From Tenacibaculum todarodis (GTDB taxonomy: Bacteria > Bacteroidota > Bacteroidia > Flavobacteriales > Flavobacteriaceae): a stretch of DNA of 64,000 nucleotides. Below, piece by piece: positions 1 through 64,000 of the stretch. The translations under genes were made by a program, and so were the position numbers. Under the pieces are notes generated by a model. The model saw only the letters and a program-made list of their open reading frames with translations. It did not search any database and was not told where the DNA came from. Each line of letters starts with the position of its first letter. Position 1 is the stretch's first letter. The stretch is from the NCBI RefSeq assembly GCF_001889045.1, contig NZ_CP018155.1, positions 1,111,001 through 1,175,000 of the forward strand, in the 5' to 3' direction.

Positions 1-135
1 TGTAACCCTGCAACACAAGCACGTGATACAGAAATGTTACGAGAAGCTGGTTACGAGTTAAAAAAGATTAGTTTGGTAGATCAATTTCCGCATACAAGTC
101 ATATAGAAACGGTTGTTTTGTTTGAAAAGGTGTAA
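1..135 (+). CDS. rlmD: 23S rRNA (uracil-5-)-methyltransferase RlmD, C-terminal fragment
   Basis: Only the last 44 codons are inside the window. The fragment opens with CNPATQARD, which matches the catalytic-cysteine motif of the RumA/TrmA family of SAM-dependent uracil-C5 methyltransferases. It ends with the family's usual tail DQFPHTSHIETVVLFEK. The enzyme makes m5U in 23S rRNA in the cytoplasm. The DUF6452 and DUF6048 genes that follow shortly after are common neighbours of this gene in Flavobacteriaceae, which supports the call. RlmD and RlmCD-type enzymes cannot be told apart from this fragment. Confidence 0.85.
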   Translation, partial: CNPATQARDTEMLREAGYELKKISLVDQFPHTSHIETVVLFEKV

Positions 136-210
136 ATAAGTTTATTCGTTTACTTACTCTTGCTGTTTGTTTTAGGGTTTATTTGTTTATTTGTATAAAA
201 ATAAGCTATT

Positions 211-570
211 ATGAAAGTATATTCATTTGAAAAATTGACGGTTTGGCAAGAATCAAAAAATCTTGTAAAAGATATTTATAGATTAACAAAAGATTTTCCT
301 TCTGAAGAAAGATTTGGTTTAATTTCTCAGTTAAGAAGAGCATCCGTTTCAATCGCTTCAAATTTAGCAGAAGGAACATCAAGAAAAACAAATAAAGACA
401 AAGCACGTTTTACAACAATTTCTTTTAGTTCTGCAATGGAAGTGTTAAATCAACTCATAATTTCTAAAGAATTAAACTTTATTTCTGAAAAAGATTATAT
501 TTTAGTGCGAGAAAAATTAGAGAAAATCACCAACATGTTAAATGCTTTACGAAACTCTCAACTCAAATAA
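211..570 (+). CDS. Four helix bundle protein (S23-type family)
   Basis: A protein of 119 residues, rich in helix formers, with the family landmarks: an N-terminal FEKLTVWQESKNLVKDIYRL segment, then a LISQLRRASVSIASNLAEG segment, then two further predicted helices. Related proteins were first found in intervening sequences inside Leptospira 23S rRNA genes, but free-standing copies like this one are common in Bacteroidota. No rRNA surrounds it here. The cellular function is unknown; family members form pentameric helical bundles. It lies between rlmD and the DUF6452 gene and looks like an insertion into that conserved neighbourhood. Confidence 0.85.
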   Translation: MKVYSFEKLTVWQESKNLVKDIYRLTKDFPSEERFGLISQLRRASVSIASNLAEGTSRKTNKDKARFTTISFSSAMEVLNQLIISKELNFISEKDYILVREKLEKITNMLNALRNSQLK

Positions 571-602
571 ACACATACACGTTTAAACAAATAAACATAT
601 AA

Positions 603-1070
603 ATGAATAAACGATTTATTATATTTTTAATTGCTACAGTATCCTTAAATTCCGCTTGCGAAATAGATGATATTTGTGTAGAACCTACAACACCTAATTT
701 AGTGTTACGCTTTTACGATGCAACAAGTACAACAACAATAAAAGCAACAGACTCACTATATATTTGGGCAGAAGGAAAAGATAGTCTTTACTTAAACGAA
801 GCTGTAGATTCTATTGCAATTCCGTTAAATCCGTTAACATCAGAAACAGTTTATAATCTATCTCAAGGAACTTTATTACTAAATAAATTAACGATAACCT
901 ATACTCCTGAAGAGGAATTCACATCTCGCTCTTGCGGTTATCGTTTTACTTATAAGGATGTTTCTTTAAGTTTAGATTCACCATCAAACAGTTGGATTTC
1001 TTCAATAACTCCAACCATAATTCCGTCAATAACAAATCAAGACTCAGCGCATGTACAAGTATTTCATTAG
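603..1070 (+). CDS. DUF6452 family probable lipoprotein
   Basis: A protein of 155 residues with an N-terminal signal sequence (residues 1-19) ending in LNSAC, a plausible lipobox, so it is probably anchored in the envelope. It has the DUF6452-like opening CEIDDICVEPTTPNLVLRFYD followed by a beta-rich domain. The function is unknown. Its last 20 bases overlap the start of the DUF6048 gene, so the two are probably co-transcribed and translationally coupled. The pair next to rlmD is a recurring arrangement in Flavobacteriaceae. I assigned the family from remembered sequence features, not from a search. Confidence 0.75.
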   Translation: MNKRFIIFLIATVSLNSACEIDDICVEPTTPNLVLRFYDATSTTTIKATDSLYIWAEGKDSLYLNEAVDSIAIPLNPLTSETVYNLSQGTLLLNKLTITYTPEEEFTSRSCGYRFTYKDVSLSLDSPSNSWISSITPTIIPSITNQDSAHVQVFH

Positions 1071-1749
1071 CATTTTATTGATTATTATTTCGATTGACGG
1101 GTTTTCTCAAGAAAAAGAAAAAACCGAAGTGAAAAAAGATTCGGTAACCTATAAAACTGGTTATGGAATTAGAGTTGGTCTAGATATAAGTAAACCAATT
1201 AAGTCCATATTAGATGATTCTTACAGCGGATTTGAAATTACTGGAGATTATAGAATTACTAAAAACTGGTATGCTGCAGCAGAATTAGGTTACGAAGAAG
1301 AAAACACAATTGAAGATTTTACAAATTCTACCGCAAAAGGGAGCTATATTAGATTAGGCGCAAACTACAATGCTTATGAAAATTGGCTAGATATGAATAA
1401 TGAAATCTTTGTTGGTTTTAGATATGGTTTTAGCATTTTTGACAATACAGTAAATAGCTATACTCCAAATACAGGAAACACTTATTTTATAGCAAACCAA
1501 ATAGATACACCTTTTACTGATACTGGTTTAACGGCACATTGGGCAGAATTACAATTAGGTTTAAAAGCAGAAACACTTAAAAACCTGTTTATTGGTTTAA
1601 GTTTTTCTTACAAAGTAGGTATCAGTATAGACGACCCAGAAAACTTTAAAACCCTCTTTGCACCTGGTTTTAACAGAGTATATGCTAACAATGTTGGTTT
1701 TGGCTTTAACTACACTATTTCCTATTTAATTCCGTTTGTTAATAAGTAA
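1051..1749 (+). CDS. DUF6048 family outer-membrane beta-barrel-like protein
   Basis: A protein of 232 residues. Residues 1-19 form a signal peptide ending in GFSQ. The rest alternates aromatic and polar residues in a way typical of transmembrane beta-strands (for example GYGIRVGLDISKPI, ITKNWYAAAELGYE, IRLGANYNAYENW, FVGFRYGF) and it closes with an aromatic strand, NVGFGFNYTISYLIPF. It is probably an outer-membrane barrel of unknown role. The start lies inside the DUF6452 gene, giving a 20-base overlap. This start is favoured because it gives a clean signal peptide. Confidence 0.75.
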   Translation: MYKYFISILLIIISIDGFSQEKEKTEVKKDSVTYKTGYGIRVGLDISKPIKSILDDSYSGFEITGDYRITKNWYAAAELGYEEENTIEDFTNSTAKGSYIRLGANYNAYENWLDMNNEIFVGFRYGFSIFDNTVNSYTPNTGNTYFIANQIDTPFTDTGLTAHWAELQLGLKAETLKNLFIGLSFSYKVGISIDDPENFKTLFAPGFNRVYANNVGFGFNYTISYLIPFVNK

Positions 1750-1810
1750 TTGTCGGTGGTTTTACTGTTTTTAGTAAATTTATCCCACGTTTAAAACAAA
1801 TTTATTAACA

Positions 1811-2758
1811 ATGAATAAAATACCTAGCGTAAATTTAGCAGACTTTTTATCTAATGATGCAACTCGCAAACAAAAATTTATAGATGAAATTGGTCATGCC
1901 TACGAAAACATTGGCTTTGTAGCCTTAAAAGGACATTTCTTAGACGACAAACTCGTTGACGATTTATATACAGAAATTAAAAACTTTTTCGACTTACCTG
2001 TCGATGTAAAAGAAAGCTACGAAATCCCAGGAATTGGTGGACAAAGAGGTTATGTTTCCTTCGGAAAAGAATCTGCTAAAGGGAAAAAAGAAGGAGATTT
2101 AAAAGAATTTTGGCATTTTGGGCAATATGTAGACGCCGCTTCAAAATATGCAAAAGAATATCCAGATAACGTTACAGTTAAAGAATTACAGAATTTTAAC
2201 GAAGTAGGTAAACAAACCTATAAAATGTTAGAAAAAACAGCGAGATACGTTTTACGTTCACTTGCATTACATTTAGGTTTAGAAGAAACTTATTTCGACA
2301 ACTATATTAAAGACGGAAATAGTATTCTAAGACCAATCCACTATCCACCAATACAAACTGAACCAAAAGGAGCAGAAAGAGCTGCTGCACACGGAGACAT
2401 TAACTTAATCACCTTATTAATGGGCGCTCAAGGTAAAGGTTTGCAAGTGCAAAACCATAATGGAGATTGGATTGATGCAATGGCCGAACCTGACGAATTA
2501 ATGATTAATGTTGGTGATATGCTATCTCGTCACAGTAACAACAAATTAAAATCGACCATACATAGAGTTGTAAATCCACCAAAAGAAATGTGGGGAACAT
2601 CACGTTATTCTATTCCATTTTTTATGCACCCAGTTTCAGATATGAAATTAGATGTTTTAGAAAATTGTATTGATGCAGAAAACCCTAAAAAGTTTGATGA
2701 TATTACTGCAGGTCAGTTTTTAGATGAACGTTTAAGAGAACTTGGATTAAAAAAGTAA
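1811..2758 (+). CDS. 2-oxoglutarate/Fe(II)-dependent oxygenase, isopenicillin N synthase-like
   Basis: A protein of 315 residues with an N-terminal DIOX_N region (about 5-120) and a C-terminal 2OG-Fe(II) oxygenase core (about 170-275). The iron triad is visible as H194-x-D196 and H251. The 2-oxoglutarate-binding R-x-S motif is R265-Y-S267. It is a soluble cytoplasmic enzyme that would couple 2-oxoglutarate decarboxylation to oxidation of an unknown substrate. It stands alone, with no biosynthetic neighbours to suggest a substrate, so the label isopenicillin N synthase describes the fold and not a beta-lactam pathway. Confidence 0.85.
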   Translation: MNKIPSVNLADFLSNDATRKQKFIDEIGHAYENIGFVALKGHFLDDKLVDDLYTEIKNFFDLPVDVKESYEIPGIGGQRGYVSFGKESAKGKKEGDLKEFWHFGQYVDAASKYAKEYPDNVTVKELQNFNEVGKQTYKMLEKTARYVLRSLALHLGLEETYFDNYIKDGNSILRPIHYPPIQTEPKGAERAAAHGDINLITLLMGAQGKGLQVQNHNGDWIDAMAEPDELMINVGDMLSRHSNNKLKSTIHRVVNPPKEMWGTSRYSIPFFMHPVSDMKLDVLENCIDAENPKKFDDITAGQFLDERLRELGLKK

Positions 2759-2767
2759 TCAGTATAC

Positions 2768-2808
2768 AGTAGCAGTTTACAGTTTTAAGCTGACTGAAAA
2801 CTGCTACT
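2768..2808. repeat. Inverted repeat / hairpin in intergenic region
   Basis: AGTAGCAGTTT at 2768-2778 is perfectly inverted as AAACTGCTACT at 2798-2808. After one mismatch the stem continues for four more pairs, around a 9-base loop. It lies between the oxygenase and the SUI1 gene without a clean T-run after it, so it looks more like a dispersed palindrome than an intrinsic terminator. A related CTGCTACTG stretch occurs near 33843. Confidence 0.7.
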
Positions 2809-2829
2809 GAGAACTGCCAACTAAAAAAT

Positions 2830-3153
2830 ATGGATTTAAAAGATCAATTAAAAAACCTATTTCCTGAGCACGAAGAAACTGCAGAACCTATAAAAGAGAA
2901 ATCTGACATTTGGCTCCAAGACGAACCTATTATTTGTAAATACGAAAAAAGAAAAGGAAAACCCATTACTATTTTAGAAGGATATAATGGTGCAACCCAA
3001 GACTTTAAAAAACTAGCCAAAGAGATAAAAAAAATGCTAAGCGTTGGCGGAAGTTTTAAAGATGAAAAAATAATCATTCAAGGAGATTATCGTACTCAAA
3101 TTATGCAACTTTTAAAAGATAAAGGATTTAACGTAAAACGTGTTGGTGGATAA
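2830..3153 (+). CDS. SUI1/eIF1-like translation initiation factor (YciH family)
   Basis: A protein of 107 residues. An acidic, variable N-terminus (about 1-35) is followed by an SUI1 domain (about 40-105), with KRKGKPITILEGYNGATQDF and a C-terminal GSFKDEKIIIQGDYRTQIM segment. This is the conserved basic loop, strand and GDxR-type core of the family. E. coli YciH, a homologue, affects the fidelity of start-site selection in vitro; the role in Bacteroidota is not established. It probably acts on the 30S subunit. It is a single-gene unit. Confidence 0.9.
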   Translation: MDLKDQLKNLFPEHEETAEPIKEKSDIWLQDEPIICKYEKRKGKPITILEGYNGATQDFKKLAKEIKKMLSVGGSFKDEKIIIQGDYRTQIMQLLKDKGFNVKRVGG

Positions 3154-3294
3154 ATTATTATTTAACAAAATATTTTAGAAATACCATGAAAATTTAAACC
3201 ATTTAATAAGATATCAATAAAACTCACCTCGCTTTTATACTATACTAATTATTTTTACGTTATTTGGCTACAGAATTAATAATTCTACAACATA

Positions 3295-4239
3295 ATGAAA
3301 CCCCATTTTTTACACATTACAAATGGTGATTACACCACAAAACATCTTAAAAATTTAAATTTTAATGGCAATTATATTACATGGCGAGAAATGCTGTGTG
3401 AAGGACAGACATTAACAGATGTTGGTAGTGAAACCTTTTGGAAAACTCGTTTCGATTTTTTAAAATCATCTTATAAAATAAGTAAGAAGAAGTTTATAGA
3501 TTATACACTTAAGGAATACAGAAATCTCTGTAAACACAAGCAACAAGACGAAATTGTACTATGGTTTGAATCCGATTTATTTTGTCAAGTAAATATGCTG
3601 GCTGTAATAAGTTGGTTAAAAAAGCATAGAAAAGGTTATAAAATATCTTTAGTTTCTTCAGGAAAGATAGATGATACTAATAAAATGTACAACTTATCAG
3701 AACTAAACGAAGAACAAATACAAAATCACTTTAAAAATAGAGTTGTTTTAACGCAAGATGATATTGAATATGCCGATTATATTTGGCAATTATATTGTTC
3801 GGATAGTCCTTTACGTTTAGAAACAGTGCATCAGTTCAATCCAATGTCTCCATTTACTTATTTAGCAGACGCTATAAAAGCACACTTATTACGTTTTCCT
3901 TCAATAGAAAATGGCTTAAATTTTATTGAAAACTCAATTCTACAAACTGTAAACCAAAATGAATTCTCTAGTAAAGAACAATTAATTCAAAACTTATTAC
4001 AACACCAAGAAAATTACGGTTTTGGAGATATCCAATACAATAATAACTTAAGTGAAATGAAAAGGCTTTTCACTTCATTTAGCCCAGTAAAACTCAGTAA
4101 AATCGGTAAAAAGGTATTAAATAATCAAATTAATTTTTACGCTAATATTCGTTCAGATTTTTCGTATCTTGGTGGTACAAAAAAATACAACTACCTGTAT
4201 GTAAACAATACAGGCAAGTTACTGAAAATCACTTCTTAA
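3295..4239 (+). CDS. DUF1835 domain-containing protein
   Basis: A protein of 314 residues. The N-terminal half is a DUF1835 domain: HITNGDYTTKHLKNL near residues 7-21, WREMLCEGQT at about 31-40, and WFESDLFCQVNMLAVI in the middle. The C-terminal part is compatible with the associated DUF3658-type region. There is no signal peptide, so it is cytoplasmic. The biochemical role is unknown. It overlaps the nucleoside phosphorylase start by one base (TAATG-type junction) and heads an operon with that enzyme and a substrate-binding-fold protein, which suggests a shared metabolic role. Confidence 0.85.
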   Translation: MKPHFLHITNGDYTTKHLKNLNFNGNYITWREMLCEGQTLTDVGSETFWKTRFDFLKSSYKISKKKFIDYTLKEYRNLCKHKQQDEIVLWFESDLFCQVNMLAVISWLKKHRKGYKISLVSSGKIDDTNKMYNLSELNEEQIQNHFKNRVVLTQDDIEYADYIWQLYCSDSPLRLETVHQFNPMSPFTYLADAIKAHLLRFPSIENGLNFIENSILQTVNQNEFSSKEQLIQNLLQHQENYGFGDIQYNNNLSEMKRLFTSFSPVKLSKIGKKVLNNQINFYANIRSDFSYLGGTKKYNYLYVNNTGKLLKITS

Positions 4240-5108
4240 TGAATATTAAACATTCCGAACTAATACTAAATCCTAACGGAAGTATTTACCATTTAAACCT
4301 TCTTCCAAAAGATATTGCAACAGATATTATTTTTGTTGGAGACCAAGACAGAGTAGATAAAGTTACTGCTCATTTTGATTCAATCGACTTTACAACTCAA
4401 AAAAGAGAATTTAAAACAACCACAGGAATTTACAAAGGCAAACGTTTGTCAGTAATTTCTACCGGAATTGGTCCAGATAATATAGATATTGTACTTAATG
4501 AATTAGATGCATTAGTAAATATAAACCTAGAAACACGACAAATTAAAGAAAAACATACTGCTTTAAATATTGTTCGTATTGGAACTTCCGGTTCTTTACA
4601 AACAGATATTCCTGTAGATAGTTTCTTATTAAGCTCTCATGCTTTAGATATAAATGGTATGCTTCACTCCTATCAAGTTGAAGAAATTGCGCATCCAGAA
4701 ATGGAACAAGCTTTTATAAAACACACAAACTGGTCTTCAAAAAAATGCGAACCTCTTGTAATTGCAAACGGAGAAAAGTTAGCTAAAAAAATAGCTTCAA
4801 ATATTACTTTTAAAGGAATAACAGCAACAGCTGGAGGTTTTTACGGACCACAAGGAAGAGTTTTAAGATTGCCACTTCAAGACTCTGATTTAAACAGTAA
4901 AATTGATTCTTTTAACTATAAAAACAATAGAATTACAAACTTAGAAATGGAAACTTCAGCTATTTACGGATTATCTAAATTACTTGGACATAATGCAGTT
5001 TCTATGAATGCTATTATTGCAAATAGAGCAAACGGAACTTTTAGTGAAAATCCTGGAAAAATAGTAGCCGATTTAATAAAATATACATTAGACAAAATTG
5101 TTGCATAA
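4239..5108 (+). CDS. Nucleoside phosphorylase (uridine phosphorylase/PNP-I superfamily)
   Basis: A protein of 289 residues with features of nucleoside phosphorylase family I: FVGDQDRVDKV (about 31-41, GDPxR-like), STGIGPDNIDIVLNEL (phosphate and ribose region), RIGTSGSLQTDIPVDSF (the GTSG phosphate-binding loop) and NLEMETSAIYGLSKLLGH (the EMExxA purine/pyrimidine site motif). It would cleave a nucleoside to base and ribose-1-phosphate in the cytoplasm. The exact substrate cannot be read from the sequence. It is joined to DUF1835 upstream and abuts the next gene directly, so the three are probably co-translated. Confidence 0.9.
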   Translation: MNIKHSELILNPNGSIYHLNLLPKDIATDIIFVGDQDRVDKVTAHFDSIDFTTQKREFKTTTGIYKGKRLSVISTGIGPDNIDIVLNELDALVNINLETRQIKEKHTALNIVRIGTSGSLQTDIPVDSFLLSSHALDINGMLHSYQVEEIAHPEMEQAFIKHTNWSSKKCEPLVIANGEKLAKKIASNITFKGITATAGGFYGPQGRVLRLPLQDSDLNSKIDSFNYKNNRITNLEMETSAIYGLSKLLGHNAVSMNAIIANRANGTFSENPGKIVADLIKYTLDKIVA

Positions 5109-5969
5109 ATGATAGATCTAAAAGTTGGTGGTGTGCCAGAACATTTTAATTATCCTTGGTATGTTACCTTAAAAAATAAAGAGTACACTAAAAAAGGTAT
5201 TAATCTCCGCTGGAAAGATTACCATGGCGGAACTGGACAAATGTGTAAAGCATTGCGTGCTGGTGAAGTAGATATTGCTATTGTTCTTACTGAAGGAATA
5301 ATAAAAGATATAGCAAACGGAAATCCTTCAAAAATTACCCAAACCTACATAAAATCTCCACTAATTTGGGGAATTCATGTTGGTGCAAAATCTAAATTCA
5401 AAAAAATTGCAGATTTAGAGCATGCAACTGTAGCTATTAGCCGTTTTGGTTCTGGATCTCATTTAATGGCCATTGTAAATGCGCACAATAATGGTTGGGA
5501 CATTGACAAACTCAAATTTAAAGTAATAGGTAATTTACAAGGTGGAATCGATGCGCTTACCAACGGAGAAGCAGATTATTTTATGTGGGAACATTTTACC
5601 ACAAAGCCATTAGTAGATAATGGAACGTTTAGACGTTTAGGAGATTGTCCAACACCTTGGTCTTGTTTTGTTGTTGCTGTAAGGAATGAAGTTTTAGAAA
5701 ACAATTTTAAAGAAGTAAAAGCTGTTTTAGATATCATAAACAACTGTGCAACAGACTTTAAAAAAACAGAAAACATTGACAAAATATTAGCTAAACGATA
5801 TGAACAGCAACTAGTTGACATTCAAAAATGGCTTTCAATTACCGAATGGAATGATGGAAAACCAATGAGTAAAAATTTAATTGGACGCATTCAAAATAAA
5901 ATGATTCACTTTGGCGTTATAGACGAGAAGAAAAAATCTAGCGAGTTCATAAAAAATATGTACTTTTGA
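5109..5969 (+). CDS. Cytoplasmic substrate-binding-fold protein (NMT1/THI5-like type)
   Basis: A protein of 286 residues with a periplasmic-binding-protein fold. Visible parts are RWKDYHGGTGQMCKALRAGE (about 34-53), DIAIVLTEGIIKDIANG, a hinge region VAISRFGSGSHLMA, and GGIDALTNGEADYFMWEH. It has no signal peptide or lipobox, so unlike transporter binding proteins it should stay in the cytoplasm. No ABC permease or ATPase gene is nearby. It begins immediately after the nucleoside phosphorylase stop codon. Enzymes such as MqnA, MqnD and THI5 use this fold, so a catalytic role is possible; this is inference. Confidence 0.75.
   Translation: MIDLKVGGVPEHFNYPWYVTLKNKEYTKKGINLRWKDYHGGTGQMCKALRAGEVDIAIVLTEGIIKDIANGNPSKITQTYIKSPLIWGIHVGAKSKFKKIADLEHATVAISRFGSGSHLMAIVNAHNNGWDIDKLKFKVIGNLQGGIDALTNGEADYFMWEHFTTKPLVDNGTFRRLGDCPTPWSCFVVAVRNEVLENNFKEVKAVLDIINNCATDFKKTENIDKILAKRYEQQLVDIQKWLSITEWNDGKPMSKNLIGRIQNKMIHFGVIDEKKKSSEFIKNMYF
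5961..5968 (+). promoter_or_regulatory. -7 promoter element for small lipoprotein gene
   Basis: TACTTTTG matches the Bacteroidota -7 consensus TAnnTTTG. It lies across the last codons of the upstream gene, 19 bases before the ATG at 5988, and would give the small lipoprotein gene its own promoter. No clear TTG -33 element is seen at the expected distance. Confidence 0.5.
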
Positions 5970-5987
5970 CCTTTCAAAATTAAAGAA

Positions 5988-6146
5988 ATGAAGAAAACTA
6001 TATTTATAGCAATTTGTGTAATCGGTATGTTAGGATTTTCATCTTGCGGAAGTTCTAAACCTTGCGGATTAGCTTCAAAAACTAAGCAAACTAAACAAGT
6101 TAACTATCAACAAGATATAATTGTTGCAGAAGCATCAGTTAATTAA
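5988..6146 (+). CDS. Small lipoprotein of 52 residues, unknown function
   Basis: This short gene encodes 52 residues: a basic start MKKTIF, a hydrophobic stretch IAICVIGMLGF, and the lipobox FSSC with the lipidated cysteine at position 20. A small Gly/Ser/Lys/Gln-rich mature peptide of about 33 residues follows, including the motif CGSSKPCGLA. It probably sits in the inner or outer membrane. It has its own TAnnTTTG-type promoter element at 5961-5968 and a strong hairpin terminator directly downstream, which supports its being a real expressed gene. The function is unknown. Confidence 0.75.
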   Translation: MKKTIFIAICVIGMLGFSSCGSSKPCGLASKTKQTKQVNYQQDIIVAEASVN

Positions 6147-6174
6147 CATTGATAGTTCTCTATTCAAATTCAAT

Positions 6175-6202
6175 AAAAATCCGCTTAAAAGGCGGATTTT
6201 TT
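6175..6202 (+). terminator. Rho-independent terminator
   Basis: A perfect 10-bp stem, AAAAATCCGC (6175-6184) with GCGGATTTTT (6192-6201), a 7-base loop, and a run of six T. It ends the DUF1835-to-lipoprotein unit. Confidence 0.9.
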
Positions 6203-6353
6203 CATTTTAGTAACATAAAATTTGCAAATAGTTAAACATTTAATTACTATTTCTTCATTTTTACTTTCACTTAAGAATACATTTCATACTTACATTTGAT
6301 TAAATTATAACTCGTTATAATTAAAACGTTTAAAACTTTAAAGAAGTTTAAAA

Positions 6354-7226
6354 ATGACAAAAATCAAAAAACGTAAATTAGATGTTGTTGTTATTTCTGA
6401 TGTTCATCTAGGAACTTTTGGTTGCAGGGCAACAGAACTACTAAACTATTTAAAAACCATTAACCCAAAAACATTGGTTTTAAATGGCGATATAATAGAC
6501 ATTTGGCAGTTTAACAAACGTTACTTTCCTAAAAGCCACATGAAAGTAATAAAATACCTTACTTCCTTACTTACCAACGGAACAAAGATTTACTATGTAA
6601 CAGGAAATCATGATGAAATGTTACGCAAGTTTAAAGGTTTTCGTTTAGGTTCTTTTGAAATTGTTAATAAAATAGTACTAAACTTAGATAACAAAAAAGC
6701 TTGGATATTTCATGGAGATGTTTTTGATGTAACAATGAAAAACTCAAAATGGCTAGCTAAACTTGGTGGAGTTGGTTATGATATTTTAATACTAATAAAC
6801 ACATTTGTAAACTCTATTAGCCAAACACTTGGTTTTAATAAGTTTTCGTTTTCAAAAAAAATTAAGAACAGCGTAAAAGGCGCAATAAAGTTTATTAATG
6901 ATTTTGAAGTTACAGCAGCTGAAATTGCAACAGACAATAAATATGACTTTGTAATTTGTGGACACATACATCAACCAGAAATCAAAAAAATAAACACATC
7001 AAAAGGAGAAGTTACCTATTTAAACTCTGGAGATTGGGTAGAAAACTTAACTGCATTAGAATACAATAATAAAAAATGGTCTTTATATGAATATGAAAAA
7101 GACAATTTAGCAAAAAATGCACATTTAAATATTGATATTAAAGATCTAGAAACTATTTCAGCAGAAAGTAACAGCAATATGTTGTTTGAAGAACTATTAG
7201 TTGAATTTGATTTAAAAAACAAATAA
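6354..7226 (+). CDS. LpxH-like metallophosphoesterase (UDP-2,3-diacylglucosamine diphosphatase family)
   Basis: A protein of 290 residues with all calcineurin-type metal motifs: D16-V-H18, G45-D46, G84-N-H86-D87, H120-G-D122 and G203-H204-x-H206. Full-length similarity is to the YbbF/LpxH group, which hydrolyses the pyrophosphate of UDP-2,3-diacylglucosamine in lipid A synthesis at the inner membrane. The protein is about 50 residues longer than E. coli LpxH and has an extra helical insert (about 135-185). Whether it is the lipid A enzyme or a paralogue acting on another lipid is open. A glycosyltransferase gene starts 3 bases after its stop, so the two form an operon. Confidence 0.85.
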   Translation: MTKIKKRKLDVVVISDVHLGTFGCRATELLNYLKTINPKTLVLNGDIIDIWQFNKRYFPKSHMKVIKYLTSLLTNGTKIYYVTGNHDEMLRKFKGFRLGSFEIVNKIVLNLDNKKAWIFHGDVFDVTMKNSKWLAKLGGVGYDILILINTFVNSISQTLGFNKFSFSKKIKNSVKGAIKFINDFEVTAAEIATDNKYDFVICGHIHQPEIKKINTSKGEVTYLNSGDWVENLTALEYNNKKWSLYEYEKDNLAKNAHLNIDIKDLETISAESNSNMLFEELLVEFDLKNK

Positions 7227-7229
7227 GAA

Positions 7230-8246
7230 ATGAAAATTTTATATGCACTTCAAGGTACAGGAAATGGACATACTGTTAGAGCCTTAGAAATTATACCGCA
7301 CCTAAAACAGCGTGCAGAAGTAGATATTTTGATTAGTGGTTACCAAAGAGAAATAGAATTACCCTGGAAAATTAAATACAAATATCATGGCTTAAGTTTC
7401 GTTTTTGGTAAAAACGGAGGCATAAATATTTGGAAATCTTTAAAACAATTAAAACTTAAACAGTTTATAAGAGAAATTAAAGCAGTACCTGTAAAAGACT
7501 ATGATTTAATTATCAATGATTTTGAACCCATAACTGCTTGGGCTTCTAAAATTAAAAATACTCCCATAATATCTTTAAGTCACCAAAATGCTGTAATAAA
7601 TAAAAATACACCAAAATATGGTTTATTGAAACCTGAAAGACTCATTTTAAAATACTATGCTCCCGCAAAAACAAAATTTGGATTTCATTTTAAAACCTAT
7701 AGTTCTTCGATATTTACACCTATATTAAGAAAAGAAATCAGGTATAGAAATAAAACAAATAAAGGCCATTATACAGTTTATTTACCAGCTTATAGTGATA
7801 AAAAAATAGTTAAAATTTTATCGCATTTTAAAAATATTCAATGGCAAATATTTTCCAAACATACAGACACAAATTATTTTAAAAACAATATTACAATTCA
7901 ACCTGTAAGCGAAAAAGGTTTTATAAAAAGTCTTACCAGTTGCGAAGGTGTTCTTTGTGGAGCTGGATTTGAAACACCTGCTGAAGCCTTATTTTTGACA
8001 AAAAAATTGATGGTAATTCCAATGAAAAATCAATATGAGCAACAATGTAATGCGTTAGCTTTAAAAGAAATTGGAGTTCCCGTAATTAAAAAACTAAGTA
8101 AAAAGAATCTTCTAAAAATTGCAAAGTGGATTAAATCTGACATAAAAGTAATTGTAAAATACCCAGATATTACTGAAGAAATTTTAGATACTATATTATT
8201 ACCCTATATTAATAACAGTTTAATATCTCAAGCTACCATTGTATAA
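7230..8246 (+). CDS. MJ1255-type glycosyltransferase
   Basis: A protein of 338 residues starting MKILYALQGTGNGHTVRALE, the GNGHxxRA donor-site loop typical of GT-B enzymes of the MurG/MJ1255 group. The C-terminal half has LCGAGFETPAEALFLTKKLM (about 247-266), the glycine-rich nucleotide-sugar site, and then IPMKNQYEQQCNA, a common feature of this family. It is cytoplasmic or membrane-peripheral. It is cotranscribed with the LpxH-like gene, so an envelope glycolipid acceptor is plausible. Its 3' end overlaps that of the convergent ung gene by 14 bases. Confidence 0.85.
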   Translation: MKILYALQGTGNGHTVRALEIIPHLKQRAEVDILISGYQREIELPWKIKYKYHGLSFVFGKNGGINIWKSLKQLKLKQFIREIKAVPVKDYDLIINDFEPITAWASKIKNTPIISLSHQNAVINKNTPKYGLLKPERLILKYYAPAKTKFGFHFKTYSSSIFTPILRKEIRYRNKTNKGHYTVYLPAYSDKKIVKILSHFKNIQWQIFSKHTDTNYFKNNITIQPVSEKGFIKSLTSCEGVLCGAGFETPAEALFLTKKLMVIPMKNQYEQQCNALALKEIGVPVIKKLSKKNLLKIAKWIKSDIKVIVKYPDITEEILDTILLPYINNSLISQATIV

Positions 8247-8895
8247 TCTCTTTTTGAATATTTTTTAAAAAAGCATTTGTTTTTGAAAAGTGTTTAGAAC
8301 CAAACCAACCTCTCCAAGCACCTAAAGGTGATGGATGTGGTGCTGTAAAAACAGTATGTTTATCAGTATTAATTGAAACTCCTTTTTTCTCAGCAAACTT
8401 TCCCCAAAGTAAGAAGACTACATTTTCTTTTTCTTCAGAAATTTTAGCAATTACTGTATCTGTAAACGTTTCCCACCCTTTTTTTTGATGACTTCCTGCT
8501 TCAGATTCACGTACTGTTAAAGTTGCATTTAATAACAAAACACCTTGTTTAGCCCATTTTTCTAAATTTCCGCTTTGCGGATATTCACTTCCTAAATCTG
8601 TAGCAATTTCTTTAAAAATATTTACTAAAGATGGCGGATGTTTAATTCCATCTTGCACAGAAAAACACAATCCGTTTGCTTGGTTTATTCCATGATACGG
8701 ATCTTGACCAATAATTACGACTTTTACAGCTTCAAAAGAACAAAAATTAAATGCCGCAAAAATGTCTTCTTCTTTTGGAAAACAGGTTTTGCTACTGTAC
8801 TCATCCTTTAAAAAGTTAATTAACTTCTTAAAATATGGTTTTTCAAACTCAGTTTGTAAAATATTATTCCAGCTACTAGCAATTTTTATTTGCAT
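8233..8895 (-). CDS. ung: Uracil-DNA glycosylase, family 1
   Basis: A protein of 220 residues, the usual length. The catalytic motif GQDPYHG is at 63-69 (D65 activates water), and the second active-site motif HPSPLGAWRGWFG starts at H187. Family 1 enzymes usually have SA or SV where this one has GAW; the substitution is outside the catalytic His. LLLNATLTVRE in the middle holds the conserved Asn of the uracil pocket. It removes uracil from DNA in base excision repair. It overlaps the convergent glycosyltransferase gene at its 3' end and is divergent from mutS2. Confidence 0.97.
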   Translation of the reverse strand: MQIKIASSWNNILQTEFEKPYFKKLINFLKDEYSSKTCFPKEEDIFAAFNFCSFEAVKVVIIGQDPYHGINQANGLCFSVQDGIKHPPSLVNIFKEIATDLGSEYPQSGNLEKWAKQGVLLLNATLTVRESEAGSHQKKGWETFTDTVIAKISEEKENVVFLLWGKFAEKKGVSINTDKHTVFTAPHPSPLGAWRGWFGSKHFSKTNAFLKNIQKEIIQW

Positions 8896-8900
8896 TGTTT

Positions 8901-8908
8901 TACTTTTG
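8901..8908 (+). promoter_or_regulatory. -7 promoter element for mutS2
   Basis: TACTTTTG matches TAnnTTTG and lies 23 bases before the TTG start at 8932. An upstream in-frame start at 8890 would lie ahead of this promoter, so it helps to decide the mutS2 start. Confidence 0.6.
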
Positions 8909-8918
8909 TTATCGTTTT

Positions 8919-8926
8919 CAAATATA
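8919..8926 (-). promoter_or_regulatory. -7 promoter element for ung
   Basis: On the minus strand this reads TATATTTG, a match to TAnnTTTG, 23 bases before the ung ATG at 8895. It sits face to face with the mutS2 -7 element, the two separated by 10 bases. Confidence 0.6.
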
Positions 8927-8931
8927 CAACA

Positions 8932-11130
8932 TTGAGCATCTCATCAAAAACATTACAAGATTTAGAATTTACAACGGTTTTACAACAAGTTGAAGAATTC
9001 TGTATTTCTGGTTTAGGTAAAGAAAGTGTTTTAAACATTCAGCCAATAACTAGTAAAAAGAAATTATTTTTTGAGTTGGATTTGGTAAACGAATATCTAG
9101 CCTCTTTTGAAAACGAAAACCGACTTCCAAATCATGGTTTTGATAATATTTTAGAAAGTATAAAAAGACTAGCTATTGAAAATAGCTTTTTAGAGCCTGA
9201 GGCTTTTTTAAAAATTGCTGCTACTTCAGAAGTTGTAAATGAACAAAAAAAGTTCCTAAAGAAATTTAAAGACTACTACCCTACACTATTCTTATTAAGT
9301 GAATCTATTGAATTTACTACAGAAATTTCTAACGCAATAAAAAAAATAATTACTGCAGATGGAATTATTGCAGACAATGCTTCACCCGTTTTAAAACAAA
9401 TTAGAAAAGATATTGGGCAAGTTCGTGGTAAAATTTCTGAGAGTTTTACACGTGCTTTAAGCAAAAGTATTTCTAGCGGTTATTTAGATGACATTAAAGA
9501 ATCTGTAGTTGATAATCAGCGAGTTTTAGCAGTGTTAGCCATGTATCGTAGAAAAGTAGCTGGTAGTTTATTGGGCGCTTCAAAATCTGGTAACATCGTT
9601 TATATTGCTCCACAAGCAACCTTGCAACATGGACGTGAATTGCAGAATTTACTATATGAAGAAAAGCAAGAAATTGTAAAAATCCTACGAACTTTATCAG
9701 AAGAAATTAGACCTTTTGTAGGTCTTTTAGAAGCATATGTAGCGTATTTAACGCACTTAGATGTTGTTGGTGCAAAAGCAAAATATGCGAGAAGTATTAA
9801 TGCATTATTGCCCAAAATAACGAAAGAAAAACAACTGTTTTTTAAGAACGCTTTTCATCCTATTTTATGGCAAAAGAATGAGGAGAAAAATATAAATACA
9901 GTTCCACAAACCATTCAGCTTAACGAAAAACAACAAATTATTGTTATTTCGGGTCCAAATGCTGGTGGAAAAAGTATTACGTTAAAAACCATTGGTTTAC
10001 TACAAGTCATGTTACAAAGCGGCTTATTAATCCCTGTTCATGAACGTAGCGTTACTACAATTTTCAATACAGTTTTAACTGACATCGGAGATAATCAATC
10101 AATTGAAAATCAATTAAGTACTTATAGTTATCGTTTAAAGAACATGCGTAATTTTTTACGTAAATGTAATGACAACACACTCTTTTTAATTGATGAATTT
10201 GGTACAGGTTCTGATCCGGAATTAGGTGGAGCTTTGGCAGAAATTTTTTTAGAAGAATTTCATCAAAAGGAAGCTTACGGAATTATAACAACGCATTATG
10301 CAAATTTAAAAGTGTTAGCTAACGAATTAGATAATGTTACCAACGCAAACATGCAGTTTGATGAACGTACATTAGAACCTTTATTTAAGTTATTTATTGG
10401 ACAAGCAGGTAGTTCTTTTACGTTTGAAGTTGCTCAAAAAAATGGTATTCCTTATAGTTTAATCAACCGAGCAAAAAAACGTGTTGAGACAGAAAAAATA
10501 CGTTTAGATAAAACCATATCTAAATTACAAAAAGAGCGTAATAAATTACAAAAAAGATCTGATAGCTTAGAGAAACAACAAACAAAGGGTAGAGAACATA
10601 TTGATAGTTTACAGGAGAAAGAACAGAAGATTCAAGATAAACTTTCTGGTTTCCAAGAATTATATGATACAAACCAGAAAATGCTTTCTTTAGGTAGAAA
10701 AACGAATGAATTATTGCATAAATACTTTCAAACTAACAACAAAAAAGAGCTTTCTGCTGAGTTTTTAAAATGGGTTGCTGCAGAAAAAGTAAAACATACA
10801 AAGAAGAATCCGCCCAAAAAGAAAACGAAAACCGAAAAAAAACAAGAAAAAGTTGCCATTCAAAAGAAAACAGCTATTGTAAAACAAATTGAAAAAGAGG
10901 TTTTAGAAAAGGTTGTAGAAGTTAGAAAAGAAAAGAAAATTGAAGCCGCAAAAATTGCCAAAGCTAAAGCTGATTATATTTACAAAATTGGAGATCGAGT
11001 TCGTTTAATTGACAGTAATTCTGTTGGAACTATTGATAAAATTGAAAAGAAAAACATTTTTATAAATTACGGTGTTTTTACCACTAAAGCAAAAACAAAT
11101 CAGTTGGAATTGGTTGAAAAAAGAAAGTAA
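8932..11130 (+). CDS. mutS2: MutS2-type ATPase without Smr domain
   Basis: A protein of 732 residues from a TTG start. This start gives the expected N-terminus (SISSKTLQDLEFTTVLQQVE) and lies behind the -7 element. Order of parts: MutS core and lever region (about 1-300), an ABC-type ATPase with Walker A GPNAGGKS near residue 340 and Walker B LFLIDEFGTGSD near 420, a long Lys/Glu/Gln-rich coiled coil (about 510-660), and a C-terminal KOW-like segment (IGDRVRLIDSNSVGTIDKIE). The C-terminal Smr nuclease domain of Bacillus MutS2 is missing; the protein ends soon after the KOW-like part. Roles known in the family are suppression of recombination and rescue of collided ribosomes. Confidence 0.9.
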   Translation: MSISSKTLQDLEFTTVLQQVEEFCISGLGKESVLNIQPITSKKKLFFELDLVNEYLASFENENRLPNHGFDNILESIKRLAIENSFLEPEAFLKIAATSEVVNEQKKFLKKFKDYYPTLFLLSESIEFTTEISNAIKKIITADGIIADNASPVLKQIRKDIGQVRGKISESFTRALSKSISSGYLDDIKESVVDNQRVLAVLAMYRRKVAGSLLGASKSGNIVYIAPQATLQHGRELQNLLYEEKQEIVKILRTLSEEIRPFVGLLEAYVAYLTHLDVVGAKAKYARSINALLPKITKEKQLFFKNAFHPILWQKNEEKNINTVPQTIQLNEKQQIIVISGPNAGGKSITLKTIGLLQVMLQSGLLIPVHERSVTTIFNTVLTDIGDNQSIENQLSTYSYRLKNMRNFLRKCNDNTLFLIDEFGTGSDPELGGALAEIFLEEFHQKEAYGIITTHYANLKVLANELDNVTNANMQFDERTLEPLFKLFIGQAGSSFTFEVAQKNGIPYSLINRAKKRVETEKIRLDKTISKLQKERNKLQKRSDSLEKQQTKGREHIDSLQEKEQKIQDKLSGFQELYDTNQKMLSLGRKTNELLHKYFQTNNKKELSAEFLKWVAAEKVKHTKKNPPKKKTKTEKKQEKVAIQKKTAIVKQIEKEVLEKVVEVRKEKKIEAAKIAKAKADYIYKIGDRVRLIDSNSVGTIDKIEKKNIFINYGVFTTKAKTNQLELVEKRK

Positions 11131-11985
11131 CTATCTTCCTCTTCCTCTTCCTGCTCTCATATCTCTAAACTCTTTCATTTTTTTAGAAATAATATTTTGA
11201 TATTCAGTTTTAGTAACAATTTCTCCTTTTTTAGGCGCAGTAATTTCTAATTTATCTTTAGGATTAATAATTAACTCTGTACATACAAGTGTTGTGTTTC
11301 CTGAACTAACTTCAAGTATTAAACCAGGTAAACCCCAGAACTCCTGAGGTCCATGACTTACTGGAATTTGCTGAGTGTACCAAACTTCAACAGTTGTCAT
11401 TGAAATCTTATTTTCTTTAACATTATTTTTCTCTTTCTTTTTTTCTCTACTATTTATTTTGGACCAAGAAAAAGAATACCAAGTTAACTCTTCTGTTGGA
11501 ATACTTGCTGTTGCTTTATAACACTCATAGTTTCCTATTACTTTGGTTTCAGAATCTAAATTCCACTCAATATCTTGTAACTTATCTTTAACTAAAAACC
11601 TTTTACCATAAAACTCCTGGCTTTGTATTTGAGAATTTTTACTGACATTTTTGTATTGATCACCTGGAGTAAAGTTTTTCCCCCAAGAATCAGTTGCTCC
11701 CGATATTGCATCTATTTTATCTTGCTCTTCAAAGAAAGATTCTTGCTTATTGAAAGTTAAGGTGTAGGTTTTTTCTAATCTATTTTTAAGTCTTTCACCT
11801 ATTTGTTTCTTTTGAGCTACAGACATCCTATTTCCCCAAGTACCTAAATCCATTTTTGTTTTAGAGATATAAGTTGCTTTTCCTTGAAAATCTTTTACTT
11901 CAGGTATATTCTTAGTTAAATAAAAACTAGAGGATGTTGTAAATGATACTAATAGAATAATAATTTTAAATTGTAAAGCTTTCAT
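11131..11985 (-). CDS. GLPGLI family protein
   Basis: The family is named after the motif seen here as QEFWGLPGLILEV in the C-terminal third. A signal peptide (MKALQFKIIILLVSFTTSSS) suggests export. The start at 11985 was chosen over an in-frame ATG at 12027 because it gives a compact signal peptide and because a -7 element lies between the two. The 284-residue protein ends in a short Arg/Gly tail. GLPGLI proteins are abundant in Bacteroidota, are often secreted, and have no established function. It is a single-gene unit, with its 3' end abutting mutS2. Confidence 0.9.
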   Translation of the reverse strand: MKALQFKIIILLVSFTTSSSFYLTKNIPEVKDFQGKATYISKTKMDLGTWGNRMSVAQKKQIGERLKNRLEKTYTLTFNKQESFFEEQDKIDAISGATDSWGKNFTPGDQYKNVSKNSQIQSQEFYGKRFLVKDKLQDIEWNLDSETKVIGNYECYKATASIPTEELTWYSFSWSKINSREKKKEKNNVKENKISMTTVEVWYTQQIPVSHGPQEFWGLPGLILEVSSGNTTLVCTELIINPKDKLEITAPKKGEIVTKTEYQNIISKKMKEFRDMRAGRGRGR

Positions 11986-12003
11986 AAAATATATTTTGTT
12001 TAA

Positions 12004-12011
12004 CAAAAATA
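12004..12011 (-). promoter_or_regulatory. -7 promoter element for GLPGLI gene
   Basis: The minus strand reads TATTTTTG (TAnnTTTG), 18 bases before the ATG at 11985. It lies downstream of the alternative ATG at 12027 and therefore argues against that longer start. Confidence 0.5.
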
Positions 12012-12081
12012 CAAAAAAGATAAACAAAACATATGTTTTTTAATAATAAAATTTGGGAAAGGTGAAAATTATAATAATAAG

Positions 12082-12306
12082 CTACTCCAAAGCATTTATT
12101 TCACTATCGTAAAATTCTCCAGCTTTATCCATTAAATCGGCTAATTCTGTAGCAATATCTTCTTCTTTTTCTCCTGTTAAGTCTTCAAACCATTCAACAG
12201 AATCGTCTTTTAGATTGATTAAAAAACGAGGGAATTCTGTATGCAACACAAAAATATCTTCAGGAAAATCGCTGTTATCAGCCAGTAAAAATTTAGGTAA
12301 GTCCAT
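12082..12306 (-). CDS. Small acidic protein of 74 residues, unknown
   Basis: A soluble, strongly acidic protein with no signal peptide or membrane segment. It starts MDLPKFLLADNSDFPEDIFV and has FPRFLINLKDDSVEWFEDL in the centre and an acidic helix (EKEEDIATELADLMDKAG) after it. The start overlaps the end of the MATE gene by 14 bases, so the two are co-transcribed. I believe similar small proteins exist throughout Flavobacteriaceae, but I do not recognise a named family or function. Confidence 0.75.
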   Translation of the reverse strand: MDLPKFLLADNSDFPEDIFVLHTEFPRFLINLKDDSVEWFEDLTGEKEEDIATELADLMDKAGEFYDSEINALE

Positions 12307-13681
12307 TGTCTTTTGTTTTAATAAGTTTTTTTGTTAAATAATTGAATCTAATAAATAATAAAATTGAAGCAGTTGTTAATCCTGCTAATAAGCCAAGCCA
12401 AATTCCAAAACTTCCATACATTTCTTCTTTTCCGAAGTAATAAGAAACAGGAAAACCAATTACCCAATAAGAGATAAAAGTAAGCAATGTTGGTATTTTA
12501 ACATCTTGTAAACCGCGTAAAGCTCCCAAAACTACAACTTGTATACTATCTGATATTTGAAAAAATGCTGCTGCAATTAACAATTGAGAAGCTATTGAAA
12601 CCACTTCCATATTATCTGCATAATTTTTCACATCAGATAAATCCACATAAATATTAGGTAAATATTGATGAAATATAAAAAACAATAAGGCAAATAAAAC
12701 CGCCAAAATTGTTCCTAATAAAAAGATTGAAAATGCTATTCTACGAAGTTCTTTATATTTATGTAATCCTTTTTGGTTTCCAACTCTAATCATAGAAGCA
12801 ACGCTTAATCCCATTGCAACCATAAAAGTCATAGAAGATAAATTTAATGCAATTTGATTAGCTGCTTGCGGATTTTTACCCAACAAACCACTTAACCAAA
12901 TGGCTGCTGTAAAAATTGCAACTTCAAAAAACATTTGCATTGCACTAGGAAAGCCTAAACTTATAATTTTCCTTAACATTAACTTATCTAAAACAAAGAG
13001 CTTAATGTCTGAAACTAATTTTTTAGAGCGTTCTTTTTTCTTCAATAACCACCATAAATATAGCACCATTATAAATCTAGAAACTAAAGTTCCGTAAGCT
13101 GCTCCTACAATTCCTAATTCAGGGAAACCAAACTTTCCAAAAATTAGTAGGTAGTTTAAAAGCACATTAACCAAATTAGCAATTATAGTTGCATACATCG
13201 GATATTTTGTCATAGACAAACCATCACTAAACTGTTTAAATGCCTGAAAAACTATTAACGGAATTAAAGAAAAAGCTACTAAATCTAAATACGGAAGTGC
13301 TAACTCTACAACCTCAGTTGGTTGTTTCATTAAATACAGTAATGGCTTAGAAAAATATACTGCCAAAAACATGGCAATTCCTAAAACTGTACATAAAAAC
13401 AAACCATGTTTAAATGTAGATTTTGCTTGTTTAAAGTTGTTAGAAGAATCTGCTTCAGCAATTAAAGGAGTTATCGCTGTAGAAAAACCAATTCCTAAAG
13501 ACATTGCTATAAACATAAAACTATTCCCCAAAGAAACAGCAGCTAATTCTGCGGTTCCTAATTGTCCAACCATTATATTATCAACAAAACTAACAAAAGT
13601 ATGTCCTAACATACCTAACATTACTGGTGCTGCAAGTTTCCAATTGTATTTAAATTCTTTTGTATAGTTTGCTAAAATCAA
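12293..13681 (-). CDS. MATE family efflux transporter
   Basis: A protein of 462 residues with about 12 hydrophobic segments arranged as two MatE repeats (about 15-180 and 240-405). The opening WKLAAPVMLGMLGHTFVSFVDNIMVGQLG is typical of NorM-like MATE proteins, and LGNSFMFIAMSLGIGFSTA follows. It sits in the inner membrane and exports cationic compounds in exchange for Na+ or H+ in family members; the substrate is unknown here. It is followed by the 74-residue gene with a short overlap. Confidence 0.93.
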   Translation of the reverse strand: MILANYTKEFKYNWKLAAPVMLGMLGHTFVSFVDNIMVGQLGTAELAAVSLGNSFMFIAMSLGIGFSTAITPLIAEADSSNNFKQAKSTFKHGLFLCTVLGIAMFLAVYFSKPLLYLMKQPTEVVELALPYLDLVAFSLIPLIVFQAFKQFSDGLSMTKYPMYATIIANLVNVLLNYLLIFGKFGFPELGIVGAAYGTLVSRFIMVLYLWWLLKKKERSKKLVSDIKLFVLDKLMLRKIISLGFPSAMQMFFEVAIFTAAIWLSGLLGKNPQAANQIALNLSSMTFMVAMGLSVASMIRVGNQKGLHKYKELRRIAFSIFLLGTILAVLFALLFFIFHQYLPNIYVDLSDVKNYADNMEVVSIASQLLIAAAFFQISDSIQVVVLGALRGLQDVKIPTLLTFISYWVIGFPVSYYFGKEEMYGSFGIWLGLLAGLTTASILLFIRFNYLTKKLIKTKDNGLT

Positions 13682-13771
13682 AATTGAATGCTCTTTTTTA
13701 AAAGCACGAAGATAGTTTTTTTTAGCGTTCAGTTAACAGTTCTAATCTGCAGTATTTTGAAAATTTTTAAG

Positions 13772-13779
13772 TACTTTTG
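13772..13779 (+). promoter_or_regulatory. -7 promoter element for tpx
   Basis: TACTTTTG matches TAnnTTTG, 20 bases before the tpx ATG. It probably drives tpx and the dgkA-like gene. A TTG occurs upstream, but at 12 bases it is too close to be a standard -33 element. Confidence 0.5.
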
Positions 13780-13799
13780 ATATTCTAAAAACACATAGA

Positions 13800-14297
13800 A
13801 TGGCAACAATAACACTTAAAGGAAACCCTATAGAAACTTCAGGAAACTTACCAAAAGTAGCTGCAAAAGCAGCAGATTTTAAACTAGTTACAGTAGATTT
13901 ATCTGAAAAAACATTAGCAGATTTTGCTGGAAACAAATTAGTCTTAAACATTTTTCCATCAGTAGACACTGGTACTTGTGCTGCATCTGTTAGAAATTTT
14001 AATAAAGAAGCAAGTTCTTTAAAAGACACTAAAGTATTATGTATTTCTAGAGATTTACCATTTGCCCAAGCTCGTTTTTGTGGCGCAGAAGGAATTGATA
14101 ATGTTGTAATGTTATCTGATTTTGCAACGGGACAATTTGGTAAAGATTATGGTTTAGAAATTACAACAGGTCCATTAGCTAATTTACACTCTCGTTCTAT
14201 TGTTGTAATTGATGAAAACGGAACTGTAATACATACAGAACAAGTTACAGAAACTGTAGATGAGCCAAATTACGAAGCTGCATTAAAAGCTTTATAA
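13800..14297 (+). CDS. tpx: Thiol peroxidase (atypical 2-Cys peroxiredoxin)
   Basis: A protein of 165 residues, the usual Tpx length. The peroxidatic cysteine is C60 in SVDTGTCAASVRNFN and the resolving cysteine is C94 in FAQARFCGAEG, the positions expected for an atypical 2-Cys enzyme. It reduces peroxides with thioredoxin. It is cytoplasmic here, with no signal peptide (the E. coli homologue is periplasmic by assay but also lacks a classical signal). The dgkA-like gene starts directly after the stop codon, so the two share a transcript. Confidence 0.97.
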   Translation: MATITLKGNPIETSGNLPKVAAKAADFKLVTVDLSEKTLADFAGNKLVLNIFPSVDTGTCAASVRNFNKEASSLKDTKVLCISRDLPFAQARFCGAEGIDNVVMLSDFATGQFGKDYGLEITTGPLANLHSRSIVVIDENGTVIHTEQVTETVDEPNYEAALKAL

Positions 14298-14681
14298 ATG
14301 AAAAATCCTAATGACGGATTTATAAGAGGTCGATTAAGAAGTATGAAGTTTGCACTTCGTGGAATGTGGTTACTTTTAACTACAGAAGACAGCATTAAAG
14401 CACAATCTTTTTTTGCTTTAATAGCTATTATCGCAGGTTTTTATTTTAATATTTCTTCTTTTGAATGGATGGCACAATTATTAGTTATCGGTTTAGTTTT
14501 AGTAGCAGAAGCTGTAAATACAGCGGTTGAAGAAGTTGCCGATTTTATTCATCCAGATTATCATAAAAAAATAGGTTTAATAAAAGATATTGCTGCAGGC
14601 GCTCCTGCAATTGCAGCACTAATCTCTTTAGCTATTGCAGCTATAATTTACCTTCCAAAAATAACAGAGTTATTAGCGTAA
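14298..14681 (+). CDS. Diacylglycerol kinase family membrane protein
   Basis: A protein of 127 residues with three membrane helices and the signature EAVNTAVEEVADF (near residues 75-87), matching the ExxNTAxE active-site motif of DgkA/undecaprenol kinases. The C-terminal IGLIKDIAAGAPAIAAL is also typical. It phosphorylates diacylglycerol or undecaprenol in the inner membrane. The sequence alone does not settle which; undecaprenol is common outside Proteobacteria. It is immediately downstream of tpx and 36 bases before ftsK. Confidence 0.92.
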   Translation: MKNPNDGFIRGRLRSMKFALRGMWLLLTTEDSIKAQSFFALIAIIAGFYFNISSFEWMAQLLVIGLVLVAEAVNTAVEEVADFIHPDYHKKIGLIKDIAAGAPAIAALISLAIAAIIYLPKITELLA

Positions 14682-14717
14682 AATGCTATATTTACCAATT
14701 ATTATTTCAAAAAATTA

Positions 14718-17174
14718 ATGGCCAAGAAAGCAAGTACAAATAAGCAAAAAAGTAATAATCCGTCTTTTATAAAACAAACTCGTGAGTTTTTTAAAAACCG
14801 ACAAACACAAACCATTCTTGGTGCGTTTTTAATATTATTTGCTGTTTTTTTAACCGTTGCTTTTATTTCATTTTTCTTTTCTTGGCAAGAAGACCAAAGT
14901 ACGCTAACTGAATTTGGAGATAGAACAATAAAAACTAAAAACTTACTTGGTAAAATTGGCGCAAAATTAAGCAATTTCTTTATCTACAAAGGTTTTGGAA
15001 TTGGTGCGTTTGTAATTCCTTTTTTACTCTTTATAACAGGTTTACATTGGTTTTTACAAACTAAAACAAAACGAATAATTACCTCTTGGAATTGGGGCTT
15101 AATAAGTATGCTATGGCTTTCTATAACTTTAGGTTTTGTTGAAAAAAAATATGCACTTATTTCTGGAATTATAGGTTTTGAAATTAATGAATACTTACAA
15201 GCATTTCTTGGTAAAACAGGTTTAGTAATTTTGCTAGGTTTCTTTTTTATTGCCTATTTAGTAATGCGTTTTAAAATTACGCCTGAATTAATTAGTAATA
15301 AGTTGAAAGAAAAAAGAGAAAACGCAATTACTAAAGAACATCAAGAAGCTGAATATAAAGCAATGGAAAAAGCTTTTGATGAATCAGAAAGCGAAGAACA
15401 AAAGCCTCAAATAACAACAGAAAAATCAGGTTTTGAATTATCTGTAGAAAATTTACAACCTACAATTAGTAAACATTCTGATGTGCCTGCAAAAACAGCA
15501 ACAAATTCAATTTCTTTAGAAGTAGATAAACCTTTACAGAAGGAATTAGAACCTGTAATAAAAACTACGGAAAAAGTTTTACCGAAAGAAGTAGAAATTG
15601 CTGTTGAAAAAACTATTGAAGAAGAACATTCAACAGAAAACTTATCTGAAAAAATAGTAAAAGATTTTGGAGAATTTGACCCAACCTTAGAACTTGGTAA
15701 TTTCAAATTTCCAACATTCAACTTATTAAAAGAATACAACGAAACAATTTCTATTGACCCAGAAGAACTTGAGGCTAACAAAAACCGAATTGTAGAAACG
15801 CTTAAAAACTACAAGATTGGTATTTCTCAAATTAAAGCTACCGTTGGGCCAACAATTACCTTATATGAGATTGTTCCAGAAGCTGGGATTAGAATTTCAA
15901 AAATTAAAAATTTAGAAGACGATATTGCGCTGTCTTTATCGGCTTTAGGTATTCGTATTATTGCGCCTATTCCAGGAAAAGGAACTATTGGTATTGAAGT
16001 ACCTAATAAAAAATCTACCATTGTATCGATGCATTCTGTTATTTCTTCTAAGAAATTTCAGGAATCTCCAATGGAATTACCAATTGCATTGGGTAAAACA
16101 ATTTCCAATGAAACCTTTGTGGTTGATTTAGCAAAAATGCCTCACTTATTAATGGCTGGTGCAACCGGACAAGGAAAATCGGTTGGTTTAAATGCGGTTT
16201 TAACGTCACTTTTATATAAAAAACATCCTGCAGAAGTTAAGTTTGTTTTGGTAGATCCTAAAAAAGTAGAATTAACCTTATTCAACAAGATTGAACGTCA
16301 TTATTTAGCAAAATTACCAGATTCTGAAGATGCGATTATTACCGATACTACAAAAGTTGTTCATACTTTAAATTCACTTTGTATTGAAATGGATAATCGT
16401 TACGATTTGCTTAAAAACGCAATGGTACGTAACATTAAAGAATATAATGCAAAATTTAAGGCTCGAAAATTAAATCCAGAAAACGGACATCAATTTTTAC
16501 CTTACATTGTTTTGGTTATTGATGAATTTGCTGATTTAATTATGACAGCTGGTAAAGAAGTAGAAACCCCAATTGCTCGTTTAGCTCAGTTAGCGCGTGC
16601 TATTGGAATTCATTTAATTGTAGCAACACAAAGACCTTCTGTAAATGTAATTACAGGTATTATTAAAGCAAATTTTCCTGCAAGAATTGCATTTAGAGTA
16701 ACATCAAAAATTGATAGTAGAACTATTTTAGATGCTGGTGGAGCAGATCAATTAATTGGTCGTGGAGATTTATTATATACCAATGGAAACGATATCGTTA
16801 GAATTCAATGTGCTTTTGTAGATACTCCAGAAGTAGAAAGAATTACCGATTTTATTGGTTCTCAACGCGCTTATCCTGAAGCACATTTATTACCAGAATA
16901 CGTAGATGATGAAAGTGGCATAAGTCTTGATAATAACATAGCAGACAGAGATAAGTTGTTTAGAGAAGCCGCAGAAGTTATTGTTACAGCACAACAAGGT
17001 TCGGCATCTTTATTGCAAAGAAAATTAAAGTTGGGTTATAACAGAGCTGGTAGAATTATAGATCAATTAGAAGCTGCTGGAATTGTAGGTCAGTTTGAAG
17101 GAAGTAAAGCAAGACAGGTTTTAGTACCCGATTTTGTTGCTTTAGATCAATTATTAGAAAACGAAAAGAATTAA
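14718..17174 (+). CDS. ftsK: DNA translocase FtsK
   Basis: A protein of 818 residues. The N-terminal membrane domain (about 35-195) has four hydrophobic segments, followed by a charged, Glu/Lys-rich linker (about 195-320). The motor domain has Walker A GATGQGKS at 481-488 and Walker B LVIDEFADLI near 600. The C-terminal gamma winged helix (about 735-810) contains QQGSASLLQRKLKLGYNRAG, the DNA-reading element that recognises KOPS-like sequences. It anchors at the division septum and pumps chromosome dimers towards resolution. The downstream genes (lolA-like, lptF/G-like) follow closely, as usual in Flavobacteriaceae. Confidence 0.97.
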   Translation: MAKKASTNKQKSNNPSFIKQTREFFKNRQTQTILGAFLILFAVFLTVAFISFFFSWQEDQSTLTEFGDRTIKTKNLLGKIGAKLSNFFIYKGFGIGAFVIPFLLFITGLHWFLQTKTKRIITSWNWGLISMLWLSITLGFVEKKYALISGIIGFEINEYLQAFLGKTGLVILLGFFFIAYLVMRFKITPELISNKLKEKRENAITKEHQEAEYKAMEKAFDESESEEQKPQITTEKSGFELSVENLQPTISKHSDVPAKTATNSISLEVDKPLQKELEPVIKTTEKVLPKEVEIAVEKTIEEEHSTENLSEKIVKDFGEFDPTLELGNFKFPTFNLLKEYNETISIDPEELEANKNRIVETLKNYKIGISQIKATVGPTITLYEIVPEAGIRISKIKNLEDDIALSLSALGIRIIAPIPGKGTIGIEVPNKKSTIVSMHSVISSKKFQESPMELPIALGKTISNETFVVDLAKMPHLLMAGATGQGKSVGLNAVLTSLLYKKHPAEVKFVLVDPKKVELTLFNKIERHYLAKLPDSEDAIITDTTKVVHTLNSLCIEMDNRYDLLKNAMVRNIKEYNAKFKARKLNPENGHQFLPYIVLVIDEFADLIMTAGKEVETPIARLAQLARAIGIHLIVATQRPSVNVITGIIKANFPARIAFRVTSKIDSRTILDAGGADQLIGRGDLLYTNGNDIVRIQCAFVDTPEVERITDFIGSQRAYPEAHLLPEYVDDESGISLDNNIADRDKLFREAAEVIVTAQQGSASLLQRKLKLGYNRAGRIIDQLEAAGIVGQFEGSKARQVLVPDFVALDQLLENEKN

Positions 17175-17204
17175 AAATTCCGCAAAGCGGAAAAAAAAGA
17201 TACA

Positions 17205-17855
17205 ATGAAAAAATTAGGATTTTTATTTTTAGCAATATGTTTAAGTTTTAATACAGTTGCACAAAATGCATCAGAAGCAAAAAAATTATTAGATGATGTT
17301 TCTACAAAAATGGGCGCTTATAAAAATATGTATATTGGTTTTGATTCTACGTTAACAAACGAAGAAGCAGGTATTACAAACGACCCTCCAATAAGAGGAA
17401 ACATTACAATTCAGCAAGAAAAATACAACCTAAAGTATTTAGGAAATGATTTTGTTTTCGACGGAAAAAAATTAGCCGTAATTAATCACGAAGAAAAAGA
17501 AATAGCCGTTACTGAAGGAGATTTGGAAGAAGAAGATGGTTTTATTTATCCATCTAAATTATTAACTTTCTACAAAGAAGGTTATACTTTTAAAATGGGG
17601 AAGCTTCAAAATAGTAAAGGTAGAAAGTTACAATATGTAACGCTTACTCCAATTGATAGTTCTTCTGAAATTATTAAGGTTGAATTAGCTATAGATGCAA
17701 AAACTAAACATATTTATAAGTTAATACAAAGTGGAGCAAACGGCTCTAAAACTACATTTACCATTAATGTTTTTAAAAGTGATCAAACAATTTCAAGTAA
17801 ATTATTCTCGTTTGATAAAGCTAAATACCAAAAGCAAGGTTATTTAATCGATTAA
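17205..17855 (+). CDS. LolA-like outer membrane lipoprotein carrier protein
   Basis: A protein of 216 residues with a signal peptide (1-19, ending NTVAQ) and a mature LolA/LolB-like beta-fold. It starts ASEAKKLLDDVSTKMGAYKNM, the usual opening helix, and then has strands containing IRGNITIQQEKYNLKYLGNDFVFDGKKLAVI. It would carry lipoproteins across the periplasm. It sits between ftsK and an LptF/LptG permease, the conserved flavobacterial order. A small GC-rich hairpin precedes it, but without a T-run. Confidence 0.88.
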   Translation: MKKLGFLFLAICLSFNTVAQNASEAKKLLDDVSTKMGAYKNMYIGFDSTLTNEEAGITNDPPIRGNITIQQEKYNLKYLGNDFVFDGKKLAVINHEEKEIAVTEGDLEEEDGFIYPSKLLTFYKEGYTFKMGKLQNSKGRKLQYVTLTPIDSSSEIIKVELAIDAKTKHIYKLIQSGANGSKTTFTINVFKSDQTISSKLFSFDKAKYQKQGYLID

Positions 17856-17900
17856 TCTTCAATTAACAGAAATTTAGTAGCTTTTTTAAAAGGAACAAAG

Positions 17901-17908
17901 TACTTTTG
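17901..17908 (+). promoter_or_regulatory. -7 promoter element abutting the lptF/G-like start
   Basis: TACTTTTG (TAnnTTTG) ends only 5 bases before the GTG start codon at 17914. If it is active, transcription would begin at or next to the start codon and the message would have little or no leader. Confidence 0.45.
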
Positions 17909-17913
17909 CTTCT

Positions 17914-19362
17914 GTGAAAATTTTAGATAAATACATACTAAAATCTTTTTTAGGCCCCTTTTTTGCAACTTTTTTTATCATACTATTTGTATTGGTAATG
18001 CAAGCTGTATGGTTTTTTTTCGATCAAATTGCAGGAAAAGGGATTACTTTTGATATTATTCTAAAGTTTATCTATTACGCATCACTAATAGTACTTTCAC
18101 AAGCTTTACCAATTGCCGTTTTATTATCTTCAATAATGACTTTGGGTAATCTTTCTGAAAAATATGAATTTGCCGCTGCAAAATCTGCCGGTATTTCTTT
18201 ACCAAGGATTGTTCGTTCTTTAATTGTATTCGCAATTTTTATTAGTGCTGCAAATTTTTTAATATCAAACTATGTGTATCCGTACGCTAACTTAAAAATT
18301 ATAAATTTAAAGCTGAATATTAAAAAGAAGCAACCAGCTTTAGCACTAGTTCCTGGTAGTTTTAATTCAGAAATACCTAATTATCAAATTAAATTTGACG
18401 AAAAATACGGAGAAGAAAGCAACTTACTTAAAAATGTTTTAATCTACGATTTATCAGAAAGAAAAGGAAATAAGAAAATTATCACAGCCAAAAAAGGAAA
18501 GATAGTTTCTGAAGAAGGCAGTAGATACATGACACTTATTCTTAATGATGGTCATTTTTTTGAAAATCATATCAAGCAAAATACAACTTATGAAGATAAG
18601 AAAAAAATGCCTGCTTCTTATGCAGATTTTGATGAATACACTATAAACATTGATGTCTCTGCTCTAGATAAAGATGATCTAGGTGAAGAAAAATATACCA
18701 AGAACTTTAACATGTTAAGTTTAAAACAGCTAAAAGATACTGTGCCAACACTTAAACAAAACTATGATGAGTATATTAATGGTAGAGCAAAAACCTTAGG
18801 TTTAGATGTTAGAGTAAATGAGCTGCATCAGTACCCAGATTCTCTTATTAACAAGAAATTAAACCCAATAATTCTTGATAATTTTGAACTTAAACAGCAA
18901 GTAAACATTCTAAATACAGCGTTAGCAAAAACTAAACGTTCTATAAATAATATAAAAAACAATAAAGAAAGCCTAAAGCAACGTAGAAAGGTTTTAAACC
19001 TTTATGATGTTGAATTTTACAACAGAGTAGCTTTATCTTTATCTTGTATTCTATTATTTTTTATCGGAGCTCCATTAGGATCAATTATAAGAAAAGGTGG
19101 TTTTGGTTTGCCAATGATTTTAGCAATAGCTATTTATGTAGTCTATTTCTTTACAAATTCATTTGGTAAAAACCTTGCAGAAGAAAGTTCTGTTTCCGCC
19201 ATTGTTGGTTCGTGGATTGCTGTATTAGCATTACTCCCATTTGCAATATTATTAACTATAAGAGCATCAAAAGATAAAGGATTATTTGATATAAATTCAT
19301 TTTTATCACCTATCATTAATTTCTTTAAAAAATTATTTTCTAAAAAGAACAAAGCCATTTAA
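17914..19362 (+). CDS. LptF/LptG family permease
   Basis: A protein of 482 residues with a GTG start, chosen because MKILDKYILKSFLGPFF is the normal N-terminus of the family. The layout is typical YjgP/YjgQ: three membrane helices (about 10-125), a large periplasmic beta-jellyroll (about 130-360, with an extra coiled segment near 300-345), and three more helices (about 370-460). It forms the inner-membrane part of the Lpt machine that extracts lipopolysaccharide for transport to the outer membrane. Whether it plays the LptF or the LptG part cannot be told. It is followed after one base by ribB. Confidence 0.93.
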   Translation: MKILDKYILKSFLGPFFATFFIILFVLVMQAVWFFFDQIAGKGITFDIILKFIYYASLIVLSQALPIAVLLSSIMTLGNLSEKYEFAAAKSAGISLPRIVRSLIVFAIFISAANFLISNYVYPYANLKIINLKLNIKKKQPALALVPGSFNSEIPNYQIKFDEKYGEESNLLKNVLIYDLSERKGNKKIITAKKGKIVSEEGSRYMTLILNDGHFFENHIKQNTTYEDKKKMPASYADFDEYTINIDVSALDKDDLGEEKYTKNFNMLSLKQLKDTVPTLKQNYDEYINGRAKTLGLDVRVNELHQYPDSLINKKLNPIILDNFELKQQVNILNTALAKTKRSINNIKNNKESLKQRRKVLNLYDVEFYNRVALSLSCILLFFIGAPLGSIIRKGGFGLPMILAIAIYVVYFFTNSFGKNLAEESSVSAIVGSWIAVLALLPFAILLTIRASKDKGLFDINSFLSPIINFFKKLFSKKNKAI

Positions 19363-19363
19363 A

Positions 19364-20506
19364 ATGACAACAGCCACAGAAAAAAACATACATTTAAATA
19401 CAATTAAAGAAGCCATTGAAGACATTAAAAACGGAAAGGTAATTATTGTTGTTGATGATGAAGACAGAGAAAATGAAGGAGATTTTTTAGCCGCTGCAGA
19501 AATGGTTACACCAGAAATGGTAAACTTTATGGCTACACATGGACGTGGTTTAATTTGTACACCACTTACTGAAAGTAGATGTAAAGAATTAGAGTTGGGT
19601 ATGATGGTAAACAACAATACAGACCCAATGGAAACTGCATTTACAGTTTCTGTAGATTTACGTGGAAAAGGAGTTACAACAGGTATTTCTGCATCAGATA
19701 GAGCTTTAACAATTAAAGCATTAGTAAACCCTGATACAAAACCATTTGACTTAGCAAGACCAGGACATATTTTTCCTTTAAGAGCAAAAGATGGTGGTGT
19801 TTTAAGAAGAACAGGGCATACTGAAGCTGCAATAGACTTTGCTCGTTTGGCTGGCTTACAACCTGCAGGAGTTATCGTAGAAATTATGAATGAAGACGGA
19901 ACAATGGCTCGTTTACCTCAGCTGTTAAAAGTTGCTAAAAAATTCGATTTAAAAATTGTTTCTATTGAAGATTTAGTTGCTTACCGAATGGAACACGATT
20001 CTTTAATTGAGAAAAAAGAAGATTTTACCATTCAAACTCGTTTTGGAGATTTCCGCTTAAGAGCTTATCAACAAACAACTAATAATCAAGTCCATATAGC
20101 ATTAACTAAAGGAACTTGGTCTACAAATGAGCCTGTTTTAACGCGTGTAAATTCTACATTAGTTAATAATGATATTCTTGGTACACTTACCAATAATGCA
20201 GATAAGAAGTTAGACCAAATGTTTAAGCTTATAAATGACGAAGGAAAAGGCGCAATTTTATTTATCAACCAACAAGTGCAATCTTTAAATTTATTAAATA
20301 GATTAAGTGCATTAAAAGAGAGTCAATCTAAAGGAGAATTAAAAGCACCTAGCATTAACTTAGATAATAAAGACTTCGGAATTGGAGCACAAATTTTACA
20401 CGATTTAAACTTACATAAACTTCGTTTAGTATCTAACACACAACAAACAAAACGTGTTGGTATGATTGGTTATGGTTTAGAAATTGTAGATTATGTATCT
20501 TATTAA
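19364..20506 (+). CDS. ribB: 3,4-dihydroxy-2-butanone 4-phosphate synthase with degenerate GTP cyclohydrolase II domain
   Basis: A protein of 380 residues. The N-terminal RibB domain (about 10-208) is intact: DDEDRENEGD at 31-40, THGRGLICTPL at 58-68, and RTGHTEAAIDFARLAGL with the catalytic region. It makes the four-carbon precursor of riboflavin from ribulose 5-phosphate. The C-terminal half aligns with GTP cyclohydrolase II (FGDFRLRAY, then FGIGAQILHDLNLHKLRLVSN) but contains no cysteine at all, so the three zinc ligands are lost. It is therefore most likely a RibB enzyme with a non-catalytic tail, and GTP cyclohydrolase II should be encoded elsewhere. Confidence 0.92.
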   Translation: MTTATEKNIHLNTIKEAIEDIKNGKVIIVVDDEDRENEGDFLAAAEMVTPEMVNFMATHGRGLICTPLTESRCKELELGMMVNNNTDPMETAFTVSVDLRGKGVTTGISASDRALTIKALVNPDTKPFDLARPGHIFPLRAKDGGVLRRTGHTEAAIDFARLAGLQPAGVIVEIMNEDGTMARLPQLLKVAKKFDLKIVSIEDLVAYRMEHDSLIEKKEDFTIQTRFGDFRLRAYQQTTNNQVHIALTKGTWSTNEPVLTRVNSTLVNNDILGTLTNNADKKLDQMFKLINDEGKGAILFINQQVQSLNLLNRLSALKESQSKGELKAPSINLDNKDFGIGAQILHDLNLHKLRLVSNTQQTKRVGMIGYGLEIVDYVSY

Positions 20507-20571
20507 AATTTGAAGTGTGTAATAGGGAGTTGGAAGAAAAATATTTATTCAACCAAAAATCTTTAAACTTC

Positions 20572-21279
20572 CTACTTCATATTTTTCACCTCTACTCCAC
20601 TTTCTAATTCAATTGGATTTTCATTTTGTTGAAATAAACGCGCGGTTAAATTACCGCGAAGCGTAATTTTTTCATTTTTAACTTCTAACCAAGAACCTTC
20701 TCGTAAGCCTAAAACAGAAGTTTCATTAAATACATGATACTCTTTAATTCTAGTTTCACGAGTTTCCCCCATGTGTGTAGAACCTTCTATTGGATCTAAA
20801 TAATGCGCATTTATATTGAATGGAATTAAACTCATTGTGTTAAAACTTGGCGGATACACAATTGGCATGTCGTTAGTGTTCATCATAGTTACACCACAAA
20901 TATTACTTCCTGCACTTGTACCTAAATAAGGGGTTCCGTTTTCTAAAGTTTGTTTTAAAGTTAACAAGACATTGTTTTTATACAACTGATTTACCAATTC
21001 AAAGGTATTTCCGCCTCCTGTAAAAATACCTTGAGCATTCTTTATAGCTTCCTTCGGATTACTAAACTGATGAATTCCAACTACTTTTTTATCAATTTTA
21101 GCAAAAGCTTTTGCAGCAATTTCTGTGTATTTGTTGTATGAAATTCCTCCAGGACGTGCATAAGGAATAAATAAAATGGTTTCCGATTGCGAAAAAAAAG
21201 CTTTTAAAGTTGGTAATAAATATGCTAAATATCCGCTTCCGTGAACTGTAGATGTACTTGCAATTAGTAAGTTTTTCAT
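20572..21279 (-). CDS. pepE: Dipeptidase E (alpha-aspartyl dipeptidase, S51)
   Basis: A protein of 235 residues from the MKNLLIAS start; an ATG two codons upstream is also possible. The nucleophile motif is GTSAGSNICG, with S122. Upstream GIFTGGGNTFELV and downstream FNINAHYLDP supply the other conserved active-site regions of the family. It cleaves Asp-X dipeptides in the cytoplasm. It is convergent with ribB and is transcribed alone. Confidence 0.94.
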   Translation of the reverse strand: MKNLLIASTSTVHGSGYLAYLLPTLKAFFSQSETILFIPYARPGGISYNKYTEIAAKAFAKIDKKVVGIHQFSNPKEAIKNAQGIFTGGGNTFELVNQLYKNNVLLTLKQTLENGTPYLGTSAGSNICGVTMMNTNDMPIVYPPSFNTMSLIPFNINAHYLDPIEGSTHMGETRETRIKEYHVFNETSVLGLREGSWLEVKNEKITLRGNLTARLFQQNENPIELESGVEVKNMK

Positions 21280-21362
21280 AAACACGAAATTAACAAAAGT
21301 TTACAAATCCTTTAAAACATTTTTAAGAATGTTTATAACGTTATTTGTATGAAATCTACTGA

Positions 21363-22172
21363 ATGCAAAAAAAAATACTTTTCTTTTTCTTATTAATTAC
21401 TTCAGTTTTATACGCACAAAATAAGCCTGTAATTTTATATGGTAAAGTTACAGACTCTTTTAACCCTATAGAAAATACCCATGTATTTAACTTAAATACC
21501 AAACAAGGAACTTTTACAAACAAAGAAGGTCTCTTTAGAATTTTTGCTAAAGAAAATGATAACTTACAACTTTCTTCAATTGGTTATGAAACCATTATTT
21601 TTAAAGTAACTACCTATAGTTTAGGATTAAACGCAAACACAATTCAACTAAAAATAAAAGAGATTGAATTGGATGAAGTTGAAATAAAAAAACACAATTT
21701 ATTAGGTGCTTTAGATTTAGATATTAAACAAGTACCTCAAGACAAAGTTTTAGAGTCAGTTGATAGTTGGCTTGAGGAGATAATGAATATGAGTGAGGAT
21801 GCTAAAAAGAATTTGCCAATTGGTAAAGATGAATTACACCTTGTAAAGCCCAATAAAGTTAATATAGCTAATAGCTTTAAAGGAGTTGGTGGCAGTTTTG
21901 GAATTGGAGGCAAATCCTCTAAACAGAAAAAAGAATTGGAATTAAAATTAGAAGCCAAGCAAAATTTTCCCAAAAGAATATTATCTTTATTAGGGAAAGA
22001 TTTTTTTTATAACGATTTAAAAATACCAAAAGATAATTATTATCATTTTATAGATTATTGTTCTTACAAAAGCATAGAAAAATTATTTAAGAATGAAGAA
22101 ATACTCGAGTTAATTCGTATTTTTCAAGAAGAAAGCATCAGTTATCTAAAAGTTATAAAAAAACAAGATTGA
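21363..22172 (+). CDS. Secreted carboxypeptidase-regulatory-like domain protein, paralogue 1
   Basis: A protein of 269 residues with a signal peptide (1-18, ending LYAQ). A CarboxypepD_reg-like beta-sandwich (about 22-105) follows: LYGKVTDSFNPIENTHVFNL, then TKQGTFTNKEGLFRIFA and LSSIGYETIIFKV. This is the domain that opens SusC-type TonB receptors, but no plug or barrel follows. The C-terminal helical part has a conserved LLGKDFFYNDLKIPKDNYYHF block near residues 210-240. It is the first of three chained paralogues. The function is unknown; envelope location is inferred. Confidence 0.8.
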   Translation: MQKKILFFFLLITSVLYAQNKPVILYGKVTDSFNPIENTHVFNLNTKQGTFTNKEGLFRIFAKENDNLQLSSIGYETIIFKVTTYSLGLNANTIQLKIKEIELDEVEIKKHNLLGALDLDIKQVPQDKVLESVDSWLEEIMNMSEDAKKNLPIGKDELHLVKPNKVNIANSFKGVGGSFGIGGKSSKQKKELELKLEAKQNFPKRILSLLGKDFFYNDLKIPKDNYYHFIDYCSYKSIEKLFKNEEILELIRIFQEESISYLKVIKKQD

Positions 22173-22966
22173 AAAAACTATTACTCCTTTTTATTTTAAG
22201 CTCAATTACTATTTCTGCACAAGAAAGAAAAACCTTGTATGGTACAGTTTCAGATTCAATTAATGCAATTAGAAACGTACATGTAATTAACATGCAAACT
22301 AAACAAGCAACTTATACCGATATTAATGGTAATTTTAGAATTTTCGCCAAAATTGGAGATTCTCTTAAAGTTACATCAATACAATATGATACCAAATTTT
22401 ATAAAGTAAACAAAGTTAGTTTTGGCTTTAATGATTTGCATATTTTTATTGATAAAAAAGTTTATGAATTAGATGAAGTTCATGTTAAAAACACAGATTT
22501 ATTGGGTAATCTTACTTCTGACATTAACAAAACACCAAGAGACAAAAAAGCTGAAGCTTTAGAGAAATTAATGGATTTTTCTAAGATTGATATGACAGCA
22601 CCAACTAAAGACGATCATATTGACAAAAGAGTTAGACCACATATTGTTGAATCAGATCCCACAAAAGCCTTTGCTGGAGCTGGTACTTCAATTGGAATGC
22701 CTTTTAAGTATTCAGAAAGATTATGGGCTTTGCGTAGAGATTTAGCTTTTAAAAAATCGTTTCCTGCAAAAATTTTAAATAACTTTGGCGAGCAATTCTT
22801 CTTTGAAGAATTAAAAATTCCTGTTGAAAGGTATTATCATTTTTTAGAATATTGTAATCCTTTAGGTATAGAAAATTTATACAAAAAAGGGAATCATTTA
22901 AAAGTTATTGAAATACTAAAACAAGAGCATGTGGAGTATTTAAAAATTATAAATAAACAAGATTGA
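22169..22966 (+). CDS. Secreted carboxypeptidase-regulatory-like domain protein, paralogue 2
   Basis: A protein of 265 residues that starts with TTG, which overlaps the stop codon of the previous gene in a TTGA junction. This start gives a clean signal peptide (KKLLLLFILSSITISAQ). The domain order is the same as in paralogue 1: regulatory-like beta-sandwich (about 20-100), then a helical region with NNFGEQFFFEELKIPVERYY near 205-225. It ends YLKIINKQD, almost the same as the end of paralogue 1 (YLKVIKKQD). It arose by tandem duplication. Confidence 0.8.
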   Translation: MKKLLLLFILSSITISAQERKTLYGTVSDSINAIRNVHVINMQTKQATYTDINGNFRIFAKIGDSLKVTSIQYDTKFYKVNKVSFGFNDLHIFIDKKVYELDEVHVKNTDLLGNLTSDINKTPRDKKAEALEKLMDFSKIDMTAPTKDDHIDKRVRPHIVESDPTKAFAGAGTSIGMPFKYSERLWALRRDLAFKKSFPAKILNNFGEQFFFEELKIPVERYYHFLEYCNPLGIENLYKKGNHLKVIEILKQEHVEYLKIINKQD

Positions 22967-23730
22967 AAAAATTACTCTTTATTTTTATTTTAAGCACCTT
23001 ATCTATTTCTGCCCAAGAAAGAAAAGCTTTATACGGAACAACTTTAGACGCTGTAAAAAGTATTAGTAATGCCCACATAATTAACTTAAATACCAAACAG
23101 GGAACTTTAAGTAATAATAGCGGAGAATTTAGAATTTTTGCTCAACCAAAAGATTCCATAAAAATTTCGTTTCTAGGTTATAAAACAAAAATTTGGGTAA
23201 TTACTCTTGATGACTTTGGTCTTCAAAAAAATAAAATTACACTTATTAAAACGCCTATTAATCTAGATGAAGTTAAATTAAGAAAGAATAATTTACTAAG
23301 TTTTATAGAAACCGATATTAATGATGTTAAAATTAAAGAAGAAGTTAGCGCTGAATCTTTAAATCTGCCATACGCTGGTTCAAGAATTTTAACTGTTGCA
23401 GAAAGAAGATTGCATACTGCTACTACAAGTTCTGGCGGAATAGCAATAGATCCTTTATTAAATTGGATTTCTGGACGAACAAAAAAATTGAAGAGATTAA
23501 AAGTAATTGAAGATAAAGAGAAAAGAATATTACGTTTATTTAACAATTATCAACTTTATATAAATCAGGAATTGAAAATTTTAAACGAAGACACCTACCT
23601 TTTTGTTTCCTACTGCGAAGAAGACAAAGACTTTAATCCACTTTATTTTAAAGATCAAATTTCAATGGCACACTTTTTACAAGATAAATCTGAAAAATTT
23701 AAAAAACTAAACCCTAAAAAATATAATTAG
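22963..23730 (+). CDS. Secreted carboxypeptidase-regulatory-like domain protein, paralogue 3
   Basis: A protein of 255 residues, again beginning with a TTG inside a TTGA stop-start overlap. It has a signal peptide (KKLLFIFILSTLSISAQ) and the same N-terminal beta-sandwich (LYGTTLDAVKSISNAHIINL). The C-terminal half has diverged: it has an RILTVAERRLHTATTSSGG segment and a Lys-rich stretch and lacks the KQD ending. The function is unknown. The three genes form one transcription unit. Confidence 0.8.
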   Translation: MKKLLFIFILSTLSISAQERKALYGTTLDAVKSISNAHIINLNTKQGTLSNNSGEFRIFAQPKDSIKISFLGYKTKIWVITLDDFGLQKNKITLIKTPINLDEVKLRKNNLLSFIETDINDVKIKEEVSAESLNLPYAGSRILTVAERRLHTATTSSGGIAIDPLLNWISGRTKKLKRLKVIEDKEKRILRLFNNYQLYINQELKILNEDTYLFVSYCEEDKDFNPLYFKDQISMAHFLQDKSEKFKKLNPKKYN

Positions 23731-23763
23731 TACTTTGGCGCAGTATTTGACTTTATTCAAACT

Positions 23764-24255
23764 ATGAAAAAAATAATCACCCTTTTTGTATTACTACCGC
23801 TACTTTCTTTTTCGGCACACAAATACTATTTAAGTTTAACTCAAATAGAATTTAATAAAGAAGCACAATCTGTTCAAATAATTACCAATGTTTTTATGGA
23901 TGATATTGAACTTGCCATAAACAAAGATTATACTGTAGATTTACAACTAACTACAGAGAAAGAACCTAAAAATGTAGATGAGTATTTTGAGAAATATGTA
24001 ACTAAGCATTTAAAAATAAAAATTGATAATATTGATAAACCCTTCACTTTTATTGGAAAAGAATACGATGGAGACATTGTTTACTTTTACTTAGAAATAG
24101 AAAATATAACAGCAGTTGCTACTTTAGAAATTAATAATACAATATTGGTAAAACATTTTCCAGACCAGCAAAACTTAATAAAAGCAAAGGCAAACGGAAA
24201 AAATATTAGCAAAATGTTGACCAAGAAAAATGATAAAGGTTTGTTAAAGTTTTAA
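23764..24255 (+). CDS. DUF6702 family protein
   Basis: A protein of 163 residues with a short signal peptide (1-17, ending LSFSA) and the opening HKYYLSLTQIEFNKEAQSV typical of DUF6702. The mature protein is beta-rich with a pattern ITNVFMDDIELAINKDYTVD. It is probably periplasmic. The gene normally lies just upstream of M1 metallopeptidases in flavobacteria, as here (61 bases to the next start), so a shared role in peptide handling is possible but unproven. Confidence 0.8.
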   Translation: MKKIITLFVLLPLLSFSAHKYYLSLTQIEFNKEAQSVQIITNVFMDDIELAINKDYTVDLQLTTEKEPKNVDEYFEKYVTKHLKIKIDNIDKPFTFIGKEYDGDIVYFYLEIENITAVATLEINNTILVKHFPDQQNLIKAKANGKNISKMLTKKNDKGLLKF

Positions 24256-24316
24256 CACTTTTTAACTTTTTTACTGACTAATCCTTAATTTGTACGCTAA
24301 TTCAAATTTCGTACAA

Positions 24317-26446
24317 ATGAAAAAAATAACACTACTCTTATTAAGTGTTTTTTTTATTGGAGCATCTACATTTGCCCAAGAGAAAAAAATAACAAAACAA
24401 GGACATACTAATCAGAATAAGTTTAAACAACTTAAGCAAGAATTAGCAACGCCAAACAGTCAAAGAACTGCTTCTGGTGCGCCTGGTGTAAACTACACAC
24501 AACAAAAGGTTGATTATGTAATGGATATCGTTTTAGATGACGAAAACCAAAAAATTACAGGTAATGAAACTATTTTGTACCACAATAATTCTAAAGATGA
24601 ATTAACATATTTATGGGTTCAATTAGACCAAAATATGAGAGCAAAAGACTCTAAAACTCCAGATATTTCTACAAATAAAGTGCCATCAAAGATTCCGAAA
24701 AGATTTTTTGACAGAGCTTTTCCGGACAAACCGTTTGACGGTGGTTTCAACATCACAGCAGTAACAAACACAGACGGAAGTAATTTATCGCACACCATTA
24801 ACCAAACAATGATGCGTATAAACCTACCAAAACCATTAGCTGCTGGAGAAAAATTTTCATTCAACATTTCTTGGTGGTATAATATTAATAATCATAGAAC
24901 ACAAGGCGGTAGATCTGGTTTCGAGCATTTTACTGAAAACGGAAACAACAATTATGTAATTGCTCAATTTTACCCAAGAATGTGTGTGTATGATAATGTA
25001 GAAGGTTGGCAAAATGACCAATTCTGGGGAAGAAGTGAATTCGCTCTTGAATTTGGAGATTTTGATGTAAATATTACGGTTCCCGCAGATCATATGTTAG
25101 GTGCAACTGGTGTTTTACAAAATAGAAAAGAAGTTTTTACTAAAACCGAATTAAAGCGTTTTGCTCAAGCAAGAAAAACATTTGACAATCCAGTTGTAAT
25201 TCGTACACAAGAAGAAGCTACAAAAATTGAAAAAAGTAAGACTACAAAAACTAAAACTTGGAAATTTAAAGCAACCAACGTAAGAGATTACGCGTTTGCA
25301 ACTTCAAGAAAATTTATTTTTGATGCAATGGCAGTAAATATTAACGGAAGAACTGTTATGGCAGAATCTTTATATTCTAAAGAAGCAAATCCATTATACG
25401 GAGAACATTCTACCAGAGCAACTGCACAAACTTTAAAAACATACTCTAAATATACGTTTGATTATCCGTATCACAAAGCAATTTCTGTAGATGGACAAAT
25501 GGGAATGGAATATCCACAGATTTGTTTCAATCCTGGAAGACCAAATGCAGACGGAACATATTCAGACAGAACAAAATACAGAATGATAAAAGTTACCATT
25601 CATGAAGTTGGACATAACTTTTTTCCAATGATTGTAAATTCTGATGAAAGACAATGGACTTGGATGGACGAAGGTTTAAATTCTTACATGGAAATGTTAG
25701 CAGAATGGGATTATGACAAAGATTTTCCTATAACAAGAGGATTGCCAAAAAACATTGTAAAATACATGAGCGGAGATCAATCTAAAATAGCGCCAATAAT
25801 GTCTAAAGGAGATCACACTTATAGCTTTGGTAACAATGCTTACGGAAAACCTGCAACAGCCTTATACATTTTAAGAAATACAATTATGGGTAAAGAATTA
25901 TTTGATCATGCTTTTAAAACTTATGCTCAAAGATGGAAATTTAAACACCCAACTCCAGCAGATTTCTTTAGAACTATGGAAGATGCTTCTGGTGTAGATT
26001 TAGATTGGTTCTGGAGAGGATGGTTCTATACAACTGATGTAACTGATATTGGTATAAAAGGTGTTAAAAAATTCCACACAAAACCAAACGGAAATAATGT
26101 AGATTTTATTGAAGATACTACTGAAGGATTAGGTTTTGGAGCTGGAAAAAGCACAGATTCTAAATATCATTATGAAATTACGTATGAAAAACCAGGAGGT
26201 TTAGTAATGCCTATTATTGTAAAGTTCGATTATAAAGACGGAACAACAGAAAGAAAAGTTTATCCAGCTCAAATTTGGAGGCTTAATGATAAAGAAATAA
26301 CCAAAGTATTTTCTTCAAACAAAGAAATTTCTAAAATTACAATTGATCCAGACTTAGAAACTGCAGATGTAGATACTTCTAATAATAGCTGGCCAAAGGA
26401 AACAAAAAATAAATTTGATAAATTTAAAAATAAAGTAAAAGGTTAG
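24317..26446 (+). CDS. M1 family zinc metallopeptidase, secreted, copy 1
   Basis: A protein of 709 residues from the ATG at 24317, which gives a clean signal peptide (MKKITLLLLSVFFIGASTFAQ); an in-frame TTG at 24290 was rejected. The zinc motif HEVGH is at 429-433, and the third ligand lies in WMDEGLNSY about 20 residues later. The substrate-binding loop reads GMEYP in place of the GAMEN of classical aminopeptidases. The N-terminal M1 beta-domain (about 60-300) includes YLWVQLDQNMRA. It probably digests peptides in the periplasm or outside the cell. A close paralogue follows. Confidence 0.9.
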   Translation: MKKITLLLLSVFFIGASTFAQEKKITKQGHTNQNKFKQLKQELATPNSQRTASGAPGVNYTQQKVDYVMDIVLDDENQKITGNETILYHNNSKDELTYLWVQLDQNMRAKDSKTPDISTNKVPSKIPKRFFDRAFPDKPFDGGFNITAVTNTDGSNLSHTINQTMMRINLPKPLAAGEKFSFNISWWYNINNHRTQGGRSGFEHFTENGNNNYVIAQFYPRMCVYDNVEGWQNDQFWGRSEFALEFGDFDVNITVPADHMLGATGVLQNRKEVFTKTELKRFAQARKTFDNPVVIRTQEEATKIEKSKTTKTKTWKFKATNVRDYAFATSRKFIFDAMAVNINGRTVMAESLYSKEANPLYGEHSTRATAQTLKTYSKYTFDYPYHKAISVDGQMGMEYPQICFNPGRPNADGTYSDRTKYRMIKVTIHEVGHNFFPMIVNSDERQWTWMDEGLNSYMEMLAEWDYDKDFPITRGLPKNIVKYMSGDQSKIAPIMSKGDHTYSFGNNAYGKPATALYILRNTIMGKELFDHAFKTYAQRWKFKHPTPADFFRTMEDASGVDLDWFWRGWFYTTDVTDIGIKGVKKFHTKPNGNNVDFIEDTTEGLGFGAGKSTDSKYHYEITYEKPGGLVMPIIVKFDYKDGTTERKVYPAQIWRLNDKEITKVFSSNKEISKITIDPDLETADVDTSNNSWPKETKNKFDKFKNKVKG

Positions 26447-26463
26447 TAAATGTAGACTTTAAT

Positions 26464-26494
26464 AAAAAGCGATATCGAGAGGTATCGCTTTTTT
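26464..26494 (+). terminator. Rho-independent terminator after first M1 peptidase
   Basis: An 11-bp perfect stem, AAAAAGCGATA (26464-26474) with TATCGCTTTTT (26483-26493), an 8-base loop and a T-run. It separates the two M1 genes transcriptionally. Confidence 0.88.
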
Positions 26495-26611
26495 ATGCCA
26501 TCAAATTTTTAAAAACTTAAAGGTTTGTTAAAATTTTAACAATTGACACTTAAAACTGCTGATTAATCCGTAATTTTCAGCCTATTATTAAATAATTCAA
26601 ACTATAACTAA

Positions 26612-28846
26612 ATGAGAAAATTAGCAACGCTATTGTTAGCTGTTCTTTTTGTTTCTACTTCCGCTTTAGCGCAAGAAGCACCAAAGAAAGAAAAACAGCC
26701 GCAAGACGCAAGAGTAGATCAAAACAAATTTCGTCAATTAAAAGACGTATTACCAACACCAAACGATCAACGTACAGCTTCTGGAGCTCCAGGACACCAA
26801 TACACACAACAAAAGGTTGATTATGTAATGGACATTCGTTTAGACGAAGCAAACGATAGAATTTATGGTGATGAAACAATTACTTATCACAACAATTCTA
26901 AAGATGCATTAGAGTATTTATGGGTTCAATTAGACCAAAATATGCGTGCACCAGATTCCAAAACTCCATTAGCACAATCTAAAGGTGCTAGCGGATGGCA
27001 AACTCCAGACCAGTTTGTAACAACTAACATGGGTAAAGCTAAAGACTTTGGTTTTAAAATTGAAGCTGTAAAATATGAAGATGGTAGAGATTTATCGCAT
27101 ACTATTAACAGAACTATGATGCGTATTAACTTACCACAACCATTAGCTTCTGGAAGTACTTTTAAATTCAGAATTAAATGGAATTATTTAATTAATGACA
27201 TTAATAAAGACGGAGGACGTTCTGGATTAGAAACATTTCCTGACGGAAATAAAAACTACACAATTGCTCAATTCTTTCCACGTTTAGCAGTTTATGACAA
27301 TGTAGAAGGATGGCAAAACATGCAGTTTTGGGGTCGTTCTGAATTTGCTTTAGAATTTGGAGATTACGATGTTAAACTTACTGTTCCTGCAGATCATATT
27401 ACGGAAGCAACGGGTGAATTACAAAACGAAAAAGATGTTTTAACAAGAACACAACGTAAACGTTTTGAACAAGCTAGAAAATCTTTTAAAAACCCTGTAA
27501 TGATTGTTACGCAAGCAGAAGCAGAAGTAGCAGAAAAAGGGCGTTCTACAAAAACTAAAACTTGGCACTTTAAAGCAAAAAATGTACGTGATTACGCATT
27601 TGCTTCATCAAGAAAATACATTTGGGATGCAATGGCAACCAACGTTAATGGTAAAACAGTAATGGCTATTTCATTATACCCAAAAGAAGGAAATCCTTTA
27701 TGGGAAGAGCATTCTACAAGAGCAGTTGCAACTACTTTAGTTGAATATTCTAAATTAACTTTTGATTATCCGTATTCTAAAGCAATTTCTGTACACTCAG
27801 AAAGACAAGGAATGGAATACCCAATGATTTGTTTCAACTTTGGTAGACCAAATCCAGACGGAACGTATTCAGATAGAACTAAAAAAGGAATGATTGGTGT
27901 AATTATACACGAAGTTGGTCACAACTTTTTTCCAATGATTGTAAATTCTGATGAAAGACAATGGACTTGGATGGACGAAGGTTTAAACTCTTTTGTTGAA
28001 ATTTTAGCTGAAGATGTTTATGATCCAGTATTATTTGCTTCAAACCCAGCAAAAGACATTACAAGATATATGGGCGGAGATCAATCTAACATCTCTCCTA
28101 TTATGTCTCAAGGTGATTATGTAAAACAATTTGGACCAAACGCTTATTCTAAACCTGCTGCAGGTTTATATATGTTGCGTAAAACAATTATGGGACCAGA
28201 ATTATTTGATTATGCTTTTAGAACATACTCTAAAAGATGGATGTTTAAACACCCAACACCTGCAGATTTCTTTAGAACAATGGAAGATGCATCTGGTATG
28301 GATTTAGATTGGTTCTGGAGAGGATGGTTCTACACAACAGATTATGTAGATTTAGGAATTAAAGAAGTTAAACCTTTATATTTAACTGACAAACCTAACG
28401 AAAGAACTGCCGGATTAATTAAACAATATCCTGCTTATTTTAAAGGTTTAGGTGAATTAATGTTCTTAACAACTAAAAAAGAAGATTCAAATTCTGCTGC
28501 ATTAGACAAGCATTTAGCTACGTTATCTGCTGATAAAAAAGCAGCTTTAAAAGAAACGCCTAAGTTTATGTATCAAGTTGAATTTGAAAAGCCAGGTGGA
28601 ATACCAATGCCAATTATTGTTGAGTTAACATACGCAGATGGAACTAAAAAACGTGAAACGTTCCCAGCTCAAATTTGGATGAAAGATGATGCTAAAGTTT
28701 ATAGAGTATTTACTTCTGCTCAAGAAGTTACAAATATTACTGTAGATCCAGATTTTGAAACTGCAGATGTTGACACGTCTAACAATAGCTGGCCTAAAAA
28801 GGAAGCTAATAAGTTTGATAATTTTAAAAACAAAACTAAAGGGTAA
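26612..28846 (+). CDS. M1 family zinc metallopeptidase, secreted, copy 2
   Basis: A protein of 744 residues with a signal peptide (1-20, ending ALAQ). It is colinear with the preceding gene, including identical stretches such as MIVNSDERQWTWMDEGLNS. The zinc motif HEVGH is at 433-437. It has the same GMEYP loop and the same C-terminal DFETADVDTSNNSWPKK end. It differs by an insert of about 35 residues near the C-terminal third (around residues 585-650). It has its own terminator and, given the terminator upstream, its own promoter. Tandem duplication with divergence suggests different peptide preferences. Confidence 0.9.
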   Translation: MRKLATLLLAVLFVSTSALAQEAPKKEKQPQDARVDQNKFRQLKDVLPTPNDQRTASGAPGHQYTQQKVDYVMDIRLDEANDRIYGDETITYHNNSKDALEYLWVQLDQNMRAPDSKTPLAQSKGASGWQTPDQFVTTNMGKAKDFGFKIEAVKYEDGRDLSHTINRTMMRINLPQPLASGSTFKFRIKWNYLINDINKDGGRSGLETFPDGNKNYTIAQFFPRLAVYDNVEGWQNMQFWGRSEFALEFGDYDVKLTVPADHITEATGELQNEKDVLTRTQRKRFEQARKSFKNPVMIVTQAEAEVAEKGRSTKTKTWHFKAKNVRDYAFASSRKYIWDAMATNVNGKTVMAISLYPKEGNPLWEEHSTRAVATTLVEYSKLTFDYPYSKAISVHSERQGMEYPMICFNFGRPNPDGTYSDRTKKGMIGVIIHEVGHNFFPMIVNSDERQWTWMDEGLNSFVEILAEDVYDPVLFASNPAKDITRYMGGDQSNISPIMSQGDYVKQFGPNAYSKPAAGLYMLRKTIMGPELFDYAFRTYSKRWMFKHPTPADFFRTMEDASGMDLDWFWRGWFYTTDYVDLGIKEVKPLYLTDKPNERTAGLIKQYPAYFKGLGELMFLTTKKEDSNSAALDKHLATLSADKKAALKETPKFMYQVEFEKPGGIPMPIIVELTYADGTKKRETFPAQIWMKDDAKVYRVFTSAQEVTNITVDPDFETADVDTSNNSWPKKEANKFDNFKNKTKG

Positions 28847-28867
28847 TTACTTATTCTTTAATACTAT

Positions 28868-28897
28868 AAAAGCGCAACCAAATTGGTTGCGCTTTTT
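28868..28897 (+). terminator. Rho-independent terminator after second M1 peptidase
   Basis: A perfect 13-bp stem, AAAAGCGCAACCA (28868-28880) with TGGTTGCGCTTTT (28884-28896), around a 3-base loop, followed by T. Confidence 0.9.
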
Positions 28898-28938
28898 GTT
28901 TAAAATCTAGTTTGCTTCTAAACTTGTTTTTAGGTAAA

Positions 28939-28951
28939 TTCGCTAACGTTG
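28939..28951 (-). repeat. Left copy of 13-bp inverted repeat flanking the SDR/HxlR segment
   Basis: TTCGCTAACGTTG here is exactly inverted at 31702-31714. Read inwards from each end, similarity extends outwards for about eight more bases (CTTATA next to the 13-mer, with one small gap). The 28.9-29.1 kb gap otherwise holds no gene that I can see. Confidence 0.65.
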
Positions 28952-29125
28952 AATATAAGTCATTATAACGACGCATATTCAGAAATACATTGTAGCCAAT
29001 AAGAAAACACTCAAACTTTATTTAAAAACCTGAGTGAAATTTAGCCTTAAAAACCTGATTAATAGTTCATATTATGATTTTTAAGTATCTATAATTGATT
29101 AAAAAAAATTATACGCTACCATTTT

Positions 29126-29986
29126 TTATTTTTCAATGGAATGTGCAAGTTCTTGAGAAAAGTCGGTGAAATTACGAGGCTTACGTCCTAAAACATTTTC
29201 TACTGTATCTGTTACAGAAGTATAATCTCCTACTGTAAACCACTCAAACATTTCTCCAAATTCTACAGCTAACCAATCTCCTACCCCAGCTTGTTTATAG
29301 GCTCCAATTAAAGCTTCTTTTGGTATATCCACATAATTAATTTGTTTACCACTAGCTGTTGTCAACAATGCAGCATGCTGCGCAGATGTAAGGGCTTCTG
29401 GTCCGGTTAGACAATACGTTTTTCCTGAATGCCCATCTTCTGTTAAAGCCTTTACGGCTACTGCAGCAACATCATTAATATCTACCAAACTAAGTGCAGT
29501 ATCTCCAAAGCAGGAATAAAAATTTCCTTCAGCATTAATTGTTTCAAGATTTAGATAAAAATACTGAAAGAACATATTTGGTTGAATTAATGTGTAATCT
29601 AAACCAGAATTCTTAATTAATTCGTCTGTAATTGCATGTACGCGTATTGGTCCAGATTGAGCATCTTTTCTTGCTTTATAACCAGATTGCTTAACAAGGT
29701 GTTTTACACCAGCTTCTTTTGCTGCAGTAACTATGTTTTCTACCCACTCTTGAGCCTTAGGGTGTATAGGTGTTAATACGTAAATTTTTTCTACGCCTTC
29801 GAAAGCAGTAACTAATGATGCTACATCATCGAAATTACCAATACGAATTTGATTTTCTTCTAGACCAAGCTTTGATGTATCACTATGATCATTTGCCATA
29901 ATACCAAAATCGACTTGATTTTCTTTTAATTGGTTCACGATTGTTGAGCCTGTATTTCCTGTTGCTCCTAATACTAAAATATTCAT
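29126..29986 (-). CDS. NmrA-like / QorB-type NAD(P)H-dependent oxidoreductase
   Basis: A protein of 286 residues, the same length as E. coli QorB (YtfG). The Rossmann dinucleotide motif GATGNTGSTIV is at residues 7-17. The HLVKQSGYKARKDAQSGPIR segment in the middle and the absence of the SDR Tyr-x3-Lys pair fit the atypical SDR/NmrA group. Relatives reduce quinones or act as redox sensors. It lies 17 bases downstream of a second SDR gene and is divergent from an HxlR-type regulator, as ytfG is from ytfH in E. coli. Confidence 0.85.
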   Translation of the reverse strand: MNILVLGATGNTGSTIVNQLKENQVDFGIMANDHSDTSKLGLEENQIRIGNFDDVASLVTAFEGVEKIYVLTPIHPKAQEWVENIVTAAKEAGVKHLVKQSGYKARKDAQSGPIRVHAITDELIKNSGLDYTLIQPNMFFQYFYLNLETINAEGNFYSCFGDTALSLVDINDVAAVAVKALTEDGHSGKTYCLTGPEALTSAQHAALLTTASGKQINYVDIPKEALIGAYKQAGVGDWLAVEFGEMFEWFTVGDYTSVTDTVENVLGRKPRNFTDFSQELAHSIEK

Positions 29987-30003
29987 TTTGTTGTTTTTAT
30001 TTA

Positions 30004-31026
30004 TTAATTATTATTCATAAGTTGTTTTACACAAGCTGCCGTGTCTAAAATTGATTTTTCGAATGAAATCGGTTTCCAATCAAAAACTTCCATCGTCTGG
30101 CTTACATCTGCATGATATGTATTTCCAATAAAAGGCTTCATTGCTTTCAAATCACTATTAAATCTTGACATAAATTTTAATAGAGAATTTGGACCTTCAA
30201 GTGTGCTAACTTTTTTATTGCCATTTGATTTTAAGATTTTAGCCATTTCCTTAAATGAATATGGTTTTTCTGACGCTACTACAAATCTTCTCCCATTTGC
30301 CTTCTCATTTTCTAATGCTTTTACATGAATAAGAGCAACATCTCTTACATCAGACATATTCATTGCTGCTTTTGCAAGCATTGGCATTTTACCAGTAATC
30401 ATATCTTTAACAATATTCATTGATTCACCTGCAATTTTATTAGACAAGGTTGGTCCCCAAATTCCTCCTGGATTTATAACAACCAACTCTAACCTATTTT
30501 CACCCTTTTGTTCTTTAATAAAATCCCAAGCACTTTTTTCGGCAAGTGTTTTACTCTTAACATAAGCCGTCATATTTTTTGCATTTGTATTTGTCCAGGT
30601 ATCTTCGGTTATGTTTATCGACTTATTGGCATCTTCAAACATAGCAACCAAAGAAGAAGTTAAAACAACACGTTTAACACCTGCCTTTTTTGCAAACCTT
30701 AAAGCTCGTTGTGTACCTTCAATGGCAGGTTTTATTAATTCATTTTCATCTTTAGGCTCTGTAGTAACATAAGGAGATGCAATATGCAAGACATAATCGC
30801 AACCTTGCATTGCTTCTTTCCAGCCATCATTATTTAAAAGATTGAGTTCACAAAACTCTAAATTGCCATTTGGCTCAACTTCATTTTGAATCGCTTTTGT
30901 TAATTGTGCTGTTTTAGATAAGTTTCTTACAGAACCGCGAACAGAATATCCCTTTTTTAATAATTCTGCAGCAGTGTGTAAACCAACATATCCTGAAATT
31001 CCTGTTACTAATACTTTTTTCATCAT
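30004..31026 (-). CDS. SDR family NAD(P)-dependent epimerase/reductase, dihydroflavonol-4-reductase-like
   Basis: A protein of 340 residues; two adjacent ATG codons make the start MMKK or MKK. The N-terminal NADP motif is VTGISGYVGLHTAAELL (about 7-23). LHIASPYVT and VVLTSSLVAM are next, and the catalytic Tyr-x3-Lys is the YVKSK of MTAYVKSKTLAEKSAW. This places it in the extended SDR group of ketone or aldehyde reductases related to dihydroflavonol reductase. The substrate is unknown. It shares an operon with the QorB-like gene behind an HxlR-controlled promoter, so carbonyl or quinone detoxification is likely. Confidence 0.85.
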   Translation of the reverse strand: MMKKVLVTGISGYVGLHTAAELLKKGYSVRGSVRNLSKTAQLTKAIQNEVEPNGNLEFCELNLLNNDGWKEAMQGCDYVLHIASPYVTTEPKDENELIKPAIEGTQRALRFAKKAGVKRVVLTSSLVAMFEDANKSINITEDTWTNTNAKNMTAYVKSKTLAEKSAWDFIKEQKGENRLELVVINPGGIWGPTLSNKIAGESMNIVKDMITGKMPMLAKAAMNMSDVRDVALIHVKALENEKANGRRFVVASEKPYSFKEMAKILKSNGNKKVSTLEGPNSLLKFMSRFNSDLKAMKPFIGNTYHADVSQTMEVFDWKPISFEKSILDTAACVKQLMNNN

Positions 31027-31053
31027 CTATAAATTTTATAATTACAATAAATT

Positions 31054-31107
31054 ATTACTTGCTAATTGCAAGCAAAGGTAGTATTTTACTTTTATTTTAC
31101 AAGTAAT
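31054..31107. promoter_or_regulatory. Operator-like inverted repeats between SDR operon and hxlR-type gene
   Basis: CTTGC-TAATT-GCAAG (31058-31072) is a perfect 5-5-5 palindrome, and ATTACTTG (31054-31061) is inverted at a distance as CAAGTAAT (31100-31107). The first palindrome directly abuts the SDR -7 element on its transcript side, and the distant arm covers the SDR -33 element, so a dimeric regulator bound here would block that promoter. The regulator gene lies directly alongside. Confidence 0.5.
31073..31102 (-). promoter_or_regulatory. Promoter of the SDR operon (-33 TTG, 19-bp spacer, -7 TACCTTTG)
   Basis: On the minus strand, TTG (31100-31102) is followed after exactly 19 bases by TACCTTTG (31073-31080). 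This is the full Bacteroidota consensus TTG-N19-21-TAnnTTTG. It is the best two-part vegetative promoter that I found in the window. Confidence 0.65.
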
Positions 31108-31120
31108 AAATAAAAAAATG

Positions 31121-31128
31121 TATTTTTG
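31121..31128 (+). promoter_or_regulatory. -7 promoter element for the HxlR-type regulator
   Basis: TATTTTTG (TAnnTTTG) lies 27 bases before the ATG at 31156, just beyond the CAAGTAAT operator arm. Autoregulation is plausible. Confidence 0.5.
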
Positions 31129-31155
31129 CTATATTATTTTATATAAAATTTATAG

Positions 31156-31578
31156 ATGATGAAAAATAAATTTAGATGTGAGTGCCCTATTACAAGCGCT
31201 ATTGATATTATTGGAGACAAGTGGTCTTTAATAATTATTAAACAAATGTTGATTGAAGGAAAGAAAACATTTAAAGATTTTATTGAAAGCGAAGAAGCTA
31301 TAGCAACAAATATTTTGTCATCAAGGTTAAAAATGCTTGAAGAATTTAAAATTATAATAAAAGGAAAACTTCCTGAAAACAAAAAAACAAATATTTATAC
31401 TTTAACAGATAAAGGAATTGCATTAACACCAATAATTGTAGAATTATCAATTTGGAGCGACAATAATTTACGAGAATTTCATTCAGATTTATATCAAGGA
31501 GAGCAGATTGAAATTATAAGAGGTAACAAAGAAAAGTTTATTGAAAATATTATAGAAAATTATAAGAAAAAGATCTAA
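31156..31578 (+). CDS. HxlR family winged-helix transcriptional regulator
   Basis: A protein of 140 residues with the family opening CPITSAIDIIGDKWSLIIIK (C10 to K29) and a winged helix-turn-helix (about 25-100), including NILSSRLKMLEEFKII. C10, directly before Pro, occupies the position of the redox-sensing cysteine in YodB/HypR-type members; a second cysteine is at position 8. It probably represses the divergent SDR/QorB-like operon until a quinone or other electrophile modifies the cysteine. This role is inferred from the gene arrangement and the operator repeats. Confidence 0.9.
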   Translation: MMKNKFRCECPITSAIDIIGDKWSLIIIKQMLIEGKKTFKDFIESEEAIATNILSSRLKMLEEFKIIIKGKLPENKKTNIYTLTDKGIALTPIIVELSIWSDNNLREFHSDLYQGEQIEIIRGNKEKFIENIIENYKKKI

Positions 31579-31579
31579 C

Positions 31580-31714
31580 TACATTACCATATATAATTTA
31601 TTACTGGCTTCTCGCTTACTTACGAAAATCCTCTCGGACATTCTTGGTCAGTAATTATTTACTAAATTAGTTGCTTAAACAACGTAACAAAGCTTATACA
31701 ACAACGTTAGCGAA
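31580..31714. repeat. Structured non-coding segment with right copy of the flanking 13-bp repeat
   Basis: This 135-bp gap holds no gene. It contains an imperfect inverted repeat (TTACTG near 31604 with CAGTAA near 31650, extended by AT-rich pairs), a small GTTG/CAAC hairpin near 31670, and CAACGTTAGCGAA at 31702-31714, the exact inverse of 28939-28951. The overall look is of a dispersed repeat or the end of a mobile cassette. No integrase or transposase gene is present. Confidence 0.5.
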
Positions 31715-31719
31715 CTGAC

Positions 31720-32265
31720 ATGAAAACTCCAACTCTAGAACAACAAAAATATCCAATAGGACAACCAAATATTCCAACTATAATTACTTCAGAAGTTATT
31801 AAAGAGTGGATTACAACTTTAGATAGTTTTCCTGAGAAACTAGATACATTAACAGCTAATTTATCTGAAGAACAATTAAATACTCAATACAGAGATGGAG
31901 GTTGGTCTATAAGACAAGTTGTACATCATTGTTATGATAGTCATCAAAATTCTTATACACGTTTTAAATGGGCATTAACTGAAGATAAACCTTTAATAAA
32001 AGCTTATTATGAAGATCGCTGGGCAAAATTGCACGACTCTAAAAATGCGCCAATTATTCTTTCTATAAACGCCTTAAAAGCATTACATGCAAAATGGGTG
32101 TATTTATTAAAAGGGCTTTCTGATAGCGATTTAAACACTTATTTTGTGCATCCAAGTGGAAATGAAAAAGTAGGTTTAAAAGAAAATATTGGTATTTATG
32201 CATGGCATTGTAACCATCATTTTGCGCATATTGAAAATTTATTAATTAGAAAAAGTTGGATTTAA
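31720..32265 (+). CDS. YfiT/DinB family bacillithiol transferase-like protein
   Basis: A protein of 181 residues starting with the family's LEQQKYPIGQ stretch. The DinB-like helical bundle includes DGGWSIRQVVHHCYDSHQNS (about 64-83) and AWHCNHHFAHIENLL near the C-terminus; these histidines form the metal site of YfiT/BstA proteins. The homologues are metal-dependent S-transferases or hydrolases using low-molecular-weight thiols. It is cytoplasmic and stands at the head of a rightward group of three small genes. The exact thiol used in this organism is unknown. Confidence 0.88.
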   Translation: MKTPTLEQQKYPIGQPNIPTIITSEVIKEWITTLDSFPEKLDTLTANLSEEQLNTQYRDGGWSIRQVVHHCYDSHQNSYTRFKWALTEDKPLIKAYYEDRWAKLHDSKNAPIILSINALKALHAKWVYLLKGLSDSDLNTYFVHPSGNEKVGLKENIGIYAWHCNHHFAHIENLLIRKSWI

Positions 32266-32296
32266 TTTATATCTTTCAACTTCCAAACAAAAATTT

Positions 32297-32761
32297 ATGA
32301 AAACTGCACAACAATGGTTTGATGAATATGCCGTAAGTCATCAAAATGAAACCAATCAATTAATACATTATATCTGTGTTCCAGCTATATTTTTTAGTGT
32401 AATTGGTTTGTTTATGAGTATTCCTACAGGTTTTTTAACATCATTAAAACTATACAATCCATTATTAGAAAATTGGGCGTTTATTTTTGGTGCTTTAGTT
32501 TCCTTTTTATTTTACTTACGTTTAGGTTTTTGGTATTTTTTACAAATGATTTTTGTAATTCTGCTTTCAATTGCTGGGAATTATTGGATTAGCGGTAACT
32601 TTAATTTATTATGGTTTTCAATTGCTGTCTTTGTAATTGCTTGGATTGGTCAATTTTATGGTCATAAGGTTGAAGGTAAAAAACCATCGTTATTTAAAGA
32701 TTTACAGTTTTTATTGATTGGCCCTCTTTGGGTTATTCAGAAATTAGGAGGCAAAAAATAA
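32297..32761 (+). CDS. Mpo1/DUF962 family membrane protein
   Basis: A protein of 154 residues with the family opening QQWFDEYAVSHQNETNQLIH and four hydrophobic segments (about 28-45, 57-72, 75-90, 98-115). The conserved His residues (H15 and H24 at the N-terminus and the GQFYGHKVEGKKPS segment) match the iron ligands proposed for yeast Mpo1, a 2-hydroxy fatty acid dioxygenase. It sits in the inner membrane. The enzymatic role in bacteria is inferred from the yeast protein only. Confidence 0.85.
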   Translation: MKTAQQWFDEYAVSHQNETNQLIHYICVPAIFFSVIGLFMSIPTGFLTSLKLYNPLLENWAFIFGALVSFLFYLRLGFWYFLQMIFVILLSIAGNYWISGNFNLLWFSIAVFVIAWIGQFYGHKVEGKKPSLFKDLQFLLIGPLWVIQKLGGKK

Positions 32762-32765
32762 GTTT

Positions 32766-33104
32766 ATGAAAGAAGAAATTACATTCGAAGATTTTTTAAA
32801 AGTAGATGTAAGAATAGGAACAATTATAGAAGTAACCGATTTTCCTAAGGCACATAAACCTGCTTATCAATTACATATTGATTTTGGAGATTTAGGTATT
32901 AAAAAATCGAGTGCGCAAATAACAAATCTATATACAAAAGAAGATTTATTAAACCGACAAGTAACTGCAATTGTAAACTTTAAGCCAAGACAAATAGCTA
33001 ATTTTATGAGCGAATGTTTGGTTATTGGTGTTTATAATGAAAATGAAGAGGTTGTTTTATTACAAGCTTCTAAAGAGATTAAAAATGGTGAGCAGGTTAA
33101 TTAA
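32766..33104 (+). CDS. csaA: tRNA-binding domain protein CsaA
   Basis: A protein of 112 residues consisting of one OB-fold tRNA-binding domain: FEDFLKVDVRIGTIIEVTDF at the start, GIKKSSAQITNLYTKEDLL in the middle, and VNFKPRQIANFMSECLVIGV at the end. Length and sequence match CsaA, a dimeric export-related chaperone in Bacillus that binds tRNA-like structures. It is cytoplasmic. It begins 4 bases after the Mpo1-like gene. Its 3' end overlaps the convergent neighbour by 8 bases. Confidence 0.93.
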   Translation: MKEEITFEDFLKVDVRIGTIIEVTDFPKAHKPAYQLHIDFGDLGIKKSSAQITNLYTKEDLLNRQVTAIVNFKPRQIANFMSECLVIGVYNENEEVVLLQASKEIKNGEQVN

Positions 33105-33453
33105 ATATTAATTTCAAATGTAATTTTTTATCTGTTATTTTTTTAATCGACCATTCTTTAAAATCTATAAAATCTTTTTCTTCAGACAAAATTAAGGTTG
33201 TATTGTTTTTAATTTTCCAATAACCAATATTTAAATTCTTTTTATTTAATCTACAAATATTTAAGTTAAATTGATAAACTCCATTTTTCTCAAAAGTTAA
33301 TGTTCCATCTAATTTATCTTGATCATATTTTACAAACTTCATCAGTTTTTCATCTATATTTTCTATTTGCCAATTTACATATAACTTTTCATCAACCTGA
33401 GAAAAACTAAAATTAGCTATAAATAGAAATAGTATCAAAATAACTTTTATCAT
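33097..33453 (-). CDS. Secreted lipocalin-like small protein, unknown
   Basis: A protein of 118 residues with a signal peptide (1-18, ending FSFSQ). The mature part runs in short beta-strands: WQIENIDE, GTLTFEKNGVYQFNL, IGYWKIKNNTTLIL, EWSIKKITDKKLHLKL. This resembles small lipocalin-like proteins, which often measure a weight term against a reference in Bacteroidota. There is no clear lipobox, so it is probably periplasmic. I do not recognise a specific function. Confidence 0.65.
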   Translation of the reverse strand: MIKVILILFLFIANFSFSQVDEKLYVNWQIENIDEKLMKFVKYDQDKLDGTLTFEKNGVYQFNLNICRLNKKNLNIGYWKIKNNTTLILSEEKDFIDFKEWSIKKITDKKLHLKLIFN

Positions 33454-33456
33454 AAA

Positions 33457-33615
33457 TCAACTCTTCGGATTATTTAAAATAACCAAAGCTCCAATTACTC
33501 CTGGAATCCATCCGCAAAGCGTTAGCAAAAATATTATAAAAAAAGAACCGCAACCTTTTCCTAAAACCGATAAAGGTGGAAAAATGATTGCCAATAAAAC
33601 TCTAAAAAAACTCAT
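33457..33615 (-). CDS. YqaE/Pmp3 family small membrane protein
   Basis: A protein of 52 residues from the ATG at 33615. A longer in-frame reading exists, but its extra 28 residues are not membrane-like. The family core is plain: IIFPPLSVLGKGCG, a short loop, and LLTLCGWIPGVIGALVIL, making two membrane helices. Pmp3/YqaE proteins are stress-responsive membrane proteins that affect membrane potential in yeast and plants. It is transcribed leftward, 3 bases ahead of the lipocalin-like gene. Confidence 0.92.
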   Translation of the reverse strand: MSFFRVLLAIIFPPLSVLGKGCGSFFIIFLLTLCGWIPGVIGALVILNNPKS

Positions 33616-33683
33616 AGTACAATTTGGGTTAGTACTATAAAGACGCTTAATTACTGGTTTTGTTACAAAAAAATAAGTTGCAT

Positions 33684-33780
33684 AGTTACAAAGTTGCAAA
33701 GCTAAGCTTTATAACTCTGTAACTCTGTAACTCTGTAACTTTGAAACTTTGAGACTTTGAGACTTTGAGACTTTGAAACT
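33684..33780. repeat. 8-bp tandem repeat tract with inverted flank
   Basis: Eight consecutive 8-bp units (33712-33775) with a partial ninth: TAACTCTG three times, TAACTTTG, AAACTTTG, AGACTTTG three times. The preceding 33684-33701 (AGTTACAAAGTTGCAAAG) is the inverted complement of the same unit, so the whole can fold. It lies in the gap between M14 and YqaE genes. A 12-base A run follows. Confidence 0.85.
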
Positions 33781-33805
33781 AAAAAAAAAAAACATCTTAT
33801 CTCAA

Positions 33806-33833
33806 TTGTCATTTCGACCATAGGAGAAATCTC
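33806..33833. repeat. REP-like palindrome
   Basis: TTGTCATTTCGACC continues into AGGAGAAATCTC, giving an ATTTC/GAAAT stem. The pattern matches the dispersed GTCATTTCGA...GAGAAATCTC palindromes known from many Bacteroidota genomes. A T-run follows on the plus strand. Confidence 0.65.
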
Positions 33834-33877
33834 TTTTTTTTGACTGCTACTGTCAACTGAATACAGAATACCGAAAC

Positions 33878-36376
33878 CTACATCTTATCTCCAAAGAAAA
33901 TTGCATTCATAAATAACTTATTAGTTCCGTACCAAAAAGCTCTAAAGTTGGTGTTATCCGTAAATACAATAACTCTTCCGCTGCCCATTCTTTGTACTTT
34001 AAACGGAACCGTATTTTTAATCAACTTACTATTTTCTTTAGATATATAACCACTTAATAACGGATTAGAAGTATATTGAATTGGGTTATTATAACTCTTT
34101 TTATCAGCATTAATAAACAAGGTTGTATTTCTAAACATAGCAATTTTATCATTTTTATACCCAAAGTTTATTGGATGCGAACGATCTATGTTCGCTTCAA
34201 AAATTGCACCTCCAATAACTTGAGCACCAGATTTTAAAGATCTATTTTCAAAAGACACGTTTTCAATAGTATCGTTTTTCTTTTTCTTAAAATCTAAAGA
34301 AATAAACTTGTTAGAATTTAACCAACGAGTTGCATTTTTATAACCAATTAATGTTCCGCCATTTCTAACCCAAGTTTTTAGTTTTTCAACTTTATTTTTA
34401 TCCATTGAATAACTATTTGGAACAATTAACACGTTATACCTACTCATATCAACCCTATTTAGGTAAGACATATCTAATTTTGTTACCTTCATATTAAAAC
34501 GAGTATCTAATAAATGCCACATTTCTCCAGAATCATAACTTGTAATTCCATCACCAACTAACATGGCAATTTTAGGTTGCTTTACTGCTCTAAAATTATT
34601 AGAACCTAAGTCAATCCCGTCATTTAAACCTGTGTTTACAGCGTTTAAATTTAAGTTACTTTCATTTGCAACTTCTTGTAGAAAAGAAAACATTTCTGTG
34701 GAATTTAATTTCTGATTCTGAACAGGAATAAAAATAGTTCCATAATCATACGAAATTCCGCCATTTTTAAAGTTCTTCATTGATACTTTTGCACGTAACC
34801 CTTTTTCTAAAATTGCATTCAATGCTTTTGGCGTATAATATTCGTTCCAAGGCATTAAATAACCATAATCACTTTTAAAACTAACATTTCCAGATTTCAT
34901 TTTTAAATCTAAAATCTCATTTCCTGCTTTAGAAAGCGAAACATTTTCTGCATAATCAACTCCAAAAGAATGATTAAAAGTCCACGCAGAAACATCATAA
35001 AATAAGCTATCTTTAAACGTTTTACGAACATCAAACATTGCTTTTACCAAACGCTGATTCTTTTGATTCATAGGAACTACATAACTATATCCTTTTTTAA
35101 ATTGTTTTCCGTTTGAAGAAAAATCAGATTTTACTTCGTGAATTTTAATCTGATGACGTTTTAAAACTTCAGCTAAATGAAAACTTTTTGCAGCATCTTT
35201 TTCATCACCAAAAACAATGGCTTTATTTTCTCCTGAATTTCTTGAATTTTTATAAAAATCTTGTTGGTATTGTAAGATTTTTACACGCATATTTTTTGCC
35301 GCTTCTAAAGTTGATAAAGCTGCCGTAAATTGATTTCTAATAGTAAACGGAAAAGTTAAAATTCCGTTATCACTTTCTTGTGCATGACCACGAGAACTTG
35401 CTTGTTCAAACAAAATACCGATACTTCCATTTATGTCTGGAAAGGTTGAACCTTTACCGTAATAAAAATCATCAAAACTTTCTTCAGAATAATACATTGA
35501 ACCAATTTTATCAAAAGCTTTTGCATGATAGGTTGCAATTTCTTTTGTTAAATCTTGATTCATTTGTGGTGTTAACGGATTGGTTCTACTTGGAATACCA
35601 GGCTGAAAAAAGAAACTTGAATTGGTTCCCATTTCATGATGATCCGTTAAAATATTAGGCAACCATTTATGAAAACTTGCTATTCTTGCTCTACTTTCTG
35701 GTAATTGAACTGGCAACCAATCTCTATTCATATCAAACCAATAGTGATTGGTTCTTCCTCCAGGCCAAACTTCTCTATATTCTCTGTCATTTGGATCTGG
35801 ATTAATATTTTGAGCCTTATTTGTATTTGCCCAATACGCAAAACGTTGCAAACCGTCTGGATTAAATGATGGATCAAATAAAATAACGGTATTGTTTAAT
35901 AATTCATCAATTTTATTTCCTTGTGCAGCTGCCAAATAATAAGCAGCAGCTAAGCCTGCATTTGCACCACTTGGTTCATTTCCATGAATTGAAAAACCTT
36001 GATACACAACAATTGGTGCATTTGAAACATTAATTGAAGCATTATTTGTTGCTTCAATATGTGTAGTTCTAATTACTTCTAAATTCTGATGATTTTTAGG
36101 CGAAGTAATTGTTAATAATAACAAAGGTCTTCCTTCAAACGTAGCTCCTCTATTTTCAATAGAAATCCTGTCTGAAGAAGCTGCCAAGGCTTTCATGTAT
36201 TCAACTAACTTATCATGTGTAACGTGCCACTCACCTACTTCATGACCAATTACAGATTTTGGTGTTGGAATTGCAGAATTATATGTTACATCTTTAGGTA
36301 AATAATACGATAAATCTACTTGTTGCGCAGATATTGACAACGAAGTAATTAAGAAAAGAAAAAGTAGTTTTTTCAT
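33878..36376 (-). CDS. M14 family zinc carboxypeptidase, secreted
   Basis: A protein of 832 residues with a signal peptide (1-18, ending SISAQ). The M14 domain occupies about 40-370. The zinc pair H131-x2-E134 is in SIHGNEPSGANAG, a conserved FDPSFNPDGLQRF follows, then the third ligand region LTDHHEMGTNSSFFF and a late ILFEQASSRGH with the likely catalytic Glu. The C-terminal half has a DPP-like or GATase-like fold (near 590-720, LVGDGITSYDSGEMW). It probably releases C-terminal amino acids from peptides in the periplasm. Confidence 0.9.
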   Translation of the reverse strand: MKKLLFLFLITSLSISAQQVDLSYYLPKDVTYNSAIPTPKSVIGHEVGEWHVTHDKLVEYMKALAASSDRISIENRGATFEGRPLLLLTITSPKNHQNLEVIRTTHIEATNNASINVSNAPIVVYQGFSIHGNEPSGANAGLAAAYYLAAAQGNKIDELLNNTVILFDPSFNPDGLQRFAYWANTNKAQNINPDPNDREYREVWPGGRTNHYWFDMNRDWLPVQLPESRARIASFHKWLPNILTDHHEMGTNSSFFFQPGIPSRTNPLTPQMNQDLTKEIATYHAKAFDKIGSMYYSEESFDDFYYGKGSTFPDINGSIGILFEQASSRGHAQESDNGILTFPFTIRNQFTAALSTLEAAKNMRVKILQYQQDFYKNSRNSGENKAIVFGDEKDAAKSFHLAEVLKRHQIKIHEVKSDFSSNGKQFKKGYSYVVPMNQKNQRLVKAMFDVRKTFKDSLFYDVSAWTFNHSFGVDYAENVSLSKAGNEILDLKMKSGNVSFKSDYGYLMPWNEYYTPKALNAILEKGLRAKVSMKNFKNGGISYDYGTIFIPVQNQKLNSTEMFSFLQEVANESNLNLNAVNTGLNDGIDLGSNNFRAVKQPKIAMLVGDGITSYDSGEMWHLLDTRFNMKVTKLDMSYLNRVDMSRYNVLIVPNSYSMDKNKVEKLKTWVRNGGTLIGYKNATRWLNSNKFISLDFKKKKNDTIENVSFENRSLKSGAQVIGGAIFEANIDRSHPINFGYKNDKIAMFRNTTLFINADKKSYNNPIQYTSNPLLSGYISKENSKLIKNTVPFKVQRMGSGRVIVFTDNTNFRAFWYGTNKLFMNAIFFGDKM

Positions 36377-36490
36377 TATAAAAAGTTTGTTAGTTTTCAG
36401 CTTACAAGATAAAGAAACAAAAAGATTGTATAATTTACCACAACCTATTTAACGTATCTTTAACAAAGTTAAATGCAATATAAAAGGCAT

Positions 36491-36520
36491 AAAAAAACCT
36501 CACTAAGTTAGTGAGGTTTT
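36491..36520 (-). terminator. Rho-independent terminator of the DUF1338 gene
   Basis: On the minus strand, AAAACCTCACTAA and TTAGTGAGGTTTT form a strong stem and are followed by seven T. It is 24 bases after the DUF1338 stop codon. Confidence 0.85.
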
Positions 36521-36543
36521 CAATATTATAATATAAATGAAAT

Positions 36544-37356
36544 TTACTTGTCTTGTAATTTCATATCTGTACTTTCAAAAATTTTGTCTGCAGAACCTGC
36601 AATAAAACCAGAATATAATTCGCCATTTTGCATTGGATGACGGAATGAAAACTCATAATAACAAGAAGTTATTTCTTTAGTAATCTCTTTAAAAGCAACA
36701 GGAATTGTATCTGCTAAAATACTAGATTGCTCTAAAAATTCAGCTGGAGTTCCTTTAATTTCTCCACCAGAAGTATTCATTTTAAATCCGTTTTCTTTTA
36801 CAAACTCGTTTACTTCTTGCAGCGAATTAAAAGTATCTAATTTGTTTACATCAACGGTAAAATGGTTAGAACAGAATCCATTTACATACAACCAAGCTGC
36901 ATATTCAGTTTCTTCTTGAAGTTTTTCATACACATCAAATGAAGGTTGCTCCCATAAACGTCCTTTAAAAACTAATTCTTGCGGATTTAAATTTTCCGAA
37001 GGAATAGCATCAATCATATTCTTTACAGTTTCCTGTAAATCATTAGAAAACTCTTTGGTTAATAACTGACTAATAAATACTCTTGGCGCATCTTTATCAG
37101 TTGCATGCTCATAATGTTTTGCGTATAATTTCTTTTTCTCAAAATGATAATCGCCACATTCTTTGTAACCTGCTTTAATAAATGGAGTTGCTAAAACCTC
37201 GATATTTACACGTTCGTCGTCAAATGTTCTAAAGGCTACATGGTCGTTAAAAACGTTGTTTCCCTTTGTAATAAACAAATCTTTAATTTTCTGTGCAGAA
37301 GGAGTTCTTTCTGTATACTCTTTCCACAAGGCATCAAATATTTCTACTGTATTCAT
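36544..37356 (-). CDS. DUF1338 / HglS-like 2-oxoadipate dioxygenase family protein
   Basis: A protein of 270 residues with DUF1338 features: NDHVAFRTFDDERVNIEVL near residues 37-55 (metal His in the NDHVAFRTF motif), and SNHFTVDVNKL with a second metal His near 160. Related HglS enzymes of Pseudomonas convert 2-oxoadipate to D-2-hydroxyglutarate in lysine catabolism. It is cytoplasmic. It is divergent from the FAD/Fe-S dehydrogenase gene, which resembles YdiJ and could use D-2-hydroxyglutarate as substrate. The pathway role is therefore inferred from both the family and the pairing. Confidence 0.85.
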   Translation of the reverse strand: MNTVEIFDALWKEYTERTPSAQKIKDLFITKGNNVFNDHVAFRTFDDERVNIEVLATPFIKAGYKECGDYHFEKKKLYAKHYEHATDKDAPRVFISQLLTKEFSNDLQETVKNMIDAIPSENLNPQELVFKGRLWEQPSFDVYEKLQEETEYAAWLYVNGFCSNHFTVDVNKLDTFNSLQEVNEFVKENGFKMNTSGGEIKGTPAEFLEQSSILADTIPVAFKEITKEITSCYYEFSFRHPMQNGELYSGFIAGSADKIFESTDMKLQDK

Positions 37357-37369
37357 TTTACTTTTTAAA

Positions 37370-37377
37370 CAAATGTA
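37370..37377 (-). promoter_or_regulatory. -7 promoter element for the DUF1338 gene
   Basis: The minus strand reads TACATTTG (TAnnTTTG), 13 bases before the ATG at 37356. Confidence 0.5.
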
Positions 37378-37537
37378 AAATATTATTTCAATTTTATCAT
37401 TTTTATTTTAGTTACAAAATCACTAATTTTTATTTACAATATTTATCAATTCAATAAAAATTTTCAAACTCCTTTTCTAACTTCTACAAATCATTATTTT
37501 ATTCAGATATTTGTAAATAAGATATTTTACAATTTAG

Positions 37538-40450
37538 ATGAGTAATACTGCAACTTTAGAAACTTTACACAGTTCACTTTCTGGTGATGTTCTTTTTGAT
37601 AATTTACACAAAACGTTATACGCAACAGATGCTTCTGTGTATCGTAAAATTCCACTAGCAGTTGCTTTTCCGAAGGATGTAAAGGATATTCAAACTTTAA
37701 TTGATTTTGCTACAAAAAACAGCATTACTTTAATACCAAGAACTGCGGGAACATCACTTGCAGGACAATGTGTTGGAGATGGAATTGTAGTGGACGTTTC
37801 TAAACATTTTACCAATATTTTGGCTTTTGATGAACAAGCAAAAACGATTACTCTTGAACCTGGAATAATTAGAGACGATTTAAACGTATTTCTAAAACCA
37901 TTTGGTTTATTTTTTGGACCAAACACCTCAACATCAAATAGATGTATGATTGGCGGAATGGTTGGTAATAATTCATCAGGAAGCACGTCAATCCGTTACG
38001 GAGTTACACGTGATAAAGTGCTAAGCATTGATACTATTTTATCTGACGGAAGTTTAGCTACTTTTTCTGAAATTTCTTCAGAAGAATTTAAACAGAAATC
38101 TAGAGAAAATACGAAAGAAGGAAAAATATATAAATCGATTTTAAATGAGCTTTCTTCGGAAGAAAATCAGCAAGAAATTAAAAACGAATTTCCGAAGGAA
38201 AGTATTCACAGAAGATGTACTGGTTATGCAGTTGATGAATTTCTAAAATCCGATTTATTTGGCGGAAATAAATCAACAATAAACGTTGCTAAATTTTTAG
38301 CAGGAAGCGAAGGAACTTTAGCCTTTTCAACCGCAATTACTATTCAGTTAGACAACTTACCTCCTACTGAAAGTATTATGATTTGTACGCATTTTAAAAG
38401 TATAAATGAAAGCTTAAAAGCTACAATTATTGCCATGAATCACAATTTATATAATTGTGAATTGATGGATAAAACCATTTTAGATTGTACAAAAGATAAT
38501 CGCGAATTAGCAAAAAATAGGTTTTTTTTACAAGGAGATCCAGAAGCAGTTTTAATGTTAGAAGTTTCAGCAAACACACTTGAAGAAGCAGAAATTTTAG
38601 CAGATAATTTAATTGCAGATTTAGATAAAAACAACTTTGGTTATCATCACCCTAAAGTGTACGGAAACGATCTAGCTAAAGTGCATTATTTAAGAAAAGC
38701 TGGTTTAGGTGCTTTGGCAAATATTGTTGGCGATAAAAAAGCAGTTGCTTGTATAGAAGACACAGCCGTTGCTTTAGAAGATTTACCAAATTATATTGAG
38801 GAATTTACTCAAATTATGGCTAAATATCAGCAAAATGCTGTGTATTATGCACACGCAGGAGCTGGAGAATTACACTTACGCCCAATTCTTAATTTAAAGA
38901 AAAAGGAAGATGTAGTTTTATTCAGAAAAATTACCACAGAAACTGCCGAACTTGTTAAGAAATATAAAGGTTCTTTTTCTGGTGAACATGGCGATGGAAT
39001 TGTACGTGCAGAGTTTATTCCACTAATGATTGGTGATAAAAACTATCAATTATTAAGACGCATAAAAAAAGCCTTTGATCCAAATAACGTTTTTAACCAA
39101 GGAAAAATTACGGATGCTTTTCCGATGGACAAAAGCCTACGTTATGAAATTGACCGAAGTGAACCAACAATTAAAACACTACAAGATTTTTCTGCAAGTG
39201 AAGGAATTTTAAAACTTGCTGAAAAATGTAATGGTTCTGGCGATTGTAGAAAATCTCCTGAAGCTGGTGGAACTATGTGTCCAAGTTACCGAGCAACAAA
39301 AAACGAGAAAGACACAACAAGAGCAAGAGCAAATACTTTACGTGAAGTTTTAGCCAATAATACGGCACAAAATAAATTTGATTCTAAGGAATTAAAAGAA
39401 GTTTTTGATTTGTGTTTAAGCTGTAAAGCATGTGCAACTGAATGTCCAAGTAATGTTGATGTTTCTGCTTTAAAAGCAGAATTTTTGTATCAATATCAAG
39501 AAGAAAACGGGTATTCTTTTAGAAGTAAGTTGTTTGCTAACAATGTAAAATATAATAAATTAGGTAGTAAATTTCCTGCAATTACAAATTTTATAACCAA
39601 CACAACACTTTCTAAAAAGGTAATGGGAATTGCCACAGAACGCTCAGTTCCTAAATTGGCGAAAAAGCCATTAGAAAGTTGGTTGAAAAAACGAATTGTC
39701 ACTTCGAGCGCAGTCGAGAAGTCTCACAAAATAGTTTACTTATTTAACGATGAGTTTACCAATTATTATGATGCAGAAATTGGGAAAGATGCAGTTATCA
39801 TTTTAGAAAAGTTAGGTTATACTATACAAGCGGTTAAGCATTCAGAAAGTGGAAGAAGTTTTATTTCTAAAGGTTTTTTAAAGGAAGCTAAACAAGTTTG
39901 TAATAAAAATATTATCGTTTTTAAAGACTTAATTACTGAAGACTCACCATTAATTGGAATAGAACCTTCTGCAATTTTAACGTTTAGAGATGAATATTTA
40001 CGATTAGCAGAAGACAAACCTTCAGCAGAGAAAATAGCAAAAAACTCTTTTACAATTGAAGAGTTTTTAGCTAGTGAATTTGAAAAAGGTAATCTTGATA
40101 CTTCAATTTTCACGAATAAATCGAAAGAATTAAAGATTCATGGTCATTGTCATCAAAAGGCATTATCGTCTACACATGCAAGTTTTTCAATTTTAAATAT
40201 TCCGAAGAACTACAAAGTAACAATCTTAAATACGGGTTGTTGTGGTATGGCTGGAAGTTTTGGTTACGAGAAAGAACATTATAAAGTTTCTATGCAAGTT
40301 GGCGAAGACACTTTATTTCCGAAAGTAAGAAACTGTTCTCCAGAAACTGAAATTGTTGCCGCTGGAACAAGTTGTAGACATCAAATTTTTGATGGTACAA
40401 AACGTATTGCAAAACATCCAATATCAATATTAAAAGAAGCTTTGGCATAA
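37538..40450 (+). CDS. FAD-linked oxidase / Fe-S dehydrogenase fusion, YdiJ-like (D-2-hydroxyglutarate dehydrogenase type)
   Basis: A protein of 970 residues. FAD-binding PCMH domain at about 30-250 (LIPRTAGTSLAGQCVGDGI; MIGGMVGNNSSGSTSIRYGV), FAD-oxidase C-terminal domain at about 270-530 (ending SGEHGDGIVRAEFIPLM). Two 4Fe-4S clusters follow at about 560-650 (CNGSGDCRKSPEAGGTMCPS and CLSCKACATECPS). The C-terminal CCG region has HGHCHQKAL and NTGCCGMAGSFGYEKEHY. E. coli YdiJ is the nearest layout and is linked to D-2-hydroxyglutarate oxidation. A linker near residue 720 contains a REP-like palindrome read in frame (39697-39725). Confidence 0.9.
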   Translation: MSNTATLETLHSSLSGDVLFDNLHKTLYATDASVYRKIPLAVAFPKDVKDIQTLIDFATKNSITLIPRTAGTSLAGQCVGDGIVVDVSKHFTNILAFDEQAKTITLEPGIIRDDLNVFLKPFGLFFGPNTSTSNRCMIGGMVGNNSSGSTSIRYGVTRDKVLSIDTILSDGSLATFSEISSEEFKQKSRENTKEGKIYKSILNELSSEENQQEIKNEFPKESIHRRCTGYAVDEFLKSDLFGGNKSTINVAKFLAGSEGTLAFSTAITIQLDNLPPTESIMICTHFKSINESLKATIIAMNHNLYNCELMDKTILDCTKDNRELAKNRFFLQGDPEAVLMLEVSANTLEEAEILADNLIADLDKNNFGYHHPKVYGNDLAKVHYLRKAGLGALANIVGDKKAVACIEDTAVALEDLPNYIEEFTQIMAKYQQNAVYYAHAGAGELHLRPILNLKKKEDVVLFRKITTETAELVKKYKGSFSGEHGDGIVRAEFIPLMIGDKNYQLLRRIKKAFDPNNVFNQGKITDAFPMDKSLRYEIDRSEPTIKTLQDFSASEGILKLAEKCNGSGDCRKSPEAGGTMCPSYRATKNEKDTTRARANTLREVLANNTAQNKFDSKELKEVFDLCLSCKACATECPSNVDVSALKAEFLYQYQEENGYSFRSKLFANNVKYNKLGSKFPAITNFITNTTLSKKVMGIATERSVPKLAKKPLESWLKKRIVTSSAVEKSHKIVYLFNDEFTNYYDAEIGKDAVIILEKLGYTIQAVKHSESGRSFISKGFLKEAKQVCNKNIIVFKDLITEDSPLIGIEPSAILTFRDEYLRLAEDKPSAEKIAKNSFTIEEFLASEFEKGNLDTSIFTNKSKELKIHGHCHQKALSSTHASFSILNIPKNYKVTILNTGCCGMAGSFGYEKEHYKVSMQVGEDTLFPKVRNCSPETEIVAAGTSCRHQIFDGTKRIAKHPISILKEALA
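39697..39725. repeat. REP-like palindrome inside the coding sequence
   Basis: TGTCACTTCGAGC... and ...GAGAAGTCTC form the GTCACTTCGA-type dispersed palindrome of Bacteroidota (ACTTC at 39701-39705 with GAAGT at 39718-39722). It is read in frame as about ten residues (IVTSSAVEKS) in an interdomain linker. Confidence 0.6.
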
Positions 40451-40477
40451 AAAAAAGCACCCTAAAATTAGGATGCT
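40449..40477 (-). terminator. Rho-independent terminator of the OmpA gene
   Basis: AGCACCCTA (40456-40464) pairs with TAGGATGCT (40469-40477) with one mismatch. On the minus strand it is followed by eight T; on the plus strand the T-run is broken, so it mainly serves the leftward OmpA gene. Confidence 0.8.
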
Positions 40478-40499
40478 CTTTCCGATTTTAAAATTAAAA

Positions 40500-41363
40500 T
40501 TATGGTTTAAGGGTATTATTTTCTGCTAACATACCAAAGAACTTATCTAAGTTTGGTAAAATAACAATACGTGTTCTACGGTTTCTAGCTCTATTTTCTT
40601 TAGTATCATTTAACACTAACGGCACAGAACTACCTCTACCTGAAGCTATTAATCTTTCAGATTTAATAAAGTATTTTTTCTCTAATAATCTTACAATAGA
40701 TGTAGCTCTTTGCACACTTAAGTCCCAGTTATCTTTAATAGTTGCTGTACTAATAGACTGAGAATCTGTATGACCTTCAATCATTACATCCATACTTGGT
40801 TCCGAGTTAATTACATCTGCTAATTTTTGTAATAAAGGAAACGCATTCTTATTAACTTTTGCACTTCCAGATCTAAATAAAAGTTTATCAGAAACTGAAA
40901 TCATAACAACTGTATTTTCTACATTTATGTCAATATCGCTATCATTATAAATTCCGGCAGAATTCATAGAGTTCTTTAAATTGTAATCTAGAACTAAATT
41001 AACGGTATCTTTTAAAGTTTTAGCTTGTGCTAATTTATTTGCGTCAATTTTGGATAAAGTTGCATTTAACCCTTCTCTTTGTTCTTTTGATAAAATTATT
41101 TTATTATCATCAGAAAAATTCAATTTACTTTTTTCAAGAGTTACATTTTCATCTTTTAATGAGTTAATTTTATTGTTATAATTATCTACTCTTTTTTCAA
41201 TTTTTGCAAACTTAGCCTCTAAAGCCTCTTTTTCTAAAGTTGTTTTTTGAAGATTTCCATTTGCATCAATATATTGTTGCTCTAATTGAGCATATTTCTT
41301 TTTTGAAACACAAGATGTTGTTAATAAAGAAATTGCAACAAAAGGAATGATAAATTTTTTCAT
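40500..41363 (-). CDS. OmpA family lipoprotein with coiled coil
   Basis: A protein of 287 residues. A signal sequence with lipobox LLTTSC (lipidated Cys near position 18), a charged coiled coil (about 22-110), and a C-terminal OmpA-like peptidoglycan-binding domain (about 150-275). Key features are MIEGHTDSQSIS and WDLSVQRATSIVRLL, then NRARNRRTRIVILP. It would tether the outer membrane to peptidoglycan, in a layout like that of Pal or MotB-C-type proteins. It is transcribed alone with its own terminator. Confidence 0.92.
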   Translation of the reverse strand: MKKFIIPFVAISLLTTSCVSKKKYAQLEQQYIDANGNLQKTTLEKEALEAKFAKIEKRVDNYNNKINSLKDENVTLEKSKLNFSDDNKIILSKEQREGLNATLSKIDANKLAQAKTLKDTVNLVLDYNLKNSMNSAGIYNDSDIDINVENTVVMISVSDKLLFRSGSAKVNKNAFPLLQKLADVINSEPSMDVMIEGHTDSQSISTATIKDNWDLSVQRATSIVRLLEKKYFIKSERLIASGRGSSVPLVLNDTKENRARNRRTRIVILPNLDKFFGMLAENNTLKP

Positions 41364-41477
41364 GATAAATTGTTTTAATTATATAATACTTATTTAGTTG
41401 TTATTCATGTACTATATATTAAACAACTAAGTTTTAAAAAACCCTACCCTAAAAATTAAATATTTAAAAAAAAGAAC

Positions 41478-41513
41478 AAAAAAAATCCATAAAAACTTAG
41501 TTTTCATGGATTT
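41478..41513 (-). terminator. Rho-independent terminator of valS
   Basis: ATCCAT/ATGGAT-type stem (41483-41490 with 41506-41513), extended by A/T pairs, followed on the minus strand by eight T (41478-41485 as A on the plus strand). It is 26 bases after the valS stop. Confidence 0.8.
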
Positions 41514-41538
41514 ATAAATATAAAAAAAATATAAAGTT

Positions 41539-44175
41539 TTATTTAAGAGAAGCTAAACTTGACTTAATAGTTTCAATTTTAGCAACAGTATCAGCTTCTT
41601 TTTTACGCTCTAATGCCAAAACTTTTTCTGGTGCATTGTTTACAAAACGTTCATTAGAAAGCTTCTTTTGAATTCCGAATAAGAAACCTTCTGCTCTTTT
41701 TAATTCAGCATTTAGTTTTTCAGTTTCTGCTTCTACATCAATATCATCAGCAGAAACAGGTATAAAATATTCGTTAGATTTTACTCTAAATGAAGCTCCT
41801 TCTACTTTTTCTGTAACATAATTTATAGTTGAAGCATTTGTTAACTTTTGAATTACAACATCGAATTCTTTTGTGTTGTTTTCATTATTAACCGCAAACA
41901 ATTCTACCGCATCTTTAAAAGAAATGTTTTTATCTTTTCTAATAGTTCTAATTCCTGAAACTACACCAGTTGCAAAATCAAAATCAGCAATAATTTTAGA
42001 ATCAAAATCTTTAATTGTTGGGTATTTTGCAATTACCAATGCTTCTTCTGGAGTTCTTTCTGTAATATGTTGCCAAATTTCTTCTGTTAAAAATGGCATA
42101 AACGGATGTAAAACTTTTAAATTATTTTCTAAAACAGCAATTATAGATTCAAATGTTTTAGCGTCAATTGGTTGTTGATATCCTGGTTTTACAATCTCTA
42201 ATAACCATGAAGAAAAATCGTCCATAATTAGCTTGTACATAGACATTAACGCGTCAGACAAACGATATTTACTATAATGATCTTCTATTTCTACTAACGC
42301 TTTTTGAAACTTAGCTTCATACCAAGCTAAACCTATTTTAGCGGTTTCTGGTTGTGGTAAATTTGCATCTACTTCCCAACCTTTTATCAAACGGAAAGCA
42401 TTCCAAATTTTATTAACAAAACCTTTTCCTTGCTGACATAAATCTTCATCAAACATTAAATCGTTTCCAGCGGCAGAGCTTAATAAAAGTCCAACACGAA
42501 CTCCATCTGCTCCATAATCTTCAATTAACTTTAAAGCATCTGGTGAGTTACCTAAAGATTTAGACATTTTACGTCTTTGTTTATCTCTAACTAAACCTGT
42601 TAAATAAACATTATTGAAAGGTTTTTCATTTTTATATTCATATCCAGCAACAATCATACGTGCAACCCAGAAAAATAAAATATCTGGCCCCGTTACTAAA
42701 TCGTTTGTTGGATAGTAGTATTTAATTTCTTCGTTTTCAGGGTTTCTAATTCCGTCGAAAACAGACATTGGCCATAACCAAGAAGAAAACCATGTATCTA
42801 AAGCATCTTCATCTTGTTTTAAGTCTTTAGTAGTTAATGTTGAGTTTTGAGTTTTCTCTTTCGCAAGCTCAAGAGCTTCTTCAATGCTTTCAGCAACTAC
42901 AAAATCTTCTTTTCCGTCTCCGTAGAAATATGCAGGAATTTGTTGTCCCCACCAAAGTTGACGAGAAATATTCCAATCACGCACATTTTCCATCCAATGA
43001 CGGTACGTGTTTTCGAACTTCTTTGGATATAAATTGATTTCTGTATCTTCTCCTAAAACTGCATCAATAGCCGGTTTAGCTAAATCAGTCATTTTTAAAA
43101 ACCATTGATCAGACAATCTTGGTTCAATAACAGCTTTGGTTCTTTCTGATGTTCCTACTTTATTGGTGTGAACTTCAGTTTTTAGTAGAATTCCTTTTTC
43201 TTCTAATTCTTTGGTAACTTCTTTTCTAGCTACAAACCTATCTTTTCCTTCATAATGCAATCCGAAAGAGTTTAAAGAAGCATCATCATTAAAAATATCT
43301 ATTACTTCTAATTTATGCTTATCACCTAAAACTTTATCGTTTTCATCATGAGCAGGTGTAACTTTTAAACATCCTGTCCCAAACTCTACATCTACATATT
43401 CATCTTCAATAATAGGAATTACTCTTCCGCAGAGCGGAACAATAGCTTTTTTACCTTTTAAGTGTGTAAAACGTTCATCATTTGGATTGATACAAATTGC
43501 AGTATCACCAAAAATAGTTTCTGGTCTTGTTGTTGCAATTGTTAACGTATCTTCTGAATCTTCAATTTTATATTCTAAATAATAAAGATTTCCTTGTTTT
43601 TCAATATGAATAACTTCTTCATCTGAAAGTGTTGTTTTTGCTTCAGGATCCCAGTTTACCATTCTGTAACCACGGTAAATTAAACCTTTGTTGTATAAAT
43701 CAACAAAAACTTTAATTACAGATTCAGACATTGCTGGATCCATTGTAAAAGCAGTTCTTTCCCAATCGCAAGAAGCACCAATTTTCTTTAATTGATCAAG
43801 AATTATTCCTCCATACTCATGTTTCCATTCCCAAGCGTGTGCTAAAAATTCTTCACGAGTTAAATCGTTTTTATTAATTCCTTGTTCTTTTAACTTCGCA
43901 ACAACTTTAGCTTCAGTAGCTATTGAAGCGTGGTCTGTTCCAGGAACCCAACAAGCATTTTTACCTAATAAACGAGCACGTCTAATTAATACATCTTGAA
44001 TTGTATTATTCAACATGTGTCCCATGTGCAACACACCTGTTACGTTTGGTGGAGGAATTACAATTGTATAAGGTTCGCGGTCATCTACTTCAGAATGAAA
44101 GTAATTATTTTTCATCCAGTAGTCGTACCACTTATCTTCTACTTCACTTGAGTTATATTTTGATGGAATTTGCAT
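41539..44175 (-). CDS. valS: Valine--tRNA ligase
   Basis: A protein of 878 residues from the ATG at 44175. A further in-frame ATG at 44208 overlaps the promoter element and was rejected. Class I motifs are HMGH in [14 protein letters not shown] near residue 47 and KMSKS in [12 protein letters not shown] in the second half. The editing domain (about 190-340) includes [19 protein letters not shown]. The C-terminal arm ends in a Lys/Glu-rich coiled coil. It attaches valine to its tRNA. Length and motif spacing are those of the bacterial enzyme. Confidence 0.98.
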
Positions 44176-44205
44176 CTTTTGGAATGGTTTTTGAAATATA
44201 GTAGG

Positions 44206-44213
44206 CAAAAGTA
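44206..44213 (-). promoter_or_regulatory. -7 promoter element for valS
   Basis: The minus strand reads TACTTTTG (TAnnTTTG), 30 bases before the ATG at 44175. It overlaps the upstream in-frame ATG at 44208, so that ATG cannot be the start of the main protein. Confidence 0.55.
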
Positions 44214-44269
44214 CAATTATCTATTTTCTATAGAAAATGTATAGTTAGTTTTTTATCATTTAAAATTTG

Positions 44270-44277
44270 TAAATTTG
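44270..44277 (+). promoter_or_regulatory. -7 promoter element abutting the first DUF1573 gene
   Basis: TAAATTTG (TAnnTTTG) ends 4 bases before the ATG at 44282. If it is active, the transcript would be leaderless or almost so. Confidence 0.45.
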
Positions 44278-44281
44278 TAGT

Positions 44282-44644
44282 ATGAATAAAGGTTTATTAT
44301 TAGGTTTAGGATTACTTTTTTCTGTTGGAGTTTCTGCACAAGAGTTTCAATTTGAAAAAGAGACTATTAATTATGGAAAAGTTGCCAAAGGTTCTGACGG
44401 AAAACGCATTTTTGAGTTTACCAATATTGGTGATGCTCCACTAATTATAGAAGACATTAAAACTTCTTGTGATTGTGCTGTGCCTGAAAGCCCTAAAAGA
44501 CCGATAATGCCTGGAGAAAAATCTACGCTAACTGTAGAATATGACACTTCTAAAACTGGTGGTTTTTCTAAAACTATTACCATTTTTTCAAATGCTAAAA
44601 GTGAGATAAAAAAAATTAAAGTAAAAGGATATATATCTAAATAA
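44282..44644 (+). CDS. DUF1573 family exported protein, copy 1
   Basis: A protein of 120 residues with a signal peptide (1-19, ending GVSAQ) and one DUF1573 immunoglobulin-like domain: INYGKVAKGSDGKRIFEFTN, then IKTSCDCAVPESPKRPIMPG, then YDTSKTGGFSKTITIFSNAK. The paired Cys of the SCDC motif are kept. It should be periplasmic or surface-exposed; the function is unknown. A second copy follows 7 bases later. A -7 element lies only 4 bases before the start. Confidence 0.88.
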   Translation: MNKGLLLGLGLLFSVGVSAQEFQFEKETINYGKVAKGSDGKRIFEFTNIGDAPLIIEDIKTSCDCAVPESPKRPIMPGEKSTLTVEYDTSKTGGFSKTITIFSNAKSEIKKIKVKGYISK

Positions 44645-44651
44645 GTATAAG

Positions 44652-45056
44652 ATGAAGTTAGTATTTACACTGTTTTTTGTTGGTTTATTAAACGTAACAA
44701 TAAACGCGCAAGAGTTTAAATTTGAAAAAGAACTAATTAACTATGGTAAAATAGCACAAGGTTCTGACGGAACACGTGTTTTTGAATTTACTAATGTTGG
44801 TGAAGAACCAATAACTATTACAAGAGTTTCTTCTTCTTGTGGATGTACAATTCCTAAAAAACCAGAACAACCTATTATGCCAGGTGAAAAAGGAAAAATT
44901 GAAGTTTCTTACGACACTAAACGTTTAGGTGGTTTTTCTAAAACAATTACCATATTTTCTAACGCTAAAACTGAACGTAAGAAAATAAAGATTAAAGGAT
45001 ATATTAGTAAAGAAATACTACCTGAAAAGGAAAAAAGTATGCTATCAGATAGTTAG
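44652..45056 (+). CDS. DUF1573 family exported protein, copy 2
   Basis: A protein of 134 residues, clearly paralogous to the preceding gene along the whole length (signal peptide 1-19; INYGKIAQGSDGTRVFEFTN; SSSCGCTIPKKPEQPIMPGE; GGFSKTITIFSNAKTERKK). The C-terminus carries an extra charged tail of about 14 residues. The Cys pair is CGC. It is co-transcribed with copy 1 and ends at a bidirectional terminator. Confidence 0.88.
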   Translation: MKLVFTLFFVGLLNVTINAQEFKFEKELINYGKIAQGSDGTRVFEFTNVGEEPITITRVSSSCGCTIPKKPEQPIMPGEKGKIEVSYDTKRLGGFSKTITIFSNAKTERKKIKIKGYISKEILPEKEKSMLSDS

Positions 45057-45078
45057 AAAAATATGTATAAAAGAATAT

Positions 45079-45110
45079 AAAAAAAGCCTCGTTTTACGAG
45101 GCTTTTTTTA
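45079..45110. terminator. Bidirectional Rho-independent terminator
   Basis: A perfect 12-bp stem, AAAAAGCCTCGT with ACGAGGCTTTTT, around a TTT loop, with T-runs on both strands. It lies between the convergent DUF1573 and aspartyl protease genes and probably stops both. Confidence 0.9.
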
Positions 45111-46478
45111 TATTCTTTCTTTCAGTTTAAATTCAAATTTGAGTTTTAACCCTTTTCTTTCTACAAGCATTTTTATCTTTCTATTTGGCTTTTTCTGAAA
45201 CAAAGAGGTTATCTCATCTAATGTATAATTATGAACTGGTTTATTATTTATTTCTAAAATAATATCATCTTTCTTTATTCCAGCAAAAGCAGATGGAGAA
45301 CCACTTACCACATTATTTACTTTATATGAGGGTTTAAATTTGTAAGTATAACTGGTGACAAGAGATAAAGTATTATTACTACTAGATCCATTATTAGTAC
45401 CATAAGCACCAATAACTTTAGTTTCTTGTTCCTCTCTTATTAATTTTTTCCCAATAAAAACAACACTTAAACCACTCATGTTATAATAAAATCCATCTTT
45501 TAAAGATGCGTTCTTTTTTAGTGAAATTTTTTTATTTGGATAATCAATTATAACTTTAAATCGTTTTAAAATTGTACCACCAATACTTCCATTTCGTTCT
45601 TTAAATTTTCGGGCATTAAATGTAGATATTGAATCTAAAAAAGATACAGTTGGTTTTTTAACAACAAACCTACCAATCTTAATATAGGGAATTTTACTTC
45701 TATTTCCATAAATAGCACCACTTAAACCTTCACCAAGTAAATCATTAAAATGTTTAATTGGTGTCTTAATTTCTACCTTGGTATTTTCAAATAACCACAT
45801 TGCATCACTTCCGCCAGAATCTATTAGCATTTTAAGATCTGTAATATTATTCCCTAACGTGTCTATTTGAGCACTTACATTTATATAAGGTTTATTTCTA
45901 TAAAACTCTAGCGGAAAAGTTTCACATCTTTTACACTTTTTATATTTATAATATTTAGGGTTATAAAAATCAATTTTCTTTGTTTTATAATTTATCCTTA
46001 TAATTACATTTTTAAGTAATTTATGCCCGATAATCCCATGAATTGTAATTCCCATTTTTCCAGACAAATCAAAATCATCCTTTAAAACAACGTATAACTC
46101 TTCATTACTACTAATTAAATTTTTAATTCTAAAGCGGTTATTTTTAGACAAAAGAGCATCTACAGGCTTTCCACCACCTAAACCCTGTAAAGCAATAGTT
46201 TCTATGTTTTTTAACCCAATACTATCATTTTGAGATAAATTAAAAAGTATGGTTTTATTTACTCCTGTATCTAAAATAAAGTTTAGCTCTTTTCCATTAA
46301 TTTCTAATGGTAAAATAATTAAGTTATTAATCAACTTAAATTTTACTGATTGTTTTTTTGTATTTGAACCATAAAACTGAAAACTACTCTGAGCCTGAGT
46401 ATGAATCACAAATAAAATTGATAAAAAAAAGAATAATTTTCGATTCAAGAGAAAGGGTTTTGGTATTTCAAGATACAA
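45108..46478 (-). CDS. Retropepsin-like aspartyl protease with PDZ domain
   Basis: A protein of 456 residues. Two Asp-x-Gly motifs lie in the two halves of a pepsin-like fold: FILDTGVNKTILF (about 66-78) and MLIDSGGSDAMWLF (about 217-230). A C-terminal PDZ domain (about 370-450) has VVSGSPSAFAGIKKDDIILE. A hydrophobic segment at residues 14-27 (KLFFFLSILFVIHT) acts as signal peptide. An in-frame TTG at 46448 would give a more usual signal peptide (MNRKLFFFL...), so the true start is uncertain. It is probably an envelope protease; the substrate is unknown. Confidence 0.85.
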   Translation of the reverse strand: MYLEIPKPFLLNRKLFFFLSILFVIHTQAQSSFQFYGSNTKKQSVKFKLINNLIILPLEINGKELNFILDTGVNKTILFNLSQNDSIGLKNIETIALQGLGGGKPVDALLSKNNRFRIKNLISSNEELYVVLKDDFDLSGKMGITIHGIIGHKLLKNVIIRINYKTKKIDFYNPKYYKYKKCKRCETFPLEFYRNKPYINVSAQIDTLGNNITDLKMLIDSGGSDAMWLFENTKVEIKTPIKHFNDLLGEGLSGAIYGNRSKIPYIKIGRFVVKKPTVSFLDSISTFNARKFKERNGSIGGTILKRFKVIIDYPNKKISLKKNASLKDGFYYNMSGLSVVFIGKKLIREEQETKVIGAYGTNNGSSSNNTLSLVTSYTYKFKPSYKVNNVVSGSPSAFAGIKKDDIILEINNKPVHNYTLDEITSLFQKKPNRKIKMLVERKGLKLKFEFKLKERI

Positions 46479-46600
46479 ATTACAATTGATAACTTAACAC
46501 TTTTAAGATTATTTTAACCTTTAACAAATCAAAAAAAAACGCTTTTATTTGCTAAAATATTCGCAAATTTGTTTTTCAAACAACTACAAAAATTTAGACA

Positions 46601-47791
46601 ATGCCTTCTATATCAAAAAAAGGAAATGCAATGCCACAAAGTCCAATTAGAAAATTGGTGCCATTTGCAGAAAACGCTAAGAAAAAAGGTACAAAAGTGT
46701 ACCATTTAAATATAGGTCAGCCAGATATTAAAACCCCACAAGTAGCTTTAGACGCTGTAAAAAACAATGATATTAAAACATTGGCTTACGCACGCTCTGA
46801 AGGTTCTGAAGAATATAGAAACAAACTAGTAGAGTATTATAAAAAACACCAAGTTAATGTAACTGCTAACAATATTATTGTTACTACTGGTGGTTCTGAG
46901 GCGTTACTTTTTACTATTGGAAGTATTACAGATCCAGGTGATGAAATTATTATCCCTGAACCTTTTTATGCAAATTACAACGGCTTTTCTACAGCTTCTG
47001 GAGTAAAGGTTATTCCAGTAATTTCTAAAATTGAAGATAACTTTGCATTGCCAAAAATTGAGGACTTTGAAAAATTAATTACTAAGAAAACAAAGGCAAT
47101 ATTAATTTGTAACCCTGGAAATCCAACTGGATATTTATATTCAAAAGAAGAAATTCAAAAATTAAAAGAAATTGTTTTAAAACACGATTTATTTTTAATT
47201 GCTGATGAAGTATATAGAGAATTCACCTACGATGGTTTAGAACATACTTCTGTAATGGCATTAGATGGTTTAGAGCAAAATTCTATAATTATAGACTCTG
47301 TTTCTAAACGTTACAGCATGTGTGGTGCAAGAATTGGTTGTATTGTTTCTAAAAATGAAGACTTTATAAATACCGCTATTAAATTTGCACAAGCTAGGTT
47401 GAGTCCACCAACGTATGCTTTAATTGCAAGTGAAGCTGCTTTAGATACGCCTCAACAATATTTTGATGATGTTAAAGAAGAATACGTTGAGCGTAGAAAT
47501 ACATTAATTACAGAATTACAAAAAATTGATGGTGTTAAAGTTGCCAATCCAAAAGGTGCTTTTTATTGTGTAGTAGAATTACCCGTAAAAGATTCTGATC
47601 GTTTTGCACAGTGGATTTTAGAAGACTTTAATTATAATAACGAAACTGTTATGGTTGCTCCTGCCAGCGGATTCTATTCTACTCCTGGCGAAGGAAAAAA
47701 TCAAGTTAGAATAGCTTATGTTTTAAATAAAAAAGATTTAATTAGATCTGTAGAAATTTTAGGAGAAGCTTTAAAACAATATCCAAATTAA
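46601..47791 (+). CDS. Class I/II pyridoxal phosphate aminotransferase
   Basis: A protein of 396 residues with PLP-enzyme fold type I features. NIGQPDIKTP is near residue 37, and ILICNPGNPTGYLYSKEE holds the conserved Asn-Pro-Gly-Asn-Pro-Thr-Gly. The PLP lysine K236 lies in DSVSKRYSMCGARIG and the carboxylate-binding Arg in NQVRIAYVL near the C-terminus. It belongs to the aspartate/aromatic aminotransferase group; the exact substrate is not clear. The murB gene begins directly after its stop codon. Confidence 0.93.
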   Translation: MPSISKKGNAMPQSPIRKLVPFAENAKKKGTKVYHLNIGQPDIKTPQVALDAVKNNDIKTLAYARSEGSEEYRNKLVEYYKKHQVNVTANNIIVTTGGSEALLFTIGSITDPGDEIIIPEPFYANYNGFSTASGVKVIPVISKIEDNFALPKIEDFEKLITKKTKAILICNPGNPTGYLYSKEEIQKLKEIVLKHDLFLIADEVYREFTYDGLEHTSVMALDGLEQNSIIIDSVSKRYSMCGARIGCIVSKNEDFINTAIKFAQARLSPPTYALIASEAALDTPQQYFDDVKEEYVERRNTLITELQKIDGVKVANPKGAFYCVVELPVKDSDRFAQWILEDFNYNNETVMVAPASGFYSTPGEGKNQVRIAYVLNKKDLIRSVEILGEALKQYPN

Positions 47792-48802
47792 TTGAATATT
47801 CAACAAAACATATCGCTTAAAAGATACAATACGTTTGGTATTTCTGTAAATGCCAAACGTTTTATTTCTATCACTTCTGTATATGAATTACAACAACTTC
47901 TAAAAATTGAAAAAGACATTTTTTTAATTTCTGGTGGAAGTAATATGCTGCTTACAAAAGATATTAATAAATTGGTTGTGCATATTGATATCAAAGGGAT
48001 TTCAATAGATAGAGAAAATTATAACGATATTTATTTGACCGTAAATGCTGGTGAAAATTGGCACGAATTTGTTTTGTGGTGTGTTTCTCAAAATTATGGT
48101 GGAATTGAAAATTTATCGCTAATCCCTGGTAATGTAGGTACTTGTCCAATTCAGAATATTGGTGCGTATGGTGTTGAAGTAAAAGATACAATTACACAAG
48201 TTGAAGCCATTGAAATTGAAACTGGAAAATTAGTAGTATTTCCTGCTAAGGAATGTCAATTCGGATACAGAAATTCTATTTTTAAAAATGAAGTAAAAGG
48301 TAAGTATGTAATAACTTCAGTTAGTTTTCAATTGACAAAAAATGAGCATAAGTTAAATACTTCTTATGGAGCAATTGAAACTGAATTGACTTCAAAAAAT
48401 ATAGAAAACCCTACTTTAAAAGATGTCTCTGATGCAGTTATTTCAATCAGGCAAAGTAAATTACCTGATCCTAAAAAAATAGGAAATAGTGGAAGTTTCT
48501 TTAAAAATCCTGTGATTTTAAAATCGCTTTTTGATAAACTTCAGAAAAAGCATCCTAAAATACCAAGTTATCCTGTTTCAGATGAAACTTTAAAAGTTCC
48601 TGCGGGTTGGTTAATTGAACAAAGTGGATTTAAAGGGAAACGTTTTGGTGAATTTGGTGTACATGAAAAGCAAGCATTAGTTTTGGTAAATTATGGTAAT
48701 GCTTCTGGTAAAGAAATTTTCGCGCTTGCGCAAAAGATTCAAAAAACTATCAAAGAAAACTTTGAAATTGACTTAGAAATTGAAGTGAATATTATTACAT
48801 AA
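47792..48802 (+). CDS. murB: UDP-N-acetylenolpyruvoylglucosamine reductase
   Basis: A protein of 336 residues from a TTG start that follows the aminotransferase stop directly. FAD-binding motifs are seen: LKRYNTFGISVNAKRFI at the start, and LISGGSNMLLTKD and SLIPGNVGTCPIQNIGAYGV further on. The catalytic serine lies in NSGSFFKNPV, and the C-terminal AGWLIEQSGFKGKRFGEFGV with the late Glu matches type I MurB (as in E. coli). It makes UDP-N-acetylmuramic acid for peptidoglycan in the cytoplasm. Confidence 0.97.
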   Translation: MNIQQNISLKRYNTFGISVNAKRFISITSVYELQQLLKIEKDIFLISGGSNMLLTKDINKLVVHIDIKGISIDRENYNDIYLTVNAGENWHEFVLWCVSQNYGGIENLSLIPGNVGTCPIQNIGAYGVEVKDTITQVEAIEIETGKLVVFPAKECQFGYRNSIFKNEVKGKYVITSVSFQLTKNEHKLNTSYGAIETELTSKNIENPTLKDVSDAVISIRQSKLPDPKKIGNSGSFFKNPVILKSLFDKLQKKHPKIPSYPVSDETLKVPAGWLIEQSGFKGKRFGEFGVHEKQALVLVNYGNASGKEIFALAQKIQKTIKENFEIDLEIEVNIIT

Positions 48803-48803
48803 A

Positions 48804-48832
48804 AAACGTCTGGATGATAATTCCAGACGTTT
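48804..48832. terminator. Rho-independent terminator between murB and aqpZ
   Basis: AAACGTCTGG (48804-48813) pairs perfectly with CCAGACGTTT (48823-48832), around a 9-base loop; A/T tracts lie on both sides. It sits between convergent genes and could serve both, although the T-run is short. Confidence 0.75.
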
Positions 48833-48852
48833 ATTTATTGAAAATAATCTAT

Positions 48853-49539
48853 CTATTCTTTATCAAATAAGGCTTTGTGTATAAAACCTGCTACAATTGC
48901 TCCTGCAATTGGTGCAACCCAAAATAACCAAGATTGTGCTAAATAAGCACCGTCTGCAAATAATGCCTGACTCATAGAACGTGCAGGATTTACCGATGTA
49001 TTTGTAATAGGAATACTAATTAAGTGTATTAAAGTTAAACCTAAACCAATTGCAATTGGTGCAAAACCTTTTGGTGCTCTTTCGTTTGTACTTCCTAAAA
49101 TAATTAGCAAAAAGAACATTGTTAATAAGAATTCTGCAACAAAAGCAGAAGTAATATTAAAACCTCCAGGAGATAATTCTCCATAACCATTAGCTGCAAA
49201 ACCGCCAACACCATCAAATCCGGCTTTTCCAGAAACAATAAAGTATAAAGCACCTGCTGCTAAAATTGCTCCTACTAATTGAGAAACGATATAAGGTATT
49301 AATTCTTTTGCAGAAAATTTTCCTCCAGCCCAAAGACCAAAAGAAACTGCTGGGTTAAAATGCCCTCCAGAAATATGACCTACAGCATATGCCATTGTTA
49401 ATACTGTTAAACCAAAGGCTAATGCTACACCGGCAAAACCGATTCCTAATTCTGGAAAAGCAGCTGCAAAAATTGCACTACCACAACCTCCAAATACTAA
49501 CCAGAATGTACCGAATAATTCAGCAAAATATTTTTTCAT
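48853..49539 (-). CDS. aqpZ: Aquaporin Z
   Basis: A protein of 228 residues from the ATG at 49539; the longer in-frame reading (to 49578) adds 13 residues that do not fit the family. Six membrane helices with both pore motifs, NPA in [11 protein letters not shown] and NPA in [10 protein letters not shown]. The Arg after the second NPA and the His in helix 5 ([10 protein letters not shown]) match the water-selective filter of E. coli AqpZ. It is a water channel in the inner membrane. It is convergent with murB and transcribed alone. Confidence 0.96.
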
Positions 49540-49643
49540 AATTAAAAAGTTTAAATTAATTGATTTGTTATATGACACATTTTTATTTGAAAGTCACATT
49601 TAGAAATATATTGAAAATAATTTATTGTGATTTTTTTAGTTTG

Positions 49644-49651
49644 TATCTTTG
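49644..49651 (+). promoter_or_regulatory. -7 promoter element for the 67-residue protein gene
   Basis: TATCTTTG (TAnnTTTG) lies 20 bases before the ATG at 49672. A TTG at 49625-49627 is 16 bases upstream, a little closer than the usual -33 spacing. Confidence 0.55.
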
Positions 49652-49671
49652 CACAATAAAATTCATATAAA

Positions 49672-49875
49672 ATGAAATTACTTTTATTAACTTTAGCTTT
49701 ATTAGGTTTAGCTGTAGCTGGAATTGCTATTAAAATTTGGGCAAAAAAGGACGGTAAATTTGCAGGTACATGTGCAAGTCAAAACCCAATGTTAAATGAG
49801 AGTGGGGAATCTTGTGGTTTCTGCGGAAAAACACCAGAACAATATGCAGATTGTGCTGAACCTCAACACAATTAA
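49672..49875 (+). CDS. Small cysteine-rich membrane protein of 67 residues
   Basis: A short protein with an N-terminal hydrophobic helix (2-21) and a Lys-rich turn, then a C-terminal segment with four cysteines: C34, C48, C51 and C59 (in GTCASQNP, SCGFCGKTPEQYADC). The cysteines could bind a metal or form disulphides on one face of the membrane. I believe close relatives are widespread in Flavobacteriaceae as unnamed membrane or secreted proteins. It has its own -7 element and precedes the GT2 gene by 13 bases. The function is unknown. Confidence 0.75.
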   Translation: MKLLLLTLALLGLAVAGIAIKIWAKKDGKFAGTCASQNPMLNESGESCGFCGKTPEQYADCAEPQHN

Positions 49876-49888
49876 TAGTATTTTATAA

Positions 49889-50995
49889 ATGGTAATAACT
49901 ACGCTTTTCTACATTTTTGTAGCAGTTACTATTATTCAAATTATATATTATTTAGTGTTTGCTGTTTTTGCTTTTTCTAAAGATGAAAAACAAAAAACAA
50001 CTAAAAGCTTACCGGTTTCTGTAATTATCTGTGCTAAAAACGAAGCTGAAAATTTACCAGAATTTCTTCCCTCAATACTAAATCAAAATTATCCTGAGTT
50101 TGAAATTGTTTTAATAAATGATGCTTCTATTGACGATTCTTTAGAAATAATGGAAACTTTTCAGAAAGAAAACAACAATATTAAAATTGTTAATGTTGAA
50201 AATAATGAAGCTTTCTGGGGAAACAAAAAATACGCACTTACACTAGGAATTAAAGCCGCAAAACACGAACATTTATTGTTTACAGATGCAGATTGTAAAG
50301 TGGTTTCTGAAAATTGGATTTCTGAAATGACAAGCCATTTTTCAACAGAAAAAAGTATTATTTTAGGTTATGGAAAGTATAATACTTCAAAGCGAAGTTT
50401 AGTTAACCTTTTTGTGAAATACGAAACATTATTAACAGCTATTCAATATTTTAGTTATGCTAAAATCGGATCGCCTTATATGGCTGTTGGTAGAAATTTA
50501 GCGTATACAAAATCCGAATTCTTTAAAGTAAAAGGTTTTATAAATCATATGAATATTCGCTCAGGAGACGACGATTTATTTATACAGGATGCAGCAACAA
50601 AAGCTAACACAACAATTTGTACTTCAACAGATAGTTTTACGGTTTCTGAGCCTCCAAAAACATTTAAAAAATGGGTTTTACAAAAGCGAAGACATATTTC
50701 TACAGCAAAACATTACAAAACTAAGCATCAGTTTTTTCTTGGTTTATTTTTCGTTTCAAAACTACTTTTTATAATTTTAGCTACACTCCTATTCTTTCTG
50801 TTTGATTGGAAAATTATGTTACCAATTGTACTAATTTATTATATCGTTCAATTTATAGTCGTAGGATTTTCAGCAAAGAAACTACAAGAAACACAAGCAG
50901 TATTTTTCTTACCTTTTTTAGAAATTGGCTTAGTTCTATTTCAATTTGGTATCTTTATTGCAAATAAAATTTCTAAACCAGTAGATTGGAAGTAA
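49889..50995 (+). CDS. Glycosyltransferase family 2 protein with membrane anchors
   Basis: A protein of 368 residues. An N-terminal membrane helix (about 5-28), a GT-A catalytic domain (about 40-260), and two or three C-terminal membrane helices (about 285-360). The nucleotide-sugar region is SVIICAKNEAENLPEFLPSI; the DxD-like motif is LFTDADCKV; the late QKRRHIS matches the QxxRW-like region of processive GT2 enzymes. It acts at the inner membrane on an unknown envelope acceptor. The next gene starts inside its last codons. Confidence 0.9.
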   Translation: MVITTLFYIFVAVTIIQIIYYLVFAVFAFSKDEKQKTTKSLPVSVIICAKNEAENLPEFLPSILNQNYPEFEIVLINDASIDDSLEIMETFQKENNNIKIVNVENNEAFWGNKKYALTLGIKAAKHEHLLFTDADCKVVSENWISEMTSHFSTEKSIILGYGKYNTSKRSLVNLFVKYETLLTAIQYFSYAKIGSPYMAVGRNLAYTKSEFFKVKGFINHMNIRSGDDDLFIQDAATKANTTICTSTDSFTVSEPPKTFKKWVLQKRRHISTAKHYKTKHQFFLGLFFVSKLLFIILATLLFFLFDWKIMLPIVLIYYIVQFIVVGFSAKKLQETQAVFFLPFLEIGLVLFQFGIFIANKISKPVDWK

Positions 50996-51549
50996 ATAAG
51001 GACAAACTTTTATCAGAAATTAAAAAAGCAAAAGAAGGCAAACAAACTGCTTTCAACTTTTTGTTGGATTCTTTTTGGGGAAATGTATATAATTTTCAGC
51101 TTAAAAAAATTCAGAATGATGAAGATGCAGAAGATATTACTATCAAAACATTTTCTAAAGCTTTTGATAAAATAAGCACATTTGATGAGCAATATCAGTT
51201 TAAAACCTGGTTAATTGCTATTTCTAAAAATGTCTATATCGATTTTCTTCGCAAGAAAAAATCATCTATTTCTATAGAGACAACAAAAGTGCAAGAAGAA
51301 ACAGTATATGCAATTGTAGATGATGCTCCATCACCAGAAGATAAAATTATTACCGAGCAAAATTTAGCAAAACTATTACAAGATATTAAGAAGTTAAAAC
51401 CTAAATATCAAGAAGTTATTCAATTACGTTTTTTTCAAGAATTAAGCTACAAAGAAATTTCTGAACAAATTAACGAACCAATGAATAACGTAAAAGTAAA
51501 ATTATTACGTGCTAAAAAATTGTTGGCGGAGATTATTAAGAAGTCTTAA
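50986..51549 (+). CDS. ECF-type RNA polymerase sigma factor
   Basis: A protein of 187 residues beginning with a TTG that overlaps the end of the GT2 gene by 10 bases. Sigma region 2 (about 22-90) contains EDAEDITIKTFSKAFDKI and FKTWLIAISKNVYIDFLRKK; sigma region 4 (about 125-180) contains YQEVIQLRFFQELSYKEISE. Region 3 is absent, as in ECF factors. There is no typical zinc-binding anti-sigma gene next to it; a predicted lipoprotein follows instead. It would direct transcription of an unknown envelope-linked regulon. Confidence 0.93.
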   Translation: MEVNKDKLLSEIKKAKEGKQTAFNFLLDSFWGNVYNFQLKKIQNDEDAEDITIKTFSKAFDKISTFDEQYQFKTWLIAISKNVYIDFLRKKKSSISIETTKVQEETVYAIVDDAPSPEDKIITEQNLAKLLQDIKKLKPKYQEVIQLRFFQELSYKEISEQINEPMNNVKVKLLRAKKLLAEIIKKS

Positions 51550-51550
51550 A

Positions 51551-52336
51551 ATGAATAAAATATTTCTCTCTATATTTCTATTAATCTTTTCATCTTGTGA
51601 TAAAAAAGTTAATGCAGATAAAGGTAAAATAATTTTACACGAAGATTCTTTAATTATTAGTAAAAATGTAAATCAATATTTTGATTTAGTCGATGAAAAT
51701 ATTTCTCCTTTAGATACTATTTTAGAAGAAAACACTCCTAATAGTCTTGATTTAAATAAGCATCAACTTTTTATTGATACAACCAAAACATCTAAATATT
51801 TTCAGTTTTATAAAAACTGGAAACCAAATATTGATATTGATAATTTTATTTATAATTATCCTCAGAAATTGAAAAGTATATCAAAAAAAATTGATTTTAA
51901 AGACTTTTCTAATACTTGGTTTGAGGTTAAAAACTTAAATGATAAATTTGTAATTTATGATCCTTGTGATGGTAATACTTTAGCTCTATATTTCAGTAAT
52001 AATAAAGTCGTCTTTGTTTATAGACATGAACCTGATGTTGATGTAATCAATAAAATTATATCTATAAATGAAAATGAAATTGTTTTAGATTTATTAACTC
52101 ATCCTAATAAATCAAATTCTGGCAAAGCAAAGTTGTCAATTAAAAAAACTAAATTTAAGAACGTTTGTTTATTAAGTTACTCATATGATTCCAATCAATT
52201 AGATTTTTTTGTTACTTCAAAAAGTAATGTTTCATTTTTTAATATAGTTGTGAATAATTGCCCTAAAATGAAAAGACAAGAATATAATTTTGAAAAAGAT
52301 TTTGAAAAAGATTTTGAATTAATAGAAGTAGAGTAA
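51551..52336 (+). CDS. Predicted lipoprotein of 261 residues, unknown
   Basis: The start at ATG 51551 was chosen because it gives a signal sequence MNKIFLSIFLLIFSSCDKK with a lipobox FSSC; an in-frame start 42 bases upstream lies inside the sigma factor gene. The mature part is Asn/Asp/Lys-rich and looks beta-rich (NTWFEVKNLNDKFVIYDPCD; ALYFSNNKVVFVY). The C-terminus has a small duplicated FEKDFEKDF unit. It follows the ECF sigma factor by one base, so it may take part in its control. No family is recognised. Confidence 0.65.
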   Translation: MNKIFLSIFLLIFSSCDKKVNADKGKIILHEDSLIISKNVNQYFDLVDENISPLDTILEENTPNSLDLNKHQLFIDTTKTSKYFQFYKNWKPNIDIDNFIYNYPQKLKSISKKIDFKDFSNTWFEVKNLNDKFVIYDPCDGNTLALYFSNNKVVFVYRHEPDVDVINKIISINENEIVLDLLTHPNKSNSGKAKLSIKKTKFKNVCLLSYSYDSNQLDFFVTSKSNVSFFNIVVNNCPKMKRQEYNFEKDFEKDFELIEVE

Positions 52337-52364
52337 ATTATTACCAAATCTTTACAATTCTTCG

Positions 52365-52372
52365 TAACTTTG
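52365..52372 (+). promoter_or_regulatory. -7 promoter element for lipA
   Basis: TAACTTTG (TAnnTTTG), 19 bases before the lipA ATG. No matching -33 TTG at the expected distance. Confidence 0.5.
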
Positions 52373-52391
52373 TTGTTCAATTATTAAGTGA

Positions 52392-53261
52392 ATGTCAGAA
52401 AAATCAGTTGTACTTCCAGAAAGAGTAAAAAAACCAAAATGGTTGCGTGTAAAATTACCTGTTGGTAAAAAGTATACAGAACTAAGAGGTTTAGTAGACA
52501 AATACAAATTAAATACAATTTGTGCCAGCGGAAGCTGCCCAAACATGGGAGAATGTTGGGGAGAAGGAACTGCAACATTTATGATTCTTGGAAACATTTG
52601 TACACGTTCTTGTGGTTTTTGCGGTGTTAAAACCGGAAGACCAGAAACAGTGGAATGGGACGAACCTGAAAAAGTAGCACAATCTATTAAAATTATGAGC
52701 ATTAAACACGCCGTAATTACTTCTGTAGATAGAGACGATTTAAAAGATGGAGGTTCTATTATTTGGGCAGAAACTGTACAGGCAATTCGTAGAGCAAACC
52801 CTACAACAACTTTAGAGACATTAATTCCTGATTTTCAAGGAAACACAAAGCAATTAGATAGAATTATAGCAGAGCATCCAGAAGTTGTTTCTCACAATAT
52901 GGAAACTGTGCGTCGTTTAACGCGTGAGGTTAGAATACAAGCAAAATACGATCGTAGTTTAGGTGTTTTAAAGTACCTTAAAGAAAACGGAATGCGTACA
53001 AAGTCTGGTATTATGTTAGGTTTGGGTGAAAAGGAAGAAGAAGTTATCCAAACTATGAAAGATTTACGCGAAGTTGGTTTAGATGTTATTACTATTGGTC
53101 AATACTTACAACCAAGTAAAAAGCATTTACCTTTAAAAGAATTTATTACGCCAGAGCAATTTAAAAAATACGAAACTTTAGGCTTAGAAATGGGTTTTAT
53201 GTACGTAGAAAGCGGACCTTTAGTACGTTCTTCTTACAAAGCTCATAAACACGCTAACTAG
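52392..53261 (+). CDS. lipA: Lipoyl synthase
   Basis: A protein of 289 residues with both 4Fe-4S clusters of LipA: the auxiliary cluster C44/C49/C55 ([12 protein letters not shown]) and the radical-SAM cluster C70/C74/C77 (CTRSCGFC). The C-terminal RSSYKAH carries the serine that ligates the auxiliary cluster. It inserts two sulphur atoms into octanoyl groups to make lipoate for 2-oxoacid dehydrogenases. It has its own -7 element. It overlaps the convergent membrane-protein gene by 4 bases. Confidence 0.98.
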
Positions 53262-53905
53262 TTTTTAACTTTTAATTTTCTTTTCCAATACACAATATAA
53301 ATTGTGCCAAAAATAGTTGGCAACATCCAAGCAATTAAATTGTTTAAACTTAAGCCTGCAACTAAAAATGCAGTAACAGAAGCTATAAAAGCACCAATCA
53401 TTTTACCAACATGATTTGTAAGCCATAAATTTCTTTTGGTTGAAAGGTTTCTATAAAAAATGAAATCTTTAATAGATAATAAGAACCCGAAGCCTCCAAA
53501 GAACACAAATAGTAAAAATGCAGTTGTATTACCTTTTATAAGGAAATAAATACCGAATAAAATCATTACAACTGAAAAGAAAAACATACTTCCTGAGGTA
53601 ATTTTATCTGTTACAGTAGCTGCTGTTTTAGTTTTCGATTTAAAGGTTAAAACCTGATTTCCTGAAACAACTAAATAAATAGTAAAAAGCCCAATTAACA
53701 ACAAAAATATATTTTGATGATTTGGCAAACAAGCAATAGGAATCGATATTAGTGAACTCACCAGCATTCCTATTGAGAACAACTTTCCAAAACGTTTATG
53801 CGGTATACTTCCCTTTTTTACAACAATACTTCCAATACCAGAAATTAAACCCAATCCGCCAAAAAAAGCGTGTATGTATATAAATACGCTAATTATTTCT
53901 TCCAT
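53258..53905 (-). CDS. DUF2306-like integral membrane protein
   Basis: A protein of 215 residues with about seven hydrophobic helices (for example [64 protein letters not shown]). The N-terminal [21 protein letters not shown] and the [13 protein letters not shown] segment resemble DUF2306 proteins. A charged SIPHKRFG loop lies between helices 1 and 2. It sits in the inner membrane; the function is unknown. The family assignment is from memory and tentative. Confidence 0.6.
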
Positions 53906-54111
53906 TTTGTCTGTTTAGTTAGTTTTTAATACTGTAAAGTTCCTATTTTATCTTTGAACAAGATAATTATTAATACCCAATTGTTAATTTTATTAGATAA
54001 ACTGTATTAAAAACCGTACTCAACAATCATATTAGCAATAAAGCATCAGTTATATGTTAAGAGTTTATAAAAATCACATCATTTTAACAATTTATGTACT
54101 TAAAATACATT

Positions 54112-54128
54112 TTGGCACACCATTTGCA
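54112..54128 (+). promoter_or_regulatory. Sigma-54 (-24/-12) promoter
   Basis: TTGGCAC (54112-54118), a 5-base spacer ACCAT, and TTGCA (54124-54128) match the sigma-54 consensus TGGCAC-N5-TTGCW without mismatch. It is in the 342-bp gap between the DUF2306-like and 79-residue genes, pointing right. The start of the transcript would be near 54139. No protein gene in this orientation follows before the terminator at 54192-54226. The rest of the gap (53906-54111) shows nothing recognisable. Confidence 0.7.
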
Positions 54129-54164
54129 AAGAGTAAACTGAAGACGACGTAGTAAACCGTTTTC

Positions 54165-54194
54165 ATGTGTAAATTATTTGAATTAGTTGATTAA
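54165..54194 (+). CDS. Putative 9-residue mini-ORF in the sigma-54 transcript
   Basis: ATG TGT AAA ... GAT TAA encodes MCKLFELVD. It is the only ATG frame inside the predicted transcript and ends at the terminator stem. It has no Shine-Dalgarno-type sequence, but most genes in this window lack one too. It may be chance. Confidence 0.2.
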   Translation: MCKLFELVD

Positions 54195-54226
54195 AAAAAA
54201 CCACCTCTAACGAGATGGTTTTTTTA
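54192..54226. terminator. Bidirectional hairpin terminator
   Basis: AAACCACCTC pairs with GAGATGGTTT around a TAAC loop, with T-runs on both strands. There is one C-A mismatch on the plus-strand RNA, which becomes a G-U pair on the minus-strand RNA, so it fits the leftward 79-residue gene best and would also end the sigma-54 transcript. Confidence 0.75.
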
Positions 54227-54247
54227 GTTTAAATTATTTCTATTATT

Positions 54248-54487
54248 TTAAACTTCAGAATAAATCCAAAACCCAAAAAAACATATTACAACAGATAAGA
54301 CAAAAATAAATGAGTTATAAAGTATTACTCTTAACAAACTTCCACTAACTCTGTTTTGATAAAATTCATTTCCTTTAATAATTATTTTTATTAATGAAAA
54401 AATTACTACCGTTGGTAACAACATAAATAGTAAAAAAACTAAAATAAAATCCCCAAAACTAGATGGTCCACTGAATAGAAAAATCAT
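54248..54487 (-). CDS. Small membrane protein of 79 residues, unknown
   Basis: A protein of 79 residues with two strong hydrophobic segments, FILVFLLFMLLPTVVIFSLI (about 13-32) and a second near 54-76 (VILYNSFIFVLSVVICFFGF), joined by a charged loop. It is probably an inner-membrane protein with both ends on the same side. It begins directly after the CBS-domain enzyme gene stop codon, so the two are co-transcribed. No family is recognised. Confidence 0.65.
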   Translation of the reverse strand: MIFLFSGPSSFGDFILVFLLFMLLPTVVIFSLIKIIIKGNEFYQNRVSGSLLRVILYNSFIFVLSVVICFFGFWIYSEV

Positions 54488-55846
54488 TTAAATAGCACTT
54501 ATAATATCATACTTTGTAATAATATGGTGATTCCCGTTTTCTAAATCTACTAAAACAGCTTGATTCTCTTTGGTAATCAATTTAGATATTTCTTCTAATT
54601 TTGCAGATTTCTTAACTATAGGATATGGTTTTCCCATAATATCTTTAATAGGTTTATCTGCAATATTTTTATCAGCTATAAAACTGTGTAATAAAACAGA
54701 CTCATCAATAGAACCCACAAAACCATTAATATCTTTTACTGGAATTTGCGAAATTTTATAATCGCGCATACGCTCTATTGCATGCGAAACCAATTCTTCT
54801 GTTTGTGCAGCAACTAAAGGCTCATCTGAATGATTTTTAATTAAATCTGCAGCCGTTTTAATTTCCTCTTCCAAGAAACCTCTTTCGCGCATCCAATCAT
54901 CATTAAACATCTTACCAACATATCTACTTCCATGATCGTGAAACAACACAACAACAACATCATCTTTAGTAAAATGATCTTTTAATTGCAACATTCCTTT
55001 AATAGCAGAACCTGCAGAATTACCAACAAAAATTCCTTCTTCTTTGGCAATTTTTCTTGTGTAAACAGCAGCATCTTTATCTGTTACTTTTGTAAAACCA
55101 TCAATTAGAGAAAAATCTACATTTTTAGGTAAAATATCTTCTCCAATTCCTTCAGTTATGTAAGGATAAATTTCATTCTCATCAAAAATACCTGTTTCAT
55201 GGTATTTTTTAAATACAGAACCGTAAGTATCAATTCCCCAAATTTTAATATTCGGGTTTTTCTCTTTTAAATATTTTGCTGTACCAGAAATAGTTCCTCC
55301 AGTTCCTACTCCAACTACAAAATGTGTTATTTTTCCTTCAGTTTGTTCCCAAATTTCTGGTCCAGTTTGCTCATAATGCGCCAATGCATTACTTGGATTG
55401 TCATATTGATTTACATACCAAGAATTAGGCGTTTCTGCACCTAAGCGTTTAGAAACTGAATAATAAGAACGTGGATCGCTAGGTTCTACGTTGGTTGGAC
55501 ACACAATTACTTCTGCGCCAACAGCACGTAAAATGTCCATTTTTTCTTTAGATTGTTTGTCCGAAATCACAAAAATACATTTGTAACCTTTTATAATTGC
55601 AGCCAAAGCCAAACCCATTCCGGTATTTCCAGAAGTTCCTTCTATAATTGTTCCACCTGGTTGTAAACGACCATCAGCTTCTGCATCTTCAATCATTTTT
55701 AACGCCATTCTATCCTTTACAGAGTTTCCTGGGTTAAACGTTTCCACTTTGGCCAACACCAAAGCATCTATCTCTTTGGTAACTGAATTTAACTGAACCA
55801 ATGGTGTATTTCCAATGGTTTCTAATATATTTTTTGCGTATTTCAT
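54488..55846 (-). CDS. Cystathionine beta-synthase-type PLP enzyme with CBS domains
   Basis: A protein of 452 residues. The PLP domain (about 5-320) has the lysine K44 in NPGNSVKDRMA, GTSGNTGMGLA near 70-80, and VGVGTGGTISG for the phosphate loop. Two CBS motifs (about 335-452) follow, such as MRDYKISQIPVKDINGFVGS. This is the fold of cystathionine beta-synthase; a cysteine synthase activity is also possible, as the catalytic domains are nearly the same. It makes cystathionine from serine and homocysteine in the cytoplasm. A -7 element precedes it, and a composite repeat starts 8 bases beyond that element. Confidence 0.9.
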   Translation of the reverse strand: MKYAKNILETIGNTPLVQLNSVTKEIDALVLAKVETFNPGNSVKDRMALKMIEDAEADGRLQPGGTIIEGTSGNTGMGLALAAIIKGYKCIFVISDKQSKEKMDILRAVGAEVIVCPTNVEPSDPRSYYSVSKRLGAETPNSWYVNQYDNPSNALAHYEQTGPEIWEQTEGKITHFVVGVGTGGTISGTAKYLKEKNPNIKIWGIDTYGSVFKKYHETGIFDENEIYPYITEGIGEDILPKNVDFSLIDGFTKVTDKDAAVYTRKIAKEEGIFVGNSAGSAIKGMLQLKDHFTKDDVVVVLFHDHGSRYVGKMFNDDWMRERGFLEEEIKTAADLIKNHSDEPLVAAQTEELVSHAIERMRDYKISQIPVKDINGFVGSIDESVLLHSFIADKNIADKPIKDIMGKPYPIVKKSAKLEEISKLITKENQAVLVDLENGNHHIITKYDIISAI

Positions 55847-55864
55847 CTCTTAAATTTACTGCTG

Positions 55865-55872
55865 CAAAGATA
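55865..55872 (-). promoter_or_regulatory. -7 promoter element for the CBS-type enzyme gene
   Basis: The minus strand reads TATCTTTG (TAnnTTTG), 18 bases before the ATG at 55846. The composite repeat starting at 55881 occupies the place of the -33 element, where no TTG is seen. Confidence 0.5.
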
Positions 55873-55880
55873 CTTATTTT

Positions 55881-56202
55881 TTGGGCGTTTTAACGGGCTT
55901 TTGCTACTCGCTTTTTTTCTAAAAAAAAGAGCTCAAACAGACCGCTCAATCCCTAACGCGGGCTTACTTATTAAAGACTTGTTATTCCCTGTGTTGGCAG
56001 GAATCTATAATTATGTAGCTTTAAATAAAGAGAATGCTTCGTTCCACGCAATGACGCTTGCGGATATGCACGCGTTAGCGATTGAAACGGCATCCTTTTT
56101 AGTTGTCAGTTCGAGTGGATTTGTGAAGAATGAACAAATTTGTATCGAAAACAAAACTAAAAAGATACAGTGAAAAGCGCGACCTTTTTAGGTAACGCCC
56201 AA
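55881..56202. repeat. Composite repeat with 9-bp terminal inverted repeats and nested REP-like palindromes
   Basis: TTGGGCGTT (55881-55889) is inverted exactly as AACGCCCAA (56194-56202). Inside are an ATTCCCTG...CAGGAAT hairpin (55984-56004), a GAATGCTTCG...GCAATGACG palindrome (56031-56055) of the common GTCATTGCGAGGAACGAAGC type, and a GTCAGTTCGAGTG copy (from 56105). CCCTAACGCG (near 55952) and CGCGTTAGCG (56071-56080) are also inverted with respect to each other. GC content is higher than in the surroundings. The 90-codon reading frame through it (55901-56173) is judged not to be a gene. This is most of the 371-bp gap. Confidence 0.75.
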
Positions 56203-56217
56203 CTAAAAAATTAAATT

Positions 56218-57453
56218 TTAAGCAAATTTTATAGACTCAGAGGGTCTGATTTTTGTGATTATATAAGACGGAATAATTAGCATTACAAAGCATAAAACTA
56301 GTGTTCCTAAGTTTAGTAGAAGCACGTTCCAGAAACTGATATAAATTGGCACTTTAGTTACATGATAGGTTTCTGGATCTAACGTAATTACTCCAAAATA
56401 ATGTTGAATAAATAACAACGACAAACCTATTAAATTTCCCCAGAAAAGGCCTTTTAAAATTAAACTTGTGGCGTTGTATAAAAATATTTTTCGAACACTC
56501 CAATTACTGCTTCCTAAGGCTTTTAAAATACCAACCATTTGTACGCGCTCTAAGATTAAAACGAGTAAGGCGGTTATCATATTTATACCTGCAATTAGTA
56601 TCATTATGGCAATTATAAACTGAACGTTGTTGTCAAAAAGTTGAATCCATTCAAAAATTGCTGGATATGTATCTACAATTGTTTTGCTATTTAATGTAGA
56701 GGGAATTTTGTTGTAAACTTCTTTTCCTTTTTGGTTAATTTCATCAAAATTATCGATTAATACTTCAAATCCGCCAACTTGGTTTTCCTTCCAACCGTTT
56801 AAACGTTGTACTTCAAAAATGTCGCCAACCATCATATTTTTATCAAACTCTTGGAAACCTGTATTGTAAATTCCAACAACAACTGGTTTTCTAAACTTCG
56901 CTTTTGAGGTGCTTGTGCCATTCATAAACCAGGTTTGAATGGTGTCATTTAGTTTTAAATGCAATCTATCGGCAATATATTTAGAGAGAATTACTTCTCT
57001 ATTTCTTTGTTGCTTAAAGTTTGGCAAACGACCGTCAACCAAATATTCATTAAAAAAAGACCAATTATATTCTGCAGAAACGCCTTTAAAAACAATACCT
57101 TCAAAATCTGTTGGCGTTCTTATTATTCCGGTTTTATTAGCAAAAACTTGTACTTTATTAATACCTTTTACATTGGTAAACTCTGGATAAAAATCTTGGT
57201 TTTTATCTATTGGAACTGTAGAAACGTCTGAGTTATTATTATCGTAATTTGTAATTTGAATATGTCCTTTAAAACCAGACATTTTATCACGTATTTTATG
57301 CTGAAATCCAGACGCAGTAGCAACGGCAATCAACATAATAATCATACCCAACGCAATTGCTGTGGTTGCAATTTTTATTATTGGAGAAGATATACTATTT
57401 TTATGCTCTTTACTAGCAACTATTCGTTTAGCAATAAATAACTCGTAATTCAA
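56218..57453 (-). CDS. FtsX/LolE-like ABC transporter permease
   Basis: A protein of 411 residues from a TTG at 57453, which gives the usual N-terminus MNYELFIAKRIVASKEHKNS; a longer reading starts inside the promoter element and was rejected. One N-terminal membrane helix (about 30-52, IKIATTAIALGMIIMLIAVA), a periplasmic domain (about 60-280), and three C-terminal helices (about 275-305, 325-350, 370-400) form the MacB/FtsX layout. The likely role is lipoprotein release or similar envelope export; the ATPase would be encoded elsewhere. Confidence 0.85.
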   Translation of the reverse strand: MNYELFIAKRIVASKEHKNSISSPIIKIATTAIALGMIIMLIAVATASGFQHKIRDKMSGFKGHIQITNYDNNNSDVSTVPIDKNQDFYPEFTNVKGINKVQVFANKTGIIRTPTDFEGIVFKGVSAEYNWSFFNEYLVDGRLPNFKQQRNREVILSKYIADRLHLKLNDTIQTWFMNGTSTSKAKFRKPVVVGIYNTGFQEFDKNMMVGDIFEVQRLNGWKENQVGGFEVLIDNFDEINQKGKEVYNKIPSTLNSKTIVDTYPAIFEWIQLFDNNVQFIIAIMILIAGINMITALLVLILERVQMVGILKALGSSNWSVRKIFLYNATSLILKGLFWGNLIGLSLLFIQHYFGVITLDPETYHVTKVPIYISFWNVLLLNLGTLVLCFVMLIIPSYIITKIRPSESIKFA

Positions 57454-57457
57454 ATTG

Positions 57458-58732
57458 ATGATAAATTTTAAACCTTTCAAAAGTACATATTTAATCTTGT
57501 TTCTGTCACTAAATTTTCAGCTGATTTCTTGTGCGCAAAAGTCGCAGTTAAAAAGTGAAAAAGTGAAAGAGTTGAAAGTTAAAGAAACCCAAGCCGAAAT
57601 AAAAACAGCTGCAGATAGAATTAGTTTGTACTTAAAACTATTAAAAGGTAAAAATGTTGCTATTGTTGCCAATCAAACCTCGGTTTTATCTGTTTTACAA
57701 CGTGCAGAAGTTGCTCCAAATGTTATGGGCTCTAAAGAAGTTACGCATCATTTAGTAGATTATTTACATACATATAATGGAATTAACATACAAAAAGTTT
57801 TTGCTCCTGAACATGGTTTTAGAGGAAAAGCAGACGCTGCAGAACATATAAAAGACGGAATTGACACCAAAACAGGTTTACCAATTCTTTCTTTGCATGG
57901 AAAAAGCAAAAAACCTTCAGCTGAACAATTAAAAGGAGTTGATGTTGTTGTTTTTGACATTCAAGATGTTGGCGCTCGTTTTTACACCTATATTTCTTCG
58001 TTGCATTTTGTTATGGAAGCTTGTGCAGAAAATGGAATTCCAATTATTATTTTAGACAGACCAAATCCAAATGGACATTACGTTGATGGACCAGTTTTAG
58101 AAATGAAACATTCCAGTTTTGTTGGTAAACATCCTGTTCCGTTGGTTTATGGAATGACAATTGGAGAATACGGACAAATGATTAACGGAGAAAAATGGCT
58201 TAAAAATGGAATTCAGGCTGATTTAACAGTTATTCCGTTAGAAAATTACACGCATAATTCGGAATATCATTTAGCAATAAGACCGTCGCCAAACTTACCG
58301 AATGATAAAAGTATTAACTTATATCCGAGTTTAGGTTTTTTTGAAGGAACAACTATAAATGCAGGTCGTGGAACTGAATTTCAGTTTCAAAGATATGGCG
58401 CACCTTTTTTCGAAAAAAGTGATTTCAGTTATACTCCAAATCCTAATTTTGGTGCTAAATATCCTAAACATAAAGGAAAACTTTGTTATGGTGTAGATTT
58501 AAGTACAACTGAAAAATTAAGTTCCGTAAACTTAGAATGGTTAATTGATGCTTATAATAAAACACCAAAAACAGAAAAATTCTTTGGTAAAACCTTTACT
58601 ATTCATGCTGGTAACACAAAACTACAACAACAAATAGAACAAGGTTTAACAGCTCAAGAAATTAGAAAATCTTGGGAACCAGATTTGGATGCTTTTAAGA
58701 AAGTTAGGGAACGATATTTGATATATAAATAG
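57458..58732 (+). CDS. DUF1343 / NamZ-like exo-beta-N-acetylmuramidase lipoprotein
   Basis: A protein of 424 residues. A signal sequence with lipobox LISC (residues 20-23, then AQKSQ) suggests lipid anchoring. The DUF1343 body has GKNVAIVANQTSVL near residues 58-71, FAPEHGFRGKADAAEHIKDG near 110-130, VVFDIQDVGARFYTYISSLH, and IILDRPNPNGHYVDGPVLE. NamZ of Bacillus (glycoside hydrolase family 171) removes N-acetylmuramic acid from peptidoglycan fragments; these motifs match that family. It starts divergently 5 bases from the FtsX-type gene. Confidence 0.9.
   Translation: MINFKPFKSTYLILFLSLNFQLISCAQKSQLKSEKVKELKVKETQAEIKTAADRISLYLKLLKGKNVAIVANQTSVLSVLQRAEVAPNVMGSKEVTHHLVDYLHTYNGINIQKVFAPEHGFRGKADAAEHIKDGIDTKTGLPILSLHGKSKKPSAEQLKGVDVVVFDIQDVGARFYTYISSLHFVMEACAENGIPIIILDRPNPNGHYVDGPVLEMKHSSFVGKHPVPLVYGMTIGEYGQMINGEKWLKNGIQADLTVIPLENYTHNSEYHLAIRPSPNLPNDKSINLYPSLGFFEGTTINAGRGTEFQFQRYGAPFFEKSDFSYTPNPNFGAKYPKHKGKLCYGVDLSTTEKLSSVNLEWLIDAYNKTPKTEKFFGKTFTIHAGNTKLQQQIEQGLTAQEIRKSWEPDLDAFKKVRERYLIYK
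57478..57485 (-). promoter_or_regulatory. -7 promoter element for the FtsX-type gene
   Basis: The minus strand reads TACTTTTG (TAnnTTTG), 24 bases before the TTG start at 57453. It lies within the coding sequence of the divergent NamZ-like gene (residues 7-10). Confidence 0.5.
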
Positions 58733-58743
58733 AAATTAATTCT

Positions 58744-59721
58744 ATGAAAAAATTACTATTTATTTCACTTATAATTACTTTTATTTCTTGTCAAGATAAA
58801 TTTGAGCCAAATAAATATAATGGTGATTGGATTAATATGGACGAAGATGGTGGTTTTTCTTCTTTGCCTTCAATCATTTTTAAAAATGATTCAATTTATT
58901 TTTCTGATGCATATACTTATACTACAAAGGCAAAATTTAAAATTAACCGAAATAAAATCAGTTACTTTTTTAAAAATGATACTGTAATTAATAAATTTAA
59001 TTTTTCTTCTAAAGATTCTACAATTACAATTGGAAAGAATATATATTATTTTTTGAAAGAATATTCAGATTTTAGTGAATTAACAGATTATAATTTAATT
59101 GGAATAAAAAGTAAAGAAAAAGTTATTGCAAATTCTTTATATAGTTCTTCAATAGGTTTCCATCTTTTTAAAAATAAAAATGATTCTTTGAATTTAAAAT
59201 TAAATGATAGGGTTACAAGTAATTTAAATGAACTATCTTATTTCATTAACAATACTGGTATTCATGATCCATTTACGTTTTCAACTACTATTTATATAGG
59301 CAAAGAAGTAAACTTAAAAAATTTAATTAACTGTTATATTCGATTAACAGCAAATAATAGAAACAAAAGTTTAATTATAACAGATTATAACTTTAAAGAA
59401 AATTCTTATTCAATATTTTATGACAGGATTTCTCTTTGGGAAAATCAATTAGAAATATTTTATAAAGAAAATAAAATTCCTCCTGTTCCACCAAATTTGG
59501 AAAATTATAGGAATAAATATCTAAAAAAGTATTCTCCAAAAATCATAACTATAAATTCTTCCAAAGATTTTAACCTACTTGAAAACATTAATAAAGAAAG
59601 TGTTTATTTAATTAGTATCAACCCAGAAATGGAAATAGAAACATATTTAAAATTAAAAGAAAAACTTATAGAAATAAAGAGAAAAAGAAAAGTTAGAATA
59701 AAAACAGAGTTTGTTTTATAA
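58744..59721 (+). CDS. Predicted lipoprotein of 325 residues, unknown
   Basis: A signal sequence with lipobox FISC (Cys at residue 16) and then QDKFEPNKYNGDWINMDEDG, resembling the start of lipocalin-like or DUF-type Bacteroidota lipoproteins. The central part is Asn/Ser/Lys-rich with beta-strand patterns (IIFKNDSIYFSDAYTYT). The C-terminal 100 residues are more charged (LKLKEKLIEIKRKRKVRIK). It starts 11 bases after the NamZ-like gene, so the two are probably co-transcribed. I do not recognise the family. Confidence 0.65.
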   Translation: MKKLLFISLIITFISCQDKFEPNKYNGDWINMDEDGGFSSLPSIIFKNDSIYFSDAYTYTTKAKFKINRNKISYFFKNDTVINKFNFSSKDSTITIGKNIYYFLKEYSDFSELTDYNLIGIKSKEKVIANSLYSSSIGFHLFKNKNDSLNLKLNDRVTSNLNELSYFINNTGIHDPFTFSTTIYIGKEVNLKNLINCYIRLTANNRNKSLIITDYNFKENSYSIFYDRISLWENQLEIFYKENKIPPVPPNLENYRNKYLKKYSPKIITINSSKDFNLLENINKESVYLISINPEMEIETYLKLKEKLIEIKRKRKVRIKTEFVL

Positions 59722-59746
59722 ATCCTAAAAGTGGAGTTCATACAAA

Positions 59747-60010
59747 ATGAAAATCAACAAACAACAAATCCTAGAGAAACTCTGTTATACAGAACTTGTT
59801 TACGGTAGAATAAATAAAAAATTAAAAAGCTCCTTTTCAAAAAAAGAGATTGAGGTTTTTCTATTCAATATTCTAAAAGAAACTGATAAACAATTCTATA
59901 CTAAAACCGGTAAAAACTTTTATATTTCAAACTTAGAAAACAATATTAGAATTACTATTAACTCCAATACTTTTAGAGTAATTACTGTTGATCGGTTGAA
60001 GAAAAAATAG
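59747..60010 (+). CDS. DUF3781 family protein
   Basis: A protein of 87 residues consisting of one DUF3781 domain: ILEKLCYTELVYGRINKKLK at the start, then KKEIEVFLFNILKETDKQF, and NIRITINSNTFRVITVDRLK at the end. It is cytoplasmic (no signal peptide). The function of the family is unknown. The gene is the last of the rightward NamZ-like group and is followed by a strong REP-like palindrome. Confidence 0.88.
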   Translation: MKINKQQILEKLCYTELVYGRINKKLKSSFSKKEIEVFLFNILKETDKQFYTKTGKNFYISNLENNIRITINSNTFRVITVDRLKKK

Positions 60011-60024
60011 TTAGTTAGCGTTTT

Positions 60025-60050
60025 GTCATTCCCGATTTCTCGGGAATGAT
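60025..60050. repeat. REP-like hairpin between convergent genes
   Basis: TCATTCCCGA (60026-60035) and TCGGGAATGA (60040-60049) form a perfect 10-bp stem with a TTTC loop, preceded by TTTTG. It is the common GTCATTCCCG palindrome of Bacteroidota. It may act as a terminator for the DUF3781 gene or the facing 120-residue gene, but no clear T-run follows. Confidence 0.75.
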
Positions 60051-60062
60051 AATAGTTTAATT

Positions 60063-60425
60063 TTAAGAAACATTAGCGGTAATAAATACACTCCACAAAA
60101 AAGCAGCCCAAAGCCACAAAACAAGCAAGTAGCTTATTCTAAGTATAACTATTGATTTTATTTTTTTTGAAATGAAATACCAAGTAATTCCGCCAAAAAC
60201 AAATCCTAAAGACCATAACATTCCAACACTAATCATCGTTGGCCAAACCCAATCGCCTCGCCAATCATTAATACCTGGACAATCATTAAAAAGAAAAGAA
60301 ACAAGGTAATACAAACCACCACCCAAAGCTCCCATACTTAAAAGCCCTAAAGCTGCTGTAACAAAAAATGCAACTGTAGAAAACTTAGTTGTATAGGTTA
60401 ATGATTTCCAAAATTTAATTAACAT
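60063..60425 (-). CDS. Membrane protein of 120 residues, unknown
   Basis: A protein of 120 residues with three or four hydrophobic segments (about 17-47, 65-82, 91-117). The loop after the first pair has FNDCPGINDWRGDWVWP, with a Trp/Asp pattern that may be periplasmic. It overlaps the end of the fatty acid hydroxylase gene by 11 bases, so it is co-transcribed with it. No family is recognised. Confidence 0.65.
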   Translation of the reverse strand: MLIKFWKSLTYTTKFSTVAFFVTAALGLLSMGALGGGLYYLVSFLFNDCPGINDWRGDWVWPTMISVGMLWSLGFVFGGITWYFISKKIKSIVILRISYLLVLWLWAAFLWSVFITANVS

Positions 60426-61245
60426 TTGTTGGTTTTCTATAACCTTGAAACGGTTGTTTTAATAATTCTTTTAAAGAAGAGTTTGTTGCTTCATCTGGAA
60501 AAGTATCAACTCCATAAACAATTTTTTCTCTGTCTAATTCCATGTACGTTCCAAAAAGTCTGTCCCAAATAGAAAAAATATTTCCGTAGTTAGAATCGGT
60601 ATAGGGCAACATATTATGATGATGTACTTTATGCATATCTGGAGACACAATTACATAACTTAAAAGCTTATCTAATTTTGAAGACATTTTAATATTTGCA
60701 TGTGTAAATTGTGTGAAAATTAATGACATTGCTTGATACAACATAATTATGGCTATTGGAGTTCCAACTAAAAAAACACCTAATAATGTAAATGCAAATC
60801 TAATTACACTTTCAATTGGGTGATGTCTATTTGCTGTTGTTGTATCTACTTTATGATCTGTGTGATGCACCAAATGTACCATCCATAATTTTGGTGTTTT
60901 ATGTTCTGTAAAATGTGCTAAATAAGCACCAAAGAAATCTAAAAATAAAACTCCCAAAACTACATACAACCACAATGGCATTTCTGGCAACCAATTTATT
61001 ATTCCGAAATTATTAGCCGTAACCCAATCTGCTGTTTTTAATAATAAAAAAGCCAAAGCAAAATTAATAATAATGGTTGTTAAGGTGAAAAACAAGTTAG
61101 GTAAAGCATGTTTCCATTTTTTATAATTGAATTTAAACAACGGAATTGCACCTTCTAATAACCAAAAAAATGTGATTCCTCCAACAAGAATTAAACTTCT
61201 ATGTGATGACGGAATAGTTTCGAAATAAGTAATTATAGTTTCCAA
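60415..61245 (-). CDS. Sterol desaturase / fatty acid hydroxylase family protein
   Basis: A protein of 276 residues with four to five membrane helices and the di-iron histidine boxes of the family: H111-x3-H115 (AHFTEHK), H124-x2-HH (VHLVHHTDH), H141-H142 (NRHHPIE) and a final MHKVHHHN near residue 210. It would hydroxylate or desaturate a lipid or carotenoid-like substrate at the inner membrane with O2. The actual substrate is unknown. It shares an operon with the 120-residue membrane protein. Confidence 0.92.
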   Translation of the reverse strand: METIITYFETIPSSHRSLILVGGITFFWLLEGAIPLFKFNYKKWKHALPNLFFTLTTIIINFALAFLLLKTADWVTANNFGIINWLPEMPLWLYVVLGVLFLDFFGAYLAHFTEHKTPKLWMVHLVHHTDHKVDTTTANRHHPIESVIRFAFTLLGVFLVGTPIAIIMLYQAMSLIFTQFTHANIKMSSKLDKLLSYVIVSPDMHKVHHHNMLPYTDSNYGNIFSIWDRLFGTYMELDREKIVYGVDTFPDEATNSSLKELLKQPFQGYRKPTNVN

Positions 61246-61286
61246 ATAGGTTTTATTTTTGTCTAAAATAGTAAAAAAAAAGAACC

Positions 61287-61811
61287 TTAACTCCTTCTCT
61301 TCTTTTCTTTAGATACTAAAGGTAATTTCTTTTTTAAGTTTTCTACAATTGAATATGCTGCAGGACAAACGGCTGTATTATCTATGGTTAAATCTGTAAT
61401 TCCAATAAACTTTTTACGATTTGTATGTGGATATTCAGCACAGGCTTTTGGTCTAACATCATAAATAAAACAAGTGTTATCAGATTCATCAAAGAAAGAA
61501 CATGGAGCAGTTTTTAAGACCATAAAATCGTCTTCGTCTCTTACTAAATATTGGCTTTGAAAATCGGCAACTTTCATTCTCTGATGCTTAGCAATACGCT
61601 CAATATCTTTGTCCGTAAAAATTGGCGACGTTGTTTTACAACAATTACCACAGGTTAAACAATCTGTTTTTTCAAACTCCTCTTCATGTAATTCTTGCAT
61701 TACATAATCTAAGTTTTTAGGCGTTCTTTTCTTTAATCTTGCAAAGTATTTTTGATTTTCTTTCTTTGCATCTGCCGCCAATTTTGGGAGTTGTTCTAAA
61801 CGTTTTTCCAT
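61287..61811 (-). CDS. YkgJ family cysteine cluster protein
   Basis: A protein of 174 residues from the ATG at 61811; an upstream in-frame ATG adds five residues. The zinc/iron-binding cysteines are in CLTCGNCCKTTSP (about 52-64), CSFFDESDNTCFIYDVRPKAC (split around residue 110) and a late CPAAY. This is the UPF0153/YkgJ pattern CxxCxxCC. Members may bind an Fe-S cluster or zinc; the role is unknown. It is cytoplasmic and divergent from argS, with an 87-bp gap. Confidence 0.9.
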   Translation of the reverse strand: MEKRLEQLPKLAADAKKENQKYFARLKKRTPKNLDYVMQELHEEEFEKTDCLTCGNCCKTTSPIFTDKDIERIAKHQRMKVADFQSQYLVRDEDDFMVLKTAPCSFFDESDNTCFIYDVRPKACAEYPHTNRKKFIGITDLTIDNTAVCPAAYSIVENLKKKLPLVSKEKKRRS

Positions 61812-61869
61812 ACTGTAAAAATACAAATATTCTTGACTAAAAATCCTTCAAAAAAACAAATAAATTATG

Positions 61870-61877
61870 TAATTTTG
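61870..61877 (+). promoter_or_regulatory. -7 promoter element for argS
   Basis: TAATTTTG (TAnnTTTG), 21 bases before the argS ATG at 61899. Confidence 0.5.
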
Positions 61878-61898
61878 TTTTTCAATTTCAATTGATAA

Positions 61899-63686
61899 AT
61901 GAATATTCAAAACACTATAGAAACCAAAGTAAAAGAAGGTTTTTTAGCATTATATAACACCGAAATTCCTTCGGTAGAGTTCCAAGCAACACGTAAAGAA
62001 TTTGATGGCGATATTACTGTCGTTGTGTTTCCTTTGTTAAGGTACAAAAAAGGAAATCCTGTTCAAATAGGCGAAGATTTAGGTAAATATTTAGTTGAAA
62101 CCGTTGAAGAAATTACAAACTATAACGTAGTAAAAGGTTTTTTAAACTTAGTAATTGCAGATAGTTTTTATAGTAATTTCTTTAATAAAATTAACAACAA
62201 CTCAACATTTGGATTTGTTTCGTCTACGACAGAAAACGATTCTAGAATGGTAGAATATTCTTCTCCAAACACCAACAAACCTTTACATTTAGGACACGTA
62301 AGAAATGTGTTGTTAGGATATTCAGTTTCTGAAATCTTAAAAGCTTCTGGAAAAAAAGTTTACAAAACACAGATTATTAACGATCGTGGAATTCATATTT
62401 GTAAGTCGATGTTGGCTTGGGAAAAATTCGGAAACGGAGAAACTCCTGAAAACACCGGTTTAAAAGGTGATAAATTGGTTGGTAATTACTACGTGAAGTT
62501 TGACCAAGAATATAAAAAAGAGATTGCAACATTAGTTGCTTCAGGTCTTTCTGAAGAGGATGCTAAAAAACAAGCTCCACTTTTTATTGAAGCACAAGAA
62601 ATGCTACGTAAATGGGAAGCTGGAGACAAACAAGTTGTTACTCTTTGGGAAACAATGAACGGCTGGGTTTACAAAGGTTTTGATGTTACCTATAAAAACA
62701 TTGGAGTTGATTTTGATAAATTATACTACGAAAGCAATACCTATTTATTAGGAAAAGATATTATTGAAGACGGATTAAAATCGGGTGTTTTCTTCAAAAA
62801 AGAAGACGGTTCTGTTTGGTGCGACTTAACCGAAGATGGTTTAGATGAAAAATTAGTTTTGCGTTCTGACGGAACAGCAGTCTACATGACGCAAGATATT
62901 GGAACTGCCATACAACGTGCTAAAGATTTTACAGATTTAGGCGGAATGGTTTACACAGTTGGTAACGAGCAAGATTATCACTTTAAAGTATTATTCTTAA
63001 TTTTAAAGAAATTAGGATATTCTTGGTCTGAAAGCTTGTATCATTTAAGTTACGGAATGGTAGATTTACCTTCTGGAAAAATGAAATCTCGTGAAGGAAC
63101 TGTGGTTGATGCAGATGATTTAATGGACGAAATGACCAATACTGCCAAAGAGATTTCACAAGAATTAGGAAAATTAGAAGGGTATTCTGACAAAGAAAAA
63201 GAAGAGTTATATAAAGTAATTGGTTTAGGTGCTTTAAAATATTTCATTTTAAAAGTAGATCCTAAAAAGCGTATTTTATTTGACCCAAAATCTTCGGTAG
63301 ATTTTCAAGGAAATACTGGGCCTTTTATACAATATACATACGCGAGAATTCAATCTATTTTAAGAAAAGCTACTTTTGATTATAGTAATGGTTCACTGAG
63401 CGGAGTCGAAGTGGAATTGCACGAAAAAGAAAAGGAATTAATTAAACAATTAGAGTTGTATCCTGAAGTAATTCAGCAAGCGGCAAAGAATTATTCACCC
63501 GCAGTTATTGCTAATTATACGTATGATTTGGTGAAAGAATTTAATTCGTTCTACCAAAATGTACATATTTTAGGAGAAGAAAATCAAGATAAAAAGGTAT
63601 TTAGAGTTCAATTATCTAAAAAGGTTGCTGATACTATAAAATCGGCATTTGGTTTATTAGGAATTCAGGTTCCTGAGAGAATGTAA
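61899..63686 (+). CDS. argS: Arginine--tRNA ligase
   Basis: A protein of 595 residues, the usual length. N-terminal tRNA-binding domain (about 1-105), class I motif HLGH in NTNKPLHLGHVRNVLLG (near residue 130), and the KMSKS equivalent GKMKSREGTVV (near 393), which is normal for ArgS. C-terminal anticodon-binding domain from about 465. A loop near residue 500 is encoded in part by a REP-like palindrome (63391-63413). It charges tRNA with arginine in the cytoplasm. Confidence 0.97.
   Translation: MNIQNTIETKVKEGFLALYNTEIPSVEFQATRKEFDGDITVVVFPLLRYKKGNPVQIGEDLGKYLVETVEEITNYNVVKGFLNLVIADSFYSNFFNKINNNSTFGFVSSTTENDSRMVEYSSPNTNKPLHLGHVRNVLLGYSVSEILKASGKKVYKTQIINDRGIHICKSMLAWEKFGNGETPENTGLKGDKLVGNYYVKFDQEYKKEIATLVASGLSEEDAKKQAPLFIEAQEMLRKWEAGDKQVVTLWETMNGWVYKGFDVTYKNIGVDFDKLYYESNTYLLGKDIIEDGLKSGVFFKKEDGSVWCDLTEDGLDEKLVLRSDGTAVYMTQDIGTAIQRAKDFTDLGGMVYTVGNEQDYHFKVLFLILKKLGYSWSESLYHLSYGMVDLPSGKMKSREGTVVDADDLMDEMTNTAKEISQELGKLEGYSDKEKEELYKVIGLGALKYFILKVDPKKRILFDPKSSVDFQGNTGPFIQYTYARIQSILRKATFDYSNGSLSGVEVELHEKEKELIKQLELYPEVIQQAAKNYSPAVIANYTYDLVKEFNSFYQNVHILGEENQDKKVFRVQLSKKVADTIKSAFGLLGIQVPERM
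63391..63413. repeat. REP-like palindrome inside argS
   Basis: CACTGAGCGGAGTCGAAGTG (63394-63413) is the widespread Bacteroidota palindrome with CACT/AGTG ends and a GAGCG-GAGTC core. It is read in frame as SLSGVEV, a loop between anticodon-domain helices. Confidence 0.6.
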
Positions 63687-63708
63687 GTTTATTATTTAAT
63701 TTAAAGTT

Positions 63709-64000
63709 ATGAAAAATTTAATTATTATAATATTTTTATTTACAATAAGTTCAATATTTAGTCAATCCGAAATAAAAACTGACACATTATTCAAACCTAA
63801 TTATCCAGAAGGAGTTTATGTATCTAAAAAAGATTTTATAAATAAAAAACCTTCGATATTTGAAGAGGTTAAAATGATGAATTTTAAAAGACAAGGTATT
63901 GATAGTATCATTCACAACCCCTATTTTTACTATACAAAGAATAATAGAAAAGTAAGGAAGATTTTTGCTATTTCCTATAAAGGACATTTATACTTTCAAA
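63709..64000 (+). CDS. Secreted protein, N-terminal part, unknown
   Basis: This gene runs off the window; 97 codons are visible. It starts MKNLIIIIFLFTISSIFSQS, a signal peptide ending with the FSQ cleavage context seen in other secreted proteins of this window. The mature part begins NYPEGVYVSKKDFINKKPSI and is Lys/Phe-rich. Related Bacteroidota proteins open with a similar phrase before a beta-rich body, but I cannot name the family. It is 22 bases after argS. Confidence 0.6.
   Translation, partial: MKNLIIIIFLFTISSIFSQSEIKTDTLFKPNYPEGVYVSKKDFINKKPSIFEEVKMMNFKRQGIDSIIHNPYFYYTKNNRKVRKIFAISYKGHLYFQ

Follow-up and report, generated by a model that had tools for sequence, protein, structure and literature searches.

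The locus lies in a 64-kb window (by which we mean the whole stretch of DNA that was analyzed) of a genome consisting of a single 3.02 Mb contig (G000). No open reading frame of at least 60 amino acids occurs between 53905 and 54248, in agreement with the gene-free gap described in an earlier note on this DNA, and the gap carries a sigma-54-type promoter followed by a predicted small RNA (Table 1). The consensus −24/−12 promoter claimed for 54112–54128 is an exact match: TTGGCACACCATTTGC at 54112–54127 is the sole exact TTGGCACN5TTGC in the window, where shuffling gave a chance expectation of 0.02 on average. The terminator that had been placed about 90 bases downstream is real but interrupted, with a predicted fold of 10 pairs, a 1×1 mismatch, 3 pairs and a 4-nt loop; a simple terminator scan of the window did not list 54194–54225, presumably because of the internal mismatch. 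The conserved upstream neighbor is lipA, with a lipA-type C-terminus on the same strand within 1.6 kb upstream in 70 of 79 copies of the RNA, and in the window one inserted open reading frame separates the two.

Table 1. Coordinates of the features at the RNA locus and of its flanking genes (window numbering)
Feature	Position	Strand	Basis or remark
Sigma-54-type promoter, TTGGCAC-N5-TTGCA (−24/−12)	54112–54128	+	Unique exact match in window; conservation
Predicted small RNA, ~87 nt	54139–54226	+	+1 at 54139/54140 if C54127 is −12
5′ hairpin, arms 54139–54146 and 54158–54165	54139–54165	+	Fold; starts at predicted +1
Conserved open core, 28 nt, proposed SusC-leader pairing region	54166–54193	+	Conservation, accessibility, complementarity
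Rho-independent terminator, one internal mismatch	54194–54225	+	Fold and covariation
Mini-ORF MCKLFELVD, judged not a gene	54165–54194	+	Frame behavior in homologs
lipA, lipoyl synthase (radical SAM)	52392–53261	+	Radical_SAM above cut-off, LIAS_N slightly below
Hypothetical protein between lipA and the RNA	53258–53905	−	ORF without Pfam match
PLP-dependent enzyme with CBS domains, downstream neighbor	54488–55846	−	Pfam PALP and CBS

The region 54140–54226 folds with a z-score of −3.0, and none of 200 shuffled sequences was equally stable. In the predicted fold of the window RNA, the mean unpaired value was 0.66 over 22 core bases and 0.34 elsewhere; over 80 copies folded with their downstream flank the core mean was lower (0.52), and core accessibility appears less clear across these flanked copies than in the window RNA. 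Of 72 distinct 5′ segments, 69 fold into a 5′ hairpin that has five or more pairs and stops no more than 8 nt from the core; the mean z against mononucleotide shuffles was −2.4. Terminators were detected in 70 of 72 distinct copies, with 50 distinct stems among those 70, and the length of these 70 homologs from predicted +1 to stem end has a median of 85 nt (range 76–102).

Nothing in Rfam reached gathering score at the locus, and the relaxed matches there all fell far short of their cut-offs. In the whole window the only Rfam match at gathering score, outside the locus, was the Flavo-1 RNA (RF01705; 56069–56188, plus strand, 48.6 bits), about 1.9 kb downstream of the RNA.

Conservation of the RNA and its promoter

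A DNA search of 59 relatives, 36 of which belong to the same genus, returned 30 loci (L001–L030), each in a different genome of that genus. G006 (L044) and G018 (L043) hold further copies, the latter divergent, and L049 in G010 is a candidate that has diverged further still; no copy was seen in the same-genus genomes G007, G014 and G030, which are 53–84% complete. An exact-pattern scan for promoter plus core across a collection of species genomes yielded 78 stretches with 79 copies, mostly from Polaribacter, Tenacibaculum, Aureibaculum or unnamed Flavobacteriaceae, with one bin labeled "uncultured Flavobacterium sp." (L131). Judged by eye, the locus has its nearest named relatives in Tenacibaculum aquimarinum K20-16 (L166) and in T. 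pelagium (L111). One or two copies per genome were seen, the two-copy cases being a tandem (L124), a pair on one contig (L139 and L149) and a pair in Polaribacter sp. WD7 (L122 and L138).

Among 397 sampled family genomes, the exact promoter-plus-core pattern occurred in five, or two of 237 genera, and the reversed pattern in none. These five were all three same-genus genomes in the sample and both genomes of genus g139, which we take to be Aureibaculum because the G177 copy is identical to the A. marinum copy L143.

Alignment A1 was built from 27 of 36 candidate loci, omitting the near-duplicates L026/L027, the N-bearing L024, and L007, L030, L041, L042, L046 and L049 as divergent or wrongly placed. 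In these 27 aligned copies the core TGTGTAAATTATTTGAATTAGTT is near-invariant, and 8 of 12 consensus terminator pairs changed on both sides with pairing kept; all 8 of these pair-preserving double changes fall in the terminator. The RNAalifold structure of covariance model R1 pairs the invariant core bases and does not show the 5′ hairpin, a region with many gaps in the alignment; the hairpin was therefore judged by the separate folding given above. The covariance search that the earlier note had proposed, run on 249 family and 247 phylum genomes, recovered true copies in this genus and g139 and none elsewhere. Two matches of the model, L085 and L087, were judged by eye to be chance and lack the promoter. 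A search for a sigma-54 promoter with AATTATTTGAATT in other genera matched 2 of 249 genomes, our own and G162, where the rest of the RNA is not evident in the matched letters; the spacing limit of this search missed the known positive G020, which makes it a weak negative.

The pattern behind the 80-copy set itself fixes TTGGCA, TTG and TAAATTATTTGARTTA, and for these letters we therefore assessed conservation in the 34 similarity-found copies (L001–L030 and L041–L044). The earlier note had named absence of promoter conservation among close relatives as the finding that would count against it, and we found instead that TTTGGCA-N6-TTG is perfect in 30 of these 34, with one mismatch each in L030 and L042, two in L043 and three in L029. 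The last two keep a conserved core with a degenerate sigma-54 box, which may reflect a promoter switch. In the pattern-found set, where the search fixed TTGGCA and TTG, TTTGGCAC/T occurs in 79 of 80 copies; conservation of the C at −12 is weak (TTGA 30, TTGC 29, TTGT 12, TTGG 9). The −24 GG element and its correct spacing to the −12 element are conserved, as expected of a sigma-54-dependent promoter.

Exact sigma-54-like strings are by themselves weak evidence, and the case for the promoter rests on conservation. The genome holds 10 TTTGGCAN6TTGC strings, compared with 3 for the reversed pattern. Other sites that are plausible promoters lie 5′ of a cold-shock-like, a lipoprotein-like, two thioredoxin-like and one exported-protein gene (named by eye from their N-termini), and the remaining strings fall within genes. 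The sigma factor gene rpoN (PF04552) is present in 57 of the 59 relatives, our own genome included, and the two relatives without it are 57% and 67% complete. A simple word count upstream of the RNA copies gave no clear motif for an activator site. We conclude that the existence of an RNA gene at 54112–54226 is, by comparison of homologs, close to certain and that its control by sigma-54 is likely; the proposal of a sigma-54 promoter driving a short transcript is borne out by the conservation of promoter and RNA, with the transcript itself predicted only. In F. psychrophilum, the sigma-54 regulon is reported to take in chaperones and proteases, genes for gliding and for exported proteins, as well as a thioredoxin-family protein and one putative RNA, Rfp36 (PMC9723704). 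From this content, our best guess is that an envelope or protein-stress cue would switch the gene on.

Complementarity to SusC leaders

Core-only similarity matches in the relatives lay antisense over the start codons of SusC genes, and a SusC target was then tested in four ways. In our own genome, the CarbopepD_reg_2 domain gave 42 matches, of which 30 loci were screened, and the two best SusC-type loci among these paired with the core at −28.6 (L070) and −21.9 kcal/mol (L064). Two other CarbopepD_reg_2 genes gave −24.1 (L080, G000:C1:2873041) and −20.9 kcal/mol (L075, G000:C1:856909). The SusC starts lie at G000:C1:54419 (minus strand) and, for the other SusC of the cluster, at 59296. The scores of the two proteins far exceed the cut-off of TIGR04056 (SusC/RagA), and both genes are followed by a SusD-like gene, forming a SusC-SusD-SusC-SusD array. 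The background comprised 422 starts of open reading frames of at least 80 amino acids, drawn from 400 kb of this genome together with the window, and had a mean of −10.6, an SD of 2.9 and a best value of −22.4 kcal/mol. Against it the first SusC ranked 1 of 423 with a duplex of −28.8 kcal/mol and the second ranked 3 with −22.1 kcal/mol. The best of 1000 shuffled cores reached −18.9 kcal/mol against the first SusC. The complement of the 26-base consensus core had no match in our own genome at up to 3 mismatches, because the SusC leaders there lack one base relative to the consensus core; the duplex energies permit a bulge and so accommodate these shorter leaders. The second-best background pairing (−22.3 kcal/mol) belongs to an aminopeptidase-N-like gene (weak NCBIfam matches) at window positions 24317–26443 on the plus strand, with the leader GCTAATTCAAATTTCG.

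Across the 59 genomes, AATTCAAATAATT-N2-8-ATGA gave 63 matches in 30 genomes and the reversed pattern gave 1. The RNA gene itself, read backwards, accounts for 25 of the 63; the other 38 comprise 30 SusC-like starts, 3 copies of a second antisense-RNA-like gene and 5 unrelated sequences. These 30 starts, called by N-terminus and length (with HMM support for the two of our own genome only), are 29 of MKTKF/MRTKF type plus L218, a shorter TonB-receptor-like protein.

A comparable ranking was carried out in Aureibaculum on 800 kb of genome G604 (g139) with 776 ORF starts, where SusC genes were recognized by regular expression and others may have been missed. The RNA of this genome has GAGTT in place of GAATT. 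Paired with their own RNA, SusC-like genes ranked 1, 6, 8 and 11, and a fifth, which gave −9.7 from a wrong upstream start, outscored all 776 with −19.5 when taken from its MKTK start. The matching C (AACTC) is present in 2 of the 5 genes, the other 3 carrying AATTC, which pairs through G-U.

The second RNA-like gene is found in three Tenacibaculum genomes (L232 in G017, L204 in G022 and L206 in G027), and has a sigma-A-like TAnnTTTG box and its own hairpin and terminator. Its core is complementary to SusC leaders and first codons, the same SusC starts with which the sigma-54 RNA is predicted to pair, and its predicted pairing with SusC of the same genome is −45 to −50 kcal/mol compared with −33 to −37 kcal/mol for the sigma-54 RNA. 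The hairpin arms differ between L204 and L232 with predicted pairing kept.

The SusC leader motif extends across the family, being present in 103 of 199 Flavobacteriaceae genomes (98 of 185 genera), with 136 matches by manual count compared with 13 for the reversed pattern, and 25 of 30 inspected leader loci of other genera were SusC starts of the same type. These 30 loci (L240–L269) share an almost identical leader and start, CTAATTCAAATAATTATAAAATGAAAACAAAGTTTAGTGG, immediately preceded by a TTTTGGC-like box. The leader is family-wide, though the exact promoter-plus-core pattern places the RNA in only 2 of 237 genera; since it occurs also where the RNA was not found, it is probably kept for another reason too. 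Complementarity of core and leader need not mean regulation; the simplest account is an ancient leader, maintained for reasons of its own, that the RNA came to exploit.

We compared SusC-type starts only, 29 from RNA-bearing genomes (L201–L237) and 25 from genera without a found RNA (L240–L269); because leader sequences are related, p-values for this comparison are only descriptive. A spacer C next to the AUG is present in 25/29 and 6/25, respectively, and the mean leader duplex energy is −23.6 and −21.0. At the 5′ end of the motif the Watson-Crick fit is better in the genera without the RNA, whereas RNA-bearing genomes have a G-U pair. Covariation of leader and RNA is mixed, and with a leader motif that is family-wide their co-evolution is only partly shown.

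By sequence, the locus has what would be expected of a gene for a trans-acting antisense small RNA, with its own promoter, its own terminator, a conserved accessible core and no conserved open reading frame, together with target pairing that is conserved and above background, subject to the caveat that the SusC leader is family-wide. The new result is that the SusC/RagA leader and start codon are the probable target of the RNA.

A possible role in the control of SusCD importers

The best explanation of the locus, and in our view a reasonably probable one, is an antisense small RNA under sigma-54 control that would repress SusCD uptake. An enhancer-binding activator would switch on RNA polymerase with sigma-54 at 54112–54128, probably in answer to an envelope or physical-stress signal. 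The product, for which comparison gives good support, would be an RNA of ~87 nt running from 54139/54140 to the terminator and made up of the 5′ hairpin and the open core. The core and the adjoining hairpin arm (54158–54165) are computed to pair with mRNAs of SusC/RagA TonB-dependent importers, with ~30 predicted pairs spanning the start codon and the leader 5′ of it, chiefly for the SusC at G000:C1:54419 (minus strand) and more weakly for the other SusC of the cluster (59296). With the initiation site covered, SusC translation would be blocked and linked SusD lowered, and the large outer-membrane importers would be cut back while the sigma-54 regulon is on. Pairing with SusC starts is likely on these comparisons, and repression of SusC is our best guess as to its effect.

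The earlier note knew of no described gene with this arrangement. This holds insofar as Rfam gave no match and no description of this RNA was found in open-licence literature on small RNAs of Flavobacteriaceae or Bacteroides with sigma-54, TonB or SusC, but two published RNAs come near. FopS RNAs of Bacteroides thetaiotaomicron repress SusC translation at the start codon and form a set of 14 paralogs of ~65–70 nt with canonical sigma-ABfr promoters, a seed in the 5′ part and binding by RbpB (PMC11697453). The RNA described here resembles FopS (and GibS) as a short noncoding Bacteroidota RNA with predicted pairing around a SusC-like start codon; it differs in having 1–2 copies, a sigma-54-type promoter, a central core behind a 5′ hairpin and a different clade, a comparison made by description and not by sequence. 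Since FopS is a multi-copy family with canonical sigma-A-type promoters, we do not file the 54112–54226 RNA as a member; a FopS-like mode of action by a different RNA is what we would regard as the best explanation. Rfp36 of Flavobacterium psychrophilum, near position 840245 in strain THC 02/90, is a putative regulatory RNA whose start has been mapped downstream of a sigma-54 (SM4) promoter, and it belongs to a co-expression cluster with exported and gliding genes (PMC9723704). The two are likened by description, as sigma-54-promoted putative RNAs of Flavobacteriaceae, and no F. psychrophilum record was among the 78 stretches found with the promoter-plus-core pattern.

More distant parallels, drawn from features and not from sequence comparison, lie in other phyla. 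Enteric small RNAs of the MicA/RybB type depend on sigma-E and Hfq in Proteobacteria and target porins; the likeness is that an alternative sigma factor turns on a small RNA which, at the start of the mRNA, reduces the synthesis of outer-membrane proteins, as proposed here. The Vibrio Qrr small RNAs are LuxO-activated, multi-copy, serve quorum sensing and have targets that include regulators, and they share with the present RNA sigma-54 dependence, a long conserved pairing core and a terminator.

The chief competing possibility, which we consider unlikely, is that a genuine sigma-54 small RNA acts mainly on other mRNAs or on a protein, the SusC match being incidental or a side effect and the leaders being kept for translation. 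It would account for the SusC leader motif in many genera without a recognized RNA, and unrelated gene starts in our own genome, such as that of the aminopeptidase-like gene at 24317, also reach −20 to −22 kcal/mol. However, SusC was the top match independently in two genera, a second gene with another promoter type has the same complementarity, and shuffled cores come nowhere near the ~30 predicted pairs that span the start codon. A less probable variant, to which we give little credence, is that the RNA pairs with SusC leaders and activates or stabilizes the mRNAs. The direction of an effect is not readable from sequence, and flavobacterial Rfp18 is reported to pair with protease mRNAs through its third stem-loop, its loss lowering two protease mRNA levels (PMC9723704). 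Against this, pairing that covers the start codon normally blocks initiation, and FopS is described as a repressor at the same place (PMC11697453).

That the locus instead encodes a message for the nonapeptide MCKLFELVD, the second of the two products that had been envisaged for it, is very improbable. The mini-ORF runs from ATG to TAA as claimed, with its stop touching the terminator stem, and in 75 of 80 copies the codon before the TGT position is TTG or ATG. When promoter and frame are checked together, as had been recommended, the promoter holds but the frame does not: it is intact in 23 of the 34 similarity-found homologs, the same stop is used in only 15 of those 23, and indels break it in L007 and L013. 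Of 80 copies, 69 have TTG and 6 have ATG at the start position, which lies at the edge of the hairpin arm; the window reads CATGTG against CATTGTG in most relatives, and the exact tail CKLFELVD-stop is present in 38 of 80. Neither copy set shows the conserved start, frame and stop of a small-peptide gene, and the evidence favors an RNA gene over a peptide gene. A chance promoter and terminator in a gap without any gene is hardly credible, since dozens of species have kept the sequence, the promoter, the structure and the place behind lipA, even though sigma-54-like strings also arise randomly in the genome (10 versus 3 reversed).

Marine Polaribacter and Tenacibaculum relatives use algal polysaccharides, largely through SusCD importers, and to our knowledge the post-transcriptional switching off of these importers has received little attention outside Bacteroides. 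An RNA under sigma-54 that acts on SusC starts would be an RNA-level link in Flavobacteriia from a stress-type sigma factor to glycan uptake, and a testable analog of the enteric sigma-E small RNAs. More tentatively, and in our view less likely than not, the near-identical SusC leader and start CTAATTCAAATAATTATAAAATGAAAACAAAG, shared by many genera of Flavobacteriaceae, could be a common handle by which one small RNA can shut down a whole class of SusCD systems, the sigma-54 RNA serving in Polaribacter, Tenacibaculum and Aureibaculum and unrelated RNAs in other genera. The second, sigma-A-like RNA of some Tenacibaculum would be a first sign of such unrelated RNAs. Such a handle, if real, would mean that nutrient uptake is joined to an envelope-stress program through the sigma-54 RNA.
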